64,000 nt of DNA, taken from NCBI RefSeq assembly GCF_001050275.1, contig NZ_BBYA01000012.1, positions 1 through 64,000 on the forward strand. The letters are read 5' to 3'. A program made the translations under genes and the position numbers. The DNA comes from Leptolinea tardivitalis (lineage in GTDB: Bacteria; Chloroflexota; Anaerolineae; Anaerolineales; Anaerolineaceae). How positions within the stretch are numbered: the first letter of the stretch is position 1; every line of letters starts with the position of its first letter. The notes below the pieces were generated by a model. The model worked only from the letters and a program-made list of their open reading frames with translations, did not search any database and was not told the origin of the DNA. This document shows, in pieces, positions 1-64,000 of this stretch.

Positions 1-73
1 ACTGGAAACGAGCGAAAAAGTAGACACGAAAAATGTCCTGATCAAGTAGACTAACAAGATCAGGAGAGACGAG

Positions 74-382
74 ATGAGAGACAAGAAGTACAGGGAGTAT
101 TCAGAGGATTTCAAGATCCAGGCGCTTGAATTGCTGAAACGGGGAGATAAAAGCGCCATGCAGATCGAGCGGGAATTGGGAATAACACCTGGGATGCTGG
201 TAAAGTGGCGTGACCGATATCAGATCATGGAGAGAGCAGGAGAACCTGCCCAAATTGTACCCAGTGATCTGGAAGCCGCGAAAGCAGAAATTCGCCGGTT
301 ACAGAAAGAACTATCCAACGCAGAGGAGGAAAGAGATATCCTAAAAAAAGCGATCAACATCTTCTCACGAAAAAGCCATTGA
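74..382 (+). CDS. IS3-family transposase OrfA (helix-turn-helix subunit)
   Basis: The 102-residue protein carries an N-terminal helix-turn-helix (around residues 15-50, with KIQALELLKRGDKSAMQIER) followed by a Leu/Glu-rich coiled coil (residues 65-95), as in IS3 OrfA proteins that bind the terminal repeats. It ends in ILKKAINIFSRKSH, the usual OrfA tail. A seven-A run at 343-349 read as A AAA AAA forms a -1 slippery site. Shifting there enters the OrfB frame without meeting a stop, so an OrfAB fusion transposase can be made. A GGAGAGACGAG Shine-Dalgarno-like stretch precedes the ATG. It appears intact. Confidence 0.9.
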   Translation: MRDKKYREYSEDFKIQALELLKRGDKSAMQIERELGITPGMLVKWRDRYQIMERAGEPAQIVPSDLEAAKAEIRRLQKELSNAEEERDILKKAINIFSRKSH

Positions 383-1239
383 AGTACGCCTTCATAGCGG
401 CCCATGAGAAGATATTCTCCGTCAAACGAATGTGTAAAGTACTGGAAGTACATCGCAGCGGGTACTACGCCTGGAAACAGAGGCCCGAAAGTGCCAGATC
501 GCGGGCCAATGCCGAATTACTGGAAAAGGTCAGAGAAGCTTTTCTATTCAGCCGGTACACCTATGGCAGTCAGCGGATACACAAGTATTGGCTTCAAAAA
601 GGGTACAACTATTCCCGTTTTCGGGTGGCACGGTTGATGAGAAAGGCCCATCTGATCCCATTGAAAGCCCGCAGGTGGCATCCACAGACCACCAAACAGC
701 ACTATGGCGACAGGATAGCCCCTAACATATTGAACCAGAAATTCCAGGCAACCAAACCTAATGAGAAATGGGTGGGTGACATCACCTATATCGACACGGC
801 CGAAGGTTGGCTTTATCTGGCATCCATCATGGACCTGTACTCTCGCAAGATCGTGGGGTGGGCTATGGCAGACCGGATGAACACACAACTGGTTGAGAAA
901 GCCTGGAAAATGGCCGTGGTCAACCGGCATCCGCAGGTTGATTTACTGCATCATTCCGACCGCGGATGCCAGTACACGAGCGAAGCCTATTTGAAGTTGT
1001 TGGAAGCTGCGAAATGCCAGATCAGTATGAGCAGAACCGGGAATTGTTATGACAATGCGGCTATGGAGAGCTTTCATGCCACATTGAAAAGCGAATGTGC
1101 TTACCGGCAATTCTCATCCAGAGCCGAAGCTAAATCTACTATCTTCGAGTATATTGAGGTTTGGTACAATCGCCAAAGATTGCACTCTTCCCTGGGTTAT
1201 CGTAGCCCAGCGGATTTCGAGCAAATTTCAGGACATTAA
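379..1239 (+). CDS. IS3-family transposase OrfB (DDE integrase domain)
   Basis: This is the catalytic half of the transposase, of the rve integrase fold. An HTH_21-like region lies near residues 40-100. The catalytic triad is visible as Asp134 (WVGDITYID), Asp194 (HHSDRGCQYTS) and Glu230 (NAAMESFHATLKSE). There are 35 residues between Asp194 and Glu230, the canonical D-35-E spacing. The separate reading frame could start only at TTG 379, so expression is most likely by -1 frameshifting from OrfA at the A7 run near 343. The frame is unbroken to its TAA at 1237-1239, so the element may still be active. Confidence 0.92.
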   Translation: MKYAFIAAHEKIFSVKRMCKVLEVHRSGYYAWKQRPESARSRANAELLEKVREAFLFSRYTYGSQRIHKYWLQKGYNYSRFRVARLMRKAHLIPLKARRWHPQTTKQHYGDRIAPNILNQKFQATKPNEKWVGDITYIDTAEGWLYLASIMDLYSRKIVGWAMADRMNTQLVEKAWKMAVVNRHPQVDLLHHSDRGCQYTSEAYLKLLEAAKCQISMSRTGNCYDNAAMESFHATLKSECAYRQFSSRAEAKSTIFEYIEVWYNRQRLHSSLGYRSPADFEQISGH

Positions 1240-1267
1240 ATGTGTCCACTTTTTTTGACCTATTCCA

Positions 1268-2989
1268 GACCCGCCCTTTGATGTGGGCGCCGATTTCACC
1301 ATGAATGTACCGCTGGGGGAAGAGGAAGAAATCGAAAAAGATCAATCAACAATTGAGATGATAGCTTACAAGGATATGTGGGGGAATGGTACAGATAGTT
1401 TTATCCAGCTAATGTATGAGAGATTTCTGTTAATGAAATCGCTTCTTTCTGAACATGGATGCATTTATGTTCATTGTGATTGGCGTGTAAATAGTTTTTT
1501 CAAATTGCTTCTTGATGAAGTATTTGGTAAAGATAATTTTAGAAACGAAATTATTTGGAGTTTTACAGGCCGTTTGATGTATACAGAACAAAAATTTAAT
1601 GTCAAACATAATACTATATTTTTTTACTCAAATAGTAGCCTTCATAAAATAAACGAAGTAACCGAAGAAATAACTCGTGAAGAATACATAAAAATGAAAA
1701 AACAGGAAGTACATACTGATCCTGATGGTAGAGAATGGATTTGGGGGCATTCTGGAAAAGGTAAAAGCCATGATTATAAAATCTTTATAGATGAAGTTGT
1801 TAAGAATGGGAAATGTCTCAATGCAGTTTGGAGAATTCCAATTGTAAACACATCTTCTATGGAAAGAGTAGATTATCCCACCCAAAAACCCGAAGCCCTG
1901 CTGGAGCGCATCATCAAAGCCTCATCCAACGAAGGCGACCTGGTGGCAGACTTTTTCTGCGGCAGCGGCACCACCGGCGCGGTGGCCGAACGCCTGGGCC
2001 GCCGCTGGATCATGGCTGATCTCGGCCGGTTTGCCATCCACACCAGCCGCAAGCGGCTGATCGATTTGCAGCGCAAATTGCACAGTGAAAACCAGCCGTA
2101 CCGCTCGTTTGATGTGTACAACCTGGGCCGGTATGAACGCCAATGGTGGCAGAAAGAACGTCTGCACGGCGCTGATTCCGAACACCGCCGGGTGGTGCTC
2201 GAATTCTACCGGGCCGAAGTACTGCCCAACCCTGTGTCACCATTGCTGCACGGACGCAAGGGTCCAGCCCTGGTGCATGTGGATGCCATCGATTCGATCT
2301 TCACCCGGGCCGAAGCACGCGCGGCCGCCGAGGCGGCGCTGACCGCCGGAGCCCGCGAACTGCACTGCCTGGCCTGGGAATTCGAAATGGACCTGCGCAT
2401 GGCCTGCGATGCTCTGCAGCAGGAACTGGGCGTACGCATCCGCCTGTTCCACATTCCGCGCGAAATTATGGAGAAAAATCGCACCACTCCGCCGCCGTTT
2501 TTTGAAATGGCCAATCTGGCGGCATCGGCGGTGGTCAATGCGGCCAATGGTGATGAACCGGTGATTAGCCCCCATCCCGGCCTTCCCCCGGAGGGGGAAG
2601 GTGCTGTTGTTCCTCCCCCTGTGGGAGATAGCTCCAAACTCCCTCCCCCTGTGGGGGAGGTTAGGAGGGGGAATAAAGCCATCCGTATCCGGTTGGATCG
2701 ATTCCTGCCGTCCCTGACCGAAGTGCCTTTCAAAGAGGTGGAAGCCTTGCAGGAACGGGCAACTAAAACCCCGTTTGATTTCATCGATTTCTGGGCCGTC
2801 GATTTTGATTTTCATCCTGGTCAACCTTTTAATCATCACTGGCAGGCTTATCGAACCCGGAAAGACCGGAAACTACCCACAATTACCGACCCGTTTGTAT
2901 ATGCGGATTCTGGCAGTCATACGGTATGTGTCAAAGTGGTTGATGTATTCGGTGTAGATACTTCCATTACGCTGGAGGTTGAAGGGTAA
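1268..2989 (+). pseudogene. mod: type III-like DNA methyltransferase (Mod), 5' part cut off by the IS
   Basis: This is the C-terminal part of a beta-class N4/N6 amino-methyltransferase. The catalytic DPPF motif (motif IV) is encoded at 1268-1279, directly at the IS junction. The AdoMet-binding motif I follows as ADFFCGSGTTGA near 1946-1981, preceded by the typical YPTQKPEALLERII. The N-terminus would lie left of the window, beyond the IS. The apparent GTG start at 1283 is only the first start codon after the stop at 1256-1258 in the IS end. The C-terminal half (about residues 240-560) resembles Mod specificity/extension regions. It contains a Pro/Gly/Glu-rich insert (encoded near 2570-2670) made from the local GC-rich palindromic repeat. 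It was the modification partner of the Res gene downstream. Confidence 0.8.
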
Positions 2990-3067
2990 AACCCCCTCCA
3001 GCCTCCCCCACAGGGGGAGGAGAACTTTCATTAATAAAATAACTCCATCGGAAGGCCTTCCAATATC

Positions 3068-3185
3068 TTCTACTTGGGAAAAACTCCTTATAACCTCCCC
3101 CACTCTGGAAAAACTTTTTGTAACCTCCCCCACTCTGGAAAAACTTTTTGTAACCTCCCCCTCTGGGGGAGGCAAGGAGGGGGAA
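3068..3185. repeat. 30-bp direct repeats
   Basis: Two perfect copies of a 30-bp unit lie at 3094-3123 and 3124-3153 (CCTCCCCCAC, TCTGGAAAAA, CTTTTTGTAA). A diverged partial copy precedes them (about 3070-3093) and a CCTCCCCCTCTGGGGGAGG palindrome follows. The unit contains the AAAAA/TTTTT inverted arms GGAAAAACTTTTT. No intervening spacers exist, so this is a tandem duplication and not a CRISPR array. It occupies the gap between the methyltransferase and the DUF559 gene. Confidence 0.85.
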
Positions 3186-3201
3186 AAGAACCGGAGCTTC
3201 A

Positions 3202-3750
3202 ATGCAAGATCACACAACAGAATCCTTATCAAGAGCCAGAGAATTACGCCGTCAAATGACATACCCGGAACGACGATTGTGGTCTGTACTACGTGACCGG
3301 GAGATCTCCTGTTGGAAGTGGCGCAGGCAGCATCCCAAAGGGATCTACATTCTGGATTTCTTCTGCCATGAAGCCGGTCTGGTGGTGGAAGTGGATGGAG
3401 ATTCACATGCCGGACAGGAAGAATATGACGCCAACCGAACTGAATGGCTTGAAGAACAGGGACTCAGGGTGATTCGATTTACCAATGATGATGTGTTGAA
3501 GAATTTGGATGGGGTGATGGAAGAGATTTTACGAGTTTGTCAGGAAAGATGCCCCCATCCCGGCCTTCTCCCGAAGGGGGAAGGAGGAATGCAACAGATC
3601 GTTGCTCTCTCCCGAAGGGGGAAGGAGGAATGCAACAGATCGTTGCTCTCTCCCGAAGGGGGAAGGAGGAACGCAACAGATCGTTGCTCTCTCCTGAACG
3701 GGGAAGGGAAAACACAAGAGGTTGTTCCACCCCCGAAGGGGGAAGAATAA
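3202..3750 (+). CDS. DUF559 / Vsr-like endonuclease-domain protein
   Basis: Residues 1-115 match the DUF559 family, small PD-(D/E)XK-fold proteins related to very-short-patch repair nucleases. Visible family signatures are RRQMTYPERRLWSVLRDR, FRRQHPIG-like WRRQHPKGIYILDFFC with the probable metal-binding Asp (LDFFC), VVEVDGDSH, and RVIRFTNDDVLKNLDGV. Such genes are common next to restriction-modification loci; their cellular role is poorly defined. After about residue 115 the protein enters a 41-bp tandem repeat, so the C-terminal 65 residues are repeat-derived (GLLPKGEGGM and similar) and probably not part of the original fold. It sits between the broken Mod gene and the Res gene, on the same strand. 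Confidence 0.85.
   Translation: MQDHTTESLSRARELRRQMTYPERRLWSVLRDREISCWKWRRQHPKGIYILDFFCHEAGLVVEVDGDSHAGQEEYDANRTEWLEEQGLRVIRFTNDDVLKNLDGVMEEILRVCQERCPHPGLLPKGEGGMQQIVALSRRGKEECNRSLLSPEGGRRNATDRCSLLNGEGKTQEVVPPPKGEE
3565..3745. repeat. 41-bp tandem repeat array
   Basis: A 41-bp unit repeats with the phase of its CCCGAAGGGGG core at 3570, 3611, 3652 and a diverged copy at 3693 (CCTGAACGGGG). Each unit joins that palindromic core to GCAACAGATCGTTG. The second and third units are nearly identical. A final core, CCCCCGAAGGGGG, lies near 3731-3743. Since 41 is not a multiple of 3, each copy is read in a different frame, yet the DUF559 frame stays open through all of them. No spacers separate the copies. 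Confidence 0.9.
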
Positions 3751-3820
3751 AAATAATGCTGTGAAATAGGAATTGCACAGGAAAATTCCTCCCCCTCAGG
3801 GGGAGGTTAGGAGAGGGAAA

Positions 3821-6800
3821 ATGACGGATACCATCAACACCAATGCACTTGAACCACTTCATAAACCCTGGCAAGAGCCAACCAGTCACCGAGTCCGGGC
3901 TGAACAGGGCCAGCCATCCAGAGTCGAAAAAGGTCGCCGTCCCAGCCCACTTCCTATAGTTCAAAATTTGCGTTTGCTCACGTCTGAATGGCGGAAAGCC
4001 GAATACCCCGGCGTTAGCCAGACATCGCGTGAATTATTGTTTCACTGGTTCTGGTCAGATCATCGCATTACCACCCCAGACGGGCAAACATATCCATTCA
4101 ACTATTACTTCTGCCAACGAGAAGCCATCGAAACACTGATATACCTGCGCGAAGTTCGCGGCATTACCAGCCTTTCTTCTCTGATAGGTGAATTTTTCAG
4201 CCTGGACGGAAATCAGGAAACATCGGAAAATGCCGCCCAGATAGCTGCTGCTGGTATCACCCCGGACGAAGATCGCTGGCCGCGCTATGCCTTCAAAGTG
4301 GCAACCGGTGCCGGAAAAACGAAAATCATGAGTCTGGCATTGGTCTGGAGTTATTTCCATGCCCTGCGCGAATCGGATTCTGACATGGCGCGGCATTTTG
4401 TCATCATAGCACCCAACCTCACCGTATTTGAGCGCCTTAAAATGGATTTTGCCGAAGGAAAAATATTTGACCAAGACCCATTGATACCACCCGCCTGGTT
4501 GGGTGATTGGAACATGACCACAGTCTTACAGGATGAAGCCAGTGGGTCAGCTACAGGGGGCGTGCTCTACCTGACGAACATACACCGTTTATTTGCCCCA
4601 CGTAAAACAACACGTGGAGACGATTATTATGATTGGGCAGGTCCTACCGTCAGCCGTGCGCGGGCGTTGGAAACTGGCGCTGAATTGCGAGCCCGTATCT
4701 CAGCCCACCCCAAAATCATGGTCATGAATGATGAAGCTCACCATGTCTGGGATCCTGATTCTGCCTGGAATGAAGCTCTATTCACATTGGATGAATCTGT
4801 GCGAATGCACGGAACGGGAATAACAGCGCAATTGGATTTTTCTGCCACTCCAAAAGACAATAAGGGAAATTTATTTAAACATATCATCTGTGACACACCT
4901 CTTGGTGAGGCCGTTGAGTCAGGTATTGTTAAGACACCCATTATTGGCCGGGGACAAAACCTGCATGAAAGAGCTGATGAAGCGGCAGACCGTCGCTTTG
5001 AAGAACATTTAATGCTGGGATATCAACGCTGGTTGAAAAGTCGTGAAGAATGGGAGCATAGCGGCAAAAAGGCGTTGTTATTTGTGATGACAGAGGATAC
5101 AAAATCGGCTGATGAAATTACCCGCCGGTTGAATACTGACCCACAATTCCGGGAATTAAATAAGAAAACCATCAATCTTCATACGAATTTAAAAGGGCAA
5201 TTGAAGAAACGTGGAAGAGGCGAAGAAGCCTACTATGAATTTGAAATCAATGAAAAAGAAATCAGTGATGATGATCTGAAAGCTCTTCGACAGCTGAGTC
5301 GTGAATTGGATTCCGACACAAGTCCCTATTGCTGTATTGTTTCCGTCCTGATGCTGCGGGAAGGTTGGGATGTTCGTAACGTCACCACCATCGTACCTTT
5401 GCGGCCATATAGTTCCAAAGCCAACATTCTGCCCGAACAAACACTCGGTCGTGGATTACGGCGTATGACCTTGCCGGGTCAGGCATTAGAAACTGTGACA
5501 GTTGTAGAGCATGAAGCCTTTACAAAGATGTACCAGGAACAACTGGATCAGGAAGGTTTGCCGATCGAAATCGTTGATACAGATCAGGTACCCCGGACGA
5601 CTGTCAGCATTTTCCCAGACGAATTGAATAAAGATTTACAGGCTTTGAATATTATTCTTCCTGGTATCAGCCCTGCCTATACCATCATTAATAATCTTGA
5701 TGGTTTATCGTACGAGGAAATTAAAGCAGCATCTGCCCGATACCCTAAATTGCTTTTTTCTGGTTTACGGAGGGAAGAAATTGAATACGAAGGTCGTTCT
5801 TTGATCACCAATGAAATAGTGGAACAGATGAAGTTTAAGCTTCCCTTACTGCAATCCGGAATCGGTGCCGTAGCGTTTTATCGTGAAGAACTTGAACATG
5901 CCTGTGGATTAAGCGGAACCCACCAGGTTTTGGCTCCTCTAATCCAACAGTATCTAGAAAATGATCTGTTCGAAAGTAAGACGACATTATTTGATCCCAA
6001 GCTGATCGCCCGGCTGGGGGATGATGATGTTCGTGAATATATCCGGGCTGTTTTCTTGCCTGTTCTGCGGGCAAAAACAACTATGACGGAAGAGCGGGTG
6101 GCCGGTGGTCAACAACAGCCGGTAATCAACTGGCGTCCTTTCCAGGTTACCAGCTCTGAGCTTCATCCAACTCTTCTGGCTGCTCGAACACCATTCAATC
6201 TTGTACCCTGTAACCGTCAATTGGAAGTGGCATTTGCACGTTTTGCCGACCGGAGTGAAGATGTAGCTGCATTCAGTAAAAATGCCGGCCCCCAGGCACT
6301 GCGCATAGATTATCTCGCCAGTGGAAATCGCCTGGCTTTCTATACGCCTGATTTCTTTGTTCGTTTGACCGATGGAAACTATCTGCTTGTAGAGACAAAA
6401 GGGCGTGAAGATGCCGAAGTACCAAACAAGGTCAGGGCAGCTGTATCATGGTGCAAATCTGCCTCCACCGGTAGAACGAAATGGAATTATCTGTATATTC
6501 CAGAAGGTGTTTTCCAGAACTTACACGGTTCAACAATGGCTATGTTGGTTAATGCCTGTGAACCGACTCTGCGTTATTTACTAGCCGAGGTACAAACTTT
6601 ACAACCGGAGTTACCATTTTACGAAGTTTCAATTGCCCGCAGGGAAGAGGCTGTCGATTTGTATATTGATCGTGATACGCTGGAAAGTCTTCCATCACGA
6701 TATCGAAAAGCCATCGAAGAATCTGTGGCGTTATTGACCTTTCTGGAAAATAAAGGAGGTTCTCTGTCACCTTGTTTTACAACCTTGCTGGGTGTAATGG

Positions 6801-7240
6801 ATGACGCTGCCAAAAGCATGGTCATCACGTTATTAGAACCATTAATTCCAGAAAAACAGGTAGACCAGCAGGATTTCTTTGATCCTCCTTTCTTGTTAGT
6901 ATCTGAAAAAGAAAAAGATTGGATGAGAAAGAATGCCGCAGGATTAAAAAAGGGTCTGGTGTATAAGGCTTTTATCATGCCGCTTGGACAGTTGGGTTTC
7001 TGTCTGGAATATGCAAAAACGGCTAAGGACAAGACCGGCGGATTATACGAGGCAATACGCACACAGTTTTCACAATTTAATGAGAGTCAACTTGGTGAAC
7101 GCCTTGATCACATTCGAACTTTTCGGAATACCTATATTGCACATCAAGAGAAAGAATTGACTGAGTCTGCATTGGCAAAGCAAGAGATGAAAAACTGGAT
7201 AACCGGGCTAGCCGCTATATATACGGCAATTCATTCGTAA
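3821..7240 (+). CDS. res: type III-like restriction enzyme Res subunit (helicase plus PD-ExK nuclease)
   Basis: This 1139-residue protein resembles BPTD_3080-type restriction endonucleases. Walker A is TGAGKT (Lys166), Walker B is DEAH (304-307), motif III is FSATP, and the C-terminal helicase lobe has REGWDVRNV and QTLGRGLRRM. A nuclease motif follows: Asp844 in TPDFF and Glu858-Thr-Lys860 in VETKG. The last 200 residues extend beyond the nuclease and contain Arg1102-x5-His1108 (RNTYIAH), a HEPN-like RX4-6H motif. The start is placed at ATG 3821, with GGAGAGGG just upstream; a longer frame from TTG 3773 would only translate repeat sequence. It should cut unmodified DNA together with Mod, which is disrupted here. 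Confidence 0.88.
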   Translation: MTDTINTNALEPLHKPWQEPTSHRVRAEQGQPSRVEKGRRPSPLPIVQNLRLLTSEWRKAEYPGVSQTSRELLFHWFWSDHRITTPDGQTYPFNYYFCQREAIETLIYLREVRGITSLSSLIGEFFSLDGNQETSENAAQIAAAGITPDEDRWPRYAFKVATGAGKTKIMSLALVWSYFHALRESDSDMARHFVIIAPNLTVFERLKMDFAEGKIFDQDPLIPPAWLGDWNMTTVLQDEASGSATGGVLYLTNIHRLFAPRKTTRGDDYYDWAGPTVSRARALETGAELRARISAHPKIMVMNDEAHHVWDPDSAWNEALFTLDESVRMHGTGITAQLDFSATPKDNKGNLFKHIICDTPLGEAVESGIVKTPIIGRGQNLHERADEAADRRFEEHLMLGYQRWLKSREEWEHSGKKALLFVMTEDTKSADEITRRLNTDPQFRELNKKTINLHTNLKGQLKKRGRGEEAYYEFEINEKEISDDDLKALRQLSRELDSDTSPYCCIVSVLMLREGWDVRNVTTIVPLRPYSSKANILPEQTLGRGLRRMTLPGQALETVTVVEHEAFTKMYQEQLDQEGLPIEIVDTDQVPRTTVSIFPDELNKDLQALNIILPGISPAYTIINNLDGLSYEEIKAASARYPKLLFSGLRREEIEYEGRSLITNEIVEQMKFKLPLLQSGIGAVAFYREELEHACGLSGTHQVLAPLIQQYLENDLFESKTTLFDPKLIARLGDDDVREYIRAVFLPVLRAKTTMTEERVAGGQQQPVINWRPFQVTSSELHPTLLAARTPFNLVPCNRQLEVAFARFADRSEDVAAFSKNAGPQALRIDYLASGNRLAFYTPDFFVRLTDGNYLLVETKGREDAEVPNKVRAAVSWCKSASTGRTKWNYLYIPEGVFQNLHGSTMAMLVNACEPTLRYLLAEVQTLQPELPFYEVSIARREEAVDLYIDRDTLESLPSRYRKAIEESVALLTFLENKGGSLSPCFTTLLGVMDDAAKSMVITLLEPLIPEKQVDQQDFFDPPFLLVSEKEKDWMRKNAAGLKKGLVYKAFIMPLGQLGFCLEYAKTAKDKTGGLYEAIRTQFSQFNESQLGERLDHIRTFRNTYIAHQEKELTESALAKQEMKNWITGLAAIYTAIHS

Positions 7241-7517
7241 GATGATCACAAGAAATCCGGATTCCCAGAATGATTCCAATAATAACCTGGTGAGAAAACC
7301 ACTCCTTCTCCCCGATGGCTTCGACTACGCTCAGCCAGCGGAATATCCCCTGCTGCCCGAGCGCATCCCCCGCTGCCCGAGCCTGTCGAGGGCCCGTCCC
7401 CGCGGCTTCGACAGCGCTCAGCCCGCGAAACACCCCCGCTTGAAATACGCACCGGTTTGACGGTAGAATGATATTAGAAGCCTTACCAATCGAATACCTG
7501 CAAGAAGGAGGAGCACG
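7241..7517. repeat. intergenic stretch with CTTCGACxxCGCTCAGC-type repeats
   Basis: This gap contains several copies, in both orientations, of a short degenerate motif: GGCTTCGACTACGCTCAGCC (near 7318), GCCCGAGCCTGTCGAG (near 7376) and GGCTTCGACAGCGCTCAGCC (near 7402). Such TTCGACAGGCTCAGC-like repeats are common non-coding dispersed elements in many bacterial genomes. Short frames across it appear repeat-derived and were not called. The end of the gap holds the AAGGAGGAG ribosome site of the next gene. Confidence 0.7.
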
Positions 7518-7790
7518 ATGGACGAAAAAGACCAGTCTCTTTGCACCCTGCAAGACCTGTACGCGACTTCTGCCCCGATCTTCGCCAATGGTGAAATGCA
7601 CCTCTTCGGTATCTTTCAATGCACAACCGGTGTCAGTATGTTATTGGTGGCTCCAGCCGATGCCGACGAGGTTCCCTGCCCGTTGTGCGGCAAAAAACAC
7701 CGCCTGCGCGATTCCTTCATCCGCATGACGGTGGATGAATTTGTGTCTCGCTATCAGGTGATGCGCTTTCAAGACCGCGGGCAAGACTAA
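7518..7790 (+). CDS. small Cys-containing protein of unknown function
   Basis: This is a 90-residue protein with a strong ribosome binding site (AAGGAGGAG at about 7505-7513) at good distance from its ATG, so it is very likely real. I do not recognise the family. It contains CPLCGKKH near residues 54-61, a possible half of a zinc site, and another Cys pair is spread as C9 and C35. No signal peptide or membrane segment is visible. It stands alone between the repeat-rich gap and a gap with a strong terminator, so context gives no clue to its role. Confidence 0.6.
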   Translation: MDEKDQSLCTLQDLYATSAPIFANGEMHLFGIFQCTTGVSMLLVAPADADEVPCPLCGKKHRLRDSFIRMTVDEFVSRYQVMRFQDRGQD

Positions 7791-8163
7791 GCCGCCGAAG
7801 CACCCTTTTTTTCAGCGTACTATTGACGCCTGAACCTCCCGTCCGGGCGCCTCTTCCGGCACCCTGCCGGTGTATTCAGACCGATATTTTCCAGAATTAA
7901 CCCGTTTGGGGAATGGGTTAATTCGGTTTGATTCCCTATAATGGCGTCTATAGCTTTCATGGCAGACATCGAACCGGAAACTCCTGTTGATTTAATCCCA
8001 CAAAATCCTTCAAGCAGCAGGCAGATTGTTATGGGGGAATAACCGGAAGCGGAAGTCAGACAGTCATCGACGAACCTGTCTGACTTCATTCTTTAATCAT
8101 GCAGTCGTTGGTCAACTGGCAGAAGACTGCGCCAACCCGCCCTCACCGTGTTATCCTGTTAGT
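7791..8163. other. intergenic region with two hairpins, no gene seen
   Basis: This 373-bp stretch holds no convincing gene. A perfect 10-bp inverted repeat, GAATTAACCC/GGGTTAATTC, lies at 7894-7924, and a 12-bp terminator stem lies at 8052-8087. A frame that would extend the RtcB gene upstream to 8026 runs through the terminator stem and is therefore unlikely. Confidence 0.6.
8052..8094 (+). terminator. intrinsic terminator
   Basis: A perfect 12-bp stem, GAAGTCAGACAG at 8052-8063 with CTGTCTGACTTC at 8076-8087, has a 12-nt loop and is followed by ATTCTTTAAT. It lies upstream of rtcB on the same strand. Confidence 0.7.
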
Positions 8164-9306
8164 ATGCAGATCATCACGTCAGAGCGAATTCCCATCAAAC
8201 TGTGGGCGTCAGATATTGACGCGGCTGCCCTGCAGCAGGCGCGCAACCTGGCCAACCTGCCTTTTGCCTTCCGCTGGGTGGCGGTGATGCCCGATGCGCA
8301 CACCGGTTACGGTATGCCGATTGGCGGCGTGCTGGCCACCGATGGCATGGTCATCCCCAATGCCGTGGGGGTTGATATCGGCTGCGGCATGGCGGCGGTG
8401 CGCACCAGTCTGACGCGCATCAGCATCGATGAACTACAGGAGATTCTGACCATCATTCGGTCAGAGGTGCCGGTGGGGTTTAAACATCACCCCCACCCGC
8501 AGCCGTGGGACGGTTTCGACCGTGCCCCCGATATCCCCATCATCCAGCAGGAACTGTATTCCGCCCGGCACCAGTTGGGCACACTGGGCGGAGGCAACCA
8601 TTTTATTGAGATCCAGCAGGGTGACGATGGCTTCATCTGGCTGATGATTCACTCGGGCAGCCGAAACTTCGGATTAAAAACAGCCAGCGAATACCATCGT
8701 CTGGCCAGGAACCTGTGCGCCCGAGGCCGGGTCAACCTGCCGGACCCTGATCTTTCGTTCCTGCCAGTTGATTCATCGGACGGGCGTGAGTATCTGAAGG
8801 CCATGAATTACTGTCTTGACTTTGCCCGCGCCAACCGTGCGCTGATGGTGGAACGCTGCCTGGGCGCCATCACAGCCGTCACCGGCGGAACCGGCACCCA
8901 AAGCGTGAACATCCACCATAATTATGCCGCTGTGGAAACCCATTTCGGCCATGAAGTGTTGGTGCACCGCAAAGGGGCTACCTCCGCCCGCAAAGGGCAG
9001 GCTGGTATCATCCCCGGTTCGATGGGCTCCTCCAGCTACATCACCGAGGGATTGGGCTGTGAAGAGAGTTTCACATCCTCTTCACACGGGGCAGGGCGGC
9101 GTATGGGGCGCAACGAAGCCTCCCGCAAATTGGACCTTGAACGTGAACAGCAGAAAATGAAGGGCATCATCCATGGACTGCGGTCAAAGCACGATTTGGA
9201 TGAAGCTCCCGGTGCCTACAAGGACATAGACGAGGTAATGGCGCAGCAGAAAGACCTGGTCAAGATTGTGGTCAAACTGCGCCCGCTGGCGGTGATCAAG
9301 GGGTGA
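8164..9306 (+). CDS. rtcB: RtcB-family RNA ligase
   Basis: RtcB enzymes join 2',3'-cyclic phosphate or 3'-phosphate RNA ends to 5'-OH ends using GTP and Mn2+. The family motifs are visible in order: VAVMPDAHTGYGMPIG, VGVDIGCGMAAV with the metal-binding Cys, LGTLGGGNHFIE, MIHSGSRNFG, HHNYAAVE, HRKGATSARKGQ with the guanylylation-site neighbourhood, and SSSHGAGRRMGR. The protein is 380 residues, the shorter RtcB form. The start is placed at ATG 8164 because residues match the family from MQIITSERIPIKLW onward. No clear Shine-Dalgarno site is visible. No archease or RtcA gene is next to it. Confidence 0.92.
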   Translation: MQIITSERIPIKLWASDIDAAALQQARNLANLPFAFRWVAVMPDAHTGYGMPIGGVLATDGMVIPNAVGVDIGCGMAAVRTSLTRISIDELQEILTIIRSEVPVGFKHHPHPQPWDGFDRAPDIPIIQQELYSARHQLGTLGGGNHFIEIQQGDDGFIWLMIHSGSRNFGLKTASEYHRLARNLCARGRVNLPDPDLSFLPVDSSDGREYLKAMNYCLDFARANRALMVERCLGAITAVTGGTGTQSVNIHHNYAAVETHFGHEVLVHRKGATSARKGQAGIIPGSMGSSSYITEGLGCEESFTSSSHGAGRRMGRNEASRKLDLEREQQKMKGIIHGLRSKHDLDEAPGAYKDIDEVMAQQKDLVKIVVKLRPLAVIKG

Positions 9307-9383
9307 CCTTTGGGGTATTGAATTTAGTCCGGCCTGCGCTATGATGAATATGGAATCAGCCTGCAAGGGCAGGGGAGGTGGAA

Positions 9384-9746
9384 ATGGATCAAAAAACCAA
9401 CTCGTTGATCATATGGGCGCCTCGGGTGATGGCCATTTTTCTGGCATTGTTTATAGCGGTGTTTTCGCTGGATGTTTTTGATGGAACGAGCGATATCTGG
9501 AGAGTTCTAGGCGGTTTTCTCATTCATAACATCCCGTCAATGGTTCTGGCGGTGGTAATCTGGGCGGCCTGGAAGCGTGAATGGCTGGGAGCGGTAGTCT
9601 TTGTGCTTCTCGGTATGGCCTATATGCTGTGGAATCTGGATGCCCACTGGTCGGTGCATGCCGTCATCACTGCCCCCACGATCCTCACCGGGCTGCTATA
9701 CCTGTTGGCCTGGCGCAGCCGTCATGGCCTGAAACTGGCCCATTAG
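9384..9746 (+). CDS. small integral membrane protein, unknown function
   Basis: This 120-residue protein has four predicted membrane segments: about residues 8-28 (IIWAPRVMAIFLALFIAVF), 42-62, 68-84 and 92-108. It resembles small DUF-type membrane proteins that begin with a PRVxAIL-type first helix; I cannot name the family with certainty. ATG 9384 is preferred to GTG 9378 because AGGGGAGG at 9371-9378 is correctly spaced for it. The stop overlaps by 4 bp the stop of the convergent gene on the other strand. Confidence 0.65.
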   Translation: MDQKTNSLIIWAPRVMAIFLALFIAVFSLDVFDGTSDIWRVLGGFLIHNIPSMVLAVVIWAAWKREWLGAVVFVLLGMAYMLWNLDAHWSVHAVITAPTILTGLLYLLAWRSRHGLKLAH

Positions 9747-10204
9747 CGAAACAGGGCAGAGCAGTTCTGAATCCGGGCAGAAACACTGCCGGGGATAGAC
9801 CGAGCGGTCATAAAACGCATGGCGAAAGATTGCGCATAGGCGTTAGCATCGGATTCTGTCTGCCATTCGTAATAACCCGAAAAATCTCCACTGGCGGGGT
9901 CAAGCAGCCATAGTTTTCGACGGAATCCCGGCAGCCCGGCAAAGAAAGGAATGGGCAGCCAGGAAAACCATTCATTTTGACGGGCGCTCATGCCTTTTAT
10001 ATGAAAACGCGGCCTGAAAACAGCCTCTGGCTCGGGTGAATTCAATTCAGGAGAAATGACCAGTTCGCGTAGAACGAGCCATTCCCCGTCGTCCAGCCGG
10101 ATACGGGTGCCTTTCAGCCCTTTAGGAAACCTGACCTTTCCCTGGCGGGCAAGAGAAATGAAATGAATAAAGGAAGAGAAGGGGGAATAAGGATTTTGAG
10201 GCAT
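9743..10204 (-). CDS. hypothetical protein
   Basis: This is a 153-residue soluble-looking protein that I do not recognise. The C-terminal part (LPGFRRKLWLLDPASGDFSG, then YYEWQTESDANAYAQSF) has the pattern of a dimeric alpha-beta barrel, monooxygenase-like fold in which a Trp/Tyr-rich sheet precedes an amphipathic helix; this is only a resemblance. It is transcribed toward the preceding membrane-protein gene, with a 4-bp overlap of stops. Confidence 0.55.
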   Translation of the reverse strand: MPQNPYSPFSSFIHFISLARQGKVRFPKGLKGTRIRLDDGEWLVLRELVISPELNSPEPEAVFRPRFHIKGMSARQNEWFSWLPIPFFAGLPGFRRKLWLLDPASGDFSGYYEWQTESDANAYAQSFAMRFMTARSIPGSVSARIQNCSALFR

Positions 10205-10407
10205 TCTGAAAGCTGATCTGAGTCTGAAGGATGGTGTGGGATTTCACGAAAAAAGAGGAATGCCCGCACTGATACATCTCGTCAATTTATTAATGATGAA
10301 TTTATTATAAAAGAGAAGATTCCGCATTAATCTACTTAATGATGGAATTTTCTCCATAAAGCCATCACTGTATAACATTTAAATCTGCAAAATCTGAAGA
10401 GGGAAAC

Positions 10408-10764
10408 ATGAAATCAGGTCTCGAAGAATATAAAGGAAAAAAAGTTTTTATTGCCCGGTATGATCACATGACACCGGAAGAGGTCAAGAGTGAAGTAGAT
10501 GCGGTTAAGAAATATGTTGCCAGCGCCCCGGAGAAGATTGCCCTCGTAATGGTTGATGCCACCGGCACACTCGTCTCACCTGAAGTCTTAAACCAGTTCA
10601 AAGAGGTATCTTCGCATGTATCAGGGAAAATCACCGCAAAAACAGCTATTCTGGGAATGAGCGGTCCCCGCAAAGTATTTCTTGAAATTGTCAGCAAATT
10701 CACGCAGAACAAAACAGTCCCCTTTGATGACCGACAGGCAGCCATGGACTGGCTGGTATCCTGA
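10408..10764 (+). CDS. SpoIIAA/STAS-like small protein
   Basis: The 118-residue protein has the alternating beta-alpha pattern of SpoIIAA-like/STAS domains: KVFIARYDHM, then KIALVMVDATGTLVS, a helix, then KTAILGMSGPRKVFLEIVSK, and a final FDDRQAAMDWLVS helix. The last element is characteristic of SpoIIAA-like proteins, where it reads like FxxxxEAxxWL. The start has a GAAGAGGG site upstream. No anti-sigma or kinase partner is adjacent, so its role is unknown. The 308-bp gap downstream (10765-11072) shows no gene. Confidence 0.6.
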   Translation: MKSGLEEYKGKKVFIARYDHMTPEEVKSEVDAVKKYVASAPEKIALVMVDATGTLVSPEVLNQFKEVSSHVSGKITAKTAILGMSGPRKVFLEIVSKFTQNKTVPFDDRQAAMDWLVS

Positions 10765-11072
10765 TGGCCAGGAAAATATCGGCTGCCCTGGTGTGCAAAT
10801 CACAACTGAATACTGTGTAGCAGAGAATTGCTACAGAAAAATGAGGCAAACCGCCACAATACAGGCATAAAAGATTACCCATTTATTTGCAGGTCTGTTA
10901 ATCCGTTTGACTGTATTTTTGTTACTATTATCATGTTGAATTGGGTATAGTCTCTTTCCCGGGAGGTATGTGCAAACCGTAATCAGGAACCGAAATCATG
11001 ACAGACCACAACCAGTCAGGTTCTTAGAATTCCTTCTTCCATACTTTTTCGTTGATTGGTAGAGCCCATTTT

Positions 11073-14000
11073 ATGCGTCGATTTTTTTCATTCCTTTTCA
11101 TTTTATTCATCAGTCTTGGCCTGATGGGATCGATGGAAATACCCCAGAATTACACAATTCGGGTAGGGCTCTATGAAAATGCGCCTAAAATCTACACCAG
11201 CAGCGACGGCAAACCGGCAGGATTCTGGCCGGAGATAATAAAGTATCTGGCAGCCAAAGAAGGTTGGACTATTCAATGGGTGCCGGGAACGTGGGATGAA
11301 TGCCTTAACCGGTTGGACCGGAATGAGATTGACCTTATGCCCGATGTTGGCTGGACGCCTGAACGTGCAGAAAGATTTACCTTCACACAGGAAACCGTGC
11401 TCACCAGCTGGGCTCGCGTATACGTACGGCCACATTCAGGCATTCAGACCATCCTTGATCTTAAAGGAAAAATGATTGCCGGATTGGAGGGCAGCTTAAA
11501 TTTCGACGGATCAGAAGGCATTAAAGTTCTGACCGAGAAATTTGGCGTACAAGCCTCTTTTGTCAGCTACAGTAATTATTCCGCCGTTTTTAATGCCGTA
11601 AAGAACGGCCAGGCCGATGCCGGGATTGCCAATAAAGATTTCGGTGATCTGAATGAAGAAAAATTCGGGTTAGAACATTCTCCCATCATTTTACAGCCAG
11701 CCCAGATTCGCTTCGCGCTTCCAAAAAACGGTTCATTTACGTCATATCTGACCCGCACCATTGATAAAGATATTGCCCAGCTTAAATCCGTCAATGACTC
11801 AGCGTATTACAAAGCACTCTACACCTATCTGGGAGAAAAACCGGTCGAGGTGACACCAGCCTGGGTGACAACCAGTCTGCCGGTGGCCAGTGTCATTGTT
11901 CTGGTTCTGTTGATAGCCATTGTGATATCCAGAGTTGAAATTCGCCGCCAAACCGAAAAATTGCGCACCAGTGAAATTCGGTATCGGGCGTTGCTCGAAA
12001 ACTACCCTGATCTGATTCTTCGTATCAGTCGTGAGGGTGTTTTCCTGGACTATCACATTGTCGATGAAAGTACGTTCACCACATCACCGGGGTCATTTAT
12101 GTCGCGCAATGTGGGCGAAATCTTCTCTTCTGATGTGGCAAAATCGGTGATGGAATGCATCACAAAGGCATTAAACTCACATGAAGTTGTAGTGCGTGAA
12201 TATGTGCTGCCAGGACAAAATGGTCAACATGATTATGAAGTGCGTTTTTCTGCCAGTGGAGATTCAGAAGTAATCGCCATTGTTCGGGATATTACCGACC
12301 GGAAAAAGGCGGAACGCGCCCTGTATGAAAGCGAAGAACGTTACCACACCCTGGCCCGCGTATCACCAGTGGGAATTTTCCGAACCGATGTAAATGGTTC
12401 AACCAATTATGTCAACCCGACCTGGAGCCAGATTTCTGGTCTATCTCCGGAAGAAGCCATGGGATACGGCTGGTTAAAAGCTGTGCATCCTGAAGACCGG
12501 GATGCCATTAGCCGCGATTGGGAAAAAGCGTCATCGGAACACCAGCGTTCTCAGGCAGATTATCGTTTTATCCGGCCGGATGGCTCGATTGCCTGGGTTA
12601 TAGGTCAGGCGGTTCCTGAATTGAATGCCGATAATCAGATTGTGGGCTATGTAGGCACCATTACGGATATCACTGACCGCAAAGAAGCTGAGACTGCCCT
12701 GAAACGATCCCTTCAGGCAGAAAAGGCGGCTGTGGATGCTAAAGAGACCATCCAGGCTGCCAACCTGGCTTTATCGAAGTCCCTTGATTTGAATGAAGTA
12801 CTGAAAATTATGCTGGACTATCTGGCGCGAATCGTTCCGTATGACCGTGCCAGAGTGATCCTGGTCAATGACGATAACCGGCTGGAACTATTAGCCTCAC
12901 GAGGATTTTCACAGGAATGTGATGATCAAATCGTTTCCACAACCCTGGCAAACTTCCAGAGCAATCCACTTATGTCGCAATTGATTGCCGAAGGGAAAAC
13001 GGCCGTGGTGTCCAACGTCCATGCTTACCCCGGGTGGGAAGAAATTGGGGGAAAAGACCGGGGAAAGAGCTGGATGGGAGTCCCTTTGATTGCAGGGATG
13101 CAGGTGGTGGGATTGTTTTCGCTGGATAAAAAGACAGAGAATTTTTTCACTCCCGAATATCAAAGCCTGGCTGAATCATTGGCCGCTCAAGCCGCTGTTG
13201 CTATCCAGAATGCCAGGCTGCATGCGCAATTACGCAAACATGCGGAAGAATTGGAAGCGCGCGTTGCTGAACGTACCGAAGAGCTGGCGCGGCGGGTGGC
13301 AGAGGTTGAATCATTAAACCGGGAAACCCAGACACTAAATGAGAGTCTGAAAGAAGCCGTTAAAAAAGCCGAGAGCGCCGATCGGTTGAAATCAGCGTTT
13401 CTGGCTACCATGTCACACGAATTACGCACCCCGTTAAATTCGATCATCGGGTTTACCGGCATACTGCTGCAAAAAATGGTGGGTCCGCTGAGTGAAGAAC
13501 AGGAGAAACAGCTCAAGATGGTGCAGGGGAGTGCCCGCCATCTGCTCGATTTAATCAATGATGTATTAGATATCTCCAAAATTGAAGCTGATCAGATTGT
13601 TCTTTTTAAAGAAGAATTTGATGTGGGCGAATCCATGCAGCGAAGTCTGGATAAAGTCAGACCGATGGCCGACAAAAAAGGATTGCAATTATCGTGGACA
13701 ATTGATCCGCCGGAAATCAAATTATTCAGCGACCGCCGAAGGGTTGAACAGATCCTGTTGAATCTATTAAACAACGCCATCAAATTCACCGAACAGGGTC
13801 AGGTAGACCTGACCTGCCAAGCGGAAGATGAATGGATGGTTTTCAGTGTGAGTGATACCGGCATTGGTATGAAACCTGCAGATCTGGAATTATTATTCAA
13901 ACCTTTCAAACAGATTGATTCCGGCATTACCCGACAATATGAAGGTACGGGCCTCGGATTATCCATTTGCAAACGGTTGGTGGAATTACTGGGCGGCCAA

Positions 14001-14075
14001 ATATCGGTAGAAAGCGAATATGGCAAAGGAAGCACCTTCCGCTTCACCTTGCCGCGAAAAGGAAAAGAATCATGA
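11073..14075 (+). CDS. sensor histidine kinase with periplasmic ligand-binding domain
   Basis: This 1000-residue membrane kinase has an N-terminal signal segment (residues 3-20), an extracytoplasmic SBP_bac_3 solute-binding domain (about 25-255, with YENAPKIYTSSDGKPAGFWP), a membrane helix (about 270-292), two PAS domains (about 305-425 and 430-555), a GAF domain (about 585-735), a coiled coil, and a HisKA/HATPase core. The phospho-accepting His782 lies in MSHELRTPLNSIIG, and ATP-lid motifs are DTGIGM and GTGLGLSICKRL. It lacks its own receiver. The next gene, a lone receiver, overlaps it by ATGA and is its likely partner. The start is ATG 11073, not the upstream TTG. The ligand may be an amino acid or similar polar solute (family inference). 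Confidence 0.9.
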   Translation: MRRFFSFLFILFISLGLMGSMEIPQNYTIRVGLYENAPKIYTSSDGKPAGFWPEIIKYLAAKEGWTIQWVPGTWDECLNRLDRNEIDLMPDVGWTPERAERFTFTQETVLTSWARVYVRPHSGIQTILDLKGKMIAGLEGSLNFDGSEGIKVLTEKFGVQASFVSYSNYSAVFNAVKNGQADAGIANKDFGDLNEEKFGLEHSPIILQPAQIRFALPKNGSFTSYLTRTIDKDIAQLKSVNDSAYYKALYTYLGEKPVEVTPAWVTTSLPVASVIVLVLLIAIVISRVEIRRQTEKLRTSEIRYRALLENYPDLILRISREGVFLDYHIVDESTFTTSPGSFMSRNVGEIFSSDVAKSVMECITKALNSHEVVVREYVLPGQNGQHDYEVRFSASGDSEVIAIVRDITDRKKAERALYESEERYHTLARVSPVGIFRTDVNGSTNYVNPTWSQISGLSPEEAMGYGWLKAVHPEDRDAISRDWEKASSEHQRSQADYRFIRPDGSIAWVIGQAVPELNADNQIVGYVGTITDITDRKEAETALKRSLQAEKAAVDAKETIQAANLALSKSLDLNEVLKIMLDYLARIVPYDRARVILVNDDNRLELLASRGFSQECDDQIVSTTLANFQSNPLMSQLIAEGKTAVVSNVHAYPGWEEIGGKDRGKSWMGVPLIAGMQVVGLFSLDKKTENFFTPEYQSLAESLAAQAAVAIQNARLHAQLRKHAEELEARVAERTEELARRVAEVESLNRETQTLNESLKEAVKKAESADRLKSAFLATMSHELRTPLNSIIGFTGILLQKMVGPLSEEQEKQLKMVQGSARHLLDLINDVLDISKIEADQIVLFKEEFDVGESMQRSLDKVRPMADKKGLQLSWTIDPPEIKLFSDRRRVEQILLNLLNNAIKFTEQGQVDLTCQAEDEWMVFSVSDTGIGMKPADLELLFKPFKQIDSGITRQYEGTGLGLSICKRLVELLGGQISVESEYGKGSTFRFTLPRKGKES

Positions 14076-14434
14076 ATCGGAAAATCCTCGTCATTGAAGA
14101 CAATGAGCAGAATCTGTACCTGGTAACCTTTATCCTTGAAAAGAATGGATTTGATGTGATTCAAGCGCGCAGTGGTGACGAGGGGGTCAAACTGGCCGGT
14201 CAATCCAAACCGGACTTGATTTTGCTGGATATTCAACTGCCAGTGATGGATGGGTATACCGTGGCACGTGAATTACGGAAAATGCCATCTTTGGCATCTA
14301 TTCCCATTGTTGCCGTCACTTCGTTTGCCATGCCGGGTGACCGGGAAAATGCTCTGGCAGCCGGTTGTACCGGGTATATCGAAAAACCGATTGACCCCGA
14401 TACGTTCATGTCGCAGATTTCACAACACCTATAA
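14072..14434 (+). CDS. single-domain response regulator (DivK/CheY-like)
   Basis: This 120-residue protein is only a receiver domain. Phospho-acceptor Asp53 is in LILLDIQLPVMDGY; the acidic pocket is in VIEDNEQN; Thr/Ser (AVTSFAM) and Lys (YIEKPID) switch residues are present. It overlaps the sensor kinase stop by ATGA, so translation is coupled and the kinase is its likely donor. With no output domain it probably relays phosphate or interacts with another protein, perhaps the HD-GYP regulator encoded 18 bp downstream. Confidence 0.92.
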   Translation: MNRKILVIEDNEQNLYLVTFILEKNGFDVIQARSGDEGVKLAGQSKPDLILLDIQLPVMDGYTVARELRKMPSLASIPIVAVTSFAMPGDRENALAAGCTGYIEKPIDPDTFMSQISQHL

Positions 14435-14452
14435 TTAATCAAAGGCATAGCC

Positions 14453-16543
14453 ATGAAAAAGATATTGATTGTTGACGACAACCTTCAGAACCTGTATATG
14501 TTGGAGATGCTGCTGCAATCCAACGGATATGAGGTTATGAAAGCCAGCAATGGAAAAATCGGGCTAGACCTGGCGAATTCTGACCATCCCGATATGGTCA
14601 TATCGGATATCCTGATGCCCACCATGGACGGTTTCAGCCTGTGCCGCGAGTGGCGCAAAAGTGAAACACTGCATAATATCCCCTTTATTTTTTACACTGC
14701 CACCTATACCGATCCCAAAGATGAAGCCTTTGCCCTCAGTCTGGGTGCTGATGAGTTTCTCGTAAAACCTTTAGAGCCCGAAGATTTGTTGAGTTCAATG
14801 AAAAAGGTTTTTGATAAGAAGGCAATCAGTGAAGAATCCCACCCAACTGAAGTTCTTACGAATGGAAACGATTATTACAAAACCTATAGTGAAACACTGG
14901 TTCGCAAACTGGAAGAAAAGAGTCTGAAACTGGAACGGGCCAATAAACGGATGGAAGCCCTTTACAAAGCATCCTGTGAGTTTTTAACTCTCATGCCCAC
15001 GGTTGATATGATTCAAAAAATCCTTATCACCATTGTAGAGACGGCTGGATACGAGCAAGTTAATTATTTTGATTACCTGCCAAATGAGAGAAAACTGGTA
15101 TTAAGTGCCTCTTTCGGTTTTTCAAAAGAAACAGAAACAACCTACCACGACCGGTTGGTTTTCTCACTGGGTGAAGAAACCGGCCTGGTTGGAAAAGTGG
15201 CACTCACCGGAAAAATTGTAAATATTCCAGAGACAACCGCCGATCCACGATGGATCCCTCTGGATACATCGATCCATTCCGCTTTGTTTATTCCCGTAAT
15301 CTATGAGAAAAACATTCGAGGTGTTCTGTCGTTATTCAGTCAACAACCAAATGCCTTTGATTCAAGCGACGAACAGGACCTAACGGCGCTGGTCAACAGT
15401 CTGGCTATTGCCATTGAAAACCAGAATAACCAGAACAGAGTGCAAAAACAATTAGATCGTCTCTCGGCATTGCATAACATTGATGTAGCCATAAACAGCA
15501 ATATGGATCTGCGGGCTACATTGAATACGGTGCTTGCTCAGGTGATGGAGCAGCTTTCTGTCGACTCCTCGGATATTATTATTTACAATCGGTATACCAT
15601 GACCTATGAATACGGGGCAGGTATCGGATACAACTCGCGGCCCAAAGAGAACCATGAGATGCGGCAGCGCATGTTTTTTGCCGAAAAAGCCATCATGGAA
15701 CGCAGGTTGATCCATGTGGAGGGAGATATTGAAAAAACCCTTTCGCCTGAAGTGGCAGAAATATGGCGAGTGGAAGGCTTAAAAGCCTACTGGGGAATTC
15801 CTCTGATTGCCCGTGGTGAGGTCAAGGGAGTATTAGAGGTCATGAAACGCACTCCGTTTGAACCTGATGAGGAATGGTATGCTTACCTGGAAACCCTGGC
15901 CGGGCAGGCAGCCATTGCCATAGACAGCTCAGAAATGTTTGAAGGACTGCAACGCAACAATATTGACTTGCGCATAGCCTATGATGCCACCATTGAAGGC
16001 TGGTCACGAGCGCTTGACCTGCGCGATAATGAAACCGAGTATCACACCCTGCGTGTGGTGGAAACCAGCCTTGAACTGGCTGCCGCTATGGGAATCAAAA
16101 ACGACGACCTGATTCACATTAAACGGGGAGCCCTGCTGCACGATATCGGGAAAATGGGTGTACCCGATGAAATTTTGCATAAGCCCGGTCCGCTCACTGA
16201 TGAAGAGTGGCTGATCATGCGCAAACATCCGCAATTTGCCTATGAGATGCTTTCTCCAATCGGATACCTGCATCGGGCGTTGGATATTCCAAGCTGCCAC
16301 CATGAAAAATGGGACGGCACGGGGTATCCGCGCGGATTAAAGGGCGAACAAATTCCGTTGGCTGCCCGCCTGTTTGCCATTGTGGATGTGTGGGACGCCT
16401 TGCGGTCTGACAGACCGTATCGAAAAGCCTGGCCGGAAGAAAAGGTGTTGGAATATCTCAAAGAACAATCAGGTAAACACTTTGACCCGATGATTGTTGA
16501 AGTATTCTTAAATTTGCTGAAAAAGAAAAACTCCGAGATATAA
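14453..16543 (+). CDS. response regulator with GAF domains and HD-GYP c-di-GMP phosphodiesterase
   Basis: The 696-residue protein begins with a receiver domain (residues 1-120, Asp in DMVISDILMPTMDG). Two GAF domains follow (about 170-320 and 330-490), and then a C-terminal HD-GYP domain (about 505-690). The catalytic signatures are LLHDIGKMGVPDEILHKPG and HHEKWDGTGYPRGL, both intact, so hydrolysis of cyclic di-GMP is expected. It is the third gene of the sensor operon and would translate the kinase signal into lower c-di-GMP. This is relevant to the exopolysaccharide island about 15 kb downstream, which contains c-di-GMP-receptor-like domains. Confidence 0.93.
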   Translation: MKKILIVDDNLQNLYMLEMLLQSNGYEVMKASNGKIGLDLANSDHPDMVISDILMPTMDGFSLCREWRKSETLHNIPFIFYTATYTDPKDEAFALSLGADEFLVKPLEPEDLLSSMKKVFDKKAISEESHPTEVLTNGNDYYKTYSETLVRKLEEKSLKLERANKRMEALYKASCEFLTLMPTVDMIQKILITIVETAGYEQVNYFDYLPNERKLVLSASFGFSKETETTYHDRLVFSLGEETGLVGKVALTGKIVNIPETTADPRWIPLDTSIHSALFIPVIYEKNIRGVLSLFSQQPNAFDSSDEQDLTALVNSLAIAIENQNNQNRVQKQLDRLSALHNIDVAINSNMDLRATLNTVLAQVMEQLSVDSSDIIIYNRYTMTYEYGAGIGYNSRPKENHEMRQRMFFAEKAIMERRLIHVEGDIEKTLSPEVAEIWRVEGLKAYWGIPLIARGEVKGVLEVMKRTPFEPDEEWYAYLETLAGQAAIAIDSSEMFEGLQRNNIDLRIAYDATIEGWSRALDLRDNETEYHTLRVVETSLELAAAMGIKNDDLIHIKRGALLHDIGKMGVPDEILHKPGPLTDEEWLIMRKHPQFAYEMLSPIGYLHRALDIPSCHHEKWDGTGYPRGLKGEQIPLAARLFAIVDVWDALRSDRPYRKAWPEEKVLEYLKEQSGKHFDPMIVEVFLNLLKKKNSEI

Positions 16544-16560
16544 AACCCGCCACATGGTGA

Positions 16561-17133
16561 TTACCCACCCATCAGGTGGGTGATGAGGATGCGCAAACCG
16601 ATCCCTACGAGGATGACACCGCCAATCACTTCCATGCGTTGGCCGAATTTTGACCCGAGCACATGACCGGCAAAACCCCCGACCAGCGACAGGAACAGGG
16701 TAACCACACCGATCACGGCTGATGTAGACCAGATATTCACCTGAAGCATGGCCAGCGACAGACCAACGGCCAGCGCATCTATGCTGGTGGCTACACACAG
16801 CACCACCATGGTTTTTCCGTGGGTAATATCGTCACTATGGCAATCTTCTTCGGGTCCAAACCCTTCTTTAATCATACGTCCGCCGACCCAGGCGAGCAGG
16901 GCGAAGGCGACCCAGTGATCAAAATGGCTGATCAGGCCGGCAATGGTGGAACCTGCCAGCCAGCCAAACAGCGTCATGCCAGCCTGGAACAGGCCGAAAT
17001 GAGAGGCGATACGCAGAACACGCCGCCAGGAGGCTTCTGCACAGTCAGATGGGCTGGTGCCCACTCCCAGCGACACGGCAAAGGCATCCATCGCAAGACC
17101 GATGGAGATAATCAGGGTGGAGACAGTATCCAA
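16561..17133 (-). CDS. mntP: manganese efflux pump MntP
   Basis: The 190-residue protein has six membrane segments in two repeated halves, with the conserved acidic motifs GLAMDAFAVSLGVG near the N-terminus and ATSIDALAVGLSLAML in the second half. MntP exports Mn2+ and protects against manganese excess. A His/Asp/Glu-rich loop (EEDCHSDDITHG) separates the halves. I looked upstream (17134-17364) for a yybP-ykoY manganese riboswitch and saw nothing convincing. The gene converges on the HD-GYP gene, with an ACCCACC/GGTGGGT inverted repeat at its end. Confidence 0.9.
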   Translation of the reverse strand: MDTVSTLIISIGLAMDAFAVSLGVGTSPSDCAEASWRRVLRIASHFGLFQAGMTLFGWLAGSTIAGLISHFDHWVAFALLAWVGGRMIKEGFGPEEDCHSDDITHGKTMVVLCVATSIDALAVGLSLAMLQVNIWSTSAVIGVVTLFLSLVGGFAGHVLGSKFGQRMEVIGGVILVGIGLRILITHLMGG

Positions 17134-17364
17134 AGAAAACTCCGAATAAAGAAAATTTCTGATATGGATTTTATCGGAAAAACCAGTTTATATCCTTAAT
17201 ATGCCAGATTATTAACCGGTTCTAATCTTTATTTTTTCTTTATATTTTTTGTCAAACCCCTCATGCCGTCTTTATATCGGCGGGTTAGCATAATGTGTTG
17301 AAACATTCTGCATTTGAATTACTCTGGTCAAGAATACCAGTAGAACAAGAAAGAATTATCTGTT

Positions 17365-19299
17365 ATGGAAATTGAAAGTACGAATGGAGCCATAATTCTG
17401 GAGCCCGGTAGTTTTACCAAACCTCCAAAAACCTGGCGTAACTGGCTGATTGGAAATCCACTCCAAACAGCGGATGCACCCAATCAGACTATCGGCAAAT
17501 TGATTGGTCTGGCGGTTTTTGCCTCTGATGCCCTGTCTTCCACCGCCTATGCCACCCAGGAAATCCTGATGATCCTGGCGTACGCCGGTGCATCGGCTTT
17601 AACGTATGTATTCCCGATTTCGCTGGCGATCGTGACGTTAATGGTCATTGTGTCCATTTCTTACGAGCAGACTATCCATGCCTATCCGGGTGGCGGTGGT
17701 GCCTATATTGTAGCTCGTGACAACCTGGGCGAACTCCCTGCGCAGACGGCCGGTGCAGCACTTTTGACAGATTACATCCTTACGGTGGCTGTTTCCATCT
17801 CTTCCGGGGTGGCGCAGATCACATCGGCGTTCCCGGTATTATTCCCCTTCCGCGTTGAAATTGCGGTAGGTATGGTTCTGTTTGTAATGCTGATCAATTT
17901 GCGCGGCGTAAAGGAATCAGGAACGGCTTTTGCCATCCCTACCTATTTCTTTGTCATAACCATGTTCATCACTGTGGGTGTCGGGTTCTTCAAGTATCTC
18001 ACCGGCACTCTGGGAACTGTTGTCAACCCGCCTGCATTTGAAACTGCCGGTCTCCTGACGGCTGTAACTCCCTTCCTGTTATTACATGCCTTCTCCAGCG
18101 GCACTTCTGCCCTTACCGGTATTGAAGCCATTTCCAACGGCATTACTGCATTTAAGGAACCGCGCAGCAAGAATGCCGGCATCACATTGATCTGGATGTC
18201 ATCCATTCTGGCTACACTCTTCCTGGGGATATCCTTCCTGGTAAGCCCGATCCATGCTGTTCCATCGGAATCAGAAACGGTGATTTCGCAGCTTGCCCGT
18301 ACTGTGTTTGATGGCCAGGGTCCGCTTTATCTGGCGCTTATCTCTGGAACGGCCGTTATTTTGATCATGGCTGCCAACACGGCTTTTGCAGATTTTCCGC
18401 GGCTTTCCGCTCTGCATGCGGGAGACGGCTTCCTGCCCCGGCAGATGACCTTTCGCGGGAGCCGCCTGGTGTATTCCCGCGGAATCATCACTCTGGCTGC
18501 TGTATCCAGCATGCTCATCATTATTTTTCAGGCCAGTGTTACCCGGCTGATTCCCCTGTATGCCATCGGCGTATTCCTCTCCTTCTCTCTGTCACAGGCA
18601 GGTATGGCCTTGCGCTGGTGGAAATCCGGTCACCTGAAAGATGGTGAACAGATTGTCGAGCCTGGTTCCATTGTCACCCACGATGAGAAATGGCTGGGGA
18701 AACTCTTTATTAATGGTTTCGGTTCCCTCTGCACCTTTGTAGTGATGGTGGTGTTTGGAATTACAAAATTTAAAGACGGCGCCTGGATCATCATTATTCT
18801 CATCCCCGTACTTGTGACCATCTTTTTCTCAATCCATCATCATTATAAGAATCTGGCGAAGAAGCTCTCATTGCAAAACTATCATTCGACGACCATAAAA
18901 CGCCACCGTGTGATCGTTTTGATTGCCGGTGTTCACCGCGGCTCTCTGGCAGCCTTATCCTACGCACGCACTCTGTCTGAAGATGTGACTTCTGTACACG
19001 TATCAACCGATCCTGTGGAATCCAAAAAAGTAAAAGAAAAATGGGAATTGTATGGCGAAGGTACGCGGCTGGTGATACTTGATTCCCCTTACCGCCTGTT
19101 GGTGGAGCCGGTGATGGACTATATTTCAAAACTGCTAGAAATGCGCCAGCCGAATGAGATTGTTACCGTTGTGGTTCCTCAATTTGTACCCAAACACTGG
19201 TGGGAAAACTTCCTGCATAACCAGACGGCGCTGATGCTGCGCATGGGTTTCATTTTTAAACCTGGCCTGGTTATTATTGAGGTACCTTATCAGGTCTAA
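17365..19299 (+). CDS. APC-superfamily permease, KimA-like
   Basis: This is a 644-residue transporter with about 12 membrane helices (residues 45-495) and a cytosolic C-terminal domain of about 140 residues (KRHRVIVLIAGVHRGSLAAL onward) with a Rossmann/USP-like pattern. The motif FASDALSSTAYATQEILMIL and the overall layout resemble KimA (YdaO), a high-affinity K+ importer regulated by c-di-AMP in Bacillus, and related amino-acid/polyamine permeases. Substrate is therefore potassium or an amino acid; the former is favoured by the C-terminal domain. No c-di-AMP riboswitch was recognised in the 231 bp upstream. Confidence 0.8.
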   Translation: MEIESTNGAIILEPGSFTKPPKTWRNWLIGNPLQTADAPNQTIGKLIGLAVFASDALSSTAYATQEILMILAYAGASALTYVFPISLAIVTLMVIVSISYEQTIHAYPGGGGAYIVARDNLGELPAQTAGAALLTDYILTVAVSISSGVAQITSAFPVLFPFRVEIAVGMVLFVMLINLRGVKESGTAFAIPTYFFVITMFITVGVGFFKYLTGTLGTVVNPPAFETAGLLTAVTPFLLLHAFSSGTSALTGIEAISNGITAFKEPRSKNAGITLIWMSSILATLFLGISFLVSPIHAVPSESETVISQLARTVFDGQGPLYLALISGTAVILIMAANTAFADFPRLSALHAGDGFLPRQMTFRGSRLVYSRGIITLAAVSSMLIIIFQASVTRLIPLYAIGVFLSFSLSQAGMALRWWKSGHLKDGEQIVEPGSIVTHDEKWLGKLFINGFGSLCTFVVMVVFGITKFKDGAWIIIILIPVLVTIFFSIHHHYKNLAKKLSLQNYHSTTIKRHRVIVLIAGVHRGSLAALSYARTLSEDVTSVHVSTDPVESKKVKEKWELYGEGTRLVILDSPYRLLVEPVMDYISKLLEMRQPNEIVTVVVPQFVPKHWWENFLHNQTALMLRMGFIFKPGLVIIEVPYQV

Positions 19300-19333
19300 C
19301 CATTTCACAACATCAGGTGTTGGTTCCCTCTAC

Positions 19334-19360
19334 ATCAGCCCGGTAGTCAGCCGGGCTGAT
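19334..19360 (+). terminator. GC-rich hairpin after the permease
   Basis: A perfect 10-bp stem ATCAGCCCGG (19334-19343) pairs with CCGGGCTGAT (19351-19360), with a 7-nt loop. It lacks a strong T run, so it may help termination or protect the transcript end. Confidence 0.5.
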
Positions 19361-19386
19361 ATGTTTAATTCCCGATGATTTAAAGA

Positions 19387-19419
19387 AAAAGGGAGTGCAC
19401 TCTGTCTGCACTCCCTTTT
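19387..19419. terminator. bidirectional intrinsic terminator
   Basis: The 13-bp stem AAAAGGGAGTGCA (19387-19399) pairs with TGCACTCCCTTTT (19407-19419), with loop CTCTGTC. A-rich and T-rich sides flank the stem, so it can end transcripts from both the permease (+) and the arabinose operon (-). Confidence 0.85.
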
Positions 19420-19462
19420 ATATACCATCATCCAGCGAGGTCAATATTCTTCAAGAGGAAGA

Positions 19463-20968
19463 TCAGAGTCCTTTGGCCAGATGATAATACAGGTCATTCC
19501 ATTTCAATTCTTGTTTGAAGCGGTCGAGGTCTAGGCTGTTATCAATGCCTACATATTCAATTCCGGCCATGTCAGCGAAATCACGCAGGTGCTGCTGGGT
19601 GAGTGAATAGCTGAAGCTGGTGTGATGGGCACCGCCGGCATAGATCCAGGCGGCAGCGGCGCGCTTAAGGTCGGGCTGGGGAGCCCACAGGGCGCGGGCA
19701 ACCGGCAGTTTAGGCAGCGGATGCTCGGTGGGAACCACGTCTACCTGGCTGACGATCAGACGGAAGCGGTCACCCAGATCGATGAGAGAGGCAGCCACAG
19801 CCGGGCCGGTTTGTGAATCGAAGATCAGACGGGCGGGGTCAGCCTTGCCGCCAATACCCAGGGGAAGAACTTCCAGCCGGGGTTTTCCGGTGGCAATGGA
19901 GGGGCAGACTTCCAGCATGTGTGCGCCCAGAATGCGGTCGCCTTTGGGGCTGAAGTGGTAGGTGTAATCTTCCATAAAGCTGACGCCGCCTTTGAGACCG
20001 GCATTCATCACTTTCATGGTACGTACCAGGGCGGCAGTTTTCCAATCGCCTTCTGCACCGAAACCATATCCATCGGCCATCAAACGCTGGCAGGCAATAC
20101 CGGGCAGCTGTACCAGTCCGTGCAGGTCTTCAAATGTGGTGGTGAAAGCGGTGAATCCACCGGCTTCCAGGAAGCGGCGCATTCCAATCTCGATCCGGGC
20201 GGCTTCCCGCACAGAGGCATGTTTTTCTTTGCCGGGCATGAGGTTGGGGGCGACTTCGTAGGTATCCAGGTATTCTTTAACCAATTTATCAACATCGGCA
20301 TCGCTGGCTTCGTTCACCACTTTGACCAGATCACCAATGCCATATCCGTTTACGCAATACCCGAATTGGATCTGAGCGGAAACCTTGTTGCCTTCTGTGA
20401 CGGCCACTTCGCGCATGTTATCGCCGAAACGGGCCAGTTTCATCTTTTTGGCATCAGCCAGGGCGCAGGCAGAGCGGCTCCAGTCTCCGATTTCTTTTTG
20501 CACAGCTTGATCCTGCCAGTGGCCGACGATGACATGGCGGTCAAGGCGCATGCGTGCACCGATGAACCCGAATTCGCGGTCGCCGTGGGCAGACTGGTGC
20601 AGGTTCATGTAATCCATGTCAATTTCTGACCAGGGGATTTCACGGTAATACTGGGTGTGCAGGTGAGCCATGGGTTTCTGCAAAACCTTCAAGCCGTTGA
20701 TCCATTTCTTGGCCGGTGAGAAGGTGTGCATCCAGGTGATAATGCCGGCGCATTTGTCATCGGCATTGGCTTCAAGGCACAAACGGGTGATATCTTCCAC
20801 AGTGGTCATTACAGGTTTGTAGATTACCCGTGTGGGGATCACGGCGCTGGCATCTAAAGCAGCAGCCATTTCTTTGGAGTGGGCAGCGATTTCGTTCAAT
20901 ACCTCTGGTCCATAGAGGTGCTGGCTGCCGGTTACGAACCAAACTTCATATTGTTTTAGATCGATCAT
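19463..20968 (-). CDS. araA: L-arabinose isomerase
   Basis: AraA converts L-arabinose to L-ribulose, the first step of bacterial arabinose use, with Mn2+ as cofactor. The 501-residue length equals that of the family. Diagnostic regions are [16 protein letters not shown] at the N-terminus, [49 protein letters not shown] and [12 protein letters not shown] with the metal-binding Glu residues, and [12 protein letters not shown] with the C-terminal His. Two ATG codons stand at the start; the second (20968) is better spaced from the GAGG site. It is the last gene of the operon and ends before a strong terminator. Confidence 0.96.
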
Positions 20969-20983
20969 CATTTCCTCACTCGC

Positions 20984-21625
20984 CTACTGGCCATAGATAT
21001 GCGTGTAGCGGTAATGCAATTTTTCCACATTTTCCTTTGAGATCGGAATGACCGATCCCAATTGTTTCGCGATCCAAACGGTGTGAGCGGCATCTTCTAC
21101 CATCACGGCACTCTTGACAGCCGCCCTGGCGGAATCTCCAATGGTGAATACACCATGATTCTGAATCAGGCAGGCGGTTGACATGCCAATGTTATCCAGA
21201 ACTTCCTTGCCTATGGCATCATCCCCGATCAGCACAAAACCGCCGCAGGGAATATCGCAGCCGAATTCGTCTCCCATAGAGGTAAGGACACAGGGAATGG
21301 GTTGCCCGACGGCGGCAAAAGCGGTGGCATAGTTGGAATGTGTATGTACCATGCCAAAAACGTCTGCCCGGTGTTTGTAAACATAAATATGACTGAATGC
21401 ATCAGACGATGGTTTGTACTTGCCTTCAACCACTTTGCCATCCAGATCCATCACCACCATATGTTCTGGCCCCATGCCTTCATAGGGCACACCAGAGGCT
21501 TTGATTACGATCAATCCGGTCTCCGGGTCACGGGCGGAAACATTGCCGCCCGTCCAGACAACCAGATGGTTTTCGACAAGCTTCATGTGCAGATCAACCA
21601 GTTCTTTTTTCAAGTTTTCTAACAT
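20984..21625 (-). CDS. araD: L-ribulose-5-phosphate 4-epimerase
   Basis: AraD converts L-ribulose 5-phosphate to D-xylulose 5-phosphate. It belongs to the class II aldolase family and uses a divalent metal, usually Zn2+. The 213-residue protein shows the phosphate-binding TGGNVSARDPETGL, the metal ligands HTHSNYATAFAA, and LIQNHGVFTIG with the third His. Typical AraD length is about 230, so it is slightly short at the C-terminus but complete. An AAAGGAG site precedes its ATG. It lies 15 bp before araA and 17 bp after araB in the same operon. Confidence 0.94.
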   Translation of the reverse strand: MLENLKKELVDLHMKLVENHLVVWTGGNVSARDPETGLIVIKASGVPYEGMGPEHMVVMDLDGKVVEGKYKPSSDAFSHIYVYKHRADVFGMVHTHSNYATAFAAVGQPIPCVLTSMGDEFGCDIPCGGFVLIGDDAIGKEVLDNIGMSTACLIQNHGVFTIGDSARAAVKSAVMVEDAAHTVWIAKQLGSVIPISKENVEKLHYRYTHIYGQ

Positions 21626-21642
21626 TAAATTCTCCTTTACGG

Positions 21643-23310
21643 CTAATGAACACTGGCTTTAATAGCTTTTAACCGTTTCATGGCGTCATTCGCACCGCGG
21701 CCGAAATAGTCATGCAAAATTACGTACTCACTGTAGAGCTTTTCGTACACTTTCTGGTTTTCAGGGATAGGTGTGTACACAACATCTTTGATGGCGGCCA
21801 TGGCTTTGGCGGCATCCACAATGCTGGCATATCCGCCGGCTGTCTTACCGGCTGCCACAGCGCCAAACATGGCAGAACCCAGAGCAGGAGTCTGTTTGGA
21901 CGCACTGACCTTCAACGGAACGCCGATCACATCTGCATAAATCTGCATCAGCAGATGGTTTTTATCCGGCAGCCCGCCGCAGGCCACCAGTTCTTTGATC
22001 GGTACACCATTTTTCTGGAAGGTCTCGATGATCATGCGTTTGCCGTAAGCGGTGGCTTCGATGAGTGCCCGGTACATTTCTTCGGGTTTGGTCGACAGAG
22101 TCATACCCAGCATCAAACCAGTGAGGTTGACATCTACCAGCACAGAGCGGTTTCCGTTCCACCAATCCAGGGCGACCAGGCCGCTTTCGCCGGGTTTCAA
22201 CCGGGCGGCTTTTTCTTCGAGCAGATTGTGGATATCGATCTTGCGTTCGGCGGCTTCCTGCTGGTAAGCGGCTGGAACACAGTTCTCAACAAACCAGGCA
22301 AAATGATCCCCCACGCAGGATTGACCGGCTTCGTAGCCAAAATACCCGGGGATGATGCCATCTTCCACGTAGCCGCACATACCGGGGACAATGTGTTCTT
22401 CGGTTCCCAGCACCATATCGCAGGTGGATGTTCCCATGATCATCACCATGCGGCCTGGTTCGGTCACCGTGGCGGCGGGAACGGCCACATGAGCATCCAC
22501 ATTCGCCACAGCTACGGCCGTTCCCGGAATCAATCCGGTCCAGGCAGCCGCTTCATCACTCAACCCGCCGGCTTTTTGACCGATAGGAACGATATGTGTA
22601 GACATTTTTTCTTCCACAATATTCTCGATCAAAGGATTCAGGGCTTTAAAGAACTTTTTGGAGGGGAATCCCTCACGTTTTGACCAGATGGCTTTATAGC
22701 CGGCTGTGCAGGAATTGCGGGTTTCAACACCGGTCAGACGCCATACCACCCAGTCGGCGGCTTCAATAAGCCGGTCAGCGGCTTTATAGATGTCTGGAGC
22801 TTCATTGGCGATTTGAAGGGCTTTGGAGAAGAACCACTCGGAAGAAATTTTTCCGCCATACCTGTCAAGCCAGGATTCGCCCATTTCACGGGCTGTCTTG
22901 TTGATCAAATCTGCTTCGGGTTGGGCAGCGTGGTGTTTCCAGAGCTTCACCCAGGCATGGGGATTTTTGCGATATTCGGGGAGGTCACACAGGGGAGTGC
23001 CATCTGCCTTTGTGGGCAGCATGGTGCAGGCGGTGAAATCGATGCCCAGACCGATTACATCTTCTGGCTTTACTCCAGAGGTGCGCAATACGTCTGGAAT
23101 GGTCTTTTGAAAGGTGCGGATATAGTCATCCGGGTCCTGAAGCGCCCAATCAAGGTCTAATCGAATATCCGAATCGGGTAATTTTTCATCAATTACGCTA
23201 TGAGAATACGGATAGACAGATGTGGCAATTTCTTTCCCGTTACTGATATCCACCAGAACTGCCCGTCCGGATTCACTTCCAAAATCAACTCCAATGGTGT
23301 ATCTGGGCAT
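21643..23310 (-). CDS. araB: L-ribulokinase
   Basis: AraB phosphorylates L-ribulose with ATP. The 555-residue protein is an FGGY-family kinase: the N-terminal phosphate loop is [15 protein letters not shown], the Asp of [14 protein letters not shown] is in the substrate region, and the adenosine-binding part has [20 protein letters not shown]. Length and the [10 protein letters not shown] motif favour ribulokinase over xylulokinase. The start has a strong AGGAGGG site. It is followed by araD after 17 bp. Confidence 0.95.
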
Positions 23311-23318
23311 AGACCCTC

Positions 23319-24317
23319 CTATACAGAAATAATGATTTTTAACCCTTCCCGCCGGGAAGCCAGTTGAAATGCCTGATTGCTCTGATCGAGCGGAAACCGG
23401 TGGGTGACCAGGGATGCCACATCCACCTTTTTTGAAGCCACAAGCTCAATGGCTCGTGGGTATGAATCTTTCATACGCCGTACCATCTTGATGGTCAAAC
23501 CTTTGCGGCGGGCGAGGGAGGCATTGAATTCAGTATGGTCATCTTCAGGGATGCCCACCAGCATGACCTTGCCGCCCGGAACGGCCAGATGAAAGGCCGT
23601 GTTGACGGCATCTGCCTCGCCGGAGGCATCAAAAGCCGCATCCACTCCGCGGCCGCCGGTAGCATCAAACAATTCGTCAATGCAGGTGGTTGAATGAACT
23701 TGAAACGCCCGGTCTGCACCAAACTTGAGGGCGGCTTCCACCCTGTGGGGTAAAGGATCAGTGGCAATAATCTGCCGGGTGCCCGCCAACCGGGCCAGTT
23801 GAATAATGAGCAGCCCGATGGGTCCACAACCAAAAACGCCGACCGTCATCCCGATTTTGACATGAGCCAGGTCAAGGGCATGCAAGGCGATACCCAGTGG
23901 TTCAAGCAGAGTGCCTTCGTCATGGCTGATTGATTCGGGAAGTTCATGCAGGCGGGTTGTATCCCAGGTCATCCATTCGCGCAGAGCGCCATCTTGCCCG
24001 GCATGGCCGGCAAAAATGACATGCGGGCAGATATTCGGGTGTCCGTTACGGCATTGCTCACAGGTTCCACAGGGAATGGCCGGATTGACGGCCACACGTT
24101 TTCCGTCTTCTGTTACACCAGAAAATTCATGGCCCAGCACCAGCGGCCGGTCAAGCCTGGCATTTCCCCCCGTCCCGCCGTTTGTGAACCAGTGAAGGTC
24201 TGAACCGCATATTCCCACTGACTTTACCTGCAATAAACTTTCATTCCCGCGAGGGGCGGGAATGGGTTCTTCAAATTGTTGCAGGTTGCCAGTGGAAACA
24301 ATGCGGATAGTTTTCAT
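23319..24317 (-). CDS. zinc-dependent sugar/polyol dehydrogenase (MDR family)
   Basis: The 332-residue medium-chain dehydrogenase has the catalytic zinc site ([16 protein letters not shown]), the four-Cys structural zinc loop ([15 protein letters not shown]) and the Rossmann motif [15 protein letters not shown]. The acidic TDP after the second strand suggests NAD preference. It overlaps the LacI gene by ATGA and lies 8 bp before araB, so it belongs to the arabinose operon. A likely substrate is a polyol or aldose linked to arabinose, such as L-arabinitol or L-arabinose itself; the sequence does not decide this. Confidence 0.85.
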
Positions 24318-25375
24318 GGGGATTCAATATCAAATCGTGAAGATCGCACGGAGCTTTCTCTGATCAGCAATTCCGGGCTGAGGATGATCGTCCGCTGGTT
24401 TTCATGTTCAGAGTGTTCACGAGATTTTTCAATAGAATGCACGATCTCTTCGACGGCCGTGCATCCCAGAAGGTACTGGTCTAAAACAATTGTGCTGAGC
24501 GGGGTTTTGAAATAGGCAGCTTCGGGCATACCATCCATACCCACAACGCCAAGCCTGTCGGGGATATTCACATTGCCCCGATCTGATACCTGGATGACAC
24601 TCAGTGCCATCTGGTCGTTGGCGACAAAAACGGCATCCATTTCAGGGTATTGATTTAACAGTTGTTTGAATGCCACCTCACCGCTGGAAGACGACCAGTT
24701 GCCTTCTGTACTGTGATGATCCTGTGGACTCAAGCCGGCACTTTCAAGAGCGGCTTTCCAACCGGCTTTACGCTGGCGGCTTTCCCACCAGTCCATCGGA
24801 CCGGTGATATGGCCGATATGGCGGTAACCCTGTTGAAGCAGGTGTTCGGTGGCCATTCTTCCACCCAGATAATTATCAAAACTGATGATCGTCAGCCCGG
24901 GGTGGTTTTCCATTGTAAGGAAAACAATGGGAATAGGGAGATCGTTGAGTTCCTCATCGATCCATGAGCGGTTATCGCCCACTTGAGGAACAGCCCAGAT
25001 GATCCCATCTACGTGGTGGGCGGTCAAATTCTGCAACAGGGGTTTAATGTCTTCCGTATCGAATCGAGGAAGTTCTTTTAACAGGAGAGAATACCCCATC
25101 TTTTCCGATTGGAAGGTAATACCGTTCAATGTGCGGGAAGGGCCATTGAATTTAAGGCCGGCGGTGACCACCCCCAGCGTATAGGAACGCTGCTGGATCA
25201 GGCTGCGGGCGAGGGCACTGGGCTGGTACCCGAGTTTTTCAATGACCTGGTGGATTTTCTCGCGGGTATCCTCCGCCACATCCGGCCGGTCATTGATAAC
25301 ACGGGAAACAGTCTGGGTAGAAACACCCGCTGCCTGGGCAACTTCCTTAATTGTGGGTCGTTTGGTGAAATACAA
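24314..25375 (-). CDS. LacI-family regulator of the arabinose genes
   Basis: The N-terminal helix-turn-helix PTIKEVAQAAGVSTQTVSRV and hinge YQPSALARSL are typical of LacI regulators. A periplasmic-binding-like effector domain follows (about residues 60-330). No ATG fits the family's start. TTG 25375 is well spaced from AGGAAGG and begins LYFTKRPTIKEV, so it was chosen; the longer frame to 25438 would cover the operator. It is first gene of the dehydrogenase-araBDA operon. Its promoter and the divergent transporter promoter both carry related operators, so autoregulation with L-arabinose or a derivative as inducer is likely. Confidence 0.9.
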   Translation of the reverse strand: MYFTKRPTIKEVAQAAGVSTQTVSRVINDRPDVAEDTREKIHQVIEKLGYQPSALARSLIQQRSYTLGVVTAGLKFNGPSRTLNGITFQSEKMGYSLLLKELPRFDTEDIKPLLQNLTAHHVDGIIWAVPQVGDNRSWIDEELNDLPIPIVFLTMENHPGLTIISFDNYLGGRMATEHLLQQGYRHIGHITGPMDWWESRQRKAGWKAALESAGLSPQDHHSTEGNWSSSSGEVAFKQLLNQYPEMDAVFVANDQMALSVIQVSDRGNVNIPDRLGVVGMDGMPEAAYFKTPLSTIVLDQYLLGCTAVEEIVHSIEKSREHSEHENQRTIILSPELLIRESSVRSSRFDIESP

Positions 25376-25410
25376 AGCGCAGTCCCTTCCTGCTGAAAAT
25401 TCCCGGTAAC

Positions 25411-25428
25411 GGTCACGGGAACGATAAC
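25411..25428 (-). promoter_or_regulatory. LacI-type operator at the catabolic promoter
   Basis: The plus-strand sequence GGTCACGGGAACGATAAC agrees at 13 of 18 positions with the perfect operator at 25677-25694. It covers the expected transcription start of the minus-strand promoter, so a bound regulator would block it. Confidence 0.6.
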
Positions 25429-25457
25429 ATCGTAGCAAATGCGTTTTCGTTTGTCAA
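25429..25457 (-). promoter_or_regulatory. sigma-70 promoter of the lacI-dehydrogenase-araBDA operon
   Basis: On the minus strand a perfect -35 box TTGACA (25457-25452) is followed after 17 bp by TACGAT (25434-25429). Transcription would start near 25422, about 47 bases before the TTG start of the regulator. Confidence 0.75.
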
Positions 25458-25635
25458 GTTATCTTATCATAAGAAAGGGAGAAATATCACCATTTGTGGG
25501 GGGTTATACCCTGAAATAAGCCTAGAATGTCCCTGTATACGGGACAAAACCCAAGAAAAGCTGACAAAAGTGTGTTAAAGAGGTGATTAAAATCAGGATT
25601 TTCATTACAAAGGTCAGGATTTCAAAGGAATCCTA

Positions 25636-25664
25636 TTGACATTGCTGTTTTCATTTGCTAATAT
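25636..25664 (+). promoter_or_regulatory. sigma-70 promoter of the sugar ABC operon
   Basis: TTGACA at 25636-25641 and TAATAT at 25659-25664 are separated by exactly 17 bp, close to the consensus. Transcription should begin near 25671. Confidence 0.85.
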
Positions 25665-25676
25665 CTCAATGTGAAC

Positions 25677-25694
25677 GATAACGGGATCGTTATC
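25677..25694 (+). promoter_or_regulatory. LacI-type operator, perfect palindrome
   Basis: GATAACG (25677-25683), spacer GGAT, CGTTATC (25688-25694) form a perfect 7-bp inverted repeat directly after the -10 box, the usual place for LacI-family repression. Confidence 0.8.
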
Positions 25695-26057
25695 AACGAT
25701 GTATCACAATGGATAACAGAATTGGTTTTCTGATATCCGAAAGCCCAGACGGTAGTACTAAACATCAGGGAGTGATTTACCCCGGCATTTTTCGGGACTT
25801 CAAAATGGATTTCATCGCAAGGTGATCGGGTGGTTTAGTGCTTTTCCACTCCACAACTTTATAAGCAGTCTCATTTGTCAGTTCTGTTGTCTTGCGGCAA
25901 CTTTCCTGTCAACGCTGACACAACCGCAGGCAAAAGGTTTTCTGAGTATTCCGAAAAACTCGGGAGGAGGAAAAAAGAGAGAACACGATACGACTTGCTC
26001 ATCATTCATTGCATGAAACACTTTAAACTCGTACGTAATCTATGAAGGAGAAATGGG

Positions 26058-27122
26058 ATGAAAGTCTTGAAAGTTTTTGCGAACATTGCTTTACTGACCG
26101 TCTTAGCTTTTTCACTGGTTGCCTGCGCAGCCCCTGCGACCCCCGCACCTGCTGCCCCCGCTGCTGCTGAACCCGCCAAGGTAGAACCCACCAAAGCCCC
26201 CGAAGCCGCTGCACCTGCCGCTGCTGAACCTACCAAAGCAGAAAAGAAAGAATTCACCTACAGCACCATGACCATGTGCTACCCGCAGTTGGGTGCTGAA
26301 TCTGACTGGCGCACAGCCAACACCGCTTCCTTCAAGGAAACCGCCGGTGAACTTGGTGTCCGCTTGATCTTCTCCGATGCCCAGCAGAAACAGGAAAACC
26401 AGATCTCCGCTATGCGCGCCTGCATCCAGCAGGGTGTTGATATCATCGCTCTGCCTCCTGTAGTGGAAGATGGTTGGGACGCTGTTCTCCAGGAAGCCAA
26501 AGATGCCGGTATCCCCGTGATCATTGTCGACCGCTCCGTCAAAGCTGACAAATCCATGTACGCTGCCCACATCGGCTCCAACATGGTTCAGGAAGGCGAA
26601 AAAGCCGGTAACGAAATGAACAAACTCCTGCCCGATGGCGGCAAGATCGTTGAACTCTCCGGTACAACCGGTTCCGGCGCTGCCACTGGCCGTGCTGAAG
26701 GTTTCCGCAAGACCCTGAATAAGAACATCGAAATCATCGATTCCCAGACCGGTAACTTCACCCGCGCCGAAGGCAAACCCGTTATGGAAGCCTTCTTGAA
26801 GAAATATGGCAAAGACATCAAAGGTGCCTTCATTCACAATGATGACATGGCCATTGGCGCTATCGAAGCTATCAAAGCCGCCGGTTTCAAACCGGGCGAT
26901 ATCAAGATCGTCTCTGTTGACGGTACCCGCGGTGGTTTCCAGGCTATGGTGGATGGCTGGGTGCAGGCTGATGTCGAATGCAATCCCCTCCTTGGCCCCC
27001 AGACCATGGAACTTGCTTTGAACATCCTCAACGGCAAACCCTTCGATGCTGAAACCCTGACCAAAGAAGAAGTCTACTATCCTGACAAGGCTGCCGAACT
27101 GCTTCCTTCCCGCAAGTACTAG
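26058..27122 (+). CDS. sugar ABC transporter substrate-binding lipoprotein
   Basis: The protein starts with a lipoprotein signal peptide ending in LVACAAP (Cys23 is the lipidation site). An Ala/Pro/Lys/Glu-rich linker (residues 24-65) follows, then a type I periplasmic-binding domain resembling YtfQ and other pentose/galactofuranose binding proteins. Core motifs include QISAMRACIQQGVDIIALPP, PVIIVDRSV, and GAFIHNDDMAIGAIEAIKAAG. It captures the sugar outside the membrane and delivers it to the permeases encoded downstream. The shared operator with the arabinose operon points to L-arabinose or an arabinose-containing sugar. Codons are strongly biased (many GCC, ACC), suggesting high expression. 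Confidence 0.92.
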   Translation: MKVLKVFANIALLTVLAFSLVACAAPATPAPAAPAAAEPAKVEPTKAPEAAAPAAAEPTKAEKKEFTYSTMTMCYPQLGAESDWRTANTASFKETAGELGVRLIFSDAQQKQENQISAMRACIQQGVDIIALPPVVEDGWDAVLQEAKDAGIPVIIVDRSVKADKSMYAAHIGSNMVQEGEKAGNEMNKLLPDGGKIVELSGTTGSGAATGRAEGFRKTLNKNIEIIDSQTGNFTRAEGKPVMEAFLKKYGKDIKGAFIHNDDMAIGAIEAIKAAGFKPGDIKIVSVDGTRGGFQAMVDGWVQADVECNPLLGPQTMELALNILNGKPFDAETLTKEEVYYPDKAAELLPSRKY

Positions 27123-27170
27123 AATTTCCTCGCAACGTTGTAGCTTTACAGTAAGGTTGTTCCTATAATA

Positions 27171-27207
27171 AGAGAAGCGGTGTTGCCAAACCCAACGCCG
27201 CTTCTCT
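27171..27207 (+). other. strong hairpin between binding-protein and ATPase genes
   Basis: AGAGAAGCGGTGTTG (27171-27185) pairs with CAACGCCGCTTCTCT (27193-27207), 15 bp with one G-U pair and a 7-nt loop. No T run follows. It probably protects the 3' end of the binding-protein message or reduces read-through into the ATPase gene. Confidence 0.7.
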
Positions 27208-27261
27208 ACGGAAATCCCCGGCATACACGAAATAATCGAATAGCTTCAAAAGGCAGACGTT

Positions 27262-28779
27262 ATGATGGAAACTCCTTATATATTGAGTGCAAAAGGTATT
27301 ACGAAAACCTTCCCAGGGGTTCAGGCTCTGGAAAACGTGGATTTCTCACTCAAGCGCGGTGAAGTTCACGCTTTGATGGGTGAAAATGGGGCAGGAAAAT
27401 CGACTCTAATCAAATGCCTTACGGGTGTAGAACAACCCGATAAGGGAACTATTGAGTTCGATGGGGCCGCGGTTGTAGTTCATTCTCCGCAGCATGCCCA
27501 GGAAATTGGGATCGCCACGGTGTACCAGGAAGTGAACCTGTGCACCAATATTTCTGTGGCTGAGAACGTGATGCTCGGGCATGAACCCAAAGGCGTTCTG
27601 GGTAATATCAGCTGGAAGAAAATGAATGAGCAGGCTGCCCAATCGCTCTCTAAATTGGGCGTCGCTATTGATGTGACAAAACCGTTAGGCATATATTCCG
27701 TGGCCATTCAACAGATGGTGGCCATCACCCGCGCCCTGGAATTCCAGTCGGCAAAAGTGCTGATCCTTGATGAACCAACATCTTCGCTGGATGCCCATGA
27801 AACAAAACAGCTCTTTGATGTAATGCGCAAGTTAAAAAGCGAAGGTATCGGTATTGTTTTCATCACACACTTCCTTGACCAGGTATACGAAGTGACAGAT
27901 CGAATTACTGTTCTTCGCAATGGAAGATATGTGGGAACATTTGAAACCTCCTCGCTTCCCCGGGTGAAGCTAATTGCCAATATGCTTGGCCGCAGTGTTT
28001 CTGACCTGGATGACCTTTCCAGAAGCAAACAGAAGGTTACAAAAGTTGAGGCAGGTCAGGCGGTTCTTGAAACAAAAGAGATGGGTAAGGCGAATTATCT
28101 TGAGCCCACCGATCTTTGTCTGCAGAAAAACGAAGTTGTTGGCCTGGCCGGCCTGCTTGGTTCGGGCCGTACAGAATTGGCCAATTTGATTTTTGGCATT
28201 GAAACACCTGATACCGGTGAATTGCTGATCAATGGCAAGAAAGTCACCAGTTTTTCACCGCTGGATTCACTAAAAAATGGGATCGCCCTGTGCCCGGAAG
28301 ACCGCAAGGCGGCGGGTATTGTCGGCGACCTGACAATTCGCGAGAATATTATCCTGGCGTTACAGGCCAGGTATGGTTGGTTTAAATTCATTCCATTACA
28401 GAAGCAATATGAAATCGCTGACCGGTATATCAAACTGCTGGGTATCGTCACCCCTTCACCCGACCAGTTGACGAAAAACCTCAGCGGCGGCAACCAGCAG
28501 AAAGTCATCCTTGCCCGCTGGCTGGCCACCGATCCGCAGGTGCTCATTTTGGATGAACCCACCCGCGGTATTGACGTAGGCGCCAAAACCGAAATTCAGA
28601 AACTGGTGCTTGACCTGGCCGGTCAGGGAAAATCATGCATCTTCATTTCATCTGAACTTGAAGAGGTTTTACGCTGCAGTCACCGCGTGATGGTTCTCCG
28701 TGATCACAAACTGGTTGCTGAGTTTGGCGAAGAAGTGGATGATCAAACCATTATGCACACCATGGCAGGTGATCTATGA
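27262..28779 (+). CDS. sugar ABC transporter ATPase (two nucleotide-binding domains)
   Basis: This 505-residue protein has two tandem ATPase domains, as in CUT2 sugar importers such as RbsA, AraG and YtfR. The first half has Walker A GENGAGKST, signature in YSVAIQQMVAITRAL, and Walker B KVLILDEPTSSLD. The second half has a relaxed Walker A (GLLGSGRTEL), signature LSGGNQQKVILARWL and LILDEPTRGIDVGAK, as is usual for this class. It drives sugar import through the two permeases. ATG at 27262 is the second gene of the operon; its stop overlaps the next start by ATGA. Confidence 0.94.
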   Translation: MMETPYILSAKGITKTFPGVQALENVDFSLKRGEVHALMGENGAGKSTLIKCLTGVEQPDKGTIEFDGAAVVVHSPQHAQEIGIATVYQEVNLCTNISVAENVMLGHEPKGVLGNISWKKMNEQAAQSLSKLGVAIDVTKPLGIYSVAIQQMVAITRALEFQSAKVLILDEPTSSLDAHETKQLFDVMRKLKSEGIGIVFITHFLDQVYEVTDRITVLRNGRYVGTFETSSLPRVKLIANMLGRSVSDLDDLSRSKQKVTKVEAGQAVLETKEMGKANYLEPTDLCLQKNEVVGLAGLLGSGRTELANLIFGIETPDTGELLINGKKVTSFSPLDSLKNGIALCPEDRKAAGIVGDLTIRENIILALQARYGWFKFIPLQKQYEIADRYIKLLGIVTPSPDQLTKNLSGGNQQKVILARWLATDPQVLILDEPTRGIDVGAKTEIQKLVLDLAGQGKSCIFISSELEEVLRCSHRVMVLRDHKLVAEFGEEVDDQTIMHTMAGDL

Positions 28780-29852
28780 AAAAAAGCAATTTGTTTGATA
28801 AATTCCGCCACAGCCGGCTTTTCTGGCCGTTGATGGCTCTGACCATTCTATTGATCTTTGATGCCTTCTATGCCCCTTCCTTTTTTAAGATCGGCGTTTT
28901 AAACGGTCACCTGTACGGAAACCTGATTGATGTGTTGAACGACGGCGCACCTCTTGCGATTGTGGCCATCGGTATGACACTGGTCATTGCCACGGGTGGT
29001 GTTGACCTTTCTGTGGGTGCTGTGATTGCCATTTCTGCCGCCATGGGTGCCGTTTTGATTAACCCGGCTCTGGGAAATCAATTGATCACCAATGACATCC
29101 TCACCGCCGACAGAACAAATACCCCCCTCGGGTTGATTGTTCTGGCTGACATAGCAGCCGGTACATTATGTGGTTTGTGGAACGGCCTGCTGGTTTCCCG
29201 TGTTCGCATTCAACCGATGGTTGCCACATTGATCCTGATGGTGGCAGGCCGTGGGATTGCCCAGCTAATCACCAACGGCCAGATCATGACGATTTATTAC
29301 ACACCATACTTCTGGTTCGGGAACGGGTTTATCCTGGGTTTGCCGGTTTCCATATATATTGTGGCGCTGGTGTTCGTGATAGCCTGGTTATTGGTGCGTA
29401 AGACGTCCATCGGTCTGTTCATCGAATCGGTGGGTATCAATTCGCGGTCCACTCACTATAGCGGCATCAGTGAAAAGAACGTAAAACTGTTTGCCTATAC
29501 TTTCTGCGGATTTTGTGGTTCTATCGCCGGTCTGATCTTAAGTTCTTATGTGCATAGCTGCGATGCCAACAACATCGGTCTGGCGTATGAATTGGACGCC
29601 ATCCTCTCGGTGGTTATCGGCGGAACACTAATGGCCGGCGGACGTTTTTCAATGGCTTCCAGCATTCTGGGTGCCATGATCATCTGGACATTTACCTTAA
29701 CGATGTACACAATTGGTATTCCGGCAAATACGCTGCTGGCTGCCAAAGCTGTTCTCGTCATGGTCGTCATTCTGCTTTATTCAGACCAGGTTCGCGGCTT
29801 GATTAACCGTCTGGGAACAAAGAAAGGTGGAAGCAATGTGGAATCGAATTAA
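28776..29852 (+). CDS. sugar ABC transporter permease 1 (YtfT-like)
   Basis: This 358-residue membrane protein of the BPD_transp_2 family has about 9-10 helices. Conserved regions include AIVAIGMTLVIATGGVDLSVGAV and AYELDAILSVVIGGTLMAGG, typical of the ribose/galactofuranose permease family. Together with the following permease it forms the membrane channel. The two-permease arrangement with this gene order resembles ytfQ-ytfR-ytfT-yjfF. Translation is coupled to the ATPase gene by an ATGA overlap. Confidence 0.92.
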   Translation: MKKSNLFDKFRHSRLFWPLMALTILLIFDAFYAPSFFKIGVLNGHLYGNLIDVLNDGAPLAIVAIGMTLVIATGGVDLSVGAVIAISAAMGAVLINPALGNQLITNDILTADRTNTPLGLIVLADIAAGTLCGLWNGLLVSRVRIQPMVATLILMVAGRGIAQLITNGQIMTIYYTPYFWFGNGFILGLPVSIYIVALVFVIAWLLVRKTSIGLFIESVGINSRSTHYSGISEKNVKLFAYTFCGFCGSIAGLILSSYVHSCDANNIGLAYELDAILSVVIGGTLMAGGRFSMASSILGAMIIWTFTLTMYTIGIPANTLLAAKAVLVMVVILLYSDQVRGLINRLGTKKGGSNVESN

Positions 29853-30822
29853 ACTCTTCCTCCTGAACAACGGTACATTACTGTTCACAATCTTAATTTT
29901 TGTGGTCGGTTACTTCATCTGCGGCCGTATCTACCCGGCTATGCAGAAGCCGCAAGTGTTTTTCAACCTGTTCATCAACAATGCCAGTCTTTTGCTTTTG
30001 GCCATCGGTATGACGTTTGTGGTGATCTCAAATGGCATTGATCTTTCTGTGGCTTCCATGCTGGCATTAACCACAGTTGCCTCGGCGGCTTTATTAAAGG
30101 CCAATGTCAACCCTTACGTCATCATGCCCCTCATGCTGGTGATGGGTATTTCATTCGGCGCTTTTCAGGGCTTCATTATTCAGCGCTTGAAGGTAGAAGC
30201 CTTTGTGGTGACCCTGATGGGCAGTTTCTTCTGCCGAGGTATGGCCTATATCATCAGTTTGACCTCCGTCACAATTACAGATCCGGTTTACAAATCGCTG
30301 GGTCTGCAAAAAGTATTGATCCCCGGTTTTGGAAAAACCTACGTGTATTTGTATTCTGTAGTGGCCATCATCGTTTTTCTGGCCGCCATCTACATTGCCA
30401 AATACACACGGTTTGGCCGCACCATGTACGCCATTGGGAACAATGAACAGAGTGCCCGGTTGATGGGTCTGCCGGTGGAACGCACCCGTATCCTGGTGTA
30501 TGCCTTCAGCGGTTTCTGCTCGTCATTGGGCGGAATTGCCTTCAGCCTGGCCCTGCTTTCTGGTTATGGTCAGTATGCACCCACCATGGAGATGGATGCC
30601 ATCGCTTCGGTGGTTATGGGCGGCACTCTGTTGACCGGTGGTGTGGGCAATGTGATTGGTACTTTGTTTGGTGTATTGATCAATGGAACGATTGTGAGTG
30701 TACTGCAATTCAATGGAACTCTGAGCTCCTGGTGGACACGCATTGGCGTCGGTGTTTTGACGCTGCTATTCATCGGCATTCAGATGCTCTTCCAATTGGG
30801 TGGTAAGAAAAAAGCTTCCTGA
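29836..30822 (+). CDS. sugar ABC transporter permease 2 (YjfF-like)
   Basis: This 328-residue permease is of the same family as the preceding one, with which it overlaps by 17 bp. Conserved regions are LLLAIGMTFVVISNGIDLSV and EMDAIASVVMGGTLLTGGVG. ATG 29836 is preferred over GTG 29827 because AAAGGTGG stands just upstream. It is the last gene of the transporter operon and is followed by a strong terminator. Confidence 0.92.
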   Translation: MWNRIKLFLLNNGTLLFTILIFVVGYFICGRIYPAMQKPQVFFNLFINNASLLLLAIGMTFVVISNGIDLSVASMLALTTVASAALLKANVNPYVIMPLMLVMGISFGAFQGFIIQRLKVEAFVVTLMGSFFCRGMAYIISLTSVTITDPVYKSLGLQKVLIPGFGKTYVYLYSVVAIIVFLAAIYIAKYTRFGRTMYAIGNNEQSARLMGLPVERTRILVYAFSGFCSSLGGIAFSLALLSGYGQYAPTMEMDAIASVVMGGTLLTGGVGNVIGTLFGVLINGTIVSVLQFNGTLSSWWTRIGVGVLTLLFIGIQMLFQLGGKKKAS

Positions 30823-30857
30823 TCGTTCCGGACAAGACGATTTCAGGGGGGAGCGCG

Positions 30858-30892
30858 AAAAACAACGGCCGGGGGGAAAGGCCGTTGTTTTT
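30858..30892 (+). terminator. intrinsic terminator of the sugar ABC operon
   Basis: AAAAACAACGGCC (30858-30870) pairs with GGCCGTTGTTTTT (30880-30892), a 13-bp stem with a 9-nt loop and a T run within and after the arm. Confidence 0.92.
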
Positions 30893-31009
30893 GCGTATTA
30901 AAATGTTTCGCGATCGCTACGGGCAATTTACGTTGCTGACACCAGCAATTATCAGGTTGGTGAAGGGTATGTTGAAATATATATTTAAAAGGAAGAAGTG
31001 ACGATCATT

Positions 31010-32038
31010 TCAGAACCGTCTGATTGTTTGAGCAATGCAACCATCGGCTGCCAAAGTCAAAGTTTGTAGCCCTTCTGATTCATTGATGTTAATTCGCGGC
31101 AGCTGCAGTAATCTATTCCGGTGATAGGCATACACATTCCCTTGATTTGTGGTGGCTGCTGTTTTGAAACCCAACCGGGAGGCCAGTTTTATCTCACGGT
31201 CAGTCACTTCCAGCGGGGAACCGTACGGATAGGCAAAGTGTTCTGCCCGCAGGCCCGTCTTCTCCCAGATGATCTGCCTGGAATTCTGCATCTCATCCTG
31301 CGCCTCCTGTTCAGTCAATCCGGCGAGAGGTGGGTGAGAACAGGTATGCGCTCCTATGGTCACCAGAGGATCATGCCCCAGAGTATTGATTTGTTCCCAG
31401 GATAAGGCCAGTTTTTGAGTGGCTGATTCAACATCAATGCTCAATGGTTCAAAGACAGCCCTCCAGGCTGCCGAGACTCCACAGCCGGCTTTCAGCACAA
31501 TCTGACAGATGGACTGGAAGGCTGTCTCTTTTTCTTCCAGCGAGTTGCAGATAATGGTGTGTTCTTTCCCATCGAGAGAAAAATGGATTTCCGGCCTGCT
31601 AAGTAGAGTGTCTTCGAGAATATTCCACCAGAATCGGGCTTTACGATCGGGGAAATCTGTCGTGAGATAGATGCAGAAAGGAATGCCTTCTTCCTTTAAT
31701 ATAGGATAGGCTGTGGTCAGGGTATCGGCGTACCCATCGTCAAATGTGAAACAGACAAACCGGGGGGATTTTTCTTTTTTCTGCAACCGCTCTATCATGT
31801 CATCCAGAGAGATGAAATCAAATTCCCGCTGGCGGTAAAAAGCGATCACCGTTCGGAGATGATCGGGAGTCACCTCATATGTCTGGTTGAGGCGGATGCG
31901 CGGCAATCCATCAGGCACGACCACTCGATGGAACATTAATAAGGCACCCATATACGGAGCAAACGGTCTGGCCAGCCGTGACAGGCCGCTGGTAAACAGA
32001 TAGTTATTCCATCGGGCAGATACATTGTAAAATGCCAT
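31010..32038 (-). CDS. NodB-type polysaccharide deacetylase
   Basis: This carbohydrate esterase family 4 protein removes N-acetyl (or O-acetyl) groups from polysaccharides. Motif 1 FTFDDGYADT carries the catalytic and metal Asp residues, motif 2 GAHTCSHPPL the two metal His, and FAYPYGS is motif 3. There is no clear signal peptide, unlike most secreted members. Start ATG 32038 (MAFYNVSARW) was preferred over 32047, but either is possible. It is divergent from the NRPS-like gene and opens the exopolysaccharide island. Confidence 0.85.
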   Translation of the reverse strand: MAFYNVSARWNNYLFTSGLSRLARPFAPYMGALLMFHRVVVPDGLPRIRLNQTYEVTPDHLRTVIAFYRQREFDFISLDDMIERLQKKEKSPRFVCFTFDDGYADTLTTAYPILKEEGIPFCIYLTTDFPDRKARFWWNILEDTLLSRPEIHFSLDGKEHTIICNSLEEKETAFQSICQIVLKAGCGVSAAWRAVFEPLSIDVESATQKLALSWEQINTLGHDPLVTIGAHTCSHPPLAGLTEQEAQDEMQNSRQIIWEKTGLRAEHFAYPYGSPLEVTDREIKLASRLGFKTAATTNQGNVYAYHRNRLLQLPRININESEGLQTLTLAADGCIAQTIRRF

Positions 32039-32250
32039 TGAAATCACCTGACCATTTCAGAAGATATGACCGCCATCATTGAAACCGGCGGATATCTGAT
32101 TATTCTAAACGATGCTGGCACAAAAAACCGGGTGAAAACATTTTACACGGTGTTCTCATCAGAATCACAGCACGCAATACTGGTTATAATACGTAATCCG
32201 TAGGTTTTATGTTGACAATCGGTCATTAAGAAGGGTCGAAAATCGGGCAT

Positions 32251-35200
32251 ATGGCATCAATACCATCCACATTGAGGCTTACAGATCTCGAAAAATCGGC
32301 GATAGTGCGCTATTGCCAGACGAATAGCATCAGCCTGATGCAACTTCTGGTAGCTGCTTTTTCTGCCCTGTTATACCGGTATACTGGCAACGAGAACATT
32401 GCTCTCACAGGTTGCGGCACAGCAGAGCAAACGGACGAAAAACCAACGATTATCAGCCTCTCGGATGACACTCTTTTTTCTGGTCTTCTGGATCAGTTCC
32501 GACCTTTCGCAGAAGCAAATTCTACAGCGATGGAACAGGTCATCCATTCTGACCAGGGCTTTGACCTGATCCTTCATGATTTAACGAAAAATTGGAGCGT
32601 CGGAATTCAAAAAACTGCCGGAATCAATCCCTTCATAACGGCAGATGAGGCGGCCGGGCATCTCTCGGTTCTCTTGCAGGGAATCACTTCTACAGAATCT
32701 CTGAGCGTTATCCGATATCCCCTTTTGACACACGATGAATGGGACAAAATCATCCATCAATGGAACAATACTGAATCTGCGTTGCCGGAGTCTGAGACTA
32801 CGATTCATCAACACATCGCCCGTCAGGTTCACCTTACCCCCGACAATACAGCCATACAAGAAGAATATCGTAAAGCCACCTACAGGGAATTATGGGGATA
32901 TGCCTGCCGAATGGCTGAAAAATTAAAATTGGAAGGCATCACATCGGGTCAGATCATCGGGTTGAATTTTGAATCATCGATCGAGATGATCGGTTCCATG
33001 CTGGCTGTGATGATGAATGGCGCCGCTTTTGTGCTGCTTGACCCCGCTCAACCGGATGCCCGTACAAACCTTATATTAAAGGAAGCAGATGTCCGTTTTC
33101 TTGTTTCCGGTCAGATAAAACCTTCCAGTCTGCGCGATCAGGAAATTAAGATTATAGAACCCATCGATTTCTCCTCTGAATCGTTCAACCATGATCCCGA
33201 TCAAAATCAGATTCCTGAAAATCCCGTCAGTCCCGCAGATATCTGTTTTATCCTGTTCACGTCCGGTTCTACAGGAAAACCAAAAGGTGTACTGCACACC
33301 CACAGGAACATCATCAACCGGTTCTATTCTCTGATGGGCAATGTTCCCATGACAGAGACGGATGTGTTTGTGCAGTCATCTCCCCTGAGTTCGATTGACG
33401 CCATCGATGAAATCCTGTTTCCGCTTTTCTGGGGTGCATCCACATCCATTGTGTCAGGTGGGGCAGTAAAGGATCCGCGGTTGCTGGTACAGATTCTCGA
33501 AAAACGGGCGGTCACCCATATATTGCTGGTACCCTCACTGCTGCGGATGATCCTTGAAATTACTGAAGATGTGGAAACCCGATTAAAACGCCTTACTAAC
33601 TGGATCATCGGTGGAGAAATGTTGGAAGAAGCCCTCTCGCAGGAATTTCACAGGCAGCTTCCCCACGCCAGACTGATTAATTACTATGGCCTTACCGAAG
33701 GAGATGGAACTTTGTTTGATACCGGTAAGGCTCACCCATTTTCTTCTAACCCTCCCATCGGGAGAGCGGCACCGAATGTGCGTGTATATCTCCTGAATTC
33801 TGCCCTCCAACCAGTGCCGGTGGGGGTAATCGGCGAGATCTGCATCGGCGGTAACGGAATTGCCCGAGGATACCTGAATCTTCCAGAGATAAATGCCCAA
33901 CGGTTTATTGACGATTTGTTTGTACCGGGAGACAACAACAAGCTCTTCAGAACGGGCGATCTGGGTCGGTATTTGCCTGACGGCAATATCGAGTATATGG
34001 GGCGCAAGGATTTCCAGGTAAAGATTCGCGGCTTCCGGGTAGAGCTTCAGGAAGTTGAAGGTGAAATCCGCCAGCATCCGGCAGTCAAAGAAGTTGTCGT
34101 TGTCCCGTACAAATCACCCAACCAACAAACTGGTTTTGACCGGCTGGTTGCTTATATTGTCCGGCAGTCTGGACATACAGAATCGGGTAAAGAAATCCGC
34201 GATTTTCTGGAATCCCGTCTGCCAGAATATGCGATACCTGCATTCATTATTCCCATGGAAGCCTTTCCATTGAATCCCAATGGAAAGGTAGACCGCAAAC
34301 AATTGCCGGAACCGCAGATTGAACAGATACAAAAAGATACTGTCATCATTCCTCCCAAAGATCAAACGGAAGAAAAGCTGCTGAAAATCTGGGAAGAGAT
34401 CTTGGGAATCCATCCAATCAGCACCAATGACAGTGTTTTCGATCTGGGTGGTGATTCGCTGTCAGTCATATGCATATTGGTGCAGGTAGAAAGTGAATTC
34501 GGCCGCGATCTGCCTATTGATATCATCTTCCAGGCAGATACCGTGGCGAAATTAGCCGAAATCCTGCGGGGAGAGAAAACACAGGGAACCTGGTCATCAC
34601 TGGTACCCATCCAGGTGAAAGGGACAAAACATCCTCTATACTGTGTCCATGCAGACGGCGGCGTGTTAATATACCGTTCCATCGCCAAGTTGCTCGGTGA
34701 AGATTATCCAGTTTACGGTTTGCAGGCGCAGGGATTGGACGGGAAAACTGAACCCCTGGGGAGTGTAGAGGAAATTGCCGGGCACTATATCACCGAGATG
34801 CGAACCGTGCAGCCTCACGGTCCATATCATTTGTGTGGATTTTCTCTGGGCGGCGCGTTTATTTACGAAATGGCCCGGCAGCTCCGCGAGGCTGGTGAAG
34901 AAGTCAGGCTGGTGGCCTTCTTTGATGCCGGGAGTCCCGATTATCCGAAATTCCCCCGTCAGTCTGCGAAAATCTGGCATAAGATCAGCGTGCATTTAAT
35001 CTCGCTCGGGTTGAAAAATATGCGGGAAAAGTTCGTCTATTTTTCGCACCGCACAAAAGACAGACTCCAGGTGACATTCTTTCCAATCATCGGCGCTGTC
35101 ATGCAGAAATTAAACATGACCATGCCGCACAGCGTACGGTATATTGTGGTACGGCAGACGTTATTAGACGCGGTTGATCGATATCACTTGAAGGGGTATT

Positions 35201-35388
35201 CGGGAGATATTGTAGTTTTCAAAGCCAAGTTGCAACCCGAAGGATGCATTCCTGACCCGACGATGGGCTGGGGGAAGTACGTCACAGGCGATATCAAGAT
35301 TATCGAAATTGAAGGCAACCATAACACCATGATGAAAGACAGGTATCTGAACATGGTGGTGGATAAATTGCGTGAGTTGATTTTGTAA
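32251..35388 (+). CDS. NRPS-like protein: truncated C, adenylation, carrier, thioesterase
   Basis: The 1045-residue protein activates an amino or similar acid, holds it on a phosphopantetheine arm and releases it. Residues 1-185 resemble the end of a condensation domain without the HHxxxDG active site. The adenylation domain (about 185-690) shows LFTSGSTGKPKG, YYGLTEGDGT, LFRTGDLGRYLPDG and NPNGKVDRKQLP. The carrier Ser736 is in DLGGDSLS. The type I thioesterase (about 790-1045) has Ser865 in GFSLGG, an Asp in FFDAGS and His in EGNHNTM. It is followed by exopolysaccharide genes, so it may provide an amino-acid or peptide-like decoration; no other NRPS module is nearby. Confidence 0.88.
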   Translation: MASIPSTLRLTDLEKSAIVRYCQTNSISLMQLLVAAFSALLYRYTGNENIALTGCGTAEQTDEKPTIISLSDDTLFSGLLDQFRPFAEANSTAMEQVIHSDQGFDLILHDLTKNWSVGIQKTAGINPFITADEAAGHLSVLLQGITSTESLSVIRYPLLTHDEWDKIIHQWNNTESALPESETTIHQHIARQVHLTPDNTAIQEEYRKATYRELWGYACRMAEKLKLEGITSGQIIGLNFESSIEMIGSMLAVMMNGAAFVLLDPAQPDARTNLILKEADVRFLVSGQIKPSSLRDQEIKIIEPIDFSSESFNHDPDQNQIPENPVSPADICFILFTSGSTGKPKGVLHTHRNIINRFYSLMGNVPMTETDVFVQSSPLSSIDAIDEILFPLFWGASTSIVSGGAVKDPRLLVQILEKRAVTHILLVPSLLRMILEITEDVETRLKRLTNWIIGGEMLEEALSQEFHRQLPHARLINYYGLTEGDGTLFDTGKAHPFSSNPPIGRAAPNVRVYLLNSALQPVPVGVIGEICIGGNGIARGYLNLPEINAQRFIDDLFVPGDNNKLFRTGDLGRYLPDGNIEYMGRKDFQVKIRGFRVELQEVEGEIRQHPAVKEVVVVPYKSPNQQTGFDRLVAYIVRQSGHTESGKEIRDFLESRLPEYAIPAFIIPMEAFPLNPNGKVDRKQLPEPQIEQIQKDTVIIPPKDQTEEKLLKIWEEILGIHPISTNDSVFDLGGDSLSVICILVQVESEFGRDLPIDIIFQADTVAKLAEILRGEKTQGTWSSLVPIQVKGTKHPLYCVHADGGVLIYRSIAKLLGEDYPVYGLQAQGLDGKTEPLGSVEEIAGHYITEMRTVQPHGPYHLCGFSLGGAFIYEMARQLREAGEEVRLVAFFDAGSPDYPKFPRQSAKIWHKISVHLISLGLKNMREKFVYFSHRTKDRLQVTFFPIIGAVMQKLNMTMPHSVRYIVVRQTLLDAVDRYHLKGYSGDIVVFKAKLQPEGCIPDPTMGWGKYVTGDIKIIEIEGNHNTMMKDRYLNMVVDKLRELIL

Positions 35389-35536
35389 GAGACAATGAAA
35401 AAACAACAGAAATATAACCATTAACAGGTTAGCCTGGTATTGAAATATATGGTTATGGATAGATATTAATAGTAATTTGATAGCAAATAGTAACAAACCA
35501 GATTTCTACCCGCTAAAATTGGTTAGAAGTGGGTTC

Positions 35537-35565
35537 TTGCATCTTGGCAGAATTAATCCTATAAT
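35537..35565 (+). promoter_or_regulatory. sigma-70 promoter
   Basis: TTGCAT (35537-35542), a 17-bp spacer and a perfect TATAAT (35560-35565) lie about 40 bp before the start of the next gene. It probably drives the 35608-38453 group. Confidence 0.8.
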
Positions 35566-35607
35566 GAGATTCCATCTACGGGATTCTTAAATGGCTGGGA
35601 AATCAAG

Positions 35608-36507
35608 TTGAGAAAACTAAAGCTGTCTCTGGTTGTATTATTAATTTATCTGACTCTAACCTTCAATTTTGAGCGGTTGGAGTATAAGGCCGGATTCAGC
35701 GGTGTGGGTGTGCATTCTTTTGTCTATGCCCTTTTAATTTCCGCCATTTTGGTGATATTCCTTGTTCCACAGATCCAGCGGTTCTCGATCTTTATTTTCT
35801 TCTTCCTTACTTCGGTTGTATATTTTGCCTTGAGACTTACGTTTTTCAACGATGCTCCCATCTTTGAGGGCATGTCAACGTATGTGACCATAACGGAATT
35901 AGCCTTTTTGATTTTGGGAATAACACTGGCTTACCGTTGCACAAAATATATGGGGGAATTTGAGAAGTTTGTGGAAGAAGTTTACATTCCCAATCTCGGG
36001 AAACGGATTCTCAACATGGAATCGGCTTCTGAGGAAGTAAAGACAGAATTCATTCGCAGCCGGCGGCATCAAACACCCATGGCTCTGCTCGCCGTTCAGC
36101 CTTCTTCATCCTCGAAAAAAGACGAGGAAGAGATTAAAAGGACTGTGGCAGAAATTCAACGTCATATGACCAGTCGATTTATTTCCGCCAGTCTTGCGAA
36201 AATCATCACCAGTGAAGCCCGCCGGTCTGACCTGATCATAAGCCGTGAAGAAGACGGTCAATTCCTGATTCTGTGCCCGGAAACCAAGGGGACCAGCAGC
36301 CTCGTCCTCGCAGAGCGTATCCGAAAGGCAGCCGAAAAGCACCTGGGTTTGCAAATTAATTACGGGATGGCTTCATTCCCCGAAGAAGCCTATACCTTTG
36401 AAGAAATGGTTCAACGAGCCATATTCCAGATGAATAATGTTCCCACCGATATTAAGGTCGTTGAGCCTTCTTCCCTTGTCTACGAGGAAGCGAACAGAAT
36501 CAAATAA
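35608..36507 (+). CDS. membrane protein with degenerate GGDEF domain
   Basis: Residues 1-110 hold four predicted membrane helices. A soluble part follows whose C-terminal 150 residues fit a GGDEF fold: MALLAVQPSSSSKK, SARRSDLIISREEDGQFLIL, then LAERIRKAAEKHLGLQINYGMASFPEEA. The active-site GGDEF is replaced by EDGQF (215-219), so cyclase activity is not expected. An RxxD motif (Arg205-Arg-Ser-Asp208) sits just upstream, near the place of the c-di-GMP inhibitory site, with one extra residue of spacing. It may be a c-di-GMP sensor for the polysaccharide genes that follow. The start is a TTG 43 bp after the promoter -10; no ATG is in frame. Confidence 0.75.
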   Translation: MRKLKLSLVVLLIYLTLTFNFERLEYKAGFSGVGVHSFVYALLISAILVIFLVPQIQRFSIFIFFFLTSVVYFALRLTFFNDAPIFEGMSTYVTITELAFLILGITLAYRCTKYMGEFEKFVEEVYIPNLGKRILNMESASEEVKTEFIRSRRHQTPMALLAVQPSSSSKKDEEEIKRTVAEIQRHMTSRFISASLAKIITSEARRSDLIISREEDGQFLILCPETKGTSSLVLAERIRKAAEKHLGLQINYGMASFPEEAYTFEEMVQRAIFQMNNVPTDIKVVEPSSLVYEEANRIK

Positions 36508-36531
36508 TCTTTTTCCCCTTATAATCAAGTA

Positions 36532-37218
36532 ATGAGTAAAAAGCAGCCTCTTCCACCGGAAGCCATTGCAGCCTGGTTAGATAAATTCCCTCCTGAAAAG
36601 AGAATGTTTAAAGGGAAAACATATCTGGTACTTAAGCGGATTATGGATTTATCCATAATCTTTCTTTCAGCCCCTTTCTGGATACCTGTTCTGGCATTGG
36701 TAGCACTCGCCATAAAAATTGATTCTCCCGGCGCACCAGTTCTCTTTATTCAAGAGCGTACTGGAAAAGGCGGGCGCCGGATAAAAATGTATAAATTCCG
36801 CACAATGGTACCCAATGCAGAAGAGTTGAAAATTAAATATGCCGACCGCAATGAACTGCAATGGCCCGATTTTAAGATCACAAACGACCCTCGTATCACC
36901 AGGGTTGGAAAATTCCTTCGGAAAACAAGCCTTGACGAAACACCCCAGTTGTTTAACATCATTAAAGGCGAAATGAGCCTGGTCGGTCCGCGGCCTACCT
37001 CATTCAGTGCAAAGACGTACCGACTATGGCAGACCGAACGATTGGACGTGACCCCCGGGTTAACCGGTCTCTGGCAAATCTTTGGCCGGGCTGCGTATGA
37101 ATTTGATGACCGTCTGCGCCTGGATATCGCTTATATTGACAGACGCTCGATCTGGATGGATATCAACATCCTGTTTGAAACTGTCTGGGCGGTATTTTCA
37201 CAACGGGGTGCTCATTGA
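36532..37218 (+). CDS. initiating phosphoglycosyl transferase (sugar transferase)
   Basis: This monotopic phosphoglycosyl transferase moves a sugar-1-phosphate from a UDP-sugar to undecaprenyl phosphate, the first step of polymer assembly. The 228-residue protein has the re-entrant membrane helix (about residues 38-62), KMYKFRTMVPNAEEL, the catalytic Asp-Glu in TSLDETPQLFNIIKGEMS, SLVGPRP and DVTPGLTGLWQIFGR. It is the short form without the N-terminal membrane domain. It contrasts with the second transferase at 55075-56541, which lacks the Asp-Glu pair. Its stop overlaps the next gene's TTG start. Confidence 0.92.
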   Translation: MSKKQPLPPEAIAAWLDKFPPEKRMFKGKTYLVLKRIMDLSIIFLSAPFWIPVLALVALAIKIDSPGAPVLFIQERTGKGGRRIKMYKFRTMVPNAEELKIKYADRNELQWPDFKITNDPRITRVGKFLRKTSLDETPQLFNIIKGEMSLVGPRPTSFSAKTYRLWQTERLDVTPGLTGLWQIFGRAAYEFDDRLRLDIAYIDRRSIWMDINILFETVWAVFSQRGAH

Positions 37219-38453
37219 CCACAGGGAAAGTGGCCTACATCATGTCAAGGTTTCCCCATCTGCCGGAAACCTTCATACTTCGTGAAATGCTCGAAATGGA
37301 GAACCTGGGCTGGGAGATTGCCCTCTACCCGCTGGTCGTACAGAAACAGCCAGTTTCTCACCCGGCGGTCAGTAAATTTGAGGCGCGTGCCCATCGACTG
37401 CCGTTTATCTCAGGCACCATCCTTTTCGCCAATTTTTCCGAACTGATTCGTCATCCCATTCGATATTTTCGTATCTTTGGGTCCATAATCCACGGGAATA
37501 TATCAAGTGTCAAGTTCCTTATTCGGGCTCTGGCTGTATTCCCCAAATGTGTGCTTATGGCCAGGCTGATGAAAAAAGAGGGGATTCAGCATATTCACGC
37601 CCACTATGCCACTCACCCGGCTCTGGCTGCCTGGATTATCCACCAATTAACGGGCATTCCCTACAGTGTAACCGCGCATGCGCATGATATTTATGTAGAA
37701 AAACCAATGCTGGGAACCAAATTGAGAGATGCCGCCTTTATTGTGGCCATCTCTCAATTCAATCGTGACTACATAACCAATTATCTTGGAAACTCAATCC
37801 GGGAAAAAATCCACGTAATTCACTGCGGGGTAAATCCCGATGACTATTCCATACATCAAGAGAACACGTCTGATAATGTTTTTCACGTACTGAATATCGG
37901 GTCATTGCAGCCGTACAAAGGCCAGAAGTATCTTATTCGCGGGTGTGCCAGTCTGGTTAAACAGGGCATTCCCATCCATTGCACGATAATTGGCGGCGGA
38001 GAATTAAAAGATGAATTAGCCGCACTGATTTCATCTCTGCATCTGGAAAAAACAGTTGAACTTGCGGGCGCCCGCACTCAGGAGGAGGTGGCAGAAATGC
38101 TGCCCCGGGCGGATTGTTATATCCAACCCAGCATCATCACACCCAGCGGGAAGATGGAAGGAATCCCTGTCAGCCTGATGGAAGCTCTGGTCTGTAAAGT
38201 GCCCGTCATCGCCACAAATATTTCCGGTGTTCCTGAACTGGTGCAAGATCAGAAAACGGGATTGCTGATTCCACCTGAAAACGAAGAAGCACTTGTTACC
38301 GCTATACAAACCATATATAATGATCGCATGAAAGCCAGCGAAATGGCCGAAAATGGCCGGCAGTTGGTATTGAGGGAATTTTCACTGATATCGAATGTAC
38401 AAAAGTTGGCGTCGCTGATTCAAGAATCAATGACGACCCCCATCTCAAACTGA
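37215..38453 (+). CDS. GT4-family glycosyltransferase
   Basis: This 412-residue glycosyltransferase has the GT-B fold. The N-terminal half shows MSRFPHLPETFILREM and HIHAHYATHPALAAWIIHQLTGIPYSVTAHAHDIY, typical of capsule and colanic-acid transferases. The donor-binding half has NIGSLQPYKGQKYLIRG and the EX7E motif EGIPVSLMEA, followed by VIATNISGVPELV. It adds a sugar to the lipid-linked repeat unit. It begins with TTG overlapping the previous stop, indicating coupled translation. Confidence 0.9.
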   Translation: MTTGKVAYIMSRFPHLPETFILREMLEMENLGWEIALYPLVVQKQPVSHPAVSKFEARAHRLPFISGTILFANFSELIRHPIRYFRIFGSIIHGNISSVKFLIRALAVFPKCVLMARLMKKEGIQHIHAHYATHPALAAWIIHQLTGIPYSVTAHAHDIYVEKPMLGTKLRDAAFIVAISQFNRDYITNYLGNSIREKIHVIHCGVNPDDYSIHQENTSDNVFHVLNIGSLQPYKGQKYLIRGCASLVKQGIPIHCTIIGGGELKDELAALISSLHLEKTVELAGARTQEEVAEMLPRADCYIQPSIITPSGKMEGIPVSLMEALVCKVPVIATNISGVPELVQDQKTGLLIPPENEEALVTAIQTIYNDRMKASEMAENGRQLVLREFSLISNVQKLASLIQESMTTPISN

Positions 38454-38525
38454 AAAACTACATCACATCAAAAATCACATTCCAGCCAGGGGGAATTATC
38501 TTAAAATTACGGTGGATGTGAAAAA

Positions 38526-39647
38526 ATGGATGAATTATTTGTGAGAGATGTATTGTCTTCTGAATTCCCTCAGTGGGATGATTTAATTCGCCGATCTTCA
38601 CAGGGTTCTGTTTTCCTGCGGTCTGATTTTTTGCAGATGCTCTGTCAATCTGATCCAACATTGAACCTGAAGATTATCGGATGCTTTACTTCTAAGGGAG
38701 ATTTGAGAGCCGGTCAGGCTCTGGTGTATCGTAACTTTTTGGGAATATGCATTGGTTATGATTCCTCTTTTTTCTACAATGGACCGATTCTTCCACTAGT
38801 CAACTATGACAGCCGAGCTCAAAAAGCAGAGATTGAAAACACTTATCTGACCCTGCTCGGAAATGAAATAAGCCGCCGGTTTCCTCATATTTCCCATGTG
38901 ACCCACCCATCCATAACAGATCTTCGTCCCCTCATTCGACTCGGGTGGAAAGCAAATTTACATTACACCCATGTTTGGCACCTTGAGCAAGATCGTGATG
39001 TTTGGAATCGTATCCGTCGGTGTGAACGCCGAATGATTAAAACAGGAGAAGAGAAATTTACGTTTAATACTGAGTGTTGGAATGAAGTAAAGGTTGAATT
39101 CTTGCGTACTTTAAAAATCTGTTATCAACGCCTGGGATGGACACCGGGAAAAACATGGATGGATATCTTTTGCGAACGCATGAAATGGATGGATACCCAT
39201 AACATCAGCCGCATCATAACGGCTCGTGACTGTACCGGAGTATTAATCGGTGCAATAATATGTATTGTAAGTAACGAAGATCATACAGCGTATTTTTGGA
39301 AGATTACCTATGATCCAGATTACATTAAAGATGGCATAATGCCTGCCCTGTGTTATAAATCTTACCAGGCTGTTCCAGAAGATTGTACACGGATCGATTG
39401 GTAAGAAGGGATGACACACGGGCAAAGTATTTTCAAAGACCGGATGGGAACTGACCTCGAACCATATTATGAGATTGTTCCACCAGGCAGCCAGGAGCAC
39501 AACCTGCGGTATATACGGAATGCTCGAATACGGCTAAATAACAAAGTCGGTTATTTCTTGAACATGCTGCAGGGATTTCAACTCAACAAAGATCGATTAC
39601 CAGAGAGTACTGATTTTCGGGCGATTCCCCACCACGCCGATAAATGA
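38526..39647 (+). pseudogene. FemAB-like acyltransferase split by in-frame TAA (copy 1)
   Basis: The frame reads through 292 residues to TAA 39402-39404 and continues in the same frame from 39405 to TGA 39647. The continuation (EGMTHGQSIFKDRMGTDLEP and onward) is the C-terminal element expected of FemAB/GNAT-fold proteins. The family ends with a basic segment after a FK-rMGt-xxxPYY pattern. The combined length of 373 codons fits the family. FemAB proteins transfer aminoacyl groups onto peptidoglycan, and relatives modify polysaccharide or peptide products. A single nonsense mutation or an assembly error explains the split. It converges on copy 2. Confidence 0.8.
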
Positions 39648-39690
39648 TTCGCTTGGAGTTTCACCCCTATAGGCGGATGATTCAAAGCGA

Positions 39691-40656
39691 TTAATTCTTT
39701 GCGAAATACTTACATGTGAATCGGGGAACCAACCGGCATCCCAGGTCGTTGCGCAATTGAGCGCACACCGGACTGTGCGATTTCCCCAGATCAAAAAACC
39801 GGGTGGTATCTTCCAGGTGGGTGTATGTTTTCCAGTAAAGGGCAGCCAGAATTTCTGGAGTGTAATCCCTGATTGCAGAGAAATCACACAACAGATAGAC
39901 TGCGCCATTGTGAGGACTATGTACTGTGAGGATAGTCTCAACGCTGTTACCAGATTGATCCACCAGTGAATATAAATGAGAGAGGTTGTGATCTCTCATC
40001 CATTGAATCCTATTTCTTAAAACCTGAACATTTCCTTTAAAAATCCCACACGTCAATTCACTCCGAAGGGTGAGTCGTGTAAACAATTCATTGTAACGCC
40101 GGTCTGATTGATCCTCATCGAAATGATATCTGTTTTCAATACCCCGGATTTTTTCCTGCTGTAGTGGATTAATAGCCTGCCATGCTTCTTCCTCAGACTT
40201 TTTCTCCCATATATGGTTGTAAGAGGGCACTATCTTCCACTGGTTGAAATTGTATGGACTTACATTCCATATGTCCGGGGAATTTTCAATGACAATAGTT
40301 TCCAATTCTTTCGCAGCGTCTTGTAGCAGGCAGGAAAAAACACAAAAAGATGCATACGTGTGAGATGTTTCTTGATAGTGGATTTCAGGACTGAATAACG
40401 GTCCGTTGTATCCGCACGAGTGCAGATCAGCGATTTTCTTTCCCCGGCGGACAGTTGACCTTAAAATCAGGCCTCCAGAAAGGTTCCCCTCGTTTTCATA
40501 AAAAAATGGGTGAACCGAACTTGCCTCGGGTTCGGTTTCAATAAGCATCTGGAACCATTCTGGTGAATGAAACAATGTAGCCTGAGGAGAGGTTTGCAGA
40601 AGCAAATCCCATTTCTCTTGAAGCGATGGATCAATTTCAGGAAAGTTACACTTCAT
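39691..40656 (-). CDS. FemAB-like acyltransferase (copy 2)
   Basis: This 321-residue protein has the same FemAB/GNAT-like architecture as its neighbours: TLFHSPEWFQMLIETEPEA in the N-terminal half, GGLILRSTVRRGKKI, a central helix-rich region and YLLCDFSAIRDYTPEILAAL, with RFFDLGKSHSP near the end. It is uninterrupted but ends shortly after residue 310, shorter than copy 1 read through. The acceptor is unknown; sitting in a polysaccharide locus suggests modification of the polymer or of cell-wall peptide. It follows copy 3 by 9 bp on the minus strand. Confidence 0.75.
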   Translation of the reverse strand: MKCNFPEIDPSLQEKWDLLLQTSPQATLFHSPEWFQMLIETEPEASSVHPFFYENEGNLSGGLILRSTVRRGKKIADLHSCGYNGPLFSPEIHYQETSHTYASFCVFSCLLQDAAKELETIVIENSPDIWNVSPYNFNQWKIVPSYNHIWEKKSEEEAWQAINPLQQEKIRGIENRYHFDEDQSDRRYNELFTRLTLRSELTCGIFKGNVQVLRNRIQWMRDHNLSHLYSLVDQSGNSVETILTVHSPHNGAVYLLCDFSAIRDYTPEILAALYWKTYTHLEDTTRFFDLGKSHSPVCAQLRNDLGCRLVPRFTCKYFAKN

Positions 40657-40665
40657 TGCAAAACC

Positions 40666-41679
40666 TCACCGTTCAGATTGCCGGGTAAGAGCCCATTTTG
40701 CTCTCTGGAGATTCTTATATAATGACAACCATTTTTGGGCATTGGGAGTTTCTAAAACCCAGAATGGGTGCATGGAAGTTCCCATTGAATCTTTATAAGA
40801 ATAGATAGACTGATTCGCTGCTTCACCAATATCAAGACAGGTATAGTCTCGGCACAGATCAAGTGCTGCGAAGTAATATATTTAGGGCGAAATTGCATTA
40901 TCTTGAATCGTGCGGTCATAAGCAACAAGCCAGCCGTAGGCAGTTTTGTTGCACGGACTGAGAATGCAGGCTATGGAATTGGCCAGTTGACCTTCTTGTG
41001 TTCGACAGGTGTAAAGACGGAAAATTCCTTGAGATTTCATCCATTCGACGCGTGCACGAAATGCTTTAATCCAACTGTTAGTCGGCTGCCAGGAAAACCG
41101 GTCAAGGTCGCGAAGGTAAAGGGACAAGAAGTCCTCAAAATCCCCTTCCTGTTCAACAGAAAATAGATAATCTTTCATAGCACGCCGGACGTAACGTTTT
41201 TTCCGATGCATGGTATTGAGCATTTCTTCTGGATCGCGGATATCCCACATATGGGCATAGCGCGGTTTTCCATTCCAACCCTGATCAAAGAAAGCAGAGG
41301 CATCGTCTAAATGCGGACTGCATTCCAAACGAAGATATGGGAAAAATTTTCGTATCCCGCTTGCCAGGTTCGATAGGATTTCGTAATACCCGGCACTATG
41401 GTTGGGATAATTCCCCGAAATAATCGGGGAACTGGTGTAGAAAATACTCAGTATGTTTTGAATTCGGATCTTTTTTAAAGCTTTTTTATGAAGAATGGCA
41501 ATTCCACCCACCAATTCACCATCTTTATAACACCCAAGTCTGAATAGATTTAATTCTGGATCAGTTTTTTCCCAGGTTTTCAGAAAACTATCTGAAAGAA
41601 AGACAGATTGTTCAGGAGAAGATGAGACCAGATTGTCCCAGAGAGTAATTTCGCTATAAGGTATCTCTCTTATTTCCAT
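40666..41679 (-). pseudogene. FemAB-like acyltransferase split by in-frame TAA (copy 3)
   Basis: From ATG 41679 (MEIREIPYSEITLWDNL) the frame runs to TAA at 40884-40882 after NAISP, then continues in the same frame for 71 codons to TGA at 40666. The continuation reads IYYFAALDLCRDYTCLDIGE and then YSYKDSMGTSMHPFW, matching the C-terminal pattern of copy 1 (LDxG, FKDRMGT). So one nonsense codon interrupts a gene of about 337 codons. The restored end lies 9 bp before the start of copy 2. An upstream extension to 41736 has no support. Confidence 0.8.
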
Positions 41680-42592
41680 AAAATAAAACCCCGCAATAGA
41701 TCGTAGTACTTCTATATAAAAAGTTATTATCCGCACATCGAGGAAAGTTTACCCAATTCAGTACTATCTACCCGGTATTGCCAGATAATGAAAGAAGAAA
41801 CCATCTACCAGATTTTACTTCTCTGGTAATTATACATACAACAACTCTCATGCATGCATCCATCAGCTGATCTTTATACGGTAACTGTCTTCAGTAAAGC
41901 AGAAATATTTCAAATAATCAAACGAATCGGATAAATTAAAGGGTAATTATTTAATTCAGGATGTATTGACGTTATACAGAATTGAATTTAAGTTGTGCGT
42001 TGACTAGTTTTAATGTAAAATATTGTTGGAGAAGATTCACTAGTACGAAGACAATTACATATAGATAATGCTGCAAGTGTTATATAACCAGCTTTCACCT
42101 TTTTTGAAGGTTAAATCGACAGTTGGTGAATAGGTAGACAGCAGTGGATAATAGGATTTGGGTTTTCAATTTCCACGCCATCAACTTTGTAATGAGGATG
42201 CAATGATTTGTTGGTTCCCGGAATAAAATGCAAGTTGATAGAAATTGATACTTGTTATCGAGGAACCGATCGACGTAGCAGAAAACTTCGAATAGGACTC
42301 GTCTCTGAACTGATGCAGACATAAGCAGGGTTTTGAATGAGTTCTATTTGTGATTTAACAAAGCACCCAATTTTACAATAGTATTTTCTTCAAAATGTTA
42401 CCATAAAAAGAAAGTTAATCCGGCTGGTTTTCGAAAAAAACAGTTCAAGTTTTAAGAAAGTTTGACGATGACAATAACGCAGAAAGGCAGGTAGTTCGGT
42501 AATAAATTCGTTTTATTCAAATTATCCAGGGTATTCGTACCAGGGTTTCTTGTAAGGGTTTTCCTTTTTGTCAGGTTGCAACGGAGCGTAAA
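41680..42592. other. long AT-rich intergenic region, no gene seen
   Basis: More than 900 bp without a convincing gene, unusual for this dense window. It separates the minus-strand FemAB pair from the plus-strand Wzz operon. TTGAC boxes occur at 41966 and 42000, but neither has a good -10 at the right distance. The minus-strand frame 42095-42322 has no ribosome site or recognisable pattern. No tRNA-like fold or inverted repeat with clear structure was found by eye. It may carry the operon's promoter, a regulatory RNA or a decayed gene. Confidence 0.5.
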
Positions 42593-43681
42593 ATGGAAAT
42601 TAAATTCTATCTAAAAATGCTTCAACGGCGATGGTGGGTTGTGTTGATCACAATTCTGGTGGCCTTGAATGTAGCTCTTATTTCTGCTTATTTTACTAAA
42701 CCGATCTACAAGACCAGCGTCCGTTTTTCCATCAGTCCAAGTGCAACAGAAATGGCTACAGGGCAGGAAACACTTGACAGCCTCGGAACACTTGATTCTC
42801 GAACCATAGTACAAACATTTGCTGAATTCCTCAACAGCGATCGAATTTACGACGAAACCGTAAAATCCATGAACCTTGATCCAGCCAGTCTTAATGATTA
42901 CACGCGAACAACGGTGGTTCTTCCTGATGCCAACATCCTTGAGTTGACAATGCAGGGATATGACCCCAAACTGGTGGCATTACTGGCAAATAATACTGGC
43001 CTGAATGCCATCACGCATATTAAGCAGCTCTACAAGGTCTATGACATCAATGTGCTGGATCCTGCACTGGTGCCCACCATCCCCATTTCACCGAAACCCC
43101 TTCAAGATGCCGGTGTAGCCGCTCTTCTCGGTCTGGTTATTGGTGCTGCGCTGGCTATTTCCAGTGAGCAGATCCGCCTTCCCCTTGAATCATACCGTCA
43201 GCGTGCCAGTCTTGATCCGGTTTCGATGGTTTTGAATCACCGCTATTTTGTCAGCCGGATTGATGAATTAATTGCCAGCAATCCATCTGAGGCTGTTTCC
43301 GTCGGTCTGGTCCGTTTGAACAACCTGAGAGATCTAATCGATATCATGCCGCAAAATGTTGTCCAACAACTCATGCGTCAGGTGGCCGCAACACTCCTCA
43401 AGGAATTGCGCGGAAGCGATCTCGTAGGCCGCTGGAATGAGACAACCTTCTCCTTGTTACTGCCGTCAACCAATGAGACGGCTGCGCAACGGACTATGGA
43501 GCGTATCCGTCTGGCATTGGACAAACCTGTGACATTGGAAAACTATGGTGAAACCATTGAACTTGATCCCTGTGTCAGTGTTTCATCGTATCATGCAGGG
43601 GATACAACTGCTGACGTAACTGAACGAGCTGAAGCTCTGCTCGCACCCCGCCGAGCTCCCATCGAAAAAACCCCTAGATAA
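42593..43681 (+). CDS. Wzz chain-length protein fused to a degenerate GGDEF domain
   Basis: Residues 1-200 are a Wzz/polysaccharide co-polymerase: a first membrane helix (WWVVLITILVALNVALISAY, about 14-33), an extracytoplasmic part, the proline-rich PTIPISPKPLQDAGV and a second helix (about 177-196). The cytosolic C-terminus (about 205-345) fits a GGDEF fold: ASLDPVSMVLNHRYF (like DxLTGLxNRR), ELRGSDLVGRWNETTFSLLLP and AERIR-like MERIRLALDKP. GGDEF is replaced by NETTF (282-286), so it should not make c-di-GMP. The inhibitory-site RxxD is intact (Arg273-Gly-Ser-Asp276) at the canonical 5-residue spacing. It may gate polymer length or export by binding c-di-GMP. It heads the Wzy-Wzx operon. 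Confidence 0.85.
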   Translation: MEIKFYLKMLQRRWWVVLITILVALNVALISAYFTKPIYKTSVRFSISPSATEMATGQETLDSLGTLDSRTIVQTFAEFLNSDRIYDETVKSMNLDPASLNDYTRTTVVLPDANILELTMQGYDPKLVALLANNTGLNAITHIKQLYKVYDINVLDPALVPTIPISPKPLQDAGVAALLGLVIGAALAISSEQIRLPLESYRQRASLDPVSMVLNHRYFVSRIDELIASNPSEAVSVGLVRLNNLRDLIDIMPQNVVQQLMRQVAATLLKELRGSDLVGRWNETTFSLLLPSTNETAAQRTMERIRLALDKPVTLENYGETIELDPCVSVSSYHAGDTTADVTERAEALLAPRRAPIEKTPR

Positions 43682-43723
43682 TCCAGGCTGATCTTTCCTG
43701 GAGAACTGCCGGGGAGGGATAAT

Positions 43724-45217
43724 ATGACAATACAACCATGGGAGAAATCATCGTCGCTTAAGTGGCCGATAATCGTCATCGGTGTGCTGGCTATCAGCTT
43801 TGGCGCATTCATTGGGATGATTGTGGGGTATTCGCCGAATGTGTATTTACCCATTGCGGCTGCTGTGGGTTTTATTGTGGCGATTCTTACCCTGGCCAAC
43901 CTTGAATTCGGGTTGCTGGCCTTTGTCTTCATGACCTATATCCGGCTGTATAACATCATAGAATTACATGGCGGCCCTTCGTTACAATTACCGTTTATGG
44001 CATTCTTAGTTCTCTTGATTCTGATTCACTGGGTCATTGAACGGCATTTTCCCGAAATTTCTATAAAGCTGGTGGTGCTTTTTTCCATTTTTGGAGTGAG
44101 TACGTTTCTGTCTTATCTGTATGCAGGAAACATGGTAGATGCCCAGGATGCTCTGGAAACATTTATTAAAGGAGGAAGCGTCGCCGTAATTGTTGGCTTA
44201 ATTTTTACCAAAAAGGAATATATGCGGGGAATCGTATGGACCTTAGTCCTGGTCGGAGGTATCCTCGGTTCAGTCAGTGTTTTCCAGTATTTAACCTCTT
44301 CCTTTACCAATGATTTCTGGGGATTTGGTACGGCCGTTGTCGAAAATATTGTGGGTGGTACCAATGATTACCGCCTGTCAGGGTCACTGGGAGATCCCAA
44401 TCTGTTTGCCATGGTCATGGTTGTACTGGTTCCGCTGGCTTTGGAAAGGGCGTTTACAGAAAAGAAAAAAATATTAAAAATCCTGGCCATATATGCTTTG
44501 ATTGTGATTGTAATGACCATCGTTTTTACTTTTTCACGAGGCGGATTTCTTTCACTGCTGGTAGTGATTGGTTTTCTGGTTCTATGGAAGAAGCCACCGT
44601 TGACGTACCTGTTAATAGGGCTGGTCTTATTCATTCTGAGTTTCTCGATCCTTCCGCCGTCATACACTCAGCGCATGGCTACCCTGACAGATGTATTCAG
44701 CCAGGATACAACTGAAATGCGTAATGAGGTGTCGTTCCGTGGACGTTTCAGCGAAGCCGGTGTAGCCTGGATTATGTTCCGCGATCATCCGATCATTGGT
44801 GTTGGGCCAGGCAATTACAATTCTGAATATATGAATTATTCACGCCAACTGGGGTGGGATCCGCGGGTAGAAGCCCGTGGTGCGCACAATCTCTACCTTG
44901 AGGTGGCCTCTGAACAGGGAATTGTAGGATTGACAATCTTTCTGTTCATTCTCTATTCCGTGTTTGCCGGCTTGGTCCGATCATCACGCAAGTTTAAAAA
45001 ATTAAACCAACCGGGATTAGCCGATATGTCCATCGCCCTTATGATTGGATTTGCCGGATATTGCACGGCGTCAATTTTTCTGCACAATATTTTTCCGTAT
45101 TATCTGTGGATGTTGATTGGAATTGCTTTCTCGCTCGAAAAGATTGCTGATAATGAAATTAAAAATCCTCAGATTGGGATAACAACACCTGTCATCGATG
45201 GAAGCCTAAATGAGTGA
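43724..45217 (+). CDS. O-antigen polymerase/ligase family protein (Wzy/WaaL-like)
   Basis: This 497-residue membrane protein has about 11-12 helices and a large external loop in the Wzy_C region. Diagnostic features are FTFSRGGFLSLLVV, the loop motif GVGPGNYNSEYMNY and RGAHNLYLEVASEQGIVGL with the conserved AHN and EQG elements. Such proteins polymerise lipid-linked repeat units or ligate polymer to an acceptor. Placed between a Wzz-like and a Wzx-like gene, polymerase is more likely. A GGGGAGGG site precedes the ATG. Confidence 0.88.
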   Translation: MTIQPWEKSSSLKWPIIVIGVLAISFGAFIGMIVGYSPNVYLPIAAAVGFIVAILTLANLEFGLLAFVFMTYIRLYNIIELHGGPSLQLPFMAFLVLLILIHWVIERHFPEISIKLVVLFSIFGVSTFLSYLYAGNMVDAQDALETFIKGGSVAVIVGLIFTKKEYMRGIVWTLVLVGGILGSVSVFQYLTSSFTNDFWGFGTAVVENIVGGTNDYRLSGSLGDPNLFAMVMVVLVPLALERAFTEKKKILKILAIYALIVIVMTIVFTFSRGGFLSLLVVIGFLVLWKKPPLTYLLIGLVLFILSFSILPPSYTQRMATLTDVFSQDTTEMRNEVSFRGRFSEAGVAWIMFRDHPIIGVGPGNYNSEYMNYSRQLGWDPRVEARGAHNLYLEVASEQGIVGLTIFLFILYSVFAGLVRSSRKFKKLNQPGLADMSIALMIGFAGYCTASIFLHNIFPYYLWMLIGIAFSLEKIADNEIKNPQIGITTPVIDGSLNE

Positions 45218-46670
45218 AAAACATGAACTGGTTGACAAAATAGTTAGCGGCGCGTTGTGGATTTACCTGGCAACCTATGCCAGCAAAGTACTTGTTTTTA
45301 TCACCACCATCATTCTGGCCAACCTGATCACCAAGAGCGATTTTGGCGTAATCGGTTACACCTTCATCATCACCAGTGTTCTGGATTCAATCTATGATCT
45401 GGGGATTGGAGCGGCATATATCTATCATAAAGATGAAGATGGTCTGGCCGATACAGCCTTCTGGTTGACGGTCTTATATTCTCTGCTGGTCGCTTTAATC
45501 GTCTGGATCACCGCCCCCCTGGTGGCCGCTTATTTTAATGATAACCGGGCCATCGATGTCATTCATATTTATTCTGTCTTTTTCCCGGTCACAGCACTTG
45601 GGAATACCCATGAGTTTATCCTTCGCAAACGCCTTGCCTTCAAACAGAATATGGTTCCTACAATAGCCAGTTCTCTGGTGAAAGGGATTATTTCCATCGT
45701 TCTGGCTCTCCTTGGTTTTGGGTACTGGAGCATCATTTTCGGGCAAGTGATCGGTGCCGTAGTTTCAACAATTGCTTATTGGGTTGTGGTTCCCTGGCGT
45801 CCTGTTTTCACAATCAACCGATCGCTGGTGCCATCCCTGCTCCTTTACGGGATAAAAACATCTTTTTTGAATTTAATGATCGCCCTGCTTCTTAACATTG
45901 ACTATCTTTTCACCGGGCATTATCTGGGCGCGGAAGAGTTGGGTGTTTATACACTGGCTTTCCGCATCCCAGACATGATCATTACTCAGTTTGGTGTGGT
46001 AATTAACAGAGTCACATTCCCGGCATTTGTTAATATCCGTGATCAGGAACAGAGTCTGGCACATGGATTTGTTATTACATTGAAGTTTATCTGTGCGGCG
46101 ATTCTGCCGACCGGAGCTGGAATTATTCTTGTATCTGAACCTTTCTGGCGAACCTTCTTTCCTGATACATGGCTTGAAGCGGTGCCTGTTATGAGCATCA
46201 TCACTGTGTACACCATCATGGTTACTCTGGTGATTGGATCGGAATCGGTTTACAAAACCATGGGAAAACTGCGAACCATGATCAAGCTCTACCTGATCCG
46301 GTTGATTATGATTGCTCCCGCCCTTTACTTTGCCACCACAGTGATCCGTTCTATTGAAGCCGTCGCCTGGGCACAGGCCGGGGCGGCGTTCATCCTTTGC
46401 GTGATTAACATGGTGGTTACAACGAAGCTCATCAAGATTTCGATCCATGAAATCATGAAAATCATGCAGCCATCCGTTATCAGCACTCTGGTCATGTCAA
46501 TTGTTGTCTGGGGGCTTCTTCAAATCTGTGGTTCCATTGCTCCTCTTGCACAGATCATTGTATCCATCCTGGTTGGCCTGGGAGTTTACGGGGTAATGCT
46601 CAACTGGCAGGACCATTCCATTGTTCAGGAAAGTTTTGCCACATTTCGGAGAATTTTTTCTTTATCCTGA
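45210..46670 (+). CDS. Wzx-type lipid-linked oligosaccharide flippase
   Basis: This 486-residue membrane protein of the MOP/PST family has about 14 helices. The N-terminal SGALWIYLATYASKVLVFIT, LITKSDFGVIGYTFI and the later TGHYLGAEELGVYTLAFRIP are typical of polysaccharide flippases (RfbX/Wzx, Polysacc_synt). It flips the undecaprenyl-linked repeat unit across the membrane for Wzy. Its start overlaps the preceding stop by 8 bp, so the two are translated together. Confidence 0.9.
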   Translation: MSEKHELVDKIVSGALWIYLATYASKVLVFITTIILANLITKSDFGVIGYTFIITSVLDSIYDLGIGAAYIYHKDEDGLADTAFWLTVLYSLLVALIVWITAPLVAAYFNDNRAIDVIHIYSVFFPVTALGNTHEFILRKRLAFKQNMVPTIASSLVKGIISIVLALLGFGYWSIIFGQVIGAVVSTIAYWVVVPWRPVFTINRSLVPSLLLYGIKTSFLNLMIALLLNIDYLFTGHYLGAEELGVYTLAFRIPDMIITQFGVVINRVTFPAFVNIRDQEQSLAHGFVITLKFICAAILPTGAGIILVSEPFWRTFFPDTWLEAVPVMSIITVYTIMVTLVIGSESVYKTMGKLRTMIKLYLIRLIMIAPALYFATTVIRSIEAVAWAQAGAAFILCVINMVVTTKLIKISIHEIMKIMQPSVISTLVMSIVVWGLLQICGSIAPLAQIIVSILVGLGVYGVMLNWQDHSIVQESFATFRRIFSLS

Positions 46671-46731
46671 CGATCAATTTTCTGCTACTATGCAACTTTA
46701 GAGAGCCAGTACCCATTGAGAGACTAAACAA

Positions 46732-47868
46732 ATGAAAGTTGCCATGATTTCACACGGATATGCACCCAGAATTGGAGGAGCCGAACGTCAGTTGGGTGCG
46801 GTTGCTCCTGTGCTTAAGGAAAAAGGAATAGATGTTTCTGTACTTACCCGTCAACTTCCGGGAACTGAACCATACGAAGTGATAGACGGTGTACCGGTAT
46901 ACCGTCTGCCCGTACCAGGATTCAAAGCACTGGCCTCCCTGGCATTCACCTTTTTCGGTTTGAAGACACTGAGAAAAATTAACCCTGATATTATTCATGC
47001 CCATGAGTTGATTTCTCCATCCACTACAGCATTACTGGCGCATTACCTGTTTAAAAAACCCATTGTCCTTAATCCGCATTCAAGCGGGCCATTTGGTGAT
47101 GTTCAAAAAATGAATCACAAATTTCTGGGGCAATGGCGGCTAAAGCAGTTTTGCCAGGAAGCCGCTGCTTTCATTGCGATCAGCGGCGAGATTGATGCCG
47201 AACTGGCCGGTCTGGGGGTTCCCCGATCCCGGCGGCTGCAAATCTCAAATGGCATTGACAGCCGACGGTTTAAGAAACTTGATGATGCCGAACGATTGGA
47301 ATGCCGACGGAAACTGGGTTTACCGGCAGACAGCCGGATTGCGGTGTTTGTCGGCAGGCTGGTTCCCATCAAACGCATTGATATTCTTCTTGCTGCATGG
47401 AAAAATGTGAACCGCATAGATCCACAGGCGCTGCTCTTGCTGATAGGCAGTGGACCGTTGGAAGACGAATTGAAAAAAGATGCACCTGCCGGTGTGCTTT
47501 TCTGCGGCAGCCATGAAGATGTGGCACCCTACCTTCAAGCATCTGACCTGTTTATCCTGACGTCTGATTCAGAAGGCATTCCAGTGTCTCTTTTAGAGGC
47601 CATGTCTTGCGAATTGCCCTGCCTGGCCACTGCCGTTGGGGGTATCCCCGATGTCATCACCCATGAGAAATCCGGATGGCTGGTTCCGGCTGGTGATGTT
47701 GAAGCCGTTCAACTGGCTGTGCAATTGTTGTTCAATGATCCGGCATTGCGGCTGGCATTAGGCAAACATGCGCGGGAAACTATTCTTGAAAAATACACCG
47801 TTGATACTATGGCGCTTCGTTTGAAGAGCCTTTATGAAACATTGATTGCCAACAGGGGGATGCCATGA
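46732..47868 (+). CDS. GT4-family glycosyltransferase
   Basis: A 378-residue GT-B glycosyltransferase. The N-terminus MISHGYAPRIGGAERQLGAV is the classic GGAE glycine loop of GT4 enzymes. Acceptor-side HAHELISPSTTALLAH follows, and the donor side has VFVGRLVPIKRIDILLAAW, LLIGSGPLEDEL and the EX7E motif EGIPVSLLEAMSCELP. It adds one sugar to the repeat unit. Its stop overlaps the start of the GT2 gene by 4 bp. Confidence 0.93.
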   Translation: MKVAMISHGYAPRIGGAERQLGAVAPVLKEKGIDVSVLTRQLPGTEPYEVIDGVPVYRLPVPGFKALASLAFTFFGLKTLRKINPDIIHAHELISPSTTALLAHYLFKKPIVLNPHSSGPFGDVQKMNHKFLGQWRLKQFCQEAAAFIAISGEIDAELAGLGVPRSRRLQISNGIDSRRFKKLDDAERLECRRKLGLPADSRIAVFVGRLVPIKRIDILLAAWKNVNRIDPQALLLLIGSGPLEDELKKDAPAGVLFCGSHEDVAPYLQASDLFILTSDSEGIPVSLLEAMSCELPCLATAVGGIPDVITHEKSGWLVPAGDVEAVQLAVQLLFNDPALRLALGKHARETILEKYTVDTMALRLKSLYETLIANRGMP

Positions 47869-49064
47869 TCGTGTTCTTTTTCTGGTTATCCATCTTCATC
47901 ATTGTCTATACCTATGCCGGTTACCCGGCTTTGCTCTATCTACTGGGAAAAGCCTGCAGGAAAACGAAGGAATATGAAGACTACGAACCATCCATCACAT
48001 TGTTAATTGCTGCCTATAATGAGGAAGATTTTATCCGCCGCAAATTGGATAATTCTCTCAACCTGGATTATCCGTCAGAAAAGTTACAGATTCTGGTTGT
48101 GGCAGATGGTTCGACAGATAAAACAGCCGAAATTGTGCAAACCTATGAAAGCAGGCATGTGGAACTGTGTTTCCAACCTCAGCGGCAGGGAAAACTGGCT
48201 GCCATTGACCGGGCTATGGCTTTTGCCCGGGGAGATATTGTCCTGTTTTCTGATGCAAACAATATTTATGAACCGGGAACGTTGAAATCCCTGGTTGTTC
48301 CATTCTCTGATCCAACTGTTGGTGGAGTGAGTGGAGCCAAACATATCATCAAGGATGAAAATACACTGGGAGAATCAGAAGGACTGTATTGGAAATATGA
48401 ATCCTTCATAAAGAAGCAGGAAACCCGCCTGGGTTCTTGTAGCGGTGTGAGCGGAGAAATCTTCGCCATCCGGCGGGCTTTGTATGAGCCGGCGCCCCGC
48501 CACATCATCAATGATGATTTCTACCTGGCCATGCGTTTGTTACGCCGGGGATATCGCATTGTCTATGTGCCTCAGGCCCGATCCTTTGAACGGACATCTT
48601 ACTCGAAAAAAGATGAGATCATCCGCCGCAAACGCATCAACGCTGGCCGTTACCAGGCTTTGCGGTATTTCAGACAGATCTTTCCCCTTAAATATCCACG
48701 GCTCATGTGGCAGGTGATTTCTCACAAAGTTTTCCGCCTGCTGCTGCCATTTGCCATGATTGTCGCCTTCTTAACCAACGGACTGGCGCTTGTTCCCGGG
48801 TTAAGTAAGGGCGAACCTTCTATCTTACGGTTGACATTTCCTTTTAATTGGATAATCTTTAGTATACAAAGCCTGTTTTATCTACTGTCTGTCATCGGAA
48901 ACATATCTGCCGGTAAGCAGGGGAAACTCGTTTATCTACCCACGTTTCTGGTAAATAGCAATATTGCCTCATTTCAAGGCTTCCTTCAATTCATTAAGGG
49001 TAATGAGACCGCTTTATGGGAAAAGGTGAAGCGGGCTGACAATGGGGAACAGATCAATGCCTAG
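47865..49064 (+). CDS. membrane GT2-family glycosyltransferase
   Basis: This 399-residue processive-type GT2 enzyme has an N-terminal membrane helix (about 2-20), then a GT-A domain: LLIAAYNEEDFIRRKLDNSL, LVVADGSTDKT, the DxD-like LFSDANNIYEP, a TED-like NDDFYLAMRLLRRG, and the (Q/R)xxRW-like RRKRINAGRYQ. Three or four C-terminal membrane helices follow (about 285-380). It resembles hyaluronan/IcaA-type synthases but lacks the size and PilZ domain of BcsA. It may form a polymer backbone or add a single sugar. The orphan BcsB-like gene lies two genes downstream. Confidence 0.88.
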   Translation: MIVFFFWLSIFIIVYTYAGYPALLYLLGKACRKTKEYEDYEPSITLLIAAYNEEDFIRRKLDNSLNLDYPSEKLQILVVADGSTDKTAEIVQTYESRHVELCFQPQRQGKLAAIDRAMAFARGDIVLFSDANNIYEPGTLKSLVVPFSDPTVGGVSGAKHIIKDENTLGESEGLYWKYESFIKKQETRLGSCSGVSGEIFAIRRALYEPAPRHIINDDFYLAMRLLRRGYRIVYVPQARSFERTSYSKKDEIIRRKRINAGRYQALRYFRQIFPLKYPRLMWQVISHKVFRLLLPFAMIVAFLTNGLALVPGLSKGEPSILRLTFPFNWIIFSIQSLFYLLSVIGNISAGKQGKLVYLPTFLVNSNIASFQGFLQFIKGNETALWEKVKRADNGEQINA

Positions 49065-50193
49065 TTCAACTCCGCGGTTGTTTGTTTCATTAATCGGTGA
49101 TATTCAGAATGAACCTTCTGCCCAGGTGAAGTATGGGCATTTCTTGAAAGCGTTAGAAACCCAATTTAAACTGGTCGTTTATGATGCCACCCTCCGCGGA
49201 TTTCCACGGTTAGTCAATCAGATGCAGGTTTTCCATCCTGATATAACCCTGTGGAAAGAGCGGTTTTATCAAAATGTGCCTGCGTTCAAAATGCGCTCTG
49301 AAAAAATGGCCGCCGCCCTGAAAAAGGAAATCGGCCGTGTGGATGCCATTTTCCAGATCGGTGTTTTATGGGATACCCTGTGGAAGGATGCTCCGATACC
49401 CAGTGTGATTTACACAGATTACACGAGCACTCTGGCCAGCCGTAAACCCGAATGGGGACGCAGCCCTTTGAGCCCGGCTGATCTGGCAGCCTGGCTGTCA
49501 ATGGAGAAGAAGGCCTACCAGCGGTCATCCCACATTTGCACACGTGGTCAATATGTGCGCCAATCTGTCATCAACGATTATGGAATTCCAGAAACAAAAG
49601 TAACCGCCATTGGCGGAGGGGTCAATTTTGGTGCCCTTCCTGAACCATCCAACAGACCTTTATCGTCTTCACCGACCATTTTGTTTATTGGCAAAGATTT
49701 TCTTCGTAAAGGTGGAGATGTGCTTATTCGTGCTTTTCAGAAAGTCCGCAAATCAGCACCGGATGCCCGGCTGGTGATGATGACGGCCGGAATCCCACAG
49801 GAGCAGTATGATCTGACCGGGGTTGAAATCATTGAACCCACCTGGAACCGCGAAAAGATCTGTGAGTTATACCGTGGAGCAGATTGTTTTGTCCTGCCCT
49901 CACGTCTGGAAACATGGGGTGATGTCATTCTGGAAGCCATGTCTTTTGGACTACCGTGCATCGGGGTTTCCGGAGAAGCCATGAGTGAGATTATTGAAGA
50001 CGGCAGAACCGGGTTGGTCATTCCTCCTAACGATGAAGACGCATTGGAAAAAGCTCTCCTATGGCTGCTATCAAACAGGGAGAATGCCAGACAATATGGT
50101 TCTGCCGCTCGCGAGCGTGTTGAAACGCTGTATACATGGGAAGTTGTTTCAAAAAAATTGGTTCCAATTGTCATATCGGCCATTCGTTCATAA
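49042..50193 (+). CDS. GT4-family glycosyltransferase
   Basis: A 383-residue GT-B glycosyltransferase. The donor-binding half shows ILFIGKDFLRKGGDVLIRAF, VEIIEPTWNREKICELYRGA and the EX7E motif ETWGDVILEAMSFGLPCIG. The N-terminal acceptor half is more divergent than in its neighbours. The frame opens at ATG 49042 and overlaps the GT2 stop by 23 bp; ATG 49057, overlapping by 8 bp, is an equally good start. It belongs to the same operon. Confidence 0.88.
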   Translation: MGNRSMPSSTPRLFVSLIGDIQNEPSAQVKYGHFLKALETQFKLVVYDATLRGFPRLVNQMQVFHPDITLWKERFYQNVPAFKMRSEKMAAALKKEIGRVDAIFQIGVLWDTLWKDAPIPSVIYTDYTSTLASRKPEWGRSPLSPADLAAWLSMEKKAYQRSSHICTRGQYVRQSVINDYGIPETKVTAIGGGVNFGALPEPSNRPLSSSPTILFIGKDFLRKGGDVLIRAFQKVRKSAPDARLVMMTAGIPQEQYDLTGVEIIEPTWNREKICELYRGADCFVLPSRLETWGDVILEAMSFGLPCIGVSGEAMSEIIEDGRTGLVIPPNDEDALEKALLWLLSNRENARQYGSAARERVETLYTWEVVSKKLVPIVISAIRS

Positions 50194-50235
50194 ATTGACT
50201 CAAACGGGAGGTGCGTATAAAAACGCAGGAAGAAT

Positions 50236-52611
50236 ATGAGAAGAATAATCCCAATTTCTATTATTACAATTTTGGTACTCCTGGTCTTTTCTGTTGTACC
50301 TGCTGCCGCCCAGGTGCCGATTTCTACACCAACACCCGGGGTAAGCCCAACTCCCACAAAATTCCCGCTGCAACAGGGTACGGATGTATATTCATTCAGC
50401 AATCTGGGCAAGATTGATCAGATTATGAATGGACCGTACGATTCCCTGTGGGTTAATTTCAGCGTACCCAACAACTGGCAATTAAACGATGGTGCTTCCA
50501 TTCAATTGCATTTGAATAACAGCTTCAACACATCGTCAACATTAAGTGAAGCTGAACTGATTAAAGCCACGGGTGCCACCCTAGACGTTGAATTCAATGG
50601 TGTATGGTTGACAACGTTGCTGCTCAACTGGAGCGGAGAAAAAGTAATCAATGTTCCCATCAGCCCCCGTTCCATTTTCAACAGCACCAATGGTCAACAT
50701 TATGTAGCTCTTTACCTGAATGCGGCCATTGACTGCAACATCGATCATCAGACTACTGTGGCAGTACTGTCAGATTCAAGCCTGAAATTGTCTCATGATA
50801 TGGTTGTGCCGAAGGTGAACCTTTCGCAATTCCCCATCCCTTTGTATCAAGACAGCGCCTTCTTTGCCAATACCATTATTGCACCTTCTGCCGCCGCTGC
50901 GCCTACCCCGACGGCCAGCCTGAACGGCCAGAATATTAATACAGGCCTGTTCAGTGCCACCACCCAGGTTGCTGTACCCCCCGCCGTAATGGTCACACGC
51001 GACAACCCGGATCTGGCCGAGCTGCAATCGGCGTTGATCATCAATGCCGGACTTGGAAGAATTTCTAACGGCAATTTACCGCTGACCACCATACCCATCA
51101 GCAAATTGACTGAAGACATCAAGAAATCTGCCCACTTGATTTTTGTGGGAAAGGGACCTGAATTTTCTGTATTAAAGAGTGCCAATCTGCCAACAGTGTA
51201 TGATGGCGTTTCGTTTAAAACCCCGAAAGCTGTGGCAGATGACGGCTTGATTCCGGAAGTGGTATCGCCGTGGGATACATCGAAAGTAATCTTGATTGTG
51301 AGTGGTGACAGTGATGCCGGTATCTTGAAGGCGGCCAAAGCGGTCAGTTCAGGTGTCATCATGCCGAGTGACCGCAATGATCTGGCGATTGTATCCAACG
51401 TCATCCCGGGCAAGCTGATAACCACCGTCAATGATGATCGCACACTGGCGGATCTCAAGTATGACACTATCAGGCTGGATGGAACCGGGGTGCGTAACTA
51501 CAAATATCTGTTCCTGATTCCACCGGGACAGATGCTGCGGAATGATGCTTACCTGAAGCTGTCTTTCACGAATTCTCCGTTCCTTGACCAGGGCCAATCG
51601 GCATTATCTGTGTATATCAATAACCAGGCTATCGGCGGAGTTCGTTACTCGGTTGAAAGCTCACGGTCCATTGTAACAGAACAGATCAACATTCCCGGTT
51701 ACCTTCTGCGGGCCGGTATGAACCAGTTAACCATAGAAACAGATCACAAACCGATGAATTACTGCTCTGGTTCAGTTACCTCCAATCTTTGGACGAGCAT
51801 CTCCAACCAATCACTCCTGCATATTCCCCTTACTCCGGTGACGCCGGGAATTGTCAAGCAAACCACCCTGGCCAATTTCCTTGATTTCTTGAGCACTTCG
51901 CCCACGTTGGAATCGACCGGATTTATTGTGGCCAAAAATTCTCCCGATGCGATTAAAACGGCTGCCCAGATTGCCTATCAACTTGGCAGCGTGATGACTG
52001 GTGACATGGTGGAATTGGATGCGGCCTATGCAGATGCTGTTCCGGAGGAATTCAAAAAAGATCACGACCTTGTCATTATTGGAAGAGCCAGTCAGTTGCC
52101 TATTCTGGCTGATCTGGGAAGCAACCTCCCGGCCCAGTTTGATAAGGGAAGTGATGTAGCCCAGGAAACGGTGTTCCGGGTTATTTATCGAATTCCGCCC
52201 AATATCAGTGTCGGGTACCTGGAATTACTTGCAACCCCGTGGAATTCGGCGCGCAACATTCTGGCAGTTCTTGGATCAACAGATGAAGGTCTGGGTTACT
52301 CTGCCAATGCACTGCTGGTAGATCAAACCCAGAAGAAACTGGGTGGCAATTTTGCCGTTATTCGTAATGATCAGGTTCTCACCGGCGATACGCGCCTGGG
52401 TACTGGAACCGGCAACATTTCATCCACACTGATACCTGGAGCCACCATACTGACTCAGGTTCCCACCGACCTGCCCACACTGGCACCAAAGGAAGCGATT
52501 CCATTTGCGAACCGTACAGATTGGATTTTACCGGCTGTAGCTGGTTTCTCCATTTTGACTGTGCTGATCATCGTTGTTGTTATTCTGACATCCAGGCGAA
52601 AGAACCTGTAA
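50236..52611 (+). CDS. BcsB-like protein, no BcsA nearby
   Basis: This 791-residue exported protein has a signal peptide (about 1-26, ending AAA), a Pro/Thr-rich segment, two BcsB-type modules and one C-terminal membrane helix (about 765-785). Resemblance to BcsB, the extracytoplasmic partner of cellulose synthase, rests on alternating carbohydrate-binding jelly-roll segments (LDVEFNGVWLTTLLL, LSVYINNQAIGGVRYS), flavodoxin-like segments (LIFVGKGPEFSVLK, LVIIGRASQLPILADLGS) and a membrane anchor. BcsB normally pairs with BcsA; only the 399-residue GT2 is nearby. It may escort the polymer outside the membrane. Confidence 0.82.
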   Translation: MRRIIPISIITILVLLVFSVVPAAAQVPISTPTPGVSPTPTKFPLQQGTDVYSFSNLGKIDQIMNGPYDSLWVNFSVPNNWQLNDGASIQLHLNNSFNTSSTLSEAELIKATGATLDVEFNGVWLTTLLLNWSGEKVINVPISPRSIFNSTNGQHYVALYLNAAIDCNIDHQTTVAVLSDSSLKLSHDMVVPKVNLSQFPIPLYQDSAFFANTIIAPSAAAAPTPTASLNGQNINTGLFSATTQVAVPPAVMVTRDNPDLAELQSALIINAGLGRISNGNLPLTTIPISKLTEDIKKSAHLIFVGKGPEFSVLKSANLPTVYDGVSFKTPKAVADDGLIPEVVSPWDTSKVILIVSGDSDAGILKAAKAVSSGVIMPSDRNDLAIVSNVIPGKLITTVNDDRTLADLKYDTIRLDGTGVRNYKYLFLIPPGQMLRNDAYLKLSFTNSPFLDQGQSALSVYINNQAIGGVRYSVESSRSIVTEQINIPGYLLRAGMNQLTIETDHKPMNYCSGSVTSNLWTSISNQSLLHIPLTPVTPGIVKQTTLANFLDFLSTSPTLESTGFIVAKNSPDAIKTAAQIAYQLGSVMTGDMVELDAAYADAVPEEFKKDHDLVIIGRASQLPILADLGSNLPAQFDKGSDVAQETVFRVIYRIPPNISVGYLELLATPWNSARNILAVLGSTDEGLGYSANALLVDQTQKKLGGNFAVIRNDQVLTGDTRLGTGTGNISSTLIPGATILTQVPTDLPTLAPKEAIPFANRTDWILPAVAGFSILTVLIIVVVILTSRRKNL

Positions 52612-52636
52612 AAACTATATATAATCAATAGTACGT

Positions 52637-52668
52637 AATAGTCTCCAGTCCAATGACTGGAGACTATT
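52637..52668. terminator. perfect 14-bp hairpin after the BcsB-like gene
   Basis: AATAGTCTCCAGTC (52637-52650) pairs perfectly with GACTGGAGACTATT (52655-52668), loop CAAT. Only a weak T-rich stretch follows (CCAATCTTT). The stem contains a false ATG start of the next frame. Confidence 0.65.
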
Positions 52669-52697
52669 CCAATCTTTATATTAACGAAGAGAACAAC

Positions 52698-53714
52698 ATG
52701 ACAACAAGCGCCTGGAAAAATTCACTCCTATCCATAATGGAACGGGTGGGTGTGATTAACCTTCTTCAAAGAACCGGGTCGAATGACCGCAATTCTCTTT
52801 ACATATTGACCTACCATCGGGTGGAAAGGCCTGCTGAAATACCGTGGTTAAGTGAGGCTGATATCAACGTAACCCCCGAAATGTTTGAAGAACAGATGAA
52901 GTTTCTATCAGCCAGGTACCATCCTGTGTCCATCGAAGAGGTGTTGGATGCCGCGCATGGAGGGACCCCGCTGCCCGGAGATGCTGTTCTGGTGACGGTG
53001 GATGACGGCTACCGTAGTTTTTATGACACCATTCAACCCGTGTGCCAGACCTACGGTATTTCACCATTATTATTCGTTTCCACTGCTTTTGTTGAAAAAG
53101 GAACATTCTGGTGGGATAAGGTTTATCAGATAGTTTTTCTTTCCGGTCTTAATGAGTTGGATACTCCCATCGGACGGCGGTCTATTGCTACGTTGAAGGA
53201 AAAACAGTATGTCTTGCGGGAATTATTGCAGGCATTAAAAAATGTTTCCTTCAGCCAATTAACCGAATGGGTGGATCCAATCCATTCGGAACTCGTGCAT
53301 CTTTCTGAAGACCAGGAACACAATACTGTTACATGGGATGAATTACGTGAACTGCGTGCCAAAGGCGTGGCTGTGGCATCTCACACCCATACCCATCCCT
53401 TATTGACTCGCATCTCATTGGAAGAAGCCCGGCGAGAAGTTAAAGTTTCTCAAGAATTGATAAAGAGGGAGCTCGGTACAGCTCTGCCGGTTTTTGCCTT
53501 TCCAGATGGAAAGATGCGGGCGGTTAATCAAAACCTGATCGACATGTTGAATTCTGAAGGCTTTGAACTGGTCTTCCTTTTACAGGATGGGCGTGCCAGA
53601 TTGCATCCCGAAAACAGATTCCACACCCTCCCGCGGCTGGCTATGTGGCCAGATCAGACCTTGCCGCAGTTTCACCTGCGATTGACCCCATTGATCAATT
53701 GGATGTCTTCTTAA
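52698..53714 (+). CDS. NodB-type polysaccharide deacetylase
   Basis: This 338-residue protein is the second CE4 deacetylase of the island. Motif 1 is VTVDDGYRSFYD with the catalytic Asp pair, motif 2 ASHTHTHPLL with the metal His residues, and FAFPDGKMR lies at motif 3. There is no clear signal peptide. The start at ATG 52698 is preferred because GAAGAGAACAAC precedes it; the longer frame from 52653 would begin inside the hairpin. It probably deacetylates the polymer or an intermediate, exposing amines that could be substituted. Confidence 0.88.
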   Translation: MTTSAWKNSLLSIMERVGVINLLQRTGSNDRNSLYILTYHRVERPAEIPWLSEADINVTPEMFEEQMKFLSARYHPVSIEEVLDAAHGGTPLPGDAVLVTVDDGYRSFYDTIQPVCQTYGISPLLFVSTAFVEKGTFWWDKVYQIVFLSGLNELDTPIGRRSIATLKEKQYVLRELLQALKNVSFSQLTEWVDPIHSELVHLSEDQEHNTVTWDELRELRAKGVAVASHTHTHPLLTRISLEEARREVKVSQELIKRELGTALPVFAFPDGKMRAVNQNLIDMLNSEGFELVFLLQDGRARLHPENRFHTLPRLAMWPDQTLPQFHLRLTPLINWMSS

Positions 53715-53724
53715 AGATTTCTAT

Positions 53725-54972
53725 CTATTTTGGATTAATCTCGGCTGCGTGACTGTACGGATTAACCCATACTTTGCCGTTGGTAAAATCCCGGCTCCAG
53801 GTCTGGCCGTCAGACTGATAGGGACCCAGTGGAACGCCCAGATTGTAACTGTAATTATCGTAGTACCAGTTGTGATTGTACGATGAGCCATTAATATACC
53901 GGAAATATGCATTTCCATTGTTCACCAGCAGGTATGAGGCTAAAGAAAATACCTGTCTTGAGGTGTCAGATTGTTCACCCTGTGAGACCAGAATGATCGT
54001 CTTTCCCATAGCCTGGGTTTTCTCGGCCAAATCCAATTGCATCTGCCATTCCAGTGGATCCCTGTACTCGTCGTTCCATCCGACAGCGAAATCTTCCAGC
54101 ATGGCGCCGTCAAGATATTGCATATACCGCAACCAGACGGATGGATCTTTAACCGCAATAATGTTGGCATATAACGGACGGTTGTTCGGCTGGAAATACC
54201 CTGTATAGAGAAACCGGAGGTTATCTTCGATCATATCCACATAAGATGCGTCTGTGAGGGAAGGATCGGGTTCTGATCCGTATTCATACGGTTTGTAAAT
54301 ACTGGCTTCCACGTTATCCAGAAATACTCCGTCCCAACCGTATTGTTCCATGAACACCCTGGCGCGCTGCAGCCAGAAATCCCGCCAACCCTGGTTGGAT
54401 GGGTCCATTAAGACACTGCCATTGTGCTTGTCAATGATTTCGCCTGACGCACTCTTCAAGAACCAGTCAGGATGTTGCTGAAGGATCTGGCAGTAATCAC
54501 CCCTTTCTGTTGCCACCTGATCTGGTGAAGGCCCAGATGTGCAGGATCCTGGATTTTTAATGGCAGCAAGATAGAGGTATTGCAGAATGGGCGTCTTTAT
54601 ACCCGCCAATTTCATGGTATCACGGATATTTTCGTCTCCGTGTGTAAGGATAAACCTGGAATATGTCTGTGCCACTGCCGCCAGGTCACTGTTGGATGGA
54701 CTGTTGTAGAACCAGGCCAGTTGGATCGCCCTGTAATCATTTCCATAGTTTACGACCGGTGTTGGTGGTTGCAGTGTGGGATGAGGCACTGTGGCATCCG
54801 CAACAGTTGGCTTTATCGAAGGTATGGGGGTTTTTCTGATAGGTTGTTCCGTTGCCTGTTGCGATGGTTGCGGTGGTTGTTGCGAAGTTTCCAATAAACA
54901 ACCGGAAATCAAAAGAAGTAGAACGATCAGAATTGCCGGGAAAAACTTGCATCCATGAGGGTGAGAATCCAT
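53725..54972 (-). CDS. lipoprotein with GHL15-type glycoside hydrolase domain
   Basis: This 415-residue protein has a lipobox (LLLISGC), a Gln/Pro/Thr-rich linker and a TIM-barrel-like catalytic region (about 85-400). The region resembles the GHL15/DUF4350-type putative glycoside hydrolases. Visible features are FILTHGDENIRDTM, GWRDFWLQRARVFMEQYGWDGVFLDNVEAS with likely catalytic Asp residues, and MLEDFAVGWNDEYRD. The start ATG 54972 has AAGGA upstream at proper spacing. As an outward-facing surface enzyme in the exopolysaccharide island it may trim or release the polymer. The assignment to GHL15 is by resemblance. Confidence 0.72.
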   Translation of the reverse strand: MDSHPHGCKFFPAILIVLLLLISGCLLETSQQPPQPSQQATEQPIRKTPIPSIKPTVADATVPHPTLQPPTPVVNYGNDYRAIQLAWFYNSPSNSDLAAVAQTYSRFILTHGDENIRDTMKLAGIKTPILQYLYLAAIKNPGSCTSGPSPDQVATERGDYCQILQQHPDWFLKSASGEIIDKHNGSVLMDPSNQGWRDFWLQRARVFMEQYGWDGVFLDNVEASIYKPYEYGSEPDPSLTDASYVDMIEDNLRFLYTGYFQPNNRPLYANIIAVKDPSVWLRYMQYLDGAMLEDFAVGWNDEYRDPLEWQMQLDLAEKTQAMGKTIILVSQGEQSDTSRQVFSLASYLLVNNGNAYFRYINGSSYNHNWYYDNYSYNLGVPLGPYQSDGQTWSRDFTNGKVWVNPYSHAAEINPK

Positions 54973-55074
54973 CCGCACGTCCTTATTTTCATTAAAGTAC
55001 TTTTGCCTGCTAGAGGCTGACTTTTATTGTACCAACCCGTAAGAGGGATAAACCATAATACCGGTGTAAAAAAC

Positions 55075-56541
55075 TCATTCTGCGTGTTTGCACAGAACGG
55101 TTCGTACAGTGGATTGGAATAGAATGTAATAATCCATCCAGACAGACCAGTTGCGGATGTAATATTCGTCAAGGTGTATGCGGGTTGCTGCGGTCAGTCT
55201 CTGACTGCCCGTACAATCCGCCAGACTGTTGATGCCAGGCAGGACTTCTTTATAAAGATTATGGTACTCCTTTAAGATAGATGAATCAACGGTCAAATAG
55301 CCTGGTCCGGTCAGACTCATTTCGCCTTTGGCAACATTCCACCATTGTGGCAGGGTCACGAGCCTGGAGCGGAGTAAAAACCTGCCCAGGCGTGTGGAGG
55401 GTGGCGTATTCTCCGGTGGATTGCTGGTAGCCTGCCTTGAAAATCGCGCGGAGGTTTCCATATCTGTATCCGGCAGATTATCGGACCGGTCAACCAGAGA
55501 CGTCCGGAACAATCGGATTTTTATCATTTTTCCGTTACGCCCGATGATGGAGCGGGAGCGGAAAATGCCGCGCGGAGATTCCAGCTTCAAAAGCAGGCAA
55601 AGGATAAGGAAAACGGGGATGAATACAGGAAGGGTGAGCAGGAGTATCAAAAGATCACCCAGCCGTTTGACTGTTTTTCCCCAGAGACCCAGAAGATTCT
55701 GACCAATTTCATACCCGAGCATCTCGCCAATATTGTATGGCCGCAGCCACAGGCTTTTAATCTGGTTTGCCTGAGAGACGATCACCAGATGCCGGAAACG
55801 CAACCTCTTTTCCAATTGAATCATCGTGACGAATTCTTCATTGATCTCACCGGTCACCAGAATGGCTATCGGGACGGCTTTGAATAGCTCGACCATCTCG
55901 GGATGTTCCAATAAATCGGCGGATCGAATCAGGGGAACCCGGGGTGATTCATTGCGGTCATACATCCGCCGGTCGACAACAATAACAGGAAAGAGCCCGG
56001 AGGTGGAATTTTGGATGAGGTAATCAGCAATTTCATACCCGGCGGGTCCGTACCCGAATATCACCACCGGGATATTCCACAGGGAACTACCGGAAAAGAT
56101 CCGTCGGGTAATTTCGCGCCCGAAAGGAATAAGTATGACAGAAAATACCCAGCCAGAAATCAAAAAAAGTAGAAATCTTTCATCTTTCATTACCGTTAAG
56201 TTGAAGTAAAACGCTATCAATAGAAAAAAGAACAGGATTCCAAGAGTGATTCGCTGCAATTCCTGAATGGGGGAAATGTCTATAGAATATGCCCCGGCTA
56301 TCCATAAGATGAAAATGAAGAGAACTACCAATGACACAACCATTGGAAGATCCATCGGGATGGAATAGTGGGAGAAATAATAAGAAAACAGACAGGCGCA
56401 CCCGACAGCAAGAATCAGCTGCCAGGCATCCGAAAAGGACAGGAATACATAGCGAAAAATAAACGGATTCTGATCCCAGAAGTGTTTCCGAAGGTCAGGA
56501 TAGGTTGAATGGTACAGCGTCTTTTCAGGTATCTTGTGCAT
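55075..56541 (-). CDS. WcaJ/WbaP-like phosphoglycosyl transferase lacking the catalytic Asp-Glu
   Basis: This 488-residue protein has five N-terminal membrane helices (about 35-165), a CoA-binding/Rossmann-like domain (IPVVIFGYGPAGYEIADYL) and a C-terminal sugar-transferase domain. In active enzymes the sequence reads LDELPQ; here it is RLVTLPQ (Val395-Thr396), so the Asp-Glu pair is gone. The GPRP motif is replaced by GPGY. KIRLFRTSLVD and NVAKGEMSLTGP are kept. It is likely inactive as a transferase and might act as a scaffold, unless activity uses other residues. The ATG at 56541 has AAGGA upstream; the TTG at 56562 is less likely. Confidence 0.85.
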   Translation of the reverse strand: MHKIPEKTLYHSTYPDLRKHFWDQNPFIFRYVFLSFSDAWQLILAVGCACLFSYYFSHYSIPMDLPMVVSLVVLFIFILWIAGAYSIDISPIQELQRITLGILFFFLLIAFYFNLTVMKDERFLLFLISGWVFSVILIPFGREITRRIFSGSSLWNIPVVIFGYGPAGYEIADYLIQNSTSGLFPVIVVDRRMYDRNESPRVPLIRSADLLEHPEMVELFKAVPIAILVTGEINEEFVTMIQLEKRLRFRHLVIVSQANQIKSLWLRPYNIGEMLGYEIGQNLLGLWGKTVKRLGDLLILLLTLPVFIPVFLILCLLLKLESPRGIFRSRSIIGRNGKMIKIRLFRTSLVDRSDNLPDTDMETSARFSRQATSNPPENTPPSTRLGRFLLRSRLVTLPQWWNVAKGEMSLTGPGYLTVDSSILKEYHNLYKEVLPGINSLADCTGSQRLTAATRIHLDEYYIRNWSVWMDYYILFQSTVRTVLCKHAE

Positions 56542-56858
56542 ATACCGGATCCTTGCGAGCAATGCCCATCAGATAAGACAGGCCTGGAAGGGGATGCTGT
56601 ACATCGTGTGAGAGTGAATATCAGACCAACGATGATTGATACGGTTGGTCAATGAAAAAAAGGATGTAGTTATTGCAGAAAATTATCAAAAGCAAAAACG
56701 TTAAGGAAGCAATAATGATGTAAGACTATTATACATACTCCAATGACATTGTGGATGCTTGTCATTCGATTCGGCGACTAATTGCATTGTGAGTCATCCT
56801 GTTTTGTGGTAGAGTAGTATATGAACCTTTATATACCTCTTACCTGGAGGAAATCCTA
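56542..56858. other. divergent intergenic region, no gene seen
   Basis: No gene was found in this 317-bp gap between the divergent transferase and transketolase genes. It should hold both promoters, but no pair of boxes is convincing by eye. CTGGAGGAAATCCT before 56859 is the transketolase ribosome site. Confidence 0.5.
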
Positions 56859-57707
56859 ATGGCAGAAGATGACAAACGAATACGTGATTTGCGATTGATG
56901 GCCAATACCATTCGGGTGGATATTGTGACCACAGCGCGCGACTGCGCCGAGGGTGTTCATGCCGGGGGAAGTTTATCGCTGGCAGAAGTCTTATCGGTAT
57001 TATTTTTCTCTGAATTAAAAGTAAACCCAAAAGATCCAAAGGATCCCAACCGCGACCGGCTGGTTCTCAGCAAAGGGCATGCCAATATCGGTTTATCGTC
57101 AGCCATGGCGCACCGGGGATTCTTTTCAGTGGATGAATTGAAACGGTTTGACCAGTTGGGCGCTCCGTTGAGCATGCATGTAGACATGCATCGCATGCCG
57201 GGCGTGGAGATCAGTTCCGGTTCACTCGGGCACGGGCTCCCTGTGGCTGTGGGTATGGCACTGGCGGGTAAACTGGACAAAGCCCCCTGGCGGGTTTTTG
57301 CTATCGTTTCCGATGGCGAGATCATGGAAGGCTCCTGCTGGGAAGCCATGATGGCGGCCGCCCATTACAAGTTGAACAATCTGACCATGGTAATGGACCG
57401 CAACCGTTTCTGCCTCGATGGGCCTACCGAAACTATCATGAGCCTGGAACCATTTGAAGATAAATTGCGCGCCTTTGGTTGGCGGGTGATTTCTGTTGAT
57501 GGGCATGATGTAGTCGCCCTGCTTAAAGCCTTTGCCGATAAAGCACCCGGTGACGACCGTCCGCGCGTGATTGTGTGCAATACGGTAAAAGGAAAGGGTG
57601 TCTCCTTCCTCGAAAATACGGCTGGTGCCCATTTCACCCAGTTGAAGCCAGATAAAGCTGCCATCGCTCTTGAAGAGCTGGCTGCTGCCCGTGCGGCGAT
57701 AAAATAA
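56859..57707 (+). CDS. transketolase, N-terminal (TPP-binding) subunit
   Basis: The 282-residue protein is the pyrophosphate-binding half of a split transketolase, which exchanges two-carbon units in the pentose phosphate pathway. Motifs: GHANIGLSSAMAHRG, SSGSLGHGLPVAVGMALAGK, and the thiamin-diphosphate motif VSDGEIMEGSCWEAMM followed by NNLTMVMDRNRF. The GGAGG ribosome site is strong. The downstream gene encodes the other half after 11 bp. It can use xylulose 5-phosphate made by the arabinose pathway. Confidence 0.94.
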   Translation: MAEDDKRIRDLRLMANTIRVDIVTTARDCAEGVHAGGSLSLAEVLSVLFFSELKVNPKDPKDPNRDRLVLSKGHANIGLSSAMAHRGFFSVDELKRFDQLGAPLSMHVDMHRMPGVEISSGSLGHGLPVAVGMALAGKLDKAPWRVFAIVSDGEIMEGSCWEAMMAAAHYKLNNLTMVMDRNRFCLDGPTETIMSLEPFEDKLRAFGWRVISVDGHDVVALLKAFADKAPGDDRPRVIVCNTVKGKGVSFLENTAGAHFTQLKPDKAAIALEELAAARAAIK

Positions 57708-57718
57708 CGGAGGAACCC

Positions 57719-58675
57719 ATGATCGATACTGAAAAACTTATTGGTATTTCCAGCCGTGACGCCTTTGGTTTGACTCTGGCTGACCTGGCTCAAAATGACC
57801 CGCGCATTGTGGCATTGACGGCCGACCTGGCCGCATCTGTGCGTCTGGCAGATATGATCAAAATTGCCCCTGAACGGGTCTTCAACTTTGGTATTGCCGA
57901 ACAAGATATGATGGGCGCGGCAGCCGGTCTGGCACTTTCGGGCAAAATCCCCTTTGTGACCACCTTTGCCGTGTTCGCCTCGCTGCGGGCAGCCGAACAG
58001 GCTCGCACCGATATTGCCTACAACAGCCTGCCGGTGCGCATTTGCGCCAGTCACGGTGGGTTTGGTCTGGCGGTCGGTGGTGCCACCCACCATGCATTGG
58101 AAGATATAGCCATCTACAGGAACATGCCAGGGATGACGGTCATCGTTCCGGCTGACGGAGTGGAAGCCTCGGCAGCCGTCCGCGCTGTGATGGACCTGCC
58201 CGGCCCTTCGTATATTCGCCTGAGCCGCCCGACAGAACCCACTGTTTACACCACATATGAACCATTCGCCATTGGGAAAGCCCGCCGTGTTACCACCGGT
58301 AAAGACCTGACGTTTATCGCCTATGGCGGTTCAGTGGGATACTCTCTTAACGCCGCTGAACTACTGAAGGCGGATGGCATTCACGCCGGGGTGGTGGATA
58401 TGGCCACCATTAAACCGCTGGATATTGACGCCGTGTTGGAAGCTGCGAAGAATTCTTCTGCCATCATGACGGTTGAAGAGCATAATATCATCGGCGGACT
58501 GGGCACGGCTGTGGCCGAAGTTCTGGCGGAGGCGGGTGTCGCCATTCCCTTCAAACGGCATGGCATCTACGATCACTTCACCACGGCAGCACCGTACCCC
58601 GAGCTGCTGGCGCTCTACAAGATGGATGCGAATGGAATTGCCGGCACAGCCCGTGAGTTCCTGAAAAAGCACTGA
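57719..58675 (+). CDS. transketolase, C-terminal (pyrimidine-binding and C) subunit
   Basis: The 318-residue protein is the second half of the split transketolase. It has the pyrimidine-binding domain (VVALTADLAASVRLADMIKI, FNFGIAEQDMMGAAAGLALS with the catalytic Glu, VTTFAVFASLRAAEQ) and the C-terminal domain (LTFIAYGGSVGYSLNAAELL, EEHNIIGGLGTAVAEVLAEA). It starts after an ACGGAGGAACCC site and forms a heterodimeric pair with the preceding subunit. Deoxyxylulose-phosphate synthase was considered, but that enzyme is a single longer chain. Confidence 0.94.
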   Translation: MIDTEKLIGISSRDAFGLTLADLAQNDPRIVALTADLAASVRLADMIKIAPERVFNFGIAEQDMMGAAAGLALSGKIPFVTTFAVFASLRAAEQARTDIAYNSLPVRICASHGGFGLAVGGATHHALEDIAIYRNMPGMTVIVPADGVEASAAVRAVMDLPGPSYIRLSRPTEPTVYTTYEPFAIGKARRVTTGKDLTFIAYGGSVGYSLNAAELLKADGIHAGVVDMATIKPLDIDAVLEAAKNSSAIMTVEEHNIIGGLGTAVAEVLAEAGVAIPFKRHGIYDHFTTAAPYPELLALYKMDANGIAGTAREFLKKH

Positions 58676-58715
58676 TCCAGCCGGCGAAGTTTTTCCATCA
58701 GACATCAACAATTCA

Positions 58716-58751
58716 CAACTCCCTGATTTAATTCGGGGAGTTGCTTTTTTT
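58716..58751 (+). terminator. intrinsic terminator of the transketolase operon
   Basis: CAACTCCC (58716-58723) pairs with GGGAGTTG (58736-58743) and is followed by a run of eight T residues. Confidence 0.9.
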
Positions 58752-58850
58752 TCCAATAGATCATCGGATACAATACAAGCACCTTGCCTGTGGATAACGC
58801 TTTGAAGAAACAGTATTTGTACCCGTTCTGACAGTATTAAGGAGCCGCCT

Positions 58851-59549
58851 GTGTTTGAAGTCATTGCTTTTGATGCTGATGATACCCTGTGGGAAAACGA
58901 AGCGTATTACCGATCAGGCCGCGAGACCTTCCATCAGATTCTGGCATCGTATCCGTTGCCGGCCGATCTGGATGACCGCCTCGATGCCACAGAAAACCGC
59001 AACATCCCATATTTCGGATATGGCGTGACCAGTTTTGTCTTTTCTCTGATTGAAACGGCCATTTCGGTTACAGAACAAACTGTCTCTGCGGCGGATATCC
59101 AGCGGATCTTAGACATTGCCAAAAATATGCTGGATGCCCGGGTTGATCTGTTTGACCATGTGGAACCCACTCTGCGGCATTTATCTGAATCCTATCCGTT
59201 AATGCTCATCACCAAAGGCGATCTGATGCACCAGCAGAACAAACTGACGCGTTCTGGCCTGAGCGGATATTTCAAACATGTGGAGGTGGTGGCAGATAAA
59301 ACCCCGGAGGTATATCGTGCCATCTTTGAACGGCATCATCTTACCCCGGACCGCTTTCTGATGATCGGAAATTCCATGCGATCTGATATTCTGCCGGTGT
59401 TGGAATTAGGCGGGCATGCCATTTACGTCCCCAGCAAATTGATCTGGGTACATGAACACCGCGATCTTCCTGAAGGCCTGTCAGACCGATTTGTGGAACT
59501 TGAACACCTTGGACAGGTGGAGGAATGGATCCGGCAGAACGGCCGGTAA
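58851..59549 (+). CDS. HAD-family hydrolase
   Basis: This 232-residue phosphatase-like protein shows the HAD motifs in order: motif I IAFDADDTLWENE with the nucleophile and acid Asp, motif II LMLITKGD, and motif IV FLMIGNSMRSDILPVLELG with the metal-binding Asp. An alpha-helical cap (about residues 15-100) lies between motifs I and II. Substrate cannot be inferred. It starts with GTG after AAGGAGCCGCCT. The gap after it (59550-59949) has a CCTCCAGA/TCTGG-like stem near 59580-59610 and no convincing gene. Confidence 0.87.
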   Translation: MFEVIAFDADDTLWENEAYYRSGRETFHQILASYPLPADLDDRLDATENRNIPYFGYGVTSFVFSLIETAISVTEQTVSAADIQRILDIAKNMLDARVDLFDHVEPTLRHLSESYPLMLITKGDLMHQQNKLTRSGLSGYFKHVEVVADKTPEVYRAIFERHHLTPDRFLMIGNSMRSDILPVLELGGHAIYVPSKLIWVHEHRDLPEGLSDRFVELEHLGQVEEWIRQNGR

Positions 59550-59949
59550 TCTGGTTAATAACGAAAAAGAAAATCACATCCTCCAGACCCACTTTCTGGT
59601 TTTGGAGGAAAATCAGGATGGGGGTTCTCGAATTTCCAGATAAATATAAAAAAATACTCTTGAAATCCTGTTGACCGCATAATTTGGTGATAAACTTGGC
59701 CGGATGTTCCGGTTTTGATCGGGAAAACTTCGAGAAATGCCCTATCCGTGTTCAGCGGGGTGCCCCACTACAGACGGACAGGCAGATCTCGCTAATGGAA
59801 GATGCAGAAAAATACTGAAATTGGCCGGTCAATTGATTCGATGTTCAATTGATTTCTGTAAAGATGCGTGTTTTTGCACGGCTGATGGGAAAAATACGAT
59901 TCATATTACACAACATATCACGAGCCAATGACAAATTGGCTTATTAACC
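59550..59949. other. intergenic region, no gene called
   Basis: This 400-bp gap holds an imperfect inverted repeat TCCTCCA/TGGAGGA near 59577-59608 that may end the HAD transcript. A 64-codon frame at 59737-59931 lacks a ribosome site and protein-like pattern and was not called. The rest shows no recognised element. Confidence 0.45.
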
Positions 59950-61620
59950 ATGGGAAGAGACATGACTAAACGAACTTTGATTCAAATGTACAGGGAGGAA
60001 TTCACCGGATATACATTACACAAGTTCCGGCAAGACCTCCTGGCCGGGCTGACGGTGGCTGCCGTAGCCCTGCCGCTTGCGCTGGCTTTCGGAGTGGTTT
60101 CCGGAGCCACGGCATCTGCCGGGATGGTTACGGCCATCCTTTCTGGCCTGATCATCGGCGGGCTTTCCGGCGCTCCGTACCAGATTTCAGGTCCCACCGG
60201 CGCCATGAGCGCTGTTCTGATTGTGCTGGCCCAGAAGTACGGCCTTCCCGGCGTTTGGGTGGCGGGTGTCATGGCTGGTATTGCCCTGCTCATCATCGGT
60301 TTGCTGCGGCTGGGGCGCTTCATTGCCTACATCCCGGCGCCGGTCATCACCGGATTCACCTCCGGTATAGCTGCCATTATCGCCATCGGACAGATTGATA
60401 ACCTGCTGGGGGTCAAGACGGCCGCCAGCGATTCATCGGCGGTTAAGCTGCTGGGGTATTTCAAAGGCGGGTATATGCCCGATTGGCATACCCTGGTGAT
60501 CAGTGCTGTGGTGATGGTTGTGATGGTTGCCTGGCCAAAAAAATGGAACGCACATTTCCCGTCATCACTGGTGGGAATCATAGCCGCCACCGGATTGAAT
60601 GCCCTGGTCAACTGGCCGGTAGCGGTGATCGGTGCGATCCCGCAATCTCTGCTTCTGGAAGACCGCCTGACATTTCAGACGATTCCCTGGGGTCATCTTC
60701 AGGAATTCATCGGCTCGGCGCTGACGATTACCGCCCTGGGTGCCGTTGAAAGCCTGTTATGCGGGGCTGTAGCCAGCAATATGACGGGTATCCGCTTGCA
60801 GGCCAACCAGGAATTGATCGCTCAGGGGGTGGGCAATCTGATCATTCCCTTCTTTGGCGGTGTTCCTGCCACGGCTGCCATTGCCCGCAGCAGTGTGGGC
60901 ATCAAATCGGGCGGCAAGACGCGCATGGTCAGTCTGGTACATGCCCTGGTGTTAATGGCTTCCATGTTCTTCCTGGCACCGGTAATGTCGCGCATACCGC
61001 TGGCCGCCCTGGCCGGCGTACTGGTGGTGACAGCCTGGCGGATGAACGAGTGGGAAGCCATCCGATATATTTTCCGCAATCGATTCAAAACAGCTATCAT
61101 TACGTTTCTTGTCACTTTGCTGGCAACCGTGGCGCTTGACCTGACCCAGGCCATTATGATGGGCGCTTTGCTTTCAGCCATGATCTTTCTTAATGACAGT
61201 GCCAGCATGGATATTCAAATCCAGGAAGTTGACCCCGGCAAACTCCGTGCGCGCGGGATTGAAAATGCCGGTCATTGCCGGCACGTCCGCGTAGCTTACC
61301 TGACCGGTCCGCTCTTTTTTGCGGCAACAGGGAATTTTAATGAAGCCTTTGCCAACATCACAGATACCCATGTCCTTATCCTTTCAATGCGGGGTGTTCC
61401 ATTAATTGACACTTCAGGAATGCAGGCATTGAACACATTGCACCAGACTTTAAGAAAAGCCGGGATTGTGTTGATGCTTGCCAGTGTACAGCCCGCCGTA
61501 CATAAGATGTTGATTCGCGGCGGTCTTGAAGACCAGATCGGCGCGGAAAATATCTTCTGGTCGGCAGACCAGGCTATTGTCGATGCGGAAAAACGCGGCT
61601 GTATGTATTGTGCCGCTTGA
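59950..61620 (+). CDS. SulP-family anion transporter with STAS domain
   Basis: This 556-residue transporter has about 10-14 membrane helices in the SLC26/SulP fold. Early motifs are LAGLTVAAVALPLALAFGV and LSGAPYQISGPTGAMSAVLI, both diagnostic. The cytosolic STAS domain (about residues 440-550) has VLILSMRGVPLIDTSGMQAL with the conserved DTSG. It likely moves sulfate, bicarbonate or another anion. The start is either ATG 59950 or ATG 59962; GGGAAGAG just before the latter could serve as its ribosome site. A hairpin terminator follows. Confidence 0.92.
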   Translation: MGRDMTKRTLIQMYREEFTGYTLHKFRQDLLAGLTVAAVALPLALAFGVVSGATASAGMVTAILSGLIIGGLSGAPYQISGPTGAMSAVLIVLAQKYGLPGVWVAGVMAGIALLIIGLLRLGRFIAYIPAPVITGFTSGIAAIIAIGQIDNLLGVKTAASDSSAVKLLGYFKGGYMPDWHTLVISAVVMVVMVAWPKKWNAHFPSSLVGIIAATGLNALVNWPVAVIGAIPQSLLLEDRLTFQTIPWGHLQEFIGSALTITALGAVESLLCGAVASNMTGIRLQANQELIAQGVGNLIIPFFGGVPATAAIARSSVGIKSGGKTRMVSLVHALVLMASMFFLAPVMSRIPLAALAGVLVVTAWRMNEWEAIRYIFRNRFKTAIITFLVTLLATVALDLTQAIMMGALLSAMIFLNDSASMDIQIQEVDPGKLRARGIENAGHCRHVRVAYLTGPLFFAATGNFNEAFANITDTHVLILSMRGVPLIDTSGMQALNTLHQTLRKAGIVLMLASVQPAVHKMLIRGGLEDQIGAENIFWSADQAIVDAEKRGCMYCAA

Positions 61621-61644
61621 AAATCTACAGATTGCAGAGACTAT

Positions 61645-61678
61645 GCGGGCTGCCGGGGTCATTTGGCAGCCCGCTTTG
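61645..61678 (+). terminator. intrinsic terminator after the SulP gene
   Basis: GCGGGCTGCC (61645-61654) pairs perfectly with GGCAGCCCGC (61665-61674), followed by TTTGCT. Confidence 0.75.
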
Positions 61679-61740
61679 CTGTGTAAACGGATGCTTTCCG
61701 GTAAAATGGGAACAGATTTCTGTTGGGATGTGAATTGTAG

Positions 61741-62340
61741 ATGAACAGCGCTTTTCTGGCTTTGGAGCGGTATCTACTCAACCTGCCCCTGTCAAAAGAG
61801 GCGGTGGAGAGTGTGCTGAATTGTTTTTCGATCAAAGTCCTGGCGCGGAACGCGTATTTTGCCCGATCGGGGGAGATCAAAGACCGCCTGGGGTTCGTGG
61901 TCAACGGGCTGTTTGCCATGCAGGTTGAGAGGCCGGGGCTTCCCGCCTATATCAAAGATTTTCTGAAGGAAGGCGATTTTCTGCTGGCCACATTTGACCC
62001 GCAATCCGAGAATCTGGTGACCATTCAGGCGCTGCAGGAGTCACGGATTCTGGAAGCCCGTTATTCAGACATCCAGATGTTAAACGAGCGCTTTCCGGAA
62101 TTCCATTTTCTGGCAGAGCGGGGGATGCAGCATCGGTATCAGGCTATATGCGACCGATTGGAAGAAATGTCAACACTGGATGCCCGCGGACGGTACAGCC
62201 TGTTTCAATCCACATTTGGAGACCTGGAAGAAAACATCCCGCAATATCTGGTGGCGTCTTATATCGGGGTGACTCCCACCCAGTTAAGCCGCATCCGCAA
62301 TTCTCCGGAGAAATCTGTCAAAATGTCTCAACAAATGTAA
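61741..62340 (+). CDS. Crp/Fnr-family transcriptional regulator
   Basis: This 199-residue protein has an N-terminal cyclic-nucleotide-binding-like beta-roll (about residues 15-130, YFARSGEIKDRLGFVVNGLF and AYIKDFLKEGDFL) and a C-terminal helix-turn-helix (about 155-190, IPQYLVASYIGVTPTQLSRI). It does not contain the Cys cluster of Fnr, so oxygen sensing through an iron-sulfur cluster is unlikely. Members of this short group often control neighbouring metabolic genes; the next gene is 55 bp downstream on the same strand. The effector cannot be inferred. Confidence 0.88.
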   Translation: MNSAFLALERYLLNLPLSKEAVESVLNCFSIKVLARNAYFARSGEIKDRLGFVVNGLFAMQVERPGLPAYIKDFLKEGDFLLATFDPQSENLVTIQALQESRILEARYSDIQMLNERFPEFHFLAERGMQHRYQAICDRLEEMSTLDARGRYSLFQSTFGDLEENIPQYLVASYIGVTPTQLSRIRNSPEKSVKMSQQM

Positions 62341-62395
62341 ATGACAGTTTTTCAACCCTCCCGTATAGTTGGCGAAAAACGTGGAGGGATGAAAT

Positions 62396-62878
62396 ATGTC
62401 AGACCAGAAAACCGGTGAAGATGGATTGAAGCAGGCATTGAAGGCAGTGCACGGCATGTATATCGGGCAGCAAATTTCGCTGCTGAATGCCCTGAAGGCA
62501 GAATTTGGTCCGCGCGTGGTTGAGGTGGTTCGTCAGGCTGGCAGCCGGGATGTTTGCGCGGTGTATCATGAACTGGCAGAAAAAAGCGGAAAACGTTCCA
62601 TAGATGACCTCGTGGATGCATTATGGGAACCATTGAGACAAAAGGGATATGTTTTCACCCGTGAAAACACAGGGACGGGAATTCAGATGCATTGCACAGC
62701 CTGTCCATTTGCCGCCATGTATAAAGCGATGGGCGGTACAGAATGGGGATACGCGCTCTATTGTGCGGCCGATGCCGATTTAACGGCGGCGTTTAATCCG
62801 CAGATTGGTTTTAAACGTACAAAGACATTAATGGAAGGCAGCGATTGTTGCGATCATTTTTATTTTGACAGGGAATAA
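62396..62878 (+). CDS. ATC-hydrolase-like protein
   Basis: The 160-residue protein matches the L-2-amino-thiazoline-4-carboxylate hydrolase family (PF14196) by its C-terminal Cys pattern: MHCTACPFAAMYKAMG, YALYCAADADLTAAFNPQIG and FKRTKTLMEGSDCCDHFYF. Characterised members act in conversion of thiazoline carboxylate to cysteine, but most proteins of this family, including this one, are untested and could have another role. A GTGGAGGG site precedes the ATG. It probably shares a transcript with the Crp/Fnr regulator. Confidence 0.78.
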   Translation: MSDQKTGEDGLKQALKAVHGMYIGQQISLLNALKAEFGPRVVEVVRQAGSRDVCAVYHELAEKSGKRSIDDLVDALWEPLRQKGYVFTRENTGTGIQMHCTACPFAAMYKAMGGTEWGYALYCAADADLTAAFNPQIGFKRTKTLMEGSDCCDHFYFDRE

Positions 62879-62933
62879 GCCATCTCCATTTTGTCGAAAT
62901 AGAAGGGAGTGTTTTTCTCACACCCTGCGCAGG

Positions 62934-63090
62934 GTAGAAGCAGGCGGGAGGTTCTCATGGATGGGAACGGGTCAATGATTTCGCCTGCTTCTACCGGAGG
63001 CATGTGAGGGCAGGGGGCCGGTGGAAGCAACCGGAGACGAGGTGCCTTTGATTGAACGAGGTTTCGTCCGGTTGCTTCTGCCCTGCAAGG
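62934..63090. repeat. two successive long inverted repeats
   Basis: The first has perfect 13-bp arms GTAGAAGCAGGCG (62934-62946) and CGCCTGCTTCTAC (62982-62994), with a nested GTTCTCAT/ATGGGAAC pair. The second has GAAGCAACCGG (63024-63034) and CCGGTTGCTTC (63068-63078), extended inward by ACGA/TCGT and outward by GGCAGGG/GCCCTGC. Both share GAAGCA near the arm. They lie between convergent genes. They may be terminators or copies of a mobile or REP-like element. Confidence 0.75.
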
Positions 63091-63106
63091 TGTATTTTGT
63101 TCGGGC

Positions 63107-64000
63107 TTAAACCCGTGTGGTTGTAAAGGTTTTTCCGTCTTCTTTGCAGATTCGTTTGATCATATTGCGACCTGACATGCCCGCCGTGGGTAAACCGCCG
63201 CCCGGTTCAACCCACTGACCGACCATGTAAAAATTCTTCAACCCCGGCAGGGTATGTGCCAGACCACCGGAGATAGATTTATTCATGTTCTTCGTCGTGA
63301 TCCGCCAGCCTTCGAACGATCCCTGCCAGTTGCCGGTATACCGCTCGGTTGTCAGCGGGGTAGCCACGTCCACCATTTCCACGTCTTTCTCAAAGCCGGG
63401 AATGATCTTTTCGATGGTCGAAATGACCGTCAGGGCGGCCTGTTTCTTTTCGGCGTCATATCGTTCGGGATCTTCCGCCAGTTTTTTCCAGTAGTCGTAC
63501 GTGGAGCTAAACATAGACATCACCACCGACTTCCCTTTCGGGGCGAGCGTCGGGTCATACCCATAGTGTTTCACCTGGATGTATGTCTCCTCATTGCCGG
63601 CAATGGTGATGGGTGTTTTCAGTGAATGAATGGCCGTATGAGGCTGGTCTGAGAGGTCGCGGTTCACACCCAGTGTGACCATCACCAGCGGTTCAAAGAT
63701 CTCACTCTTCCTATAATATTCCTGCAATTCGGGTTCAAGGAATTTGCCGTCGAGCATTTTATAAATGGTGTTGAAACCGTCAGCCGCCGAGATGACCCGG
63801 TCTGCTCGGAACTCTTGCCCATCCGTCAGGCGGATGCCTGCAGCCTGACCATCTTCCACCAGAATTTTTTCTACCCGGGCGTTATAAAGAATCTCTCCGC
63901 CCAGGTCTTTATACCGTTTTTCGATGGATTTGGAGAAAGCCAGACTTCCACCAATCGGATAACCGGCATCTTTCTGATTCATCCATCCCAGGGTAAAGAT
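63107..64000 (-). CDS. CrtI/phytoene-desaturase-like FAD oxidoreductase, partial
   Basis: This is the C-terminal part (at least 297 residues) of an NAD(P)/FAD-dependent oxidoreductase of the phytoene desaturase/amine oxidase type. The frame continues past the right edge, so the N-terminal dinucleotide-binding motif is missing from view. Visible parts are GGSLAFSKSIEKRYKDLGGE, ADRVISAADGFNTIYKMLDG and the C-terminal FAD-contact region FYMVGQWVEPGGGLPTAGMS. It probably oxidises or desaturates an isoprenoid or related hydrophobic substrate. Confidence 0.85.
   Translation of the reverse strand: MFTLGWMNQKDAGYPIGGSLAFSKSIEKRYKDLGGEILYNARVEKILVEDGQAAGIRLTDGQEFRADRVISAADGFNTIYKMLDGKFLEPELQEYYRKSEIFEPLVMVTLGVNRDLSDQPHTAIHSLKTPITIAGNEETYIQVKHYGYDPTLAPKGKSVVMSMFSSTYDYWKKLAEDPERYDAEKKQAALTVISTIEKIIPGFEKDVEMVDVATPLTTERYTGNWQGSFEGWRITTKNMNKSISGGLAHTLPGLKNFYMVGQWVEPGGGLPTAGMSGRNMIKRICKEDGKTFTTTRV

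Follow-up and report, generated by a model that had tools for sequence, protein, structure and literature searches.

A Wzz-type co-polymerase with a GGDEF domain is encoded in a Wzx/Wzy locus

The stretch of DNA analysed here (64,000 nucleotides of Leptolinea tardivitalis, hereafter the window) carries on its plus strand a polysaccharide locus, the features of which are listed in Table 1. One of its genes encodes a protein with an N-terminal Wzz domain and a C-terminal degenerate GGDEF domain (hereafter the fusion), which probably determines how long a bacterial surface sugar chain grows. A preliminary description of the DNA gave correct coordinates and residues for this gene, and a wrong choice of strand or frame was rejected, as the plus-strand frame is open throughout and the one minus-strand frame translated contains stops.

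Table 1. Features of the polysaccharide locus, in order of position in the window
Feature	Position	Strand	Evidence
Second candidate receptor: four predicted membrane helices (the last long) and a degenerate GGDEF domain	35608-36507	+	Model, alignments
RxxD (R205-D208) of the second candidate receptor	36220-36231	+	R in 35/35 and D in 35/35 aligned members
Bacterial sugar transferase (PF02397), likely starting the repeat unit	36532-37218	+	E 3.2e-63
Glycosyltransferase (PF00534)	37215-38453	+	Pfam
Wzz/CpsC-type polysaccharide co-polymerase with degenerate GGDEF domain (the fusion)	42593-43681	+	362 aa, ATG start; Pfam, NCBIfam, AlphaFold2
Wzz domain (PF02706), residues 3-92	42599-42868	+	Pfam E 1.6e-9, 38.4 bits (cut-off 25.5)
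Second long helix, residues 169-206, running into the GGDEF domain; membrane helix by position	43097-43210	+	AlphaFold2 model
Degenerate GGDEF domain (PF00990), residues 205-350	43205-43642	+	Pfam E 4e-15, 56.4 bits (cut-off 23.8)
Retained I-site motif R273-G-S-D276	43409-43420	+	phmmer alignment, homologue counts
Lost active-site motif, NETTF at residues 282-286	43436-43450	+	Translation; GG[DE]EF in 0/35 homologues
R304, place of the second I-site arginine of PleD	43502-43504	+	phmmer alignment; R in 33/35 homologues
Wzy-type polymerase (PF04932), next gene after the fusion	43724-45217	+	E 4.6e-25
Wzx-type flippase (PF13440)	45210-46670	+	E 1.9e-67
Three glycosyltransferases	46732-50193 (46732-47868, 47865-49064, 49042-50193)	+	Pfam
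BcsB-like protein (PF03170), conserved locus member	50236-52611	+	E 7.8e-40

The preliminary description had read the product as a two-helix Wzz protein that continues into a GGDEF-like domain with NETTF in place of GGDEF. Pfam placed both domains above cut-off, and NETTF is present in the translation. The AlphaFold2 model of the fusion (68 sequences, mean pLDDT 88.6, mostly above 90 in the GGDEF part) showed two long helices, residues 2-34 and 169-206, the second of which is continuous with the GGDEF fold; in this prediction the two would be the membrane helices around the outside domain of a co-polymerase. Structure alignment of the model with PleD in complex with c-di-GMP (9g86_A) gave a Z score of 22.0 and an rmsd of 2.5 Å over 161 residues, and Foldseek matched it to 2v0n_A with an E value of 5.5e-12. 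Sequence profile and fold thus both identify the C-terminal part as a GGDEF domain, as the preliminary description had anticipated. The VIA-align matches span mainly the GGDEF part (residues 193-362), so that the Wzz identity rests on the Pfam match and the two helices. Neither Foldseek nor VIA-align listed PelD among its matches, which counts neither way. The nearest NCBIfam model to the N-terminal part was the CpsC family TIGR01006, with 55.7 bits, far under its cut-off of 296. No P-loop tyrosine kinase domain was found in the fusion by Pfam.

In the phmmer alignment, R273 and D276, the latter five residues N-terminal of NETTF, fall on the RxxD of PleD, and R304 falls on the first R of the PleD sequence AERIR. 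Arg273-x-x-Asp276 therefore occupies the place of the c-di-GMP inhibitory site (I-site) that had been proposed for it. The three places correspond to the I-site residues R359, D362 and R390 of PleD, with which PleD binds c-di-GMP.

The Wzy gene starts 42 bp downstream of the fusion gene and is overlapped by the Wzx gene, so that the fusion is encoded together with Wzy and Wzx, as is a co-polymerase. Related loci (see below) show an order like that of the window: receptor, sugar transferase, glycosyltransferase, fusion, Wzy, Wzx, glycosyltransferases and BcsB. Among the 76 loci with at least 2 kb of downstream sequence, the next gene of the locus set within 1.5 kb of the fusion encoded Wzy in 41 and a BcsB-like protein in 35, and a BcsB-like gene was present somewhere in 54 of the 59 related loci whose downstream sequence reached 9 kb or more. 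Of the 62 loci extending 4 kb or further upstream, 31 encoded the second candidate receptor there on the same strand. Because the fusion precedes BcsB in 35/76 loci and the receptor lies upstream in only 31/62, the partner of the fusion may vary. In the window, a BcsB-like protein is encoded inside a Wzx/Wzy locus. Between the glycosyltransferase and the fusion, the window also holds three genes (38526-41736), two of them on the minus strand and one with a sub-threshold match to Acetyltransf_6; relatives of these three were found in only 1 of the 80 related loci (L058).

The fusion is a recurrent family in Chloroflexota

A protein search of 101 genomes of the organism's own family yielded 18 full-length copies of the fusion in 17 genomes, its own genome counted. 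When 400 genomes of the phylum were searched with a profile, the full-length fusion was found in at least 20, together with one copy cut by a contig end (G468); in several genomes of the same search, a relative of the Wzz part stood alone or continued into other sequence. A chance fusion, or one confined to a single genome, was ruled out by its presence in 17/101 family genomes and at least 20/400 phylum genomes. A scan of named genomes added 80 further fusion loci (of 100 confirmed), including loci in Longilinea, Levilinea, Pelolinea and Herpetosiphon; the cultured species Herpetosiphon aurantiacus and Longilinea arvoryzae are among the carriers. In an alignment of the window protein with 67 of these 80 loci, Pfam matched both Wzz and GGDEF in all 68 members. 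Two of the fusion genes (L063 and L087) lie on contigs labelled as Nitrosomonas and Planctomycetota metagenome assemblies; these contigs may be mis-binned, since their gene order resembles that of Chloroflexota loci.

The pattern used in the named-genome scan, L[RK]GNDx[VI][GA]RW, spans the I-site, and the 80 scan loci are therefore unusable for counts of I-site conservation; they were used for gene order, the kinase search, structure alignments and the second protein. Counts at the I-site were made from the family and phylum searches only (101 and 400 genomes), which are free of this motif bias and gave 37 matches, 35 of them distinct. Trees and column tables of 95 rows include motif-biased rows, and the conclusions drawn from them were repeated on the unbiased 35 copies, except for the parsimony tree, which was built from 28 of the 35.

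The I-site is retained while the active site is lost

As a check, the preliminary description had named a search for the Wzz-GGDEF pairing across Chloroflexota, with RxxD not conserved in homologues counting against its reading; in the unbiased set, RxxD was conserved and GGDEF was lost. The GG[DE]EF motif was present in 0/35 distinct copies, and 27 different five-letter motifs were found in its place. By comparison, the position of D276 was D in 35/35 copies, that of R273 was R in 32/35 and K in 3/35, and that of R304 was R in 33/35. On the parsimony tree, R273 changed once, D276 not at all and R304 twice, whereas each of residues 282-285 changed 10-13 times, the median over 147 columns being 10. 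The active-site motif has therefore changed about as often as a typical column, and the I-site is nearly frozen.

The fusion was compared with 36 intact GGDEF domains (those readable by pattern among 50 loci) from nine genomes of the phylum, its own included; 33 of the 36 cover the motif columns. Several catalytic columns that are invariant in the enzymes are gone from the fusion (the first D of D-x-D, K, N, H and G-D, 0/35 each), and the second D of D-x-D is left in 6/35 copies. Two columns of the catalytic region are partly kept, namely D in the D250 region (26/35) and the R of the N-x-R region (18/35). The combination of GG[DE]EF with the GTP- and metal-binding residues, which marks an active diguanylate cyclase, was thus absent from the 35 copies. 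The inner letters of RxxD differ from enzyme to enzyme (3.2 and 3.5 bits) but are mostly G and N in the fusion (G at position 274 in 32/35 copies and N at position 275 in 31/35), and the place of R304 holds R in 33/35 fusion copies compared with 18/33 canonical domains (Fisher p 1.8e-4, uncorrected for phylogeny). Further constrained places were W281, T293, F286 and L272, which are structural or have no assigned role.

RxxD was present in all 19 readable canonical GGDEF domains of the own genome (20 loci) and in 33/33 of the nine-genome set. Given this baseline, the presence of RxxD was not by itself taken as evidence, and part of its retention may be due to inheritance or structure; the evidence lies in RxxD having stayed as the active site was lost. 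A count by eye in 19 further degenerate GGDEF domains, taken from eight phylum genomes, found RxxD kept in 11 and lost in 8. These domains were drawn from 20 stretches together with L032 and the second candidate receptor itself, leaving out L205 and L207 (no aligned row), L209 and L212 (canonical) and the fusion. Judged from these alignments, loss of RxxD is possible in dead GGDEF domains and its retention is common.

The fusion thus has the pattern of a degenerate-GGDEF I-site receptor, with RxxD and the second arginine kept and the active site lost, apart from K for R in 3/35 copies and loss of R304 in 2/35. RxxD kept, its inner letters mostly G and N, and R304 more conserved are what would be expected if the inhibitory site had become the working site. 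The K for R273 occurs in L016, L017 and L031, and R304 is replaced in the most divergent pair of copies, by K in L131 and by S in L132. In one genome (G048), an R copy of the fusion (L009) coexists with a K copy (L031). The own genome also encodes, at L032 (C14:70568-70987), a third dead GGDEF protein in a 404-residue frame, with RNVD kept, the GGDEF motif lost and an N-terminus that looks membrane-like by eye; a similar protein is encoded in G011 (L204).

Kinases and c-di-GMP proteins in the genome

In the own genome, two other co-polymerases, of 547 and 539 aa, were found, each with a Wzz and a P-loop domain, the latter at the cytosolic end, where the fusion has its GGDEF domain; their P-loop domains match the exopolysaccharide kinase family over cut-off. 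A BLAST search (1e-4) with the kinase parts of these two proteins found no kinase relative in the available sequence of the 80 fusion loci, although four added kinases, serving as positive controls, were found by both queries; many of the 80 loci end at contig ends, and a kinase gene may lie further away. This result strengthens the comparison drawn in the preliminary description, according to which the GGDEF domain stands where many systems have a tyrosine kinase. The own genome contains 24 GGDEF matches (the fusion included), four EAL matches (three over cut-off) and two PilZ matches, and it has a c-di-GMP system.

A second, PelD-like protein is encoded upstream

The second candidate receptor (35608-36507) is annotated here with a TTG start, its true start being uncertain. 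Taken alone, it lies under the Pfam GGDEF cut-off (18.7 vs 23.8 bits), and its best profile match to a solved GGDEF protein was 1.7e-9. The model of this protein showed a long helix at residues 89-126 with the GGDEF part matched from about residue 127, and gave Z scores of 17.6 to 6eib_C and 17.2 to c-di-GMP-bound GcbC (5euh_A). The predicted layout, four membrane helices followed by a degenerate GGDEF domain with RxxD, is that of PelD. No GAF domain was found between the helices and the GGDEF domain by Pfam or in the model, and the protein was therefore not filed as PelD; by analogy, it may work like PelD.

Relatives were found by similarity to the second protein within the scan loci, not by a motif of its own. 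The 35 aligned proteins, the window's included, have a mean column identity of 31% and five invariant columns, two of which are R205 and D208; where the second arginine would stand, position 237 holds R in 33/35 and K in 2/35. A likeness to the logic of PelD, which the preliminary description had suggested for the fusion, is strengthened by the presence of this PelD-like protein within the same locus.

A phylum search with the second protein gave matches in at least 151 of 400 genomes at 1e-10, most of which are weak matches, probably to ordinary GGDEF domains, and in at least 23 at 1e-46 or better. These 23 genomes comprise 17 of the 21 fusion genomes (the cut copy of G468 counted), five genomes in which the related Wzz frame has only 231-243 residues (G249, G265, G416, G428 and G434), and G389. 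RxxD was kept in 22 of the 23 strong matches, the exception being Y for R in L235 (G335). The fusion and second-protein genes lie 176 kb apart in G211 and on different contigs in G335, and in G425 the receptor is on a contig with a Wzz of 226 residues and not with the fusion. In G265, a similar gene order includes a plain Wzz of 230 residues that lacks GGDEF; this suggests that the locus already had the receptor before the fusion arose.

A proposed c-di-GMP receptor on the co-polymerase

We consider it likely that the fusion is a co-polymerase whose GGDEF domain has turned into a c-di-GMP receptor, in which binding of the ligand at R273, D276 and R304 would alter the co-polymerase ring and polymerisation by Wzy. 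The interpretation given in the preliminary description is, overall, partly supported. In the mechanism proposed here, c-di-GMP would bind to the three residues, probably as a stacked dimer as in PelD, and would link or re-orient the GGDEF domains of neighbouring subunits in the ring. Since the second membrane helix runs straight into the domain, such a re-orientation would change the ring, and the changed ring would alter polymerisation by Wzy. By analogy with PelD, activation would be expected at high c-di-GMP, the polymer being made, or made longer, under this condition. The PelD-like candidate receptor encoded upstream would probably act at the same machine. A Wzx/Wzy pathway would thereby be switched by c-di-GMP, the output being either length or an on/off amount of polymer.

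Alternative explanations

The same residues might have been kept as a structural relic, the dead GGDEF domain serving only to hold or dimerise the co-polymerase subunits and RxxD persisting as part of the fold or through recent inheritance. Such a relic is in keeping with RxxD in all 19 readable canonical domains of the own genome and with several other retained columns that look structural (L272, F286 and L290). It nevertheless appears unlikely, given that RxxD shows 0-1 changes in a domain that has otherwise largely diverged, that RxxD is lost in 8/19 other degenerate domains, and that R304 is more conserved than in active enzymes; in addition, solved GGDEF folds exist for proteins titled I-site mutants (4urq and 6zxb). 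We regard it as quite improbable that the conserved patch binds some other partner, either a protein, such as Wzy or the PelD-like protein, or a nucleotide other than c-di-GMP. The new family-specific constraints near the site (G274, N275, W281 and T293) would fit a partner of this kind, the standing of which is raised slightly by the fact that the next gene is BcsB-like, not Wzy, in nearly half of the loci. However, three conserved charged residues stand at the c-di-GMP-binding places of PelD and PleD, the second protein keeps the same three (R205 35/35, D208 35/35 and R237 33/35), and most nucleotide and metal columns of the A-site are lost.

That the domain is a weak diguanylate cyclase with an unusual motif is hardly credible. 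Some degenerate motifs are reported to be active, as in the AGDEF enzyme described in the available text of PMC3974145, but the GGDEF motif occurs in 0/35 copies of the fusion with 27 motifs in its place, and most catalytic columns are at 0/35, the second D being at 6/35. An active cyclase was rejected on the absence of GG[DE]EF from 35/35 copies and the loss of most catalytic columns.

Relation to known systems

Wzc has two membrane helices around an outside domain and a cytosolic regulatory module after helix 2. The fusion resembles Wzc-type Wzz-kinases and CpsC/Wzd in the two predicted membrane helices around an outside domain, and differs from the Wzc type in its cytosolic module, where GGDEF takes the place of a P-loop kinase. 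In Wzc systems, the linking or turning of cytosolic domains in the ring is done by tyrosine phosphorylation. We see about an even chance that, in a Wzx/Wzy system of Chloroflexota, c-di-GMP replaces this phosphorylation as the switch of the co-polymerase ring and acts through two dead-GGDEF receptors encoded in one locus, one fused to Wzz and the other a PelD-like protein that predates the fusion.

According to the available text of the sources, R367, D370 and R402 of Pseudomonas aeruginosa PelD are needed for c-di-GMP binding and pellicle formation (PMC2170427), and R363, D366 and R395 of Bacillus cereus PelD for c-di-GMP binding (PMC7112168). PelD thus resembles the fusion in having a degenerate GGDEF domain on an exopolysaccharide membrane protein, with an RxxD and a later arginine that bind c-di-GMP in PelD (available text of PMC2170427, PMC7112168 and PMC8461298). 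A GAF domain and four membrane helices set PelD apart from the fusion, as do its role in Pel synthesis and its lack of Wzz; the second protein of the window is nearer to the PelD layout than the fusion is, but without the GAF domain. Alg44 would share with the proposed role of the fusion the direct control of a co-polymerase by c-di-GMP (available text of PMC8461298), although it has a PilZ domain and works with Alg8 in alginate synthesis, not in a Wzx/Wzy pathway. YdaK of Bacillus and BcsE are, like the fusion in its proposed role, GGDEF-type exopolysaccharide receptors, with c-di-GMP at the I-site, whereas no fusion to Wzz is mentioned for them in the available text of PMC9800504 and PMC8461298.

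The preliminary description knew of no described example, and no Wzz-GGDEF fusion was found in the available text of the open-access literature searched. In those portions of open-access papers that name GGDEF, Wzz and chain length determinant, these are separate genes where described. A 2021 review of direct c-di-GMP control of exopolysaccharides includes cellulose, alginate and Pel among its systems, and the words Wzy and Wzz have 0 occurrences in its available text (PMC8461298). Receptors with a dead GGDEF domain are a known kind of protein, as are co-polymerases; what appears to be new is the two in one polypeptide. If the proposed receptor role is true, c-di-GMP acting directly on a co-polymerase would connect signalling to polymer output in the widespread Wzx/Wzy pathway in a new way.

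At two loci (L245 and L246), a PelD-like receptor is encoded beside a plain Wzz of 230-232 residues, with a Pfam Wzz match for L245. Similar loci with and without a GGDEF domain on Wzz, such as these, provide natural comparisons for the fusion.
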